Origin: a virus
Direction: 5' to 3' (one strand)
DNA: 28,342 nucleotides
Virus record (IMG/VR): IMGVR_UViG_3300017748_000091
Coordinates: 1-28,342 of that record
Part shown: one piece after another, positions 1-28,342 of the stretch
Layout of the letters: the number at the start of each line of letters is the position of its first letter
Position numbering within the stretch: position 1 is the first letter of the stretch
Translations under genes and position numbers: made by a program
The notes under the pieces: generated by a model
Told to the model about the DNA's origin: nothing
Database searches by the model: none
What the model saw: only the letters and a program-made list of their open reading frames with translations

Positions 1-1
1 A

Positions 2-1093
2 GGCTATATAGATAAGTATGGCATGCCTGTTTTTCACACACCCACTACAGGTGTGGAGGGATCTGACGGAGAGATGATATATCAAGGTGCAATAAATTAC
101 TGGGAGAATGAAGTAGATTCTTTAAAGAAAGATGCTGACGTTTTAAATGAATTTTACAGACAGTTTCCTAGAACAGACTCCCATGCTTTTAGGGATGAAA
201 GCAAACAGTCATTATTTAATTTAACTAAAATATATCAACAGATTGACTACAATGATTCTTTAATTAAAGAGCATTATTTAACAAGAGGCAGGTTCAGTTG
301 GAAAGATGGCATCAAAGATTCTAAAGTGATTTGGTCGCCAGACAATAAGGGTAGATTCTTAATTTCATGGTTGCCAGAAAAAAATTTACAAAATTGTAGG
401 GTAAATCAAAATGGTAAATATTTGCCTGGAAACGAACATTTAGGTAGTTTTGGATGTGACTCTTATGATATATCAGGGACTGTTGGTGGAGGCGGATCTA
501 ATGGCGCACTCCATGGTTTAACAAAGTTTAATATGGATAACGCTCCGAGTAATGAATTTTTTTTAGAGTATGTTGCCAGGCCACAAACTGCTGAGTTGTT
601 TTTTGAAGATGTTTTAATGGCTTGTGTTTTTTACGGAATGCCTATATTAATTGAAAATAACAAACCTAGATTGTTGTATCATTTTAAAAATAGAGGTTAT
701 AGAAAATACTGCATGAACAGACCGGATAAAATTTATAATAAATTATCTAAATCAGAAAAAGAAATAGGTGGGATCCCAAATTCATCTGAAGAAGTAAAAC
801 AGGCGCATGCAAGTGCAATTGAAAGTTATATAGAAAAACACGTAGGTGTTGATATGGATGGAGCTTATAGAGATAAATTAGACATGGGGTCTATGTATTT
901 TAATAGAACATTAGAGGACTGGGCTAGGTTTAATATTAATAACAGAACCAAGTTTGATGCAACGATTAGTTCAGGTTTGGCTATTATGGCTAATCAAAAA
1001 CACCTATATACACCACAAAAAAAAGAGTCAAAAATAAAGATTAACTTTGCAAGGTATAATAATAAAGGATTATATAGCGAAATACGTAATTAA
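2..1093 (+). CDS. terL: Terminase large subunit, C-terminal part (5'-truncated)
   Basis: DNA-packaging motor subunit; this part holds the end of the ATPase region and the nuclease that cuts the packaged concatemer. The frame is open to base 2, so the gene enters from outside the window; the ATG at 23 is internal. FYRQFPRTDSHAFR (encoded near 164-205) resembles the segment joining ATPase and nuclease in TerL proteins. An RNase H-like nuclease is suggested by an Asp in GCDSYD (codon 458-460), followed by a Gly-rich turn, and by a Glu in LIENN (codon 653-655). The ATPase Walker motifs lie outside the window. The stop overlaps the portal start as TAATG, so translation is probably coupled. The call comes from motif look and from position before a portal; the acidic residues are assigned by eye. 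Confidence 0.8.
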   Translation, partial: GYIDKYGMPVFHTPTTGVEGSDGEMIYQGAINYWENEVDSLKKDADVLNEFYRQFPRTDSHAFRDESKQSLFNLTKIYQQIDYNDSLIKEHYLTRGRFSWKDGIKDSKVIWSPDNKGRFLISWLPEKNLQNCRVNQNGKYLPGNEHLGSFGCDSYDISGTVGGGGSNGALHGLTKFNMDNAPSNEFFLEYVARPQTAELFFEDVLMACVFYGMPILIENNKPRLLYHFKNRGYRKYCMNRPDKIYNKLSKSEKEIGGIPNSSEEVKQAHASAIESYIEKHVGVDMDGAYRDKLDMGSMYFNRTLEDWARFNINNRTKFDATISSGLAIMANQKHLYTPQKKESKIKINFARYNNKGLYSEIRN

Positions 1094-3528
1094 TGGTAGA
1101 TGTTAAAATTGATATAAATCCAATAGGGTTTCCGGATTTATTTGTTTCTGATAGTGAAAAAGATACAGTAGAATATGGATTGCAAATTGGACAAGCAATT
1201 CAATACGAATGGTTTCGTAAAGACAGTAGTACTTGTAGGTTTTATTCTCAATGGAGAGACTACCACAGATTAAGACTTTATGCAAGGGGCGAGCAATCTG
1301 TTCAGAAGTATAAAAATGAATTAGCAATTGATGGAGATTTAAGTTACTTAAATTTAGACTGGACTCCTGTGCCTATTATCCCAAAGTTTGTAGACATAGT
1401 AGTTAATGGTATGTCAGATAGACTATTTAAAGTTCAAGCATATGCTCAAGATGCTTTGTCAGCCGAAAAAAGATCTTCGTTTCAAGACATGATAGAGGCT
1501 GATATGGTTGCTAAACCTATACTTTCTCAAATTCAAAAAGGTTTTGGCGTAAACCCTTTTGCCACGGATCCTGATGAACTTCCTAATAATGATGAAGAGC
1601 TAGCTTTATATATGCAGCTTAATTATAAACCCGGTATTGAAATAGCAGAAGAAGAGGCTATTAATACAATGTTTGAAGAAAATCATTATTCACACATTAG
1701 GAGAAGGGTGGATTATGACATGACCGTATTGGGCATAGGAATTACAAAACAATATTTTTTACCAGGAGAGGGTGTAAAAATAGATTACGTAGATCCTGCT
1801 AATGTGGTTTACAGCTACACTGAAGACCCTTATTTTAAAGATTGTTTTTATTGGGGTGAAATAAAAACGGTGCCGATGACAGAGCTACCTAAAATAGATC
1901 CCACTATAACTAATGAAGAATTAGAAGAGGTTGCTAAATATAGCCAAGCATGGTATGACTACTACAATGTTGCTCAGTTTTATGAAAACAGTATGTTTTA
2001 TAGAGACACGGCTACATTGCTTTATTTTAACTACAAGACTACAAACTCAATAGTATATAAAAAGAAAAAATTAGATGGCGGCGGAGCTAGAGTAATTGAA
2101 AAAGACGATCAGTTTAATCCACCCGATGAAATGATGGAGGAAGGTAACTTCGAAAAAGTCGAAAAGAAAATTGACGTGTGGTACGAAGGGGTAATGGTAA
2201 TGGGAACAAACATTGTCCTACAGTGGAAGAAAATGGAAAACATGGTTAGACCTCAGTCAGCTTCACAGCACGCTATGCCTAATTATGTTGCTTGCGCACC
2301 AAGAATGTATAAAGGTGTTATTGAATCATTAGTAAGACGTATGATTACGTTTGCAGATTTAATACAAATGACGCACTTAAAGCTTCAACAGGTAATTGCT
2401 AGAACTGTACCTGACGGAGTGTTTATTGATGCAGATGGATTAAATGAAGTTGATCTTGGCACAGGTAACGCGTACAATCCACAAGATGCTTTAAGGCTAT
2501 ACTTTCAAACAGGTTCTGTAATTGGTAGAAGTTACACGCAGGATGGAGAGTTTAATAATGCCAGGGTGCCTATACAACAACTAACATCAAGCAGTGGTCA
2601 AGGGAAAATAAATAGCCTGGTTGGAACTTACAATCACTATATGGATATGCTAAGAGGCGTAACTGGTTTGAATGAAGCTAGAGATGGAACTAAGCCCGAT
2701 CCTTATGCTTTAGTTGGCGTGCAAAAATTAGCCGCTTTAAATTCCAATACAGCCACTAGACATATACTTCAAGGTAGTTTGTACATAACACAGACGCTTG
2801 CAGAAGCGTTATCAATTAGGGTTGCAGATATTTTGCAATATGCAGAATTCAAGGAAGAATTTAAAATGCAAATAGGTAAATACAATGTAGGAATACTTGA
2901 GCAAATAAATGATTTATATATATATGATTTTGGAATATTTATAGAGGTAGCTCCAGATGAAGAAGAAAAAGCTCAACTAGAACAAAACATCCAAATGGCT
3001 TTATCTAAAAATGATATAAACTTAGAAGATGCGATTGACATAAGGGAGTTAAAAAATATAAAATTAGCTAATCAATTATTAAAAGTAAAAAGACAAAAGA
3101 AGCAAGAAAAGGATCAGCAATTTGCTATGACTCAAAAACAAATGGACGCTCAAACAAAAATGCAAGTACAGCAAATGCAGGCGGAGCAAGAAATGAGAAG
3201 GATTCAAATGGAAGGTCAAGTGCAGATGCAGGCAAAGCAAGCGGAAGTGGCATTTGATATAGAGAAATTAAAAAACGAAGCAATGTTAAAGCGTGAACTT
3301 ATGCAGGTTGAGTTTGATTTTAATATGCAATTAAAAGGTAGAGAAGAGCAGGCAATTGATAAAAGAGAAGGAGAAAGAGAAAAAGCCAAAAACAAAAGAA
3401 TAAGTCAAGCTAACACTGAGCAGTCTCAATTAATTCAACAAAGAAAAAATAATTTACCTCCAATTAGTTTTGAGTCTAATGAAGACACATTGGATGGTTT
3501 TGATTTAGCTGAATTTGAACCTAGATAA
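1093..3528 (+). CDS. Portal protein (large, 811 aa)
   Basis: Dodecameric ring at the head vertex through which DNA enters and leaves. The protein is long compared with typical 500-600 aa portals and similar in size to those of crAss-like phages. The segment DWTPVPIIPKFVDIVVNGMS (about residues 90-109) has the look of that portal group. The middle is mixed alpha/beta. From about residue 667 to 785 there is a long Gln/Met/Lys/Glu-rich coiled coil (QKQMDAQTKMQVQQMQ and similar), matching the helical C-terminal barrel of large portals. The tail after residue 790 is acidic. The gene starts in a TAATG overlap with terL and ends in another with the phosphatase gene. Position between terL and scaffold/capsid supports the call. 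Confidence 0.85.
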   Translation: MVDVKIDINPIGFPDLFVSDSEKDTVEYGLQIGQAIQYEWFRKDSSTCRFYSQWRDYHRLRLYARGEQSVQKYKNELAIDGDLSYLNLDWTPVPIIPKFVDIVVNGMSDRLFKVQAYAQDALSAEKRSSFQDMIEADMVAKPILSQIQKGFGVNPFATDPDELPNNDEELALYMQLNYKPGIEIAEEEAINTMFEENHYSHIRRRVDYDMTVLGIGITKQYFLPGEGVKIDYVDPANVVYSYTEDPYFKDCFYWGEIKTVPMTELPKIDPTITNEELEEVAKYSQAWYDYYNVAQFYENSMFYRDTATLLYFNYKTTNSIVYKKKKLDGGGARVIEKDDQFNPPDEMMEEGNFEKVEKKIDVWYEGVMVMGTNIVLQWKKMENMVRPQSASQHAMPNYVACAPRMYKGVIESLVRRMITFADLIQMTHLKLQQVIARTVPDGVFIDADGLNEVDLGTGNAYNPQDALRLYFQTGSVIGRSYTQDGEFNNARVPIQQLTSSSGQGKINSLVGTYNHYMDMLRGVTGLNEARDGTKPDPYALVGVQKLAALNSNTATRHILQGSLYITQTLAEALSIRVADILQYAEFKEEFKMQIGKYNVGILEQINDLYIYDFGIFIEVAPDEEEKAQLEQNIQMALSKNDINLEDAIDIRELKNIKLANQLLKVKRQKKQEKDQQFAMTQKQMDAQTKMQVQQMQAEQEMRRIQMEGQVQMQAKQAEVAFDIEKLKNEAMLKRELMQVEFDFNMQLKGREEQAIDKREGEREKAKNKRISQANTEQSQLIQQRKNNLPPISFESNEDTLDGFDLAEFEPR

Positions 3529-4073
3529 TGTTTGAAAACTTTAATATTGAAAAATATAAACAAGTGCATTACCCTTCAGATAATTCACTTAAAACTTTGA
3601 ATGAGATAAAAAAATTAAAAAAAACACCACTTAATACCATAGTGCCTAAAAAATACGATGACATATTTAGTGTCTTTCAAAATATATTTTCACATAGGCC
3701 GGAATCTTTTCCGTACAAAATAGTGGATAAGCTGTTGAGTGAATCTCAATCAGTTATTCTAAAAATTAAAAACTATCATAACAGGCCAAGGCCAAATGTA
3801 AACGCATTGAACTTTAACATGAAGCTAGAGTATTTAAAAATGGATAGCGCACAAACACCTGCATTTCCTTCAGGACACTCAGCACAATCTAGATTGGTGG
3901 CGCTAGCATTAACTAAATTATATCCTAATTTAAAAAATGAATTTAATAAAGCAGCTAAAAATATATCTGAAAGTAGGCTGTTGGCAAGAGTTCATTATGA
4001 GTCTGATAAAATAGTGGGAGAAAAATTAGGTGAAGACCTTTATACTCATATAAAACATCTAAAATATATTTAG
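3528..4073 (+). CDS. PAP2-superfamily (class A-like) acid phosphatase
   Basis: Predicted phosphomonoesterase of the PAP2 / bacterial acid phosphatase / vanadium haloperoxidase superfamily. All three signature motifs are present and correctly spaced: K79-x6-R86-P87 (KIKNYHNRP), P114-S-G-H117 (FPSGHSAQ), and S149-R150-x5-H156-x3-D160 (SRLLARVHYESD). H156 would form the phospho-enzyme and H117 act as acid/base. At 181 aa it is shorter than secreted class A enzymes (about 230-250 aa), and it has no signal peptide or membrane segment, so it should be cytoplasmic or virion-associated. It begins at the portal stop (TAATG) and sits between portal and scaffold, so it is made with the head proteins. 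The substrate cannot be told from sequence; free phosphate esters, nucleotides or polyphosphate are all possible. The superfamily is certain enough, the role is not. Confidence 0.85.
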   Translation: MFENFNIEKYKQVHYPSDNSLKTLNEIKKLKKTPLNTIVPKKYDDIFSVFQNIFSHRPESFPYKIVDKLLSESQSVILKIKNYHNRPRPNVNALNFNMKLEYLKMDSAQTPAFPSGHSAQSRLVALALTKLYPNLKNEFNKAAKNISESRLLARVHYESDKIVGEKLGEDLYTHIKHLKYI

Positions 4074-4083
4074 AATTATTGTT

Positions 4084-4091
4084 TAACTTTG
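4084..4091 (+). promoter_or_regulatory. Bacteroidetes -7 element (TAACTTTG) before the scaffold gene
   Basis: TAACTTTG fits TAnnTTTG, the -7 motif of Bacteroidetes sigma-ABfr promoters, and lies 16 nt before the scaffold start in a short A/T-rich gap. I see no good TTTG -33 box at the expected distance. It could give extra transcription of scaffold and capsid relative to portal. Confidence 0.45.
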
Positions 4092-4106
4092 TAAAAATTA
4101 AATCAA

Positions 4107-5276
4107 ATGGAAATAAAAGTAAGAGATTTAGGTGAAATGGAATCTAAATCAACACAGGAAATAGAAAAACAACTACTTGAAAAGCATGAGGCTCAGCAAG
4201 AATCCCTCGAGAAAACAAGTACAAACGAAGAAGTTCAGCGTGTAAACTTGCAGGAAGAAACACAAGAAGAACCCAAGCAAGAAGTAGTAGTTGAAGAAAA
4301 AATTGAAGAACCTGTTGTGGAATCACCCAGTGAATCTACACCAGAGATGTCTGAAAACGACGTTCTTTCATATATTGCAAACAAGTATGGCGAAGAAGTA
4401 AGTTCGCTAGACGACTTCATTGTAAAGCGAAATTCATCCGAAGAATTACCCGAAGATGTAAAAGCTTACTTTGATTATAAAAAAGAAACAGGAAGAGGAA
4501 TTGATGATTTTGTTAGATTACAGCAAGATTATGATTCAATGAATCCTGATTCTTTAATTGCTAGTTATTATTCTGCAACCGAAGAAGGATTAGATTCTGA
4601 AGATATTAAATATCTTATGGATGAAAAATTCGGTTTTGACGAAGATTTAGATGATGATAAAGAAAAAAAGAAAAAACAATTAGCAAAAAAAAGAGAACTA
4701 TCTAAAGCTAAGAAATACTTTAAGGAGCAGAAAGAAAAATACAAACTTCCTCTTGAGTCAAGAGAAGTTGTTTCTGAAAGCGATAAAAAGGAAGTCGAAG
4801 CATATAGAAAGTACATAGAGGAAAATGCTGCGTATGAGAAAAACGCGGCGCAGAAGCTACAGTGGTTTAAAAAAGAAACTAATAAAGTCTTTAATAAAGA
4901 TTTCAAAGGTTTTGAGTTTGTTATTAACGAGAAAAAAATTTCTTATTTACCTGGGTCTGTAGAAGATGTTAAAAATAATCAATCAACTATTGAAAATTTT
5001 ATTGGAAGATATGTTGACGATAAAGGATTGGTTAAAAACACTTCTCAGTATCATAGGGCTTTATCTATGGCAATGAATCCGGACAAGTATGCTAAGTTCT
5101 TTTATGAACAAGGCAAGGCCGATGCGGTAGAGAATATATCCAAAAAAACAAAAAATATAAATATGGATGTAAGATCTGCTCCACAAGCCACCACAAAATC
5201 TGGTTTCAAAGTAAGATCATTAAACCAAGATTCAGGTCGAGGTTTAAAGATTAGAAGTATAAAAAAAAGTAATTAA
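4107..5276 (+). CDS. Head scaffolding protein (predicted)
   Basis: Internal scaffold that shapes the procapsid and leaves before or during DNA filling. The call rests on position directly before the capsid gene, highly charged and largely helical composition, and a typical profile: a Glu/Gln-rich N-terminus (residues 1-80), an acidic region with DEDLDDDKEKKKK (about 176-188), a Lys/Glu-rich helix, and a basic C-terminal tail (FKVRSLNQDSGRGLKIRS) of the sort that binds capsid subunits. No protease motif is seen, so there is no sign of a self-cleaving scaffold. The leader AAATTAAATCAAATG is shared with the gene at 6803. Length 389 aa. Confidence 0.7.
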   Translation: MEIKVRDLGEMESKSTQEIEKQLLEKHEAQQESLEKTSTNEEVQRVNLQEETQEEPKQEVVVEEKIEEPVVESPSESTPEMSENDVLSYIANKYGEEVSSLDDFIVKRNSSEELPEDVKAYFDYKKETGRGIDDFVRLQQDYDSMNPDSLIASYYSATEEGLDSEDIKYLMDEKFGFDEDLDDDKEKKKKQLAKKRELSKAKKYFKEQKEKYKLPLESREVVSESDKKEVEAYRKYIEENAAYEKNAAQKLQWFKKETNKVFNKDFKGFEFVINEKKISYLPGSVEDVKNNQSTIENFIGRYVDDKGLVKNTSQYHRALSMAMNPDKYAKFFYEQGKADAVENISKKTKNINMDVRSAPQATTKSGFKVRSLNQDSGRGLKIRSIKKSN

Positions 5277-5299
5277 TAACAATTTAAAAATTAAAAATT

Positions 5300-6730
5300 A
5301 TGGCTGGTTCAGTTCAAGCTACTCCTACGTTTGCATTACAACCTAGTGCAGAAAGGGTAGCCGTACAATCAAACTATATAACTAATTTCAACTTCTTAAA
5401 TCAGTATCTACCGGATACTTATGAAAAGGAATTTGAAAGATACGGGAATAGAACAGTAGCATCATTCTTAAGAATGGTAGGCGCTGAAATGCCTTCTAAC
5501 TCTGACCTTATCAAATGGGCGGAGCAAGGAAGATTACACACTAAATACACGAATGTAACTTCAGCTGCAGCAGCAGCTCAAGATGTAGCTACACTAACAA
5601 TCAATGACGCTCTTGTACCAGGTACAGGTGGAATTGCAATTAGAGTAGGTCAAACATTCATGTTATCTGACAGTTCAATTGGTTCTACAAATAGCAACAA
5701 AGGTATCGTTACTGGAGTTAACTATGGCGCAGGAACAATTGATGTTGCATACTATGAAGCAGGTGGTCAAACAATGGCTGCAGCTGTACAGTGTTCATTA
5801 TTTATCTATGGTTCTGAATTCCAAAAAGGTTCAGTTGCTATGTCTAATTCATTAGAAGCTGATGACGTGATCTTCAGCAATAGCCCAATTATCATTAAAG
5901 ATCTTTACGAAGTATCTGGTTCTGATATGGCGCAAATTGGATGGATTGAAGTAACTACTGAAAATGGAGCTTCAGGATACCTATGGTATTTAAAATCAGA
6001 GCATGAAACAAGATTAAGATTCGAAGATTACCTAGAGACAGCAATGGTGGAAGCAGTTCCAGCAGAAGCAGGATCAGGTGTGGCAGCTATTGCGGCTGGT
6101 GTATCATCAGGTACAGGTAATAAAGGATCTGAAGGATTGTTCTATGTTTTAGGTCAAAGAGGAAATGTTTGGGGCGGTGGAATTCCAGCGGCTTTAGCAG
6201 ACTTTGACGCTATTATTCAGAGATTAGATAAGCAAGGTGCTATCGAGGAAAATGTATTATTTGTTAATAGAGAATTTTCTTTTGACATTGATGATATGTT
6301 AGCTGCACAAAATTCATACGGTGCAGGTGGTAGTTCTTATGGTTTATTTGATAACGATGAAGAAATGGCATTGAATTTAGGATTCTCTGGATTCAGAAGA
6401 GGTTATGACTTCTACAAAACAGATTGGAAATACCTTAACGATCCTACTATGAGAGGTGATATTGTTGGAGGAAAAGTGAACGGGGTACTTGTACCTGCTG
6501 GATCTACTTCAGTATATGATCAAATCTTAGGTAAGAACGCTAAGAGACCATTCTTGCATGTAAGATATAGAGCTTCTGAAACTGAAGATAGAAGATATAA
6601 GACATGGATTACGGGTTCTGCTGGTGGCGCTGCTACTACAGGTACTGATGTAATGCAGGTTAACTTCTTATCAGAAAGAGCGCTTTGTACTTTAGGTGCA
6701 AACAACTTCTTCTTATTCCAAAATGCATAA
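5300..6730 (+). CDS. Major capsid protein
   Basis: Main shell protein, expected to have the HK97 fold. FERYGNRTVASFLRMVGAE (about residues 45-63) followed by DLIKWAEQGRLHTKY (about 69-83) resembles the N-arm and E-loop region of crAss-like and flavophage capsid proteins. Codons here look more regular (AGA, GGT, GCA rich) than in neighbours, as expected for a highly expressed gene. Residues near 95-165 (DALVPGTGGIAIRVGQTFML and on) look like an inserted small beta domain. No N-terminal prohead protease site is obvious. The start follows an A-rich leader (AATTAAAAATT). The stop TAA is repeated at once and the gene is followed by a hairpin terminator. Length 476 aa. Confidence 0.9.
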   Translation: MAGSVQATPTFALQPSAERVAVQSNYITNFNFLNQYLPDTYEKEFERYGNRTVASFLRMVGAEMPSNSDLIKWAEQGRLHTKYTNVTSAAAAAQDVATLTINDALVPGTGGIAIRVGQTFMLSDSSIGSTNSNKGIVTGVNYGAGTIDVAYYEAGGQTMAAAVQCSLFIYGSEFQKGSVAMSNSLEADDVIFSNSPIIIKDLYEVSGSDMAQIGWIEVTTENGASGYLWYLKSEHETRLRFEDYLETAMVEAVPAEAGSGVAAIAAGVSSGTGNKGSEGLFYVLGQRGNVWGGGIPAALADFDAIIQRLDKQGAIEENVLFVNREFSFDIDDMLAAQNSYGAGGSSYGLFDNDEEMALNLGFSGFRRGYDFYKTDWKYLNDPTMRGDIVGGKVNGVLVPAGSTSVYDQILGKNAKRPFLHVRYRASETEDRRYKTWITGSAGGAATTGTDVMQVNFLSERALCTLGANNFFLFQNA

Positions 6731-6744
6731 TAAGTAGTTTAATA

Positions 6745-6780
6745 ATATCGGGGGGTGGATACCACCCCCTTGATATTTTA
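6745..6780 (+). terminator. Intrinsic terminator downstream of the capsid gene
   Basis: GGGGGTGG (6751-6758) pairs perfectly with CCACCCCC (6762-6769) around an ATA loop. The stem extends outward through ATATC (6745-6749) with GATAT (6772-6776) past a small G/TT mismatch, and ends in TTTTA. It is by far the most stable hairpin I see in the window. It lies 15 nt after the capsid stop and would damp transcription into the downstream structural genes, so capsid can be overproduced. A GTG inside it (6755) opens the next gene's frame but is a poor start. Confidence 0.75.
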
Positions 6781-6802
6781 TATAAATTTTAAATTAAATC
6801 AA

Positions 6803-7555
6803 ATGAAAAAAGAAAAAAAAGTATACGAAGATAAAGTATACAGACTCAGAAGAGACGCAGCACCACTTTCCTATATGCTGTCAACTAAACATACAAAAAG
6901 ACAAGCTTTACTTTTCTTCGATGAAGAAACAGGTTTAAACAGAGCGTTAAGATATGCTAGAAATCAAAAATCAATTTTTGAAGACGAGCAAGATGGTAAT
7001 GCTATTTTAGAACCTATTATATTTGAAGAAGGAATGCTAAGGGTACCAAGACAAAACCAAATACTCCAAGAATTTTTAAAACTACATCCAGGTAATGGTA
7101 ATATATTTTTTGAAGTAAACAACGAGCAAGATGCCAATGTAGCTATGGAAGCTATGAACTTTGAATTAGAGGCGCAAGTCGCTGCACGTGATTTAAGCCT
7201 TTCTAAGCTTGAAAGTATTTCTAGGGTTATATTAGGGGTTCGAGCTGATAAAATGACAACAGCTGAGCTTAAAAGAGATATAATGGTGTTTGCTAGAAGA
7301 GACCCCCAAGAATTTTTAGACCTTATCAATGACCCTATGGTTGGTCTACAAGATGAGGTGGTAAGATTTTTTAGTGCCACTTTATTGCAAATGAGAAATA
7401 AAAATAGAGACGTGTATTTTAATTTAAAGAAAAACAAAACTAAAATGCTTACTGTTCCTCACGGAGAAGAGCCGTCTTATATTGTAGCTTCTTATTTTCA
7501 AACAGATGAAGGAGTAGAATCCTACAAGTTGTTAAAGAAAATGTTAGACAAATAA
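6803..7555 (+). CDS. Conserved phage structural protein of unknown role
   Basis: A 250-aa soluble protein with no motif I can assign. The frame opens at a GTG at 6755, but that codon is inside the terminator hairpin. The ATG at 6803 follows AAATTAAATCAAATG, the leader also used by the scaffold gene, and gives an ordinary charged N-terminus (MKKEKKVYEDKVYRL). The N-terminal half (ALLFFDEETGLNRALRYARN, about residues 33-52, then DEQDGNAILEPIIFEE) looks strongly conserved and has the feel of a family common next to capsid genes in Bacteroidetes phages. The C-terminal half is helical. Position after the capsid suggests a head or head-completion protein, which is inference only. Confidence 0.75.
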   Translation: MKKEKKVYEDKVYRLRRDAAPLSYMLSTKHTKRQALLFFDEETGLNRALRYARNQKSIFEDEQDGNAILEPIIFEEGMLRVPRQNQILQEFLKLHPGNGNIFFEVNNEQDANVAMEAMNFELEAQVAARDLSLSKLESISRVILGVRADKMTTAELKRDIMVFARRDPQEFLDLINDPMVGLQDEVVRFFSATLLQMRNKNRDVYFNLKKNKTKMLTVPHGEEPSYIVASYFQTDEGVESYKLLKKMLDK

Positions 7556-7597
7556 AGGAGTATATCCTCGAATAAATCAAATCGTCTTTTTTTTATG

Positions 7598-7605
7598 TAT
7601 CTTTG
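7598..7605 (+). promoter_or_regulatory. Bacteroidetes -7 element (TATCTTTG) before the connector genes
   Basis: TATCTTTG is a full match to TAnnTTTG inside TGTATCTTTGT, an 11-mer also present before 15231. It ends 17 nt before the ATG at 7623, giving a very short leader, in a 67-nt gap that also holds an eight-T run. No clear TTTG -33 box is seen. It would restart transcription after the post-capsid terminator. Confidence 0.55.
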
Positions 7606-7622
7606 TATAAACACGTGATACG

Positions 7623-8576
7623 ATGATAAACGAAGTACGAAATGCAGTCATGGCTGTAATAAATAAAAACAACTACGGATATATTTCCCCTAGTGATTTT
7701 AATTTATTTGCAGAGCAAGCGCAACTTGATATATTCGAGGATTATTTCTATTTATATAACAATCAACTAAATGCTGAGGTAATGCGTAAATCCGGAACTG
7801 GATATGCAAATATCACCAAGGGTATTATTGAAGTTATAGATAGTTTTTCTGTCAACACATTTTTAACTCAAGCTAACGCCAACACCTACACATTACCTAG
7901 TGATTACTATTTAGTAGATAAAATATTTTATTACTCAAACGTACTAACGTCAGGGGTTTCAGACACTTCTGGAAGTTCATTTGATCTTACAGATATTGAT
8001 CAGACTTTTGAAAGTACAGTTCAGGTTGGAAACCTAGTGGTTAACACGACAGACAAAACACAAGCTTTTGTTACAATAGTTGGAAGCAACAAACAAATTC
8101 GTTTAAGTGAAGATATTTTAAGCACTGCAGGAAAAAATTATGTTATTTACTCAAACACTCATATAAGAGAAGTAGAAAGAGTTACACAAAATAAAATATT
8201 TTATCTAACCAATTCTAATATTGCTGCTCCTACTACTATGTTCCCAGCATATGTATTAGATAGTGCAACTGGAACGGCACTAGGGAATACAGTTACCGTT
8301 TACCCTACGACTATCACTGGAGCAGCGGATATACATGCGCAATATGTCAGGTATCCATTAGCCCCTAAGTGGACATTTACAACTTTATCTGGAGGCGAAC
8401 CGGTGTTTAATGCGTCTGCGGCAGACTACCAGGATTTTGAATTACCCACTTCTGACATGAATGGCTTAGTAAATAAAATATTACAATACGCAGGGGTATC
8501 AATAAGAGAGGGAGATGTAGCTAAGTTCGGGCAATCATTAGAATCAGAAGATAGATTAACAGAAACCACACAATAA
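7623..8576 (+). CDS. Head-tail connector / adaptor-like protein 1
   Basis: Probably a ring protein joining portal to tail. The N-terminal helical part (VRNAVMAVINKNNYGYISPS, residues 5-24, then DFNLFAEQAQLDIFEDYF) and the C-terminal ADYQDFELPTSDMNGLVNKI with a following helix resemble connector proteins encoded after the capsid in crAss-like and flavobacterial phages. Between them, residues about 108-177 (FDLTDIDQTFESTVQVGNLV onward) form a separate beta-rich domain that interrupts the fold; similar small beta domains are frequent decorations of marine phage virion proteins. There is a four-nucleotide gap to the next gene. Length 317 aa. Specific ring identity is not assignable. Confidence 0.65.
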   Translation: MINEVRNAVMAVINKNNYGYISPSDFNLFAEQAQLDIFEDYFYLYNNQLNAEVMRKSGTGYANITKGIIEVIDSFSVNTFLTQANANTYTLPSDYYLVDKIFYYSNVLTSGVSDTSGSSFDLTDIDQTFESTVQVGNLVVNTTDKTQAFVTIVGSNKQIRLSEDILSTAGKNYVIYSNTHIREVERVTQNKIFYLTNSNIAAPTTMFPAYVLDSATGTALGNTVTVYPTTITGAADIHAQYVRYPLAPKWTFTTLSGGEPVFNASAADYQDFELPTSDMNGLVNKILQYAGVSIREGDVAKFGQSLESEDRLTETTQ

Positions 8577-8580
8577 GATT

Positions 8581-9501
8581 ATGGCATACTTAACAGGTTA
8601 TCAATATTATGAAAATTCAGGAACCGCTCCTACAAATCAAAACTGGGGTAGCTATCAATATGTTTCATTGGAAGATGTTGTAAATAACTTTATGCTTATA
8701 TACAATGACAATCTTCAGCTTATTAATAATGTTACTAGGTATCAAGTTTTGTTTTACGCAAAGAGAGCTATTCAAGAATTAAACTATGATGCATTCAAAG
8801 AAGTTAAAGTTTTAGAATTAGATGTTAGTGATCAATTACGTTTTGTTTTGCCGCCAGACTTTGTAAACTACGTAAGAATATCTATGTTTAAAGATGGAAT
8901 GCTTTACCCATTAAGTGAAAACATACAGATTAATTCAGCTACAAGTTATCTGCAGGATAATAATTGTGATATATTATTTGATGTAAATGGAAATATTTTG
9001 CAGGCTGAATTTTCTACAGTAGATAGAGAGAGAATAGCTGGTACAAAAAGATCAATCTACCTAGGTCATGGGCCTTATAATGGAAGAGAAGGATTCTGCG
9101 TTGATGGATGCTGGTATTTCAACTACAGAATTGGAGCAAGGTTTGGATTAAATACTGAGACGGCAAACATAAATCCAACGTATAGAATAGATAAAAAAGC
9201 AGGTGTAATTAACTTTAGTTCAGGTATGGCTAATCAACTATGTGTGTTAGAATATGTTTCTGATGGAATGGAAAACGGAGACGATAGTTCTGTGAGCGTT
9301 AACAAATTATTTGAAGACTATATATATGCATATATTAAATACGCTATATTAAATTCAAAGCTAGGAGTACAAGAGTATATAGTTAATAGAGTGAGAAAAG
9401 ACAAATCAGCTCTTCTAAGAAATGCAAAAATTCGCCTAAGCGACATACATCCAGGTAGGCTTTTAATGAATCTTAGAGGTCAATCAAAGTGGATTAAATG
9501 A
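8581..9501 (+). CDS. Head-tail connector / tail adaptor-like protein 2
   Basis: Predicted second ring or tail-adaptor protein, 306 aa. The opening NQNWGSYQYVSLEDVVNNFM (about residues 19-38), then AKRAIQELNYDAFKEVK and LRFVLPPDFVNYVRISMF, has the pattern I associate with connector proteins of Bacteroidetes podoviruses: a helix, a beta strand pair, then an LPxDFVNYV motif. The C-terminal part (LFEDYIYAYIKYAILNSKLG, then RKDKSALLRNAKIRLSD) is helical and basic. Its TGA stop overlaps the ATG of the tail hub gene (ATGA), so the two are probably translated in a coupled way. Family recognised by eye only. Confidence 0.7.
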   Translation: MAYLTGYQYYENSGTAPTNQNWGSYQYVSLEDVVNNFMLIYNDNLQLINNVTRYQVLFYAKRAIQELNYDAFKEVKVLELDVSDQLRFVLPPDFVNYVRISMFKDGMLYPLSENIQINSATSYLQDNNCDILFDVNGNILQAEFSTVDRERIAGTKRSIYLGHGPYNGREGFCVDGCWYFNYRIGARFGLNTETANINPTYRIDKKAGVINFSSGMANQLCVLEYVSDGMENGDDSSVSVNKLFEDYIYAYIKYAILNSKLGVQEYIVNRVRKDKSALLRNAKIRLSDIHPGRLLMNLRGQSKWIK

Positions 9502-12500
9502 CAGTAATACAAACTAATTTTATTAAAGGCCGAATGAATAAATCGGTCGATGAAAGATTACTTCCACCGGGAGAATATGTGGATGCTCAGAATGTAAGAC
9601 TTGGATCTACTGAAGACACAGAAATAGGTTCTGTAGAAAACTCTAAAGGAAATTCTTTATTAGCCACTCTTACTTATAATGGAGCAGCGGTAGCCGGGGC
9701 TAAGTGTATTGGGACTTTAGAAGATGGTGTAAATAATACGATTTACTGGTTTGTTCATGGTTCAATTGTTGACATGATTGTTTCTTATAATGTTATAAAT
9801 CGCAATCTAATATACCATGTAATATCTACAAGTGTATTAAATTTTGATCCACAGTATTTAATAAACTCAGTAAATAAAATTGACAACCTGCTATTTTTTA
9901 CAGACAATATCAATCCCCCTAGATGTATTAATGTAGAAAGAACTTACCTACCTCCAACTGTATTAAATGTAGATCAGATTACAGCCGCAGAATTAAATGT
10001 TATCAAAGCGCCCCCAATGAACGCTCCTACTGTAAATCTTTTACAGTCAGGCCAAGAAGAAAATTTTCTTAAAAAAAACATAATTAGTTTTGCTTACAGG
10101 TATCAATACTTGGATAACGAATATTCGGCTATATCTCAATTTAGCGACATTGCTTTTGTTCCTGATTTTTTTAGTTTAAATACCAGTGATTTATCTAATT
10201 CAGGGATGGAGAATGTTTTTAATACAGCTGAAATTTCATTCAATACAGGAAGTAAATTAGTTAAAGAAATAGATTTGCTGTTTAAGTATGCAAACCAACC
10301 AGGTGTATATGTCATTGAAAAATTTAACAAAGGTATTTTAGGGTGGTCTAATAATATAACTAGAACACAAAGTTTTAGACACAACCAAATATATACTGCA
10401 TTAGCCGACAATCAACTAACAAGACTATTTGACAATGTTCCTAGAACAGCTAAGTCACAAACGATTATGGCTAATAGATTGATGTACGGTAATTATGTTG
10501 ATGGATACAATGTAAATAGCCAGCTGAATTATACCGTTGCATTAAATAGAGAGTTAATTAATCTAAATGAATTTACAGGGGTCTTATCATCAGGCGTTTA
10601 CACTATAGATGTTGGTAAAACAATAAGTAATTCTGTTGTTACATTTGATTATACGGATATTGATAGCCCGGATTTATTAAAACAAGATTCACAAATAGGT
10701 TTTCAGTTTATATTTAAATCAAATCAATTTACTGCCCCAGGAGGAGGTTCGCCTCCTATAACCGCTTCACAGGCAGTTACTGAAATTACTTTTACAATCA
10801 CCCTAAATCAAAACTACAATAGTATATACGATTTTTTTAATGGAACTTTTGTGGCTCAGCAAGTGAGCTCAGGTGTGTCGGGGTCATTTCCCGGCACAGG
10901 AATAAGTCCATGTACGGGCACTACGTTTACAGATATTTTAAACTGCGCTATTGAAGATCAAGCGCCACACCTACACACATTTTCCGGCATAGATAATAGA
11001 GACGAAGGTATAAAAATCACAACCAGTCCAGGTAGCTCATCAGTAAGCTTACAGTTAGTTGCGGCTGAATTTGATGCGCCAGGATCACCAAACCCGGATA
11101 TGTTTGGATACTATGAATTTACAACTGCTCAATCTGATTACTCTTCAAATGGAAATAGAAAAAGCCTACATAGCAACAGAAATTATGATGTAGGGATAGT
11201 ATACATGGATGAATACTTGAGAAGCACCACAGCTTTAACTTCTCAAAATAACACAATTTATGTACAGCCCTCAAGCTCGATAACAGCAAACAGCTTAAAG
11301 GTTACAATACCTACTACAATGAGTCCGCCAAGTTGGGCAAGCAAATATAAATTTGTAGTAAAAAGAGCGGAAGATACTTATGAAACAATATATTCAGTAA
11401 TTGCATTTGATGATGACTCTACCAATTCAGTGTGGATTAGGCTTGAGGGTGATAATCAAGTAAAAACAAAGAAAGGGGACACATTAGTTGTAAAAGCAGA
11501 TGTAAGCGGCCCTTTAAATACAATAGTAACTACCAAAGTTTTGGCGATAGAATCTAAAGCAAATAACTTTTTGACCCCTGGAGCTTCACAAGGTATTGGG
11601 AGCAACGCTCCATTTATTTCAGAACCTGCTGGACTGTACATGAACCTAAAACCTCAAGGCTTTACAATAACTGATGATGTAAATGGATTTTTTGATAGCG
11701 GTCAAATAGGCGGTAGAAGTGGTAAAAGAGGGGGGCCAGCGGCAAAAGCAGGGGTTCCTTGCTTCAAAGAAACTATAGATGCCTCTGGTAATATACAAGT
11801 TGAAAACATAGATATACCTGAGGGATCATTAGTAAACTTTGCGTTAAGATTTAATAGAAATGCAAGTGACGGCGGATTTTTGGTGGGTAGTTCAGAACAA
11901 AAAACATATGACTACAACAGAACAGTAGTTGCTTCTCAAAACTACAATTCAATGTTTGAATTTGTTAACGGTGAGGGTATTGATTTTACAGAGGGTGTAG
12001 CGTCAGGAACCGGAACACAACCGACTAATGTATATACTAACACTACTGGTAATTTAGCTACTGAGTTTGACAATGTTGATTTTCAACCTAGCAGTCCTGC
12101 AGAAAATAAATATAGATTTTATACAGTTGGTGCAGCTACACCTGCTTCAGTGCCAACAACACCCGCAACTAATGGAGCAAAACTTACCCTTGGGCTTGTA
12201 AGTGGAAATGGAGGAGACAGTGGTCAGAGAACTAGAATAGAAGGCCAGATAACAATCAATATCGGTACGGCCTCACTTATATTAGAAACAGAGCCCTTGA
12301 ACGCTGACTTAGATATATACTATGAAAACGACGAAGTGTTTGAAATTACAGGAGGCTTTCATCAATCTGGAAGTAAAACAGGAGATCAAAACCAAACTGG
12401 TGCACAAGCAGCTATTGTAAACCTAGGATTTTTTGACTGTTTTTCATTTGGTAATGGAGTTGAAAGCTATAAATATTTAGATGATCTTGATGGCTCAAGC

Positions 12501-14435
12501 TTTAACCTTGGTCAAAGAACTACTTCTGTTTCCGAAGAAGATTACAAGGAGGCAAATAGATATGCAGGTGTAACTTATAGTGGATTGTATAATGCCAACA
12601 CAAACATTAATAGATTTAACGAGTTTAATTTAAGCGACGGAAACTTTAAAGATTTAGAAAAATCATTTGGAGATATTGAGGTTCTTCATTCATTTGAAAC
12701 AAACCTATTGGTGTTGCAAGAAGATAAGATTTCAAATGTATTACTTAGCAAACAAGCTTTGCAAGCAGCTGAGGGATCAGGAATTGTAGCCACATCTACA
12801 GCAGTATTAGGAACTCAGATAGCTAGAATAGAAGAATACGGAATTAGTAATAATCCTGAGAGTTTTGCGGCATACGGAGATAGTAGATATTTTACCGATA
12901 CCAAGCGAGGAGCAGTTATACAACTTAAGGGTACAGGCGGTGTTAGTGATAAATTAACTTTAATCTCAGAACTAGGAATGAGAAGTTACTTTAGAGACAA
13001 CTTCATTACATATCCTGATACACAAAAAATTGGAGGGTTTGATCCTTACATGAATGAGTATGTATTAAGCTCTAATACAGTTGGTTTACCGAATGCTTAT
13101 CAAACCACCACCGAAATACCTGTTAGTTGTGGTGCTATTTTTGGCCCTGCCGAATATAGCGACCCCATTACATACAATGTTGATTTAGGAGAAGCACAGG
13201 GCAATGTTGTTGTGGATTACAAAATTACAGGTACCGTGGCAATTGCATATGAGTGGAGTTCAGTTACAGGAAGTATTCCTGCGGCAACAGGTGTGGGTAG
13301 TTTTAATTTTAACAAGACCACTTCTACCCCAACTAATTTAAAAATTACAATAACCCCAACAGGATCCTACACTGCAAGAATACAAGTAGCTTGTCCAACT
13401 GTTAGTGAGTTGACTATTGTGAATGTATCACTAGGCTCATTATCAGATGATGGATTGTTTATACACGATGAATTTTACTGGAGTGATGGAACAACTACAA
13501 GTCCAGTAGAAAGCAATCAAACCTCATTTAGTTTTTCGCCTTTTAGCACAAACAGCCTGGCAAGGTACACAAGCATTACAGGTTTGGAATCTGAAGGTGT
13601 ATTTCCCCCTAGCGGATCAACAGTATACATGGCCTCAAACAAAATAGATTTTGATACTTTAGAGTTTAGTCCAGCGGCAGGTTACTCCGGCGCTATTCCA
13701 ACGCCTCCTCCAGCACCTGATTATTTTTCATTCTTAGTATCCAATACACTATACACATCTTCTGAAGCAGATATCAATGCATTAGTGGCCACAGCCACAG
13801 CCGCTGGCAACGACATTGACACTGTAACTAATCCATCAACAGGATATTATGAGGCTAACTTTACATACAGCAACCCAAGCAATCAAACATATTTATACTT
13901 AATATACAACTATGCAGGAGTAGCCTCAACTTCTTTAACGTTTGGAGCAACATCATTAATCGCTTGTTGTTTGGGCGCTGGCGGAACATACTATTTAAAC
14001 ACCGCAAGTTTTGCCACTGCAACTTCAATATTCACTGACTCAGCCTTAACAACTCCAGCTACTGATGGATTTTACAGAAGCGCCTTGAGTGTTAGGGAAT
14101 TGTCAAGCGGAGTTCTTGGAACCGCGACTACTTGCTCAACTTGTAATTATATTTATATATCTTCAGTTAGACCTAGTACAACTGATTTATGTACTAATAA
14201 TTACACTATGAGTGCACGAGCACAAACCGTAAGCAACAATGCGTTTGCTAGCGTGACAATAGGAGATGTATTAAGTATTTTACCCGCAGGATTACCAGGT
14301 TTTATAGCATATAGTGCAGTGCAATTTGAAGATACATCAACAGGCACAACATATAGAATTGCGCAGGTAAATGCTAGTGGGCAAATAACAGGATTATTCT
14401 TTGGCGGATCAGGGGTTTGTGGTAATCCAATGTAA
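9498..14435 (+). CDS. Tail hub / stabilisation (nozzle) protein with fibre-like C-terminus
   Basis: Large tail protein (1645 aa), comparable to P22 gp10 / T7 gp12-type nozzle proteins that close the head and form the short tail tube. N-terminus: FIKGRMNKSVDERLLPPGEY then DAQNVRLG is the usual opening of these beta-propeller proteins. The signature returns at about residues 1113-1200 (YGISNNPESFAAYGDSRYFT, then MRSYFRDNF and FDPYMNEYVLS). Between them are insertions with two copies of an NYNSxxxFxNG domain (N439 and N815) and a Gly-rich stretch (GGRSGKRGGPAAKAG). After about residue 1210 come an Ig-like beta region and a Cys-containing fibre-like tail (ATSIFTDSALTTPATDGFYR; CSTC) that may touch the receptor. 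The gene overlaps its upstream neighbour (ATGA); a single TAA separates it, in frame, from the 248-aa gene. Confidence 0.75.
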   Translation: MTVIQTNFIKGRMNKSVDERLLPPGEYVDAQNVRLGSTEDTEIGSVENSKGNSLLATLTYNGAAVAGAKCIGTLEDGVNNTIYWFVHGSIVDMIVSYNVINRNLIYHVISTSVLNFDPQYLINSVNKIDNLLFFTDNINPPRCINVERTYLPPTVLNVDQITAAELNVIKAPPMNAPTVNLLQSGQEENFLKKNIISFAYRYQYLDNEYSAISQFSDIAFVPDFFSLNTSDLSNSGMENVFNTAEISFNTGSKLVKEIDLLFKYANQPGVYVIEKFNKGILGWSNNITRTQSFRHNQIYTALADNQLTRLFDNVPRTAKSQTIMANRLMYGNYVDGYNVNSQLNYTVALNRELINLNEFTGVLSSGVYTIDVGKTISNSVVTFDYTDIDSPDLLKQDSQIGFQFIFKSNQFTAPGGGSPPITASQAVTEITFTITLNQNYNSIYDFFNGTFVAQQVSSGVSGSFPGTGISPCTGTTFTDILNCAIEDQAPHLHTFSGIDNRDEGIKITTSPGSSSVSLQLVAAEFDAPGSPNPDMFGYYEFTTAQSDYSSNGNRKSLHSNRNYDVGIVYMDEYLRSTTALTSQNNTIYVQPSSSITANSLKVTIPTTMSPPSWASKYKFVVKRAEDTYETIYSVIAFDDDSTNSVWIRLEGDNQVKTKKGDTLVVKADVSGPLNTIVTTKVLAIESKANNFLTPGASQGIGSNAPFISEPAGLYMNLKPQGFTITDDVNGFFDSGQIGGRSGKRGGPAAKAGVPCFKETIDASGNIQVENIDIPEGSLVNFALRFNRNASDGGFLVGSSEQKTYDYNRTVVASQNYNSMFEFVNGEGIDFTEGVASGTGTQPTNVYTNTTGNLATEFDNVDFQPSSPAENKYRFYTVGAATPASVPTTPATNGAKLTLGLVSGNGGDSGQRTRIEGQITINIGTASLILETEPLNADLDIYYENDEVFEITGGFHQSGSKTGDQNQTGAQAAIVNLGFFDCFSFGNGVESYKYLDDLDGSSFNLGQRTTSVSEEDYKEANRYAGVTYSGLYNANTNINRFNEFNLSDGNFKDLEKSFGDIEVLHSFETNLLVLQEDKISNVLLSKQALQAAEGSGIVATSTAVLGTQIARIEEYGISNNPESFAAYGDSRYFTDTKRGAVIQLKGTGGVSDKLTLISELGMRSYFRDNFITYPDTQKIGGFDPYMNEYVLSSNTVGLPNAYQTTTEIPVSCGAIFGPAEYSDPITYNVDLGEAQGNVVVDYKITGTVAIAYEWSSVTGSIPAATGVGSFNFNKTTSTPTNLKITITPTGSYTARIQVACPTVSELTIVNVSLGSLSDDGLFIHDEFYWSDGTTTSPVESNQTSFSFSPFSTNSLARYTSITGLESEGVFPPSGSTVYMASNKIDFDTLEFSPAAGYSGAIPTPPPAPDYFSFLVSNTLYTSSEADINALVATATAAGNDIDTVTNPSTGYYEANFTYSNPSNQTYLYLIYNYAGVASTSLTFGATSLIACCLGAGGTYYLNTASFATATSIFTDSALTTPATDGFYRSALSVRELSSGVLGTATTCSTCNYIYISSVRPSTTDLCTNNYTMSARAQTVSNNAFASVTIGDVLSILPAGLPGFIAYSAVQFEDTSTGTTYRIAQVNASGQITGLFFGGSGVCGNPM
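10770..12300 (+). repeat. Two diverged copies of an NYNS-type domain inside the tail hub gene
   Basis: NYNSIYDFFNG (from base 10812) and NYNSMFEFVNG (from base 11940) each begin a beta-rich stretch of roughly 100-120 residues preceded by a strand (TITLNQ / TVVASQ). The shared start and similar layout suggest a duplicated domain; beyond the opening, similarity is low, so domain ends are approximate. Confidence 0.5.
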
Positions 14436-14444
14436 AATAAAAAT

Positions 14445-15191
14445 ATGGGAGCAGTAACATTAACATATAGCGAAACTTCAAAAGGATGGCCATCCTTTTA
14501 TTCATACATTCCTGAAAAAGTAATTGGAATGAACAACTACCTTTATTCATTTAAAGATGGCAATTTGTATAGGCACAATACTAATACGACTAGAAATAAT
14601 TACTATGGAGTTCAATACAACTCTACTATATCTAGTATATTTAATACAAAGCCTTTAGAGGTTAAATTATTTAAAACCATATACTTGGAGTCAGATAGTG
14701 CGTGGTCAGCAACATACAATTCAGATATGCACAATCCAGGAGGTAGCTTATTGGCATCTTACTTTGTAGAAAAAGAAACAGATTGGTTTTCTTTTATTAG
14801 ATCAGACGCGAATACAGTTAATTTCAATTTACGATCTGCAAATGGATTAGGTGATGTGAGTAGTGTCGATTCAAGTGTAGCCGCAGCTGTTGTACTTACA
14901 TTTACATTTGACATAGGATCTATTATTTCTATTGGAGATCAAGCATACCACGGGAATACGCCTACGTTTGCAGGAACGGTGGTGGCAACAACTACAAACA
15001 CAATAACTATTGATACTACATCGGGTGGCTCAGTGCCTCCAGGTGGAGCATTTATTTGTTACATAAAAGATAGTGTGGCAGAATCACATGGGGTACGAGG
15101 TCATTACTTAGAGTTTACCCTTACAAACACAGATACAGTTGCAAGAGAACTGTTTGCTGTCAAAAGCAGCATGTTTAAAAGTTACCCTTAA
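14445..15191 (+). CDS. Tail hub companion protein (likely C-terminal propeller/tail domain)
   Basis: A 248-aa beta-rich protein. Its start, TLTYSETSKGWPSFYSYIPE (residues 5-24) then GMNNYLYSFKDGNLYRHN, resembles the C-terminal part of stabilisation/nozzle proteins in related phages, where it normally follows the NNPES...EYVLS region in one polypeptide. Here it is a separate frame beginning 9 nt after the hub stop, in the same reading frame. Residues about 160-210 (IGDQAYHGNTPTFAGTVV and on) look like a small inserted beta-barrel. The leader AATAAAAAT before the ATG suits Bacteroidetes initiation, so separate translation is the simplest view; readthrough would give a fusion of about 1897 residues. 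Structural role likely, exact place uncertain. Confidence 0.65.
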   Translation: MGAVTLTYSETSKGWPSFYSYIPEKVIGMNNYLYSFKDGNLYRHNTNTTRNNYYGVQYNSTISSIFNTKPLEVKLFKTIYLESDSAWSATYNSDMHNPGGSLLASYFVEKETDWFSFIRSDANTVNFNLRSANGLGDVSSVDSSVAAAVVLTFTFDIGSIISIGDQAYHGNTPTFAGTVVATTTNTITIDTTSGGSVPPGGAFICYIKDSVAESHGVRGHYLEFTLTNTDTVARELFAVKSSMFKSYP

Positions 15192-15197
15192 AATTTG

Positions 15198-15205
15198 TAT
15201 CTTTG
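15198..15205 (+). promoter_or_regulatory. Bacteroidetes -7 element (TATCTTTG) before the internal-protein genes
   Basis: TATCTTTG matches TAnnTTTG and sits in the same TGTATCTTTGT 11-mer found before 7623. A weak -33-like TTTA (15174-15177) lies 20 nt upstream. The start at 15231 is 25 nt downstream. It would drive the 256/609/2277-aa gene set. Confidence 0.55.
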
Positions 15206-15230
15206 TTGTTAATATTTTAAATTTACCAAT

Positions 15231-16001
15231 ATGGCAGACGGAAAATTTGCACAAGCAATGTCAAGTGCATCAGCAGCTTTAGGTGTTGTAGGTGCGGCAT
15301 TTGGATTAGCCGGAAGCATCTCACAATATACTACGGCTAACAGAGCTTTAGAAAGAGCAAATAAAGAAGCGGCTTTAGCAGTTGCTCAAGCCAGAGATAA
15401 GATTAGTAAGATCCCTATGTTAGAAAAGGGTATACCTGCAATAGCCACAGAACAAATACAAAAAGATGCATTAAGACAAAGAAAACAATTGCTTGATGCA
15501 GTTAGAGGTTCAGGTCAAAGAAGTGTGTTAGGGGCAGCTCCCACAATCGGAGAACAAATATTAAAAGAAAAAGAAACGCAAAGAGGGGCTATTGAAAAAC
15601 AATTACAAGCTCGCGAAGATGAAATAATTAAAGCTAAGCAAGCTCAGCAAGATACAGAGCTTGAGATGTTAACTGCAGCAGGCACAGCAGCTCAACAAAG
15701 AGCGGCAGCCGCAGCAAATCAAAAAGCATTAGCAGTTGGATCCGCTGTTTCTTCAGCAGGCTCATTAGCGGGATCTTTAATGGAGGGAGCAGATTTGTTT
15801 GGAGGAGAAAAGAAAAAATTTAATATAGCAATTAAAAACATCATTGGAGACAGCGGGATAGATGTGGGAGAATTTACTGAATTCGTAAACTCTAAAACAG
15901 GATCTCAAGAAGATTTATTGACGCAGTTAAATGACCCGATCGCTGGCGCAAAGCTACTTGAAGAATTTACAAATCCTTCTGATGAATTAGGGGTTGATTA
16001 A
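15231..16001 (+). CDS. Internal virion / ejection protein (gp14-like by position)
   Basis: A 256-aa Ala/Gln-rich protein. Residues about 11-33 (SASAALGVVGAAFGLAGSIS) form a hydrophobic, Gly/Ala-rich, membrane-active segment, followed by long helices rich in A, Q, K and E (to about 165) and a second Ala/Gly/Ser-rich hydrophobic stretch at about 165-185. The C-terminus is acidic. A helical, membrane-prone small protein encoded first in a row of three growing cargo-like genes parallels T7 gp14 (with gp15 and gp16), which is injected and forms a channel across the host envelope. Homology to gp14 is not visible; the call is by composition and order. The next gene's alternative TTG start lies inside its end. 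Confidence 0.55.
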   Translation: MADGKFAQAMSSASAALGVVGAAFGLAGSISQYTTANRALERANKEAALAVAQARDKISKIPMLEKGIPAIATEQIQKDALRQRKQLLDAVRGSGQRSVLGAAPTIGEQILKEKETQRGAIEKQLQAREDEIIKAKQAQQDTELEMLTAAGTAAQQRAAAAANQKALAVGSAVSSAGSLAGSLMEGADLFGGEKKKFNIAIKNIIGDSGIDVGEFTEFVNSKTGSQEDLLTQLNDPIAGAKLLEEFTNPSDELGVD

Positions 16002-16014
16002 ACCACAACATAAT

Positions 16015-17844
16015 ATGGCAAGCAATAAAACTTATTACAACCGAGGTGGCAATAGATTTACAGGGATGTTTGATTCCGGTGAGCAATTTGTTCCAGTAGA
16101 TTGGGCGCAGATTACAGGTGATATTGTAGACAAACTACAAACTATTCAGTCTGAAAAACAAAAAAAACGAGACGACATCCAAACAAAAACGGATGAACTA
16201 CTTACAGATCTTAGAGATTACCAAGCAGGAGGAAACAATACTTTCAACGGATATGTGTTAGATGGATCAAAGCAGGTTAAAGATTACATGCTGATGCAAA
16301 ACAAACTATTAAAGCAAGGTAGGTTGGATCCAAACTCTTATACAAGAAGCCAGCAATTACTTCAAGATGATTGGAATTCTTTTCAAGTTGCGGCTGAAAC
16401 TTTCAATACAGATTATGCAGAGGCGATGGAAGCAGTGAATGCAAAGGATGCTTCAGAGCTAGCTATAGTTCAATTTAATAAATTACAAAGTGCTACAGAT
16501 ATACAGAAAAGTAGATTAGTAATTAACACAGATGGTAGATTGTATTCACAAACCGGTGAAGGTCAATTGGTTGGCTTCACCAATATGAATGCTAGGCAAA
16601 AAGATATTCCTAAAAACTATAAAATAACAGAAGGTGTTAAAGCTTTTACATCTACACTAGGAACATATAGAGAAGCTAATCCTAATTTAACGATAGAAGA
16701 CATTACAAAACAACCTGCATTTACAAAAGCTAGAGATACATTTATAGAGGGTGTTCTTAATCAAGGAACAGGTAGGGATTTTTTAAGTATACTTACTCAG
16801 AACGGATACGAGCTAACACAAAATCCTGATGAGGCAACAGGCAATACAATACTAATAAAAGCAGATTCAAACGGATTACTTCAACCAGATAAAGATTCTT
16901 TAAATAAACACAGAGATGCTGCTAAGAAAATACTGCAAGAGGCTATTAGTGTGCAACTAGATTATAAAGAATCAGCGGGTACTAAAACTGCTCAAGAAAG
17001 AATAATAGAAAAAGGAGAAGCAGAGAAAATAAAAAGCGCAGGAAATAATTATAAATTAACCGCACAATTATTTAGCACAAACGGTAATTTGAATAAATCT
17101 GCAGCTACTAAATTAGCACAAGCAAATACAAACATAGATAGAATTCAATTAACAAATGATGGTATAAATATTGAATTAGTATCAGGTCAAGCTCCTATTC
17201 CTGTTAAACTTAAAAATGATGACGGATCATTCAAGACACCTTCAGATCTAACGAATGAAGTGTTTGCTGTATTTTATCGTGGTGATCAAGCTTTAACAGG
17301 CACACAACTTGAAGAAGTGCAATCAACTTACATTAACAGTTTAAATGAAAACGATAATACTAAATTTTCTGGAAGCACATATGATATTACTGAGTTAAGC
17401 ACTGATCCAAATTTCTTGTTTGATGTAAAAAGGCCTAAAGAATTAGCTAGGTTTGATTTTGAAAAAATAAAAATTGGAGGAGAGAGTAGCGCCTCTGCCG
17501 TGGAGAGTCACAACAAAGCTGTAAATACTATAAGAAATTTAGACAGTTCAGAGGTTGAGAAAAGAAATCAAATAAAACAAGCTAATCTATCAATGATGAA
17601 TTTATTGATGCCTAGTTTAAAATACACTGATGCTCAAACAAAAAAACAAACCTTATTGCCTATAGAGCAATTTGATGATGGTGCCGTGGTGTACGTAGAT
17701 GATGATGATAAAACACAAACAATTATAGATACAAACGGTCAAGTTAACACAACCTTGCTGTCAAATATTATAAATCAAAAACAAGTAGATCCGGGGACAA
17801 CAGGTGTGTCTGAAGGCATTGATACTTCAAAATATGATAAATAG
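16015..17844 (+). CDS. Internal virion / cargo protein (gp15-like by position)
   Basis: A 609-aa largely helical, hydrophilic protein with no signal peptide, membrane segment or enzyme motif that I can see. The frame can begin at a TTG at 15994 overlapping the previous gene, but the ATG at 16015 follows an A-rich leader (AACCACAACATAAT) and gives a normal start (MASNKTYYNRGGN), so it is preferred. N-terminal residues include YYNRGGNRFTGMFDSGEQFV; residues 40-70 are rich in K, D and Q as in coiled coils. It lies between the membrane-prone 256-aa protein and the giant metallopeptidase protein, 3 nt before the latter. A middle ejection-protein role is inferred from order alone. Confidence 0.6.
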   Translation: MASNKTYYNRGGNRFTGMFDSGEQFVPVDWAQITGDIVDKLQTIQSEKQKKRDDIQTKTDELLTDLRDYQAGGNNTFNGYVLDGSKQVKDYMLMQNKLLKQGRLDPNSYTRSQQLLQDDWNSFQVAAETFNTDYAEAMEAVNAKDASELAIVQFNKLQSATDIQKSRLVINTDGRLYSQTGEGQLVGFTNMNARQKDIPKNYKITEGVKAFTSTLGTYREANPNLTIEDITKQPAFTKARDTFIEGVLNQGTGRDFLSILTQNGYELTQNPDEATGNTILIKADSNGLLQPDKDSLNKHRDAAKKILQEAISVQLDYKESAGTKTAQERIIEKGEAEKIKSAGNNYKLTAQLFSTNGNLNKSAATKLAQANTNIDRIQLTNDGINIELVSGQAPIPVKLKNDDGSFKTPSDLTNEVFAVFYRGDQALTGTQLEEVQSTYINSLNENDNTKFSGSTYDITELSTDPNFLFDVKRPKELARFDFEKIKIGGESSASAVESHNKAVNTIRNLDSSEVEKRNQIKQANLSMMNLLMPSLKYTDAQTKKQTLLPIEQFDDGAVVYVDDDDKTQTIIDTNGQVNTTLLSNIINQKQVDPGTTGVSEGIDTSKYDK

Positions 17845-17847
17845 AAT

Positions 17848-20800
17848 ATGAATGAAGAAGCTTTACAAGATGCGTATAGGTTGTTTTCCAATGGCGGTTA
17901 CAGTGGTTCTCTAGAAGAATTTAAAGTTTTAATTGATTCAAATCCAGAGGCCCTAAATGATTCTTACAAATTGTTTAGAGGTGGAGGTTATTCTGGAGAC
18001 TTTAAAGCCTACAAAACCTTAATAGGTCAAAAAAAAAAAGAAGAAATTACCGAAGAACTTTCAGACTCAACTTCGGAAGATTCTCTATTGGATTCACAAT
18101 TTTCTATCACCGAAAGTAAAGCCACAAAAGGTGTAAATAAAGCTTTAGATGCCGCAACTGATGTAGCAATCGACGCGATTATGCCAGGGTTTGGGTTGTT
18201 AAAAACCATTATAACAAATCCAAAAAATAATTCTAAAATATTTGATATTGTTTCAGAACCAGGTGTTAGTAGTGAGGTAAAAGAAAAAAAAGAAACTACA
18301 GAAGAGCCTAAGTTTGTAGACCCAACTATCCTTAGCAAATCTTTTGAAGAAGATGCAGGGGTAAATGTTGAGACGGATGAAACCAAACTTAATATGGTTC
18401 AAGATTTGTATAGTGGAATGTCAGGTTTGAACTTAGATGAACTATCTAGATACCTGGATTCAGATGTAGAATATGAAGGTGTTAAATCAAAAAGAAATCG
18501 TATTATAGATCAGGCCCTAGCTGGCACTATAGACAGTGATGCAAAACTTGAAAGCTTGCAAGAAGATTTTAAGGACTTGTCTGATGCCGGTATATATGCT
18601 GACATGAAAAGACAAGAGGCTTTAAGTGTATATACTAAAGATAAAGTCAACTATATAAATAAAAAAATTCAAGCCATTGATTCCTTGATGGCAGAAGGAA
18701 AAGAAGATTATGAGGGTTTAAATTTATTAGATACTAAACAAAACTTAATTAATGAAAGAACTTCTTTAGTGAAATCTGTTAACAGATTTTCCAGACAGTA
18801 TCTTCCCTTTTTTAATAAGTACATGCAAGATAAGAAACAAGATTTAGCTAATAAATATGTTTCTGGAGATATGGGATTATATAACATGGGGGACATTACC
18901 TCTGGTATTGGAACTGGGTTGTCAAAATTTGAACAAGGGGCCGGCAAAGCAGTTAATGACGTAACAAGCGTTGTGTTTGACGCAATTGGATTGGATAATG
19001 TGGCGGACAGAATAAGAAAGAATAGCGAAATGGAGGAATTAAAAAAACTAGATCCGTCTTCTTTTATGATCGCTAGAGGTAAAGTTGTAAACCATGAGGG
19101 TAAAAAATATATTGTCACTCCGGAAGGTCAAATTATAGATGAAGAAAGAGAAGTAGATGTATCCTTTTTTGGTGAGCAAGCAGGTATAGATTTAGGGGCC
19201 ATACGTAATAAAGCCAAAGAATCAAATGAATTAGAAACAACTTCTAGTTTCTATGGTATGATGACAGGTAGCTCTAATGTCTTAGGTAATTTAGCCGTTC
19301 AAATAATAGGAATGAAGGGTAGTGGTAAGGTTTTAAAAGCCGGTGGCAAATATGTGACTAAACCACTAACCGGTTTAGCATTAGGAAAACAATCTACAAT
19401 GCGAGCAAACGCTATGCTTAGTACAGGCGCTATAGTTTATAGTGGTACGTACAACCAAACATACCAAGAAGCTTTGGATCTAGGGTTGAATGATGCGCAA
19501 GCACAAGTATTGGCGGATGACATTGCAGATGTAACCGGTATTGTAGGTGGGTTGACTGCAGTTTTAATTTCTCCAAACATTGGTGGTCAAAAACTACTTG
19601 ACAAAATAAGCGTTAAAGAAATGACCAAACGAGTTGTTGAAGGTAAAACCACAAATACTAGAAAACAAATAGCTTTAGATTTTATAAAAGGAGCGTTGCC
19701 TGAAGGTACATTAGAAGCGGTGCAAGAAAACCTTGAATTAGTTGGTGAAGATTATGCAAGGAAAAAAGCAAACTTAAAATTGGGTGATGAAATATTTAAA
19801 CCTGTATTAACAACCAACAGTGTACTTAATAATTCCGCAGCGGCATTTGCTACCGCGGGTCTTTTAGGTGGTGCGGGTAATGTAGGTAAGTCAAAAATTG
19901 TATTATACAATAGATTAGGAAGTAGTCAGGAATTGTTTCAGAAGTACATGAAAATGTATGTGAATCAAGATAGAATATCTCAGCCAGAAGCTGACAGGAT
20001 AGTTAAGGAAGTTGAGAGTTATCATCAATTTAAAAACTCAGTTCCATCTAACATAAGAAATAAGCCGGAGGCTATTGAAATAACCAACTTGCTTGCACAA
20101 AAAAATCAACTGAAAGATAAATTAAAAACACAAGATGAAGTTTTTCATGAGGGAATTAATAAAGAAATTAGTGAGATAGATGCGCAGATACAAACATTAA
20201 CAAATCAATCTACATCTACAACTAAAGAACCTGAAGTAGAACCTAAAACAACAGAACAAGATGCCAGTACGAAGCCGAGCGCAGTGGCGCAAACTAGCCC
20301 AGACGAATCCACAACTACTGAGGAAGTGGTTGAAGGAGTATCCAGTGAGGTTCAGCAACCTACCGGAACGAGTCAAACCCAAACTGACAGTGACGTCGAC
20401 ACGACAACGCAGGAGGAAATAACACCTGAAGATGAATTAACTGCTGAAGTAGAAGCGGTGACTGAACAAGAAGCAGAACAGGAGTTAGATGAACTTCTTA
20501 GTGAAGCTGAAGCTAAAAATGAAAATGTTACAACTGTAGGCACACAAGGCAGAAATAAAAGTATATCCCGTAAGGCAAGCGCACAAACAAAAGCTCAAGG
20601 ATTCAATACTAGAACACCAGAAGGCAAAAGAAGATTTAACAAAATTAAAAGTAAAATCACACAGGACTTCAACAAAAAAATGAGAACCCTTAAGAGAGCT
20701 GCTAATTTATTAGGTAAGATTTTACCGAATACTAAGATTGTTTTAGCAGAAACTAAAGCAGATTATGACAGATTAAGAGGTGAAAAAAGTAACTCAGTAG

Positions 20801-23800
20801 GAGTTTTTAGAGTTACTAAGGACGGAAGGACTGCAATTTTTGTTGATGTTAGCGCTCTCAGCACTGACAAAGGCATAGAAACTATAGCACATGAATTATT
20901 TCATGCAATCTTATACAAAAAATTTGGCAAGAACAAAGCAAAAATTAGGAGAGTTACTGACAAGATGGTCAAAGAACTTCAAAAAACTTTACAAAATTCC
21001 AACGATAAAGATCTTCAGGATATGGGTAATGCACTGGTTAGGTTTAGCAAACAGTATCCAGAGGCAAAACAAACTGAAGAATTTTTGTCAGAAACTCTAG
21101 GTTATCTTGCTGAAAGATTTGATCAGGTTCGTAGAGATTCTAAAGCGTTAAAAATTGTAGTTAGTTTTGTAAATAAAATCAGCGACCTTTTAGGTATAGG
21201 TAAAGTAAAAAAAGAATTAGCCAAAGATCCTGACAGAGTGTTAAGAGCTTTAGCTTTGGTCGCTAAAAAACTTCAGAGCGGTGAAGTATTACAGGATACA
21301 GACTTTGATATTATAAACGAGATAGAAACAGAGGTGGATCAAGAAGGGGTCGATGCGCCTATAGTTACAGGTGCAGTAGACTTTGTTGGTGATACAGATA
21401 CAACCACAGATGAAGAGGTAACTGTTACCGTTCTTGAAGATGTTGAGGTAGATGAAACAACTACGGAAGACAGAGTAGTTGAAAAAAAGAAAAAGCCTAC
21501 GACCACTGATGCCACATCAACTACATTGCTTAGAAAAATATCTACTGAAATTAAAAAGGCAATCAAACAAGCAAAGAACCAACAAAAGAAAATTAAAAGA
21601 GAAGTGGCTTTAGCCATAAGAGAATCAGTAAAACAAGGTACACTGTCAGCAAAGCAAGCTTTGGTGTTAGCCAAAAGAGCTTTGACTTTGAATGTAGATA
21701 GCCCTTTAGCCGTTGAAAGATTTATCTTATATACAAAGAAAGCTTTTGCTGATGCAAATAGTATATTCAAATTAAAAACAGCAAATACATTTAGAAAACA
21801 ATTAAAGAAAATTGGTAATAGTAAAACTATAGATGCAGCTATTGCGGCATCTGCAAAAAACTTTGCGCTTATGGATCCTATTTATGTAGAGGATCTTGAC
21901 TTATACAATCAGTTAGCAAAAGAACTTGTTGACGGATCTAAATCTAGTAGAGTGTTAAAGGGTGAAGTAAAACAAAAGAGAACCGCTGACCTTGCAAAAA
22001 TAAACGCATTTGCTGACAACCAACTTGAAAAAGAAAAAGTTGAAATAGAGGCTACTATGAGAGATGAGTTTGAAGCCATGACTGGTATCGATGCAAAGGA
22101 TATGACTTATGCACAGATGAAAAGTTATTTAGATGATAAAACTCCAGCACCTAGTGAACAAGATGAATCGATCATTCGTAAAGCTGTAACAACTATGTTC
22201 AATAAGTATTCTGAAACCATCAAACAAATGTTATCAAGTGGTGTGGATGCGGCGACAGGAAACCCTTTAGATTTAAGTGCAAATCAAAAATCTATTGTGA
22301 AAGAGTTTATGGATATGGACTTATCGGTTATGGGAATTAAAGAAGTAATAAGGTCTGTAGATGCATTAAATAATTTTATAGTAAACAGAAATACTGGGGG
22401 TATGGAGACGGTGGTTAATAATAATAAAGGAGCCTCCAATGTATCGAAAATGGTTAGAGATGGTAAAATCGTAAAGCCTAAAACTAAGTTTAAATTTTTA
22501 TTTGAAAATTTAGTAAACCCAGTTGCTAGAGATTTTGCATCTTTAACAATATATCTAAAATCTTTGTTAGGTGGTCTTGATAATTCTATTGATTTTAAAA
22601 TGATGAGCGGTTTAGTTTTTTTTGATCAAGGGGCTAGTTTGGCTAAAAAACTTACTGAAGAAATAACTGATAATTATGCAAAAAAGTTTAGTAAATTAAG
22701 GCCTAATAATGAATTGTTTAATTCTGTAAAAAATACTTTAGAAAGAGGAGTATATGCTTTTTTAGTTAGAACAACCAGTGGTGATATAGACTCTAGCAAT
22801 AAAGAATTTAAAAGAAGATTAAGGTTGGTAAAACAATCTATAGAAAAATATCGAAGAGGAGATAAAAAACAACAAGAAACAGCTGATGTTCTTCAGGAAA
22901 TATACGATAAGATTAAGGGTGCAGAAAATTCATTGGAAATTGAAAATGTTTTTGACCAAGTTAACAAAGATGCAGTTCTTTTCTGGCAAAATGAATGGGC
23001 TAGAATATACCCACAGCTATCTGAAACAAGCTATAATATATATAACCAAATATTAGGAAATGATGTAAATTATACTCCAGATAAATTTTCTGCATTTGAG
23101 GCAGATACAGAAGTAGAACTTGATAATCAAAGTGCATTTGCATCTTTTTCAGGAACTGTGTTCGGTAAGAAAAAAGCAGGAGTTTTATTTGAATCAACAA
23201 AACCTCAGCAACTACCGAAAGATAGAGTTGTTAATTTCAACTTTGATTCAAACATGGCTAGGTCAATGGAGTCTGCACAAATGGATGTGCAAACTGCTCA
23301 GGCATTTAATCAAGTAAAAGGATTTGTTGAATCTCCAGATTTTAAAAAATTAATTCCAGACAATACAATAAGAGAAATAACTGCTGAAAGAATTATAAAC
23401 TACATTAATAAAACTAAAAAAAATGTTTACATACCCAAAAAACAACAAGGTTTTATAGATAAATCATTAGATTTTTTAGCAAACCTAGGTGTTTCGCGTG
23501 CGCTATCTGGACTTGCTCAGCCTTTTAAACAAACAATACCTATGATGTTTGATATATTAATTACCTCGGGCGGAAAATTAGACTTAGCATCATATACTAA
23601 TAAAAGTATACAAAATTGGATAAATAAATCCGGTGCATCAGTGGCCCTTCGTGGAGGATTGTCAACTGCAGATATGTCAAAACTAGAAAGCTTTATCAAC
23701 TCAGACGAAATTATAGAGCAAGCTAAAGATCTTAAAAATCTTCCAAAAATTATTAAAAGAATTAACGATATAGGTTTGAAATACTTATTAGTAAAACCTG

Positions 23801-24681
23801 ATCAAATGATAGCACGCGTGGCTTTTATAACTTACTACAAACAAAAACTTTCTGAAAAAGGAGTTAATGTAGAATCAATAAATTGGGAAACTCACAAGCC
23901 AGATAAAGAAGCTGTTGCTTATGCAGATGCACAAGTAGATATACAACAAAACATTTCTAATCCTGAAATGTTCGGAAGGTTTTTTGAACCAGGTGATGGT
24001 TTACTTAAAAGAGCAAGGCAATTATTTATGCCTTTTGCGTCACACGCTATGAATTTAAAACTTAGGATATACACGGACATGTTAACCTTAATTAGTAATA
24101 CAGCGTCGGCGGCTGAAAAAAGAAGATCAATAACTTCGTTAATAGGTGCATCCACACAATTAGCAGCATTTCACACAATGAGTTACTTTATAGCCTCTTC
24201 ACTTATGTCGATCGGAGCAGATGATGATGAGAAAACAAGAAAGAAAAGGCTTAGTAATATTAAAAAAGGAAGGCTTGGTAATTTAGTGTCAGACTTTTTA
24301 AGTCCGATCAATCAAAATTATGTAAATGATGTAACATTGTCTGCAATTAATGTGTTTTATCGCAACATTACTGGGGATGACAAGGAATTATTTTTTGGAA
24401 TTAGCGATAGAGAAACCTTTTTGGAGAAATTCGGGCAAATAGGTATTCCAATTAAGAAATTTAAAGAACTTATTGACATAAGCTTTCTCGCTTACGGTGA
24501 TGGAGTTTATGAAGATAGCTATGGTAATAAAAGAAAAATAAGTAAAAAACAACAAGACAATTTAAAGTTTGTTGTCATTCCCTCAATATTTTACAACCTA
24601 GGATTACTTCCAGCTGAAACAGGAACCTATATAAGAAACTCTGTAAGGGAGGCAAAGAAAAAAACTACGAAGGCTAAATAA
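17848..24681 (+). CDS. Giant internal virion protein with zinc-metallopeptidase domain
   Basis: 2277 aa, the largest gene. Order: two 30-residue repeats (5-59); helical region; Gly/Ala-rich hydrophobic stretch around 470-590; Thr/Glu-rich disordered linker (about 785-890); a zincin-like domain with H1015-E-L-F-H1019 in IETIAHELFHAILY and a possible third zinc ligand at E1078 or E1082; a second acidic Thr-rich linker (about 1180-1230); and a long helical C-terminal half, including GLAQPFKQTIPMMFD (about 1887) and RQLFMPFASHAMNLKLR (about 2055). The C-terminal half resembles large polyvalent proteins, multidomain proteins co-injected with phage DNA. By order it corresponds to T7 gp16, with a peptidase where gp16 has a transglycosylase. 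The peptidase may cut host envelope proteins or process virion proteins. The stop overlaps the convergent gene by 8 nt. Confidence 0.7.
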   Translation: MNEEALQDAYRLFSNGGYSGSLEEFKVLIDSNPEALNDSYKLFRGGGYSGDFKAYKTLIGQKKKEEITEELSDSTSEDSLLDSQFSITESKATKGVNKALDAATDVAIDAIMPGFGLLKTIITNPKNNSKIFDIVSEPGVSSEVKEKKETTEEPKFVDPTILSKSFEEDAGVNVETDETKLNMVQDLYSGMSGLNLDELSRYLDSDVEYEGVKSKRNRIIDQALAGTIDSDAKLESLQEDFKDLSDAGIYADMKRQEALSVYTKDKVNYINKKIQAIDSLMAEGKEDYEGLNLLDTKQNLINERTSLVKSVNRFSRQYLPFFNKYMQDKKQDLANKYVSGDMGLYNMGDITSGIGTGLSKFEQGAGKAVNDVTSVVFDAIGLDNVADRIRKNSEMEELKKLDPSSFMIARGKVVNHEGKKYIVTPEGQIIDEEREVDVSFFGEQAGIDLGAIRNKAKESNELETTSSFYGMMTGSSNVLGNLAVQIIGMKGSGKVLKAGGKYVTKPLTGLALGKQSTMRANAMLSTGAIVYSGTYNQTYQEALDLGLNDAQAQVLADDIADVTGIVGGLTAVLISPNIGGQKLLDKISVKEMTKRVVEGKTTNTRKQIALDFIKGALPEGTLEAVQENLELVGEDYARKKANLKLGDEIFKPVLTTNSVLNNSAAAFATAGLLGGAGNVGKSKIVLYNRLGSSQELFQKYMKMYVNQDRISQPEADRIVKEVESYHQFKNSVPSNIRNKPEAIEITNLLAQKNQLKDKLKTQDEVFHEGINKEISEIDAQIQTLTNQSTSTTKEPEVEPKTTEQDASTKPSAVAQTSPDESTTTEEVVEGVSSEVQQPTGTSQTQTDSDVDTTTQEEITPEDELTAEVEAVTEQEAEQELDELLSEAEAKNENVTTVGTQGRNKSISRKASAQTKAQGFNTRTPEGKRRFNKIKSKITQDFNKKMRTLKRAANLLGKILPNTKIVLAETKADYDRLRGEKSNSVGVFRVTKDGRTAIFVDVSALSTDKGIETIAHELFHAILYKKFGKNKAKIRRVTDKMVKELQKTLQNSNDKDLQDMGNALVRFSKQYPEAKQTEEFLSETLGYLAERFDQVRRDSKALKIVVSFVNKISDLLGIGKVKKELAKDPDRVLRALALVAKKLQSGEVLQDTDFDIINEIETEVDQEGVDAPIVTGAVDFVGDTDTTTDEEVTVTVLEDVEVDETTTEDRVVEKKKKPTTTDATSTTLLRKISTEIKKAIKQAKNQQKKIKREVALAIRESVKQGTLSAKQALVLAKRALTLNVDSPLAVERFILYTKKAFADANSIFKLKTANTFRKQLKKIGNSKTIDAAIAASAKNFALMDPIYVEDLDLYNQLAKELVDGSKSSRVLKGEVKQKRTADLAKINAFADNQLEKEKVEIEATMRDEFEAMTGIDAKDMTYAQMKSYLDDKTPAPSEQDESIIRKAVTTMFNKYSETIKQMLSSGVDAATGNPLDLSANQKSIVKEFMDMDLSVMGIKEVIRSVDALNNFIVNRNTGGMETVVNNNKGASNVSKMVRDGKIVKPKTKFKFLFENLVNPVARDFASLTIYLKSLLGGLDNSIDFKMMSGLVFFDQGASLAKKLTEEITDNYAKKFSKLRPNNELFNSVKNTLERGVYAFLVRTTSGDIDSSNKEFKRRLRLVKQSIEKYRRGDKKQQETADVLQEIYDKIKGAENSLEIENVFDQVNKDAVLFWQNEWARIYPQLSETSYNIYNQILGNDVNYTPDKFSAFEADTEVELDNQSAFASFSGTVFGKKKAGVLFESTKPQQLPKDRVVNFNFDSNMARSMESAQMDVQTAQAFNQVKGFVESPDFKKLIPDNTIREITAERIINYINKTKKNVYIPKKQQGFIDKSLDFLANLGVSRALSGLAQPFKQTIPMMFDILITSGGKLDLASYTNKSIQNWINKSGASVALRGGLSTADMSKLESFINSDEIIEQAKDLKNLPKIIKRINDIGLKYLLVKPDQMIARVAFITYYKQKLSEKGVNVESINWETHKPDKEAVAYADAQVDIQQNISNPEMFGRFFEPGDGLLKRARQLFMPFASHAMNLKLRIYTDMLTLISNTASAAEKRRSITSLIGASTQLAAFHTMSYFIASSLMSIGADDDEKTRKKRLSNIKKGRLGNLVSDFLSPINQNYVNDVTLSAINVFYRNITGDDKELFFGISDRETFLEKFGQIGIPIKKFKELIDISFLAYGDGVYEDSYGNKRKISKKQQDNLKFVVIPSIFYNLGLLPAETGTYIRNSVREAKKKTTKAK
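17860..18024 (+). repeat. Tandem 30-residue repeat at the N-terminus of the giant protein
   Basis: Residues 5-29 and 35-59 align as ALxDxYxLFxxGGYSGxxxxxKxLI with a 30-residue period: ALQDAYRLFSNGGYSG and ALNDSYKLFRGGGYSG. DNA copies differ at many positions, so the repeat is old and held by selection at the protein level. It may be a binding or virion-loading tag. Confidence 0.8.
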
Positions 24682-25789
24682 AGTAATGAGTAAGCCTAGC
24701 TACTTGTCCATGCTCTAAGTGATGAACAAATCCTTCAACAGCTTTAGGAGATCCCGTATATCCTTTGCGACTATGCCAACTGTCTGAAGATGAAGGGCTT
24801 CTTAAATACTCTACAGTTACCCCAACAAAATCTTTTCCATCCAACCATTTGTGTTTTACTTTGTGGTGTAAATGATGTAAGTACCAATATCTTCTTTTAG
24901 CTTTAGCCCACATCATAGGTTTTTCTTGAGCCATCAGTAAAGGTAGATCAGCAAGCTTTGCACCATCACCATGCTCTAACCCAATCAATGAACTTCCATA
25001 TTGATAATACTTTCTGTGGTTTACTGTAATATCAAACGTAACATCTTTTGCTTTTCTAAACCACGCTTGCAATGTATGGGCTAAGTGAAAGCCTGATTGG
25101 TAATCATGATTACTCATACTGTGAACAACATCTACCGGAGCCACTGCCCTCAACATCTCAATGCACTTTACATAAAGTTTTAATGCTACTTCGTAATGCT
25201 CCCACCACTTACCATCTGTGTCTTGCCTTGTGCCCTTTGTAGTGGTATTATATACATTGTCTACATGAAGCACATCATTACCTATGCAAAATAATATTTT
25301 TTCAACATCAAATCCTATAGATTTAGCTAGTAGTCCTTTTACTCCTTCAATCACTCTGTCGCAAGCTATATCTGTATTGTATTCTTCTCCTGTCTCAATC
25401 TCTTGAGCGTACTTACCAATATGAATGTCAGCTGGGTTTATAACTAATAAGTGAGGATCCGTGCTTTTAGACCTTCTAATGCTTTTATATGTAGGCGCAT
25501 GATCATGAATAAATTTATTTACATTCTTCATCATCTGACCTTCATCTAAGCCATAGTCATCTTTGGTAACTATAGAGAATCTATATTCACCTGATGCACT
25601 CTGCCAATGCTTTACACTTACAACTGAATCGGGATCTATACCTCTTTCTTGAAGATGTTTAGTTAACTCAGAGTTTTCATTTTCATTCACATTTACAAAT
25701 GCGTTTGATCGATACTCGAGTATCAATTCTTCTTCACTTGGTGAAAGGCGTAGCCTTCTACCATAGGTTTTGGTAGATTTAGATTTCAT
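24674..25789 (-). CDS. Calcineurin-like metallophosphoesterase
   Basis: Predicted two-metal phosphoesterase, 371 aa. Motifs in order: D121-x-H123 (ADIHIGK), G170-N-D172 (IGNDVLH), S226-N-H-D229 (MSNHDY), H273 (LEHGDGAK) and H306-x-H308 (LHHLHH). Motif II has GND where GD is usual, and motif III has SNHD where GNHD is usual; the metal-ligand residues are kept. The first 100 residues are a separate helical domain (RRLRLSPSEEELILEYRS) of unknown function. Members act as nucleases, nucleotidases or protein phosphatases; the phage context suggests DNA or nucleotide processing, but the substrate is unknown. It is the last gene of the leftward module, overlaps the 62-aa gene by 11 nt and converges with the giant virion gene. 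Confidence 0.8.
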   Translation of the reverse strand: MKSKSTKTYGRRLRLSPSEEELILEYRSNAFVNVNENENSELTKHLQERGIDPDSVVSVKHWQSASGEYRFSIVTKDDYGLDEGQMMKNVNKFIHDHAPTYKSIRRSKSTDPHLLVINPADIHIGKYAQEIETGEEYNTDIACDRVIEGVKGLLAKSIGFDVEKILFCIGNDVLHVDNVYNTTTKGTRQDTDGKWWEHYEVALKLYVKCIEMLRAVAPVDVVHSMSNHDYQSGFHLAHTLQAWFRKAKDVTFDITVNHRKYYQYGSSLIGLEHGDGAKLADLPLLMAQEKPMMWAKAKRRYWYLHHLHHKVKHKWLDGKDFVGVTVEYLRSPSSSDSWHSRKGYTGSPKAVEGFVHHLEHGQVARLTHYFI

Positions 25790-25967
25790 CCTGATAATTT
25801 AATTGCGTTTGTTTGAGTAGATGAATTAAAGAATTTATATTATGGTCTAGCGTTACATAATCTTGATCAGCAAGCGACTCATAAATTTCATCAGATTGGT
25901 CGTGAATTTCTTCCATCAATTTATTGATGTAAGTAAAGTTTACTCTTGAAGGGTTTTTAAAGGTCAT
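25779..25967 (-). CDS. Small acidic helical protein, unknown
   Basis: A 62-aa soluble protein, mostly helical (NKLMEEIHDQSDEIYESLAD, then DHNINSLIHLLKQTQLNY). Its stop overlaps the start of the metallophosphoesterase gene by 11 nt, so it is probably translated in a coupled way and could be a partner or regulator. I do not recognise a family. The ATG at 25967 follows a short T/A-rich gap. Confidence 0.55.
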   Translation of the reverse strand: MTFKNPSRVNFTYINKLMEEIHDQSDEIYESLADQDYVTLDHNINSLIHLLKQTQLNYQDEI

Positions 25968-26042
25968 TTAATCTACGTTCACATGAAACAATAGTAATTT
26001 CCTAGTTAAGTATATGTCTTGATTTATTGCGTAATCTGTAAG
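25968..26042 (-). other. 75-nt gap within the leftward module
   Basis: The only non-coding gap of note on the leftward strand. It is AT-rich, with no TAnnTTTG on the - strand, no strong hairpin and no open frame. I see nothing assignable. Confidence 0.5.
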
Positions 26043-26411
26043 TTAATAAAATAATATTATAAAAACACAAAAAACAGAAGAATATTTTGCAAATTCTTTT
26101 ATGCCAAGGTTAGTAGTAATGTAAAATTTTTCTAGCTGAGTCAAATCATCGTCAGTAAAAACTATTTTTTCTTTAAGTTTAATTGTTTTTTCCGAACCAT
26201 TGCTTGAAAAAAGATAAAAGGTATTATCATCACTAAGGCTTGAAGCGAGACATATGTCATAATAAACAGCGTTTTGTGTATGATAGTCAGCTATAACTGT
26301 TTTGACATAGAACTCAGAACTATTTGTTAGCGCGCATATATTTACCACGGGAGTTTTAGGATTCTCCTTATATAAATCTAATATCTTAAAACGTTTGGTT
26401 GCTTTTCTCAT
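26043..26411 (-). CDS. Small unknown protein with possible helix-turn-helix
   Basis: 122 aa from the ATG at 26411; an ATG at 26432 would add seven residues (MPDTIYI) and lengthen the overlap with the upstream gene from 26 to 47 nt. The N-terminal part, MRKATKRFKILDLYKENP then VVNICALTNSSEFYVKTVIA, has the spacing of a helix-turn-helix (basic start, helix, turn at TNSSE, recognition helix), which suggests a DNA-binding regulator, although sequence support is thin. The C-terminus ends in a hydrophobic stretch (YSSVFCVFIILFY). No homologue is recognised. Confidence 0.5.
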   Translation of the reverse strand: MRKATKRFKILDLYKENPKTPVVNICALTNSSEFYVKTVIADYHTQNAVYYDICLASSLSDDNTFYLFSSNGSEKTIKLKEKIVFTDDDLTQLEKFYITTNLGIKEFAKYSSVFCVFIILFY

Positions 26412-26721
26412 AATGTAAATAGTATCCGGCATTTATGTAGTCTAGGTAATCGTTTACCTCTATCTCACGGATGTCTATCAAAATTAATGAATTACTTAGA
26501 TATTTCAAAAATTCTATCTCAAAATATAATACCTCGGACTTTATATTTAATGCGCCACCTATAATTTGTTCTTGCTCATCTATCTCCACCTGGTTTATCA
26601 TGTCTTCTAAGTATCTGGAAATAGGTATGGCTCTTTTAATTCCAAAACCCCTAATGTTTTGCACAAATAAATCTTCTACCTCAACGTTCTTCTCCTCTAT
26701 ATACTTCGACTGTAAACCCAT
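26386..26721 (-). CDS. Small acidic unknown protein
   Basis: 111 aa, acidic, mixed alpha/beta (EVEDLFVQNIRGFGIKRAIP; SRYLEDMINQVEIDEQEQII), with no known motif. It overlaps the end of the VRR-NUC gene by 41 nt if the first ATG is used; a later ATG (MINQVE, residue 42) would remove the overlap but cut the well-formed N-terminus. Its own end overlaps the next gene. Such nesting is typical of compact phage early operons. Function unknown. Confidence 0.55.
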   Translation of the reverse strand: MGLQSKYIEEKNVEVEDLFVQNIRGFGIKRAIPISRYLEDMINQVEIDEQEQIIGGALNIKSEVLYFEIEFLKYLSNSLILIDIREIEVNDYLDYINAGYYLHYEKSNQTF

Positions 26722-26929
26722 ACCCTTCCAATTCTTTTAATCTATATTCTTGAAGTTTAGAAACTTTACCCTTTGGTTTTTTGATTTCAGAAAAAATAAC
26801 ATCCGCCCCATGTGGTATAGCTATCACATCAGGGATACCATTCTTATTTGTTTTAATTAACTTAATTACGTAGTAACCAGCTGACTCTAACTGCTTAATT
26901 CTCTTGGCTTGAATTTGCTGTTCAGTCAT
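26681..26929 (-). CDS. VRR-NUC domain nuclease
   Basis: An 82-aa stand-alone VRR-NUC nuclease of the PD-(D/E)xK fold. The start EQQIQAKRIKQLESAGYYVI is the usual first helix and strand. The catalytic set is G31-I-P-D34 (GIPDVIAIP), E48-I-K50 (FSEIKKPKGK) and Q60 in the following helix (KLQEYRLKEL). Stand-alone phage VRR-NUC proteins are structure-specific or nicking DNA endonucleases, and are often encoded next to an SNF2-like helicase, as here: the ATG begins 1 nt after the helicase stop. Likely a replication, recombination or repair function acting with the helicase. Confidence 0.88.
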   Translation of the reverse strand: MTEQQIQAKRIKQLESAGYYVIKLIKTNKNGIPDVIAIPHGADVIFSEIKKPKGKVSKLQEYRLKELEGYGFTVEVYRGEER

Positions 26930-26930
26930 A

Positions 26931-28175
26931 TTATAAAGATAATAAATCTCTTTTAAAATGTTGGAGTGTATAATCCTTCTTTTTAGATACAGCTCTATAT
27001 ATTTGATCCTCTATACCACCCTCACTAAAGACCCAATATATATCGTTCTTAAGTCTGTCCTTGGTAGTCATCCTATCCCTTGATTGCCAATAAGATGTAG
27101 CACTAAAATCAATATTGTAATAAACTAAACAGTCTGCCTGCTTAAGGCTAATACCTTCTCTTCCACTTACAATTTGTAGTGCAATATTTTTATTTGTAGA
27201 CTCAAACTCAGTAAGCTCTGTGCATAGTGTATCTCCAAATTCTTCTTTTAAAGCTTTCAATTCTGCAGTGAATTTATAGAAGATTCCAATCTTTTTACCC
27301 TTAAATATTTTTTTAATGAACTTAGCTTTGCTTGAATCAACAACCATAGACTTGCCACTTTCAAACTTAACTGTTCCAGAATATAATTGATGTAACTTGC
27401 TCATTAATTTTACGCCTGTGTCTGCAAGTATGACCTCATCCTTTCCTTGCACCACTAAATCTTTTTTTAATCTACTGCACAAGCCATAAGTAGATTTCAA
27501 CAACTTAACTTTTAAAATAGTTTCTTTAGTTTTTACTTTATACCCGGCTTCTTTTTGAGTATAAGATATAGTATACGGTTTCATTGCGTCAATAATTCCA
27601 ATGGTTCCGTCTGAATAATCTTTTGTGTTGAATCCGTGTAAGTATCTTAAGGTAATGTTTACGTATAATCTAGCAAACTTATAAAAAGTAGTATACTTTT
27701 TAAAAGGATTGTTTGGGTGTCCGTAAACTTGATGATACATTTGAGAATAAGATTCTGGAGTAGGGGTGCCAGATAATAATATATAATAAGGGTTATTTAT
27801 CTCAATTAATTCTTTAACTTGCTTTGCTCTTTTACTAGGCTTGGGATAAGCTCCCATGCTATGAGCTTCATCGCATACTATTACATCCCATCCTCTTTTT
27901 TTTATTTTATGTAAGCTTTCGTAATTAATAACTTGAAGCTCAAATTCAGGAAGAAGCATACGATAATCATTTTCAATGCTACTTATTGCTTTTTTCTTAG
28001 TAATAAACAAAACATTATTTACATATAAGTTGTCACATATGCCTAAACTTGTAAGTGTTTTCCCTGTTCTTACCTCCATAGCTAAATAAAGTAATCTATC
28101 ACGAATCAAAACACCTGTTCCTTGATTGATTATTTTTTTCTGATAACTTCTATATTCAAATGGTTTTAACCTCAT
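26931..28175 (-). CDS. SNF2-like SF2 helicase / DNA translocase
   Basis: 414-aa superfamily 2 ATPase with both RecA-like lobes. Visible motifs: Q-like YRSYQKK (residues 8-14), Walker A E34-V-R-T-G-K-T40 (Arg replaces the more common Gly/Met), DEAH 102-105 (VIVCDEAHS), motif III S135-G-T-P138, motif V SGREGISLKQA (337-347), and motif VI QSRDRMT (364-370), whose Arg residues reach ATP. The SGTP and the Q/W-x-x-RDR signature favour the SNF2/RapA-like branch common in phages. It likely remodels or unwinds DNA at replication or recombination intermediates, with the VRR-NUC nuclease directly downstream. The start overlaps the preceding partial gene by 20 nt. Length is normal for phage versions. Confidence 0.88.
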   Translation of the reverse strand: MRLKPFEYRSYQKKIINQGTGVLIRDRLLYLAMEVRTGKTLTSLGICDNLYVNNVLFITKKKAISSIENDYRMLLPEFELQVINYESLHKIKKRGWDVIVCDEAHSMGAYPKPSKRAKQVKELIEINNPYYILLSGTPTPESYSQMYHQVYGHPNNPFKKYTTFYKFARLYVNITLRYLHGFNTKDYSDGTIGIIDAMKPYTISYTQKEAGYKVKTKETILKVKLLKSTYGLCSRLKKDLVVQGKDEVILADTGVKLMSKLHQLYSGTVKFESGKSMVVDSSKAKFIKKIFKGKKIGIFYKFTAELKALKEEFGDTLCTELTEFESTNKNIALQIVSGREGISLKQADCLVYYNIDFSATSYWQSRDRMTTKDRLKNDIYWVFSEGGIEDQIYRAVSKKKDYTLQHFKRDLLSL

Positions 28176-28341
28176 ATTTGTATCTTAATTGCTTGTAAAC
28201 ATTTTTTAAATTAAGCATTGCTTCTTTTTGAGTCTTATATAATTTAGATCCCACGATTTCACTGCTGTAATATTCTGTGCCGTACACATCTCTTCTGTAA
28301 TCTTTGCCGTGAGCCGTGATGCCTCCTTTACGTATGGCGAT
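28156..28341 (-). CDS. Unknown protein, C-terminal part (truncated by the window edge)
   Basis: A frame open from the right edge encodes 61 residues ending in TGA at 28156-28158. It is not long enough to be obvious as a full gene. The sequence (HGKDYRRDVYGTEYYSSEIV, then KTQKEAMLNLKNVYKQLRYK) is basic and looks protein-like, and its end overlaps the helicase ATG by 20 nt in the style of the other leftward genes. Product not recognised. Confidence 0.5.
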   Translation of the reverse strand: MAIRKGGITAHGKDYRRDVYGTEYYSSEIVGSKLYKTQKEAMLNLKNVYKQLRYKYEVKTI

Positions 28342-28342
28342 C

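Follow-up and report, generated by a model that had tools for sequence, protein, structure and literature searches.

The DNA analysed here (the window, 28,342 nucleotides) is a stand-alone virus record, a 28-kb piece of the genome of a podovirus-like phage with Bacteroidota-type bacteria as hosts. PHROG head and packaging families are matched by the genes for its large terminase, portal, major capsid and tail. By portal, the nearest isolates are an unclassified phage (71%), Maribacter phage Panino (49%) and Flavobacterium Elemovirus (45%), with Cellulophaga and Tenacibaculum phages as more distant relatives. The genes follow the order terminase, portal, PAP2-family protein, putative scaffold, capsid and tail genes, and then three genes for proteins of 256, 616 and 2277 aa, the last of which is the subject of this analysis. 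The gene between portal and scaffold (3528-4073, plus strand) bears the RP / PSGHS / SR...H signature of the PAP2 superfamily of lipid/acid phosphatase-like proteins (Pfam PF01569, E 6e-10), and a convergent exonuclease gene (24674-25789, minus strand) shares a few bases with the 3' end of the giant gene. The relevant features are the following:

4107-5276, plus strand: putative scaffold gene; homologues in many other phages bear the nested gene, which the window copy lacks
15994-17844, plus strand: gene for a 616-aa protein, immediately preceding the giant gene, a position kept in relatives
17848-24681, plus strand: gene for a giant virion-type (polyvalent) protein of 2277 aa, the last large gene of the structural module
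17848-18045, plus strand: aa 1-66, N-terminal repeat 'EAL..AY.LF...GY.G...EF..L', common to L009, ctfjg026, L045, L055 and others
19045-20247, plus strand: aa 400-800, N3, a conserved region within the N-terminal part, present in several otherwise different giants
20260-20424, plus strand: aa 805-859, linker 1, acidic and S/T/Q-rich, encoded by the DNA of the nested gene as read in the host frame
20261-20422, plus strand: nested small gene in the +1 frame relative to the giant ORF, MPVRSRAQWRKLAQTNPQLLRKWLKEYPVRFSNLPERVKPKLTVTSTRQRRRK (53 aa, pI 12, net charge about +13.5)
20620-21297, plus strand: aa 925-1150, zincin (gluzincin-type) metallopeptidase-like domain
20890-20904, plus strand: HELFH, H1015-H1019
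21076-21093, plus strand: EEFLSE (E1077, E1078, E1082) on a downstream helix, candidate third zinc ligand
21310-21612, plus strand: aa 1155-1255, acidic linker 2, ordinary single-frame coding
21610-24678, plus strand: aa 1255-2277, C-terminal part, common to L009, L032, L059, L061, L062 and L066 whatever the middle module

The 2277-aa ORF starts with ATG and is free of internal stops, and the HExxH core that the initial annotation placed at H1015-H1019 falls within a conserved domain of aa ~925-1150. As with gp16 of phage T7, this is the largest gene after two smaller structural genes, a likeness of position; the place first assigned to it holds in that no other large gene of the structural module follows it. 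Unlike T7 gp16 and the internal core proteins, the giant carries a peptidase-like domain, and no transglycosylase or lysozyme domain was detected in it by Pfam. It does not follow that a peptidase has replaced a wall hydrolase: no hydrolase domain was found by Pfam at E<1, but related phages have separate endolysin/peptidase genes. Both flanks of the peptidase domain are acidic and rich in S, T, Q and P (pI 4.05 for aa 795-905, 4.57 for aa 1155-1255), in contrast to the domain itself (pI 10.0). The flanks had been described as two disordered acidic linkers; acidic they both are, but they are not alike, the first being largely the shadow of an overlapping gene, whereas synonymous variation in the second is normal (0.299).

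Selection acts on the +1 frame of linker 1. When the linker ahead of the peptidase is aligned among about 40 otherwise different giants, a conserved peptide emerges, and the codons of the linker are conserved where the host-frame amino acids vary. Among the window and seven relatives, synonymous change over host codons 805-859 is 0.041 against 0.297 gene-wide, and the lowest value in any stretch of 55 codons outside the nested gene is 0.171. Differences at the first, second and third host-frame codon positions amount to 0.175, 0.119 and 0.090 at the nested gene, reversing the gene-wide pattern (0.224, 0.153 and 0.366), and this reversal is confined to the nested-gene region within the giant gene. 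Synonymous scans of four upstream genes showed no comparable dip (lowest value 0.172) and no reversed codon-position pattern. Across 38 distinct copies, taken from loci not chosen by this sequence, it is the third position of the nested frame that varies most. With the window and its close relatives left out of the profile, the window ORF is still matched at 5.3e-14, and a DNA profile also built without the window places the element, weakly (E 0.3), at 20246-20343.

The same conservation could be read at the level of the host protein, with the linker as a processing site or packaging tag of scaffold and giant and the +1 ORF as incidental, and in the host frame the peptide [ND]A[VI]Q[KE]Q... 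does recur in about 40 giants and, besides these, in scaffolds. This reading is very unlikely: substitutions in the host frame alter amino acids and spare third positions, conservation begins at the nested ATG, and the same small protein is encoded by a separate gene where the host frame is absent. It is highly improbable that the conserved stretch is a DNA element, such as a recombination site or a packaging or replication signal, and not a gene. Conservation at the DNA level where the N-terminal part meets exchanged modules would fit such an element; however, substitutions track the +1-frame codon structure, an ORF of 36-68 aa that begins with MP(F)KS-AQ and is K/R-rich at its end persists in divergent copies, and stand-alone copies across many bacterial phyla and phages conserve the protein. 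The linker motif was also considered as a protease cleavage site and as a DNA recombination element, and both candidates were dropped for the same reason, substitutions tracking +1 codons.

The conserved stretch is thus best taken as a gene, and the nested ORF is homologous to stand-alone genes. PHROG 1375, a family with no assigned function, is matched by 34 of 79 members of the small-protein family, and the window copy has no direct match to it. PHROG 1375, gp48 of Streptomyces phage FlowerPower and URG13095 of 023Pt_psg01 belong to the same small basic family as the nested ORF. The latter two are ordinary separate genes, whereas the window copy lies inside the giant ORF, in another frame. 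Annotations call the stand-alone homologues of Streptomyces phages and of 023Pt_psg01 hypothetical, and the 68 Elemovirus records list the host 'structural protein' alone, leaving out the nested ORF. A literature search found nothing on the small protein, and what is new here is the nested, relocating form of a known but uncharacterised small family. Its AF2 model consists of two short helices (pTM 0.48), with which Foldseek matched only unnamed small phage proteins. The high positive charge of the protein suggests nucleic-acid binding. Translation probably begins internally at the ORF's own ATG, before which no recognisable ribosome-binding site was found, only an A-rich leader.

A frame-blind peptide search returned 98 loci, 63 with stand-alone and 35 with nested copies, and all 35 nested copies lie in one and the same relative frame. 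In the stand-alone copies this nesting frame is seldom open (7/63, against 45/63 for the other frame), so the frame preference is not due to open frames. An element in another frame in L125 was dropped, the element there being the stand-alone gene itself. At four loci (L309, L316, L287 and L055) the stop of a giant gene is followed within 0-10 nt by the start of the small gene, and the giant of L309 resembles that of the window at 1e-116. Giant stop and small-gene start overlap in L309 (TAATG); in L055 the small gene occupies L055:13264-13434. Many contigs also have the nested ORF within a gene of ~400 codons. Each of the 83 complete host genes of this type matches the putative scaffold gene of the window, with a portal upstream in 78 and a capsid downstream in 61. 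As for its dosage, 23 of 37 whole records hold one copy, and the small gene was not found in the other 14. It occurs as well in phages without this zincin, and no copy was detected in several genomes with the same peptidase, which indicates that the small gene is not universally needed.

The small gene is probably an independent late gene, given that some relatives have it immediately after the giant gene and others within the giant or scaffold gene, and it was probably read through by a neighbouring structural ORF. According to the proposed course of events, it would originally have stood between two structural coding segments until the structural ORF came to read through it in the +1 relation; the acidic flexible linker would be a by-product of this read-through, and selection on the small gene would have continued afterwards. 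On the comparisons above, the following general picture appears likely. Tailed phages would encode a small basic late protein, in one copy per genome where present, either separately beside the giant gene or nested out of frame in the giant or scaffold gene. The giants may have grown via read-through, with the shadow of the small gene acting as the linker between the N-terminal part and the cargo, and nesting would couple production of the small protein to that of the structural one.

The nested gene is the larger point of this locus, ahead of the peptidase. It is a conserved and widespread phage gene overlooked by annotation owing to its same-strand overlap with a structural gene, and it is apparently under stronger selection than the linker read through it. 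Read-through of this kind would give giant multidomain virion proteins a concrete route to gain linkers, and it calls for caution with 'conserved disordered linker motifs' in viral proteins, which can be the shadows of overlapping genes. Truncated second copies of the small-gene start (MPFKSKKLMK, MPFKR) are also found upstream of the full copy (Elemovirus giant aa 1090, L026 aa 698), and they look like decayed earlier copies.

Downstream of linker 1, the giant protein holds the motif IETIAHELFHAILY, with H1015, E1016 and H1019; from composition, the chance expectation of an HExxH in this protein is about 0.002. All seven relatives that reach the region (L001-L007) retain the motif, although they had been identified with peptides from elsewhere in the protein, and HExxH is also kept in the Elemovirus protein, which came from a tblastn search; in relatives found using HExxH itself, retention of the motif is circular and not independent. 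A domain-alignment scan of viral contigs, with the HExxH region as search word, gave 165 relatives, and in the best 80 loci, which were examined, the domain forms the middle part of ~1,900-3,900-aa proteins in nearly all complete ORFs. Two downstream glutamates, E1077 and E1078, are invariant among 71 aligned relatives, and E1082 is kept in 67 of them. These residues were absent from the search patterns and constitute an independent test of the site.

The AF2 model of the domain (pLDDT 77, pTM 0.69) presents the order helix-beta-helix-beta-beta, HExxH helix, two helices and then a Glu helix, an order of elements that has also been described for the metallopeptidases (MPTases) of polyvalent proteins (PMC5512222). 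In the model, HExxH and the downstream glutamates sit on two helices behind a three-stranded sheet, with E1077, E1078 and E1082 all on model helix 164-180. The conservation of these glutamates on the downstream helix makes a gluzincin-type site, composed of H1015, H1019 and a downstream Glu, likely. The initial proposal of a metallopeptidase core, together with the third ligand sought by structure prediction, is in this way sustained at the level of prediction, and the domain would be expected to bind zinc and to cleave proteins. Foldseek searches with the model matched giant phage proteins (E 4e-7 to 3e-4), the Elemovirus 'structural protein' among them, and found no significant solved structure, the best hit having an E of 0.26 and lethal-factor-type zincins coming first, weakly. 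Pfam gave no match above cut-off for the domain, and Pfam/PDB profile searches yielded sub-threshold or chance matches only.

The peptidase extends a known class, the metallopeptidases of phage 'polyvalent proteins' (Iyer 2017, PMC5512222). Members such as P1 DdrB and the N4 virion RNA polymerase are likewise giant, multidomain and encoded beside virion genes, and both large multidomain build and coding alongside virion genes hold for the 2277-aa protein. The HExxH helix followed by a Glu-bearing helix and the mosaicism of modules are shared too. Unlike these proteins, the window giant has no recognised RNA polymerase, ParB or other named catalytic partner domain, and the DNA before its peptidase is dual-coding. 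The C-terminal domain C1 of N4 vRNAP is an HExxH domain in a giant ejected protein, where it adjoins the RNA polymerase (PMC12633501); the window giant is likened to it by features, both having HExxH in a giant protein, and not by sequence. In the Flavobacterium Elemovirus, a 3694-aa 'structural protein' (for example QMP84709.1) carries a homologous zincin (~30% identity, E 3e-14). Its gene likewise closes the structural module and contains a nested small ORF of its own, but the protein differs in being longer, in having DUF3293 and in a C-terminal part with only a short weak match.

When the giant protein was profiled segment by segment, the N-terminal repeat, N3, the zincin and the C-terminal 1000 aa proved to recur in varying combinations. 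The polyvalent-type architecture suggested at the outset is supported, as that of a mosaic multidomain giant whose relatives exchange modules. The zincin is the sole catalytic domain recognised in the window giant, and relatives bear others, for instance DUF3293 or a segment here called module X. The latter is best seen in L009, whose giant has the N-terminal repeat and C-terminal part of the window giant, module X in the middle and no HExxH; a zincin match was not found anywhere in the L009 record, in a search run without a positive control. A different module in place of the peptidase indicates that the peptidase is swappable cargo, which in turn makes an essential role in self-processing less likely. 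Retention of the motif in homologues, on which the initial annotation had staked its reading, holds for L001-L007; L009 has lost it, through replacement of the module and not decay of the site. Module X (L009 aa 881-1255, L009:10638-11762) contains a conserved-looking HDFYGH stretch and has no Pfam match; L045, L061, L062, L069, L073, L079 and L091 have both this module and the zincin. Taken together, the giant is very probably a polyvalent virion protein in which conserved N- and C-terminal parts enclose exchangeable modules, in this case one gluzincin-type domain, and the DNA linking the N-terminal part to this domain doubles as the gene for a 53-aa basic protein.

The positional counterpart of the giant in Cellulophaga phage phi40:1, gp101, is present in virions by MS/MS according to its record, and no sequence similarity between gp101 and the window giant was detected; the homologous Elemovirus protein is annotated as 'structural protein' on an unstated basis. 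By analogy with such proteins, the window giant would belong to the virion, and it would most likely be packaged and ejected with the DNA, after which the peptidase would act in the new host or on the giant itself. Cleavage of a host protein after ejection is a credible reading with nearly even prospects. The domain behaves as an exchangeable module in mosaic giants with its active-site residues kept, and MPTases are used as effectors in conflict systems (PMC5512222), although this support is comparative in kind and points to no particular substrate. More tentatively, the metallopeptidase might cut the giant, at the linkers or at other sites, either while the virion is assembled or once the protein has been ejected: acidic flexible linkers flank the domain on both sides, and self-processing has been proposed for phage P1 DdrB and polyvalent proteins generally (PMC5512222). 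However, the overlapping gene accounts for the linker in which a cut site would be expected, and N4 vRNAP, with such a domain, is packaged uncut (PMC5512222). The L009 giant, with the same N- and C-terminal parts, dispenses with HExxH altogether, and it is this relative that puts host-directed action slightly ahead of self-cleavage.

A further variant is found in the nearest isolate by portal, L014 (ctfjg026), whose 3859-aa giant has the N-terminal repeat as the sole part in common with the window, together with two other HEFGH motifs (aa 1615 and 2500) and a nested small gene of its own.
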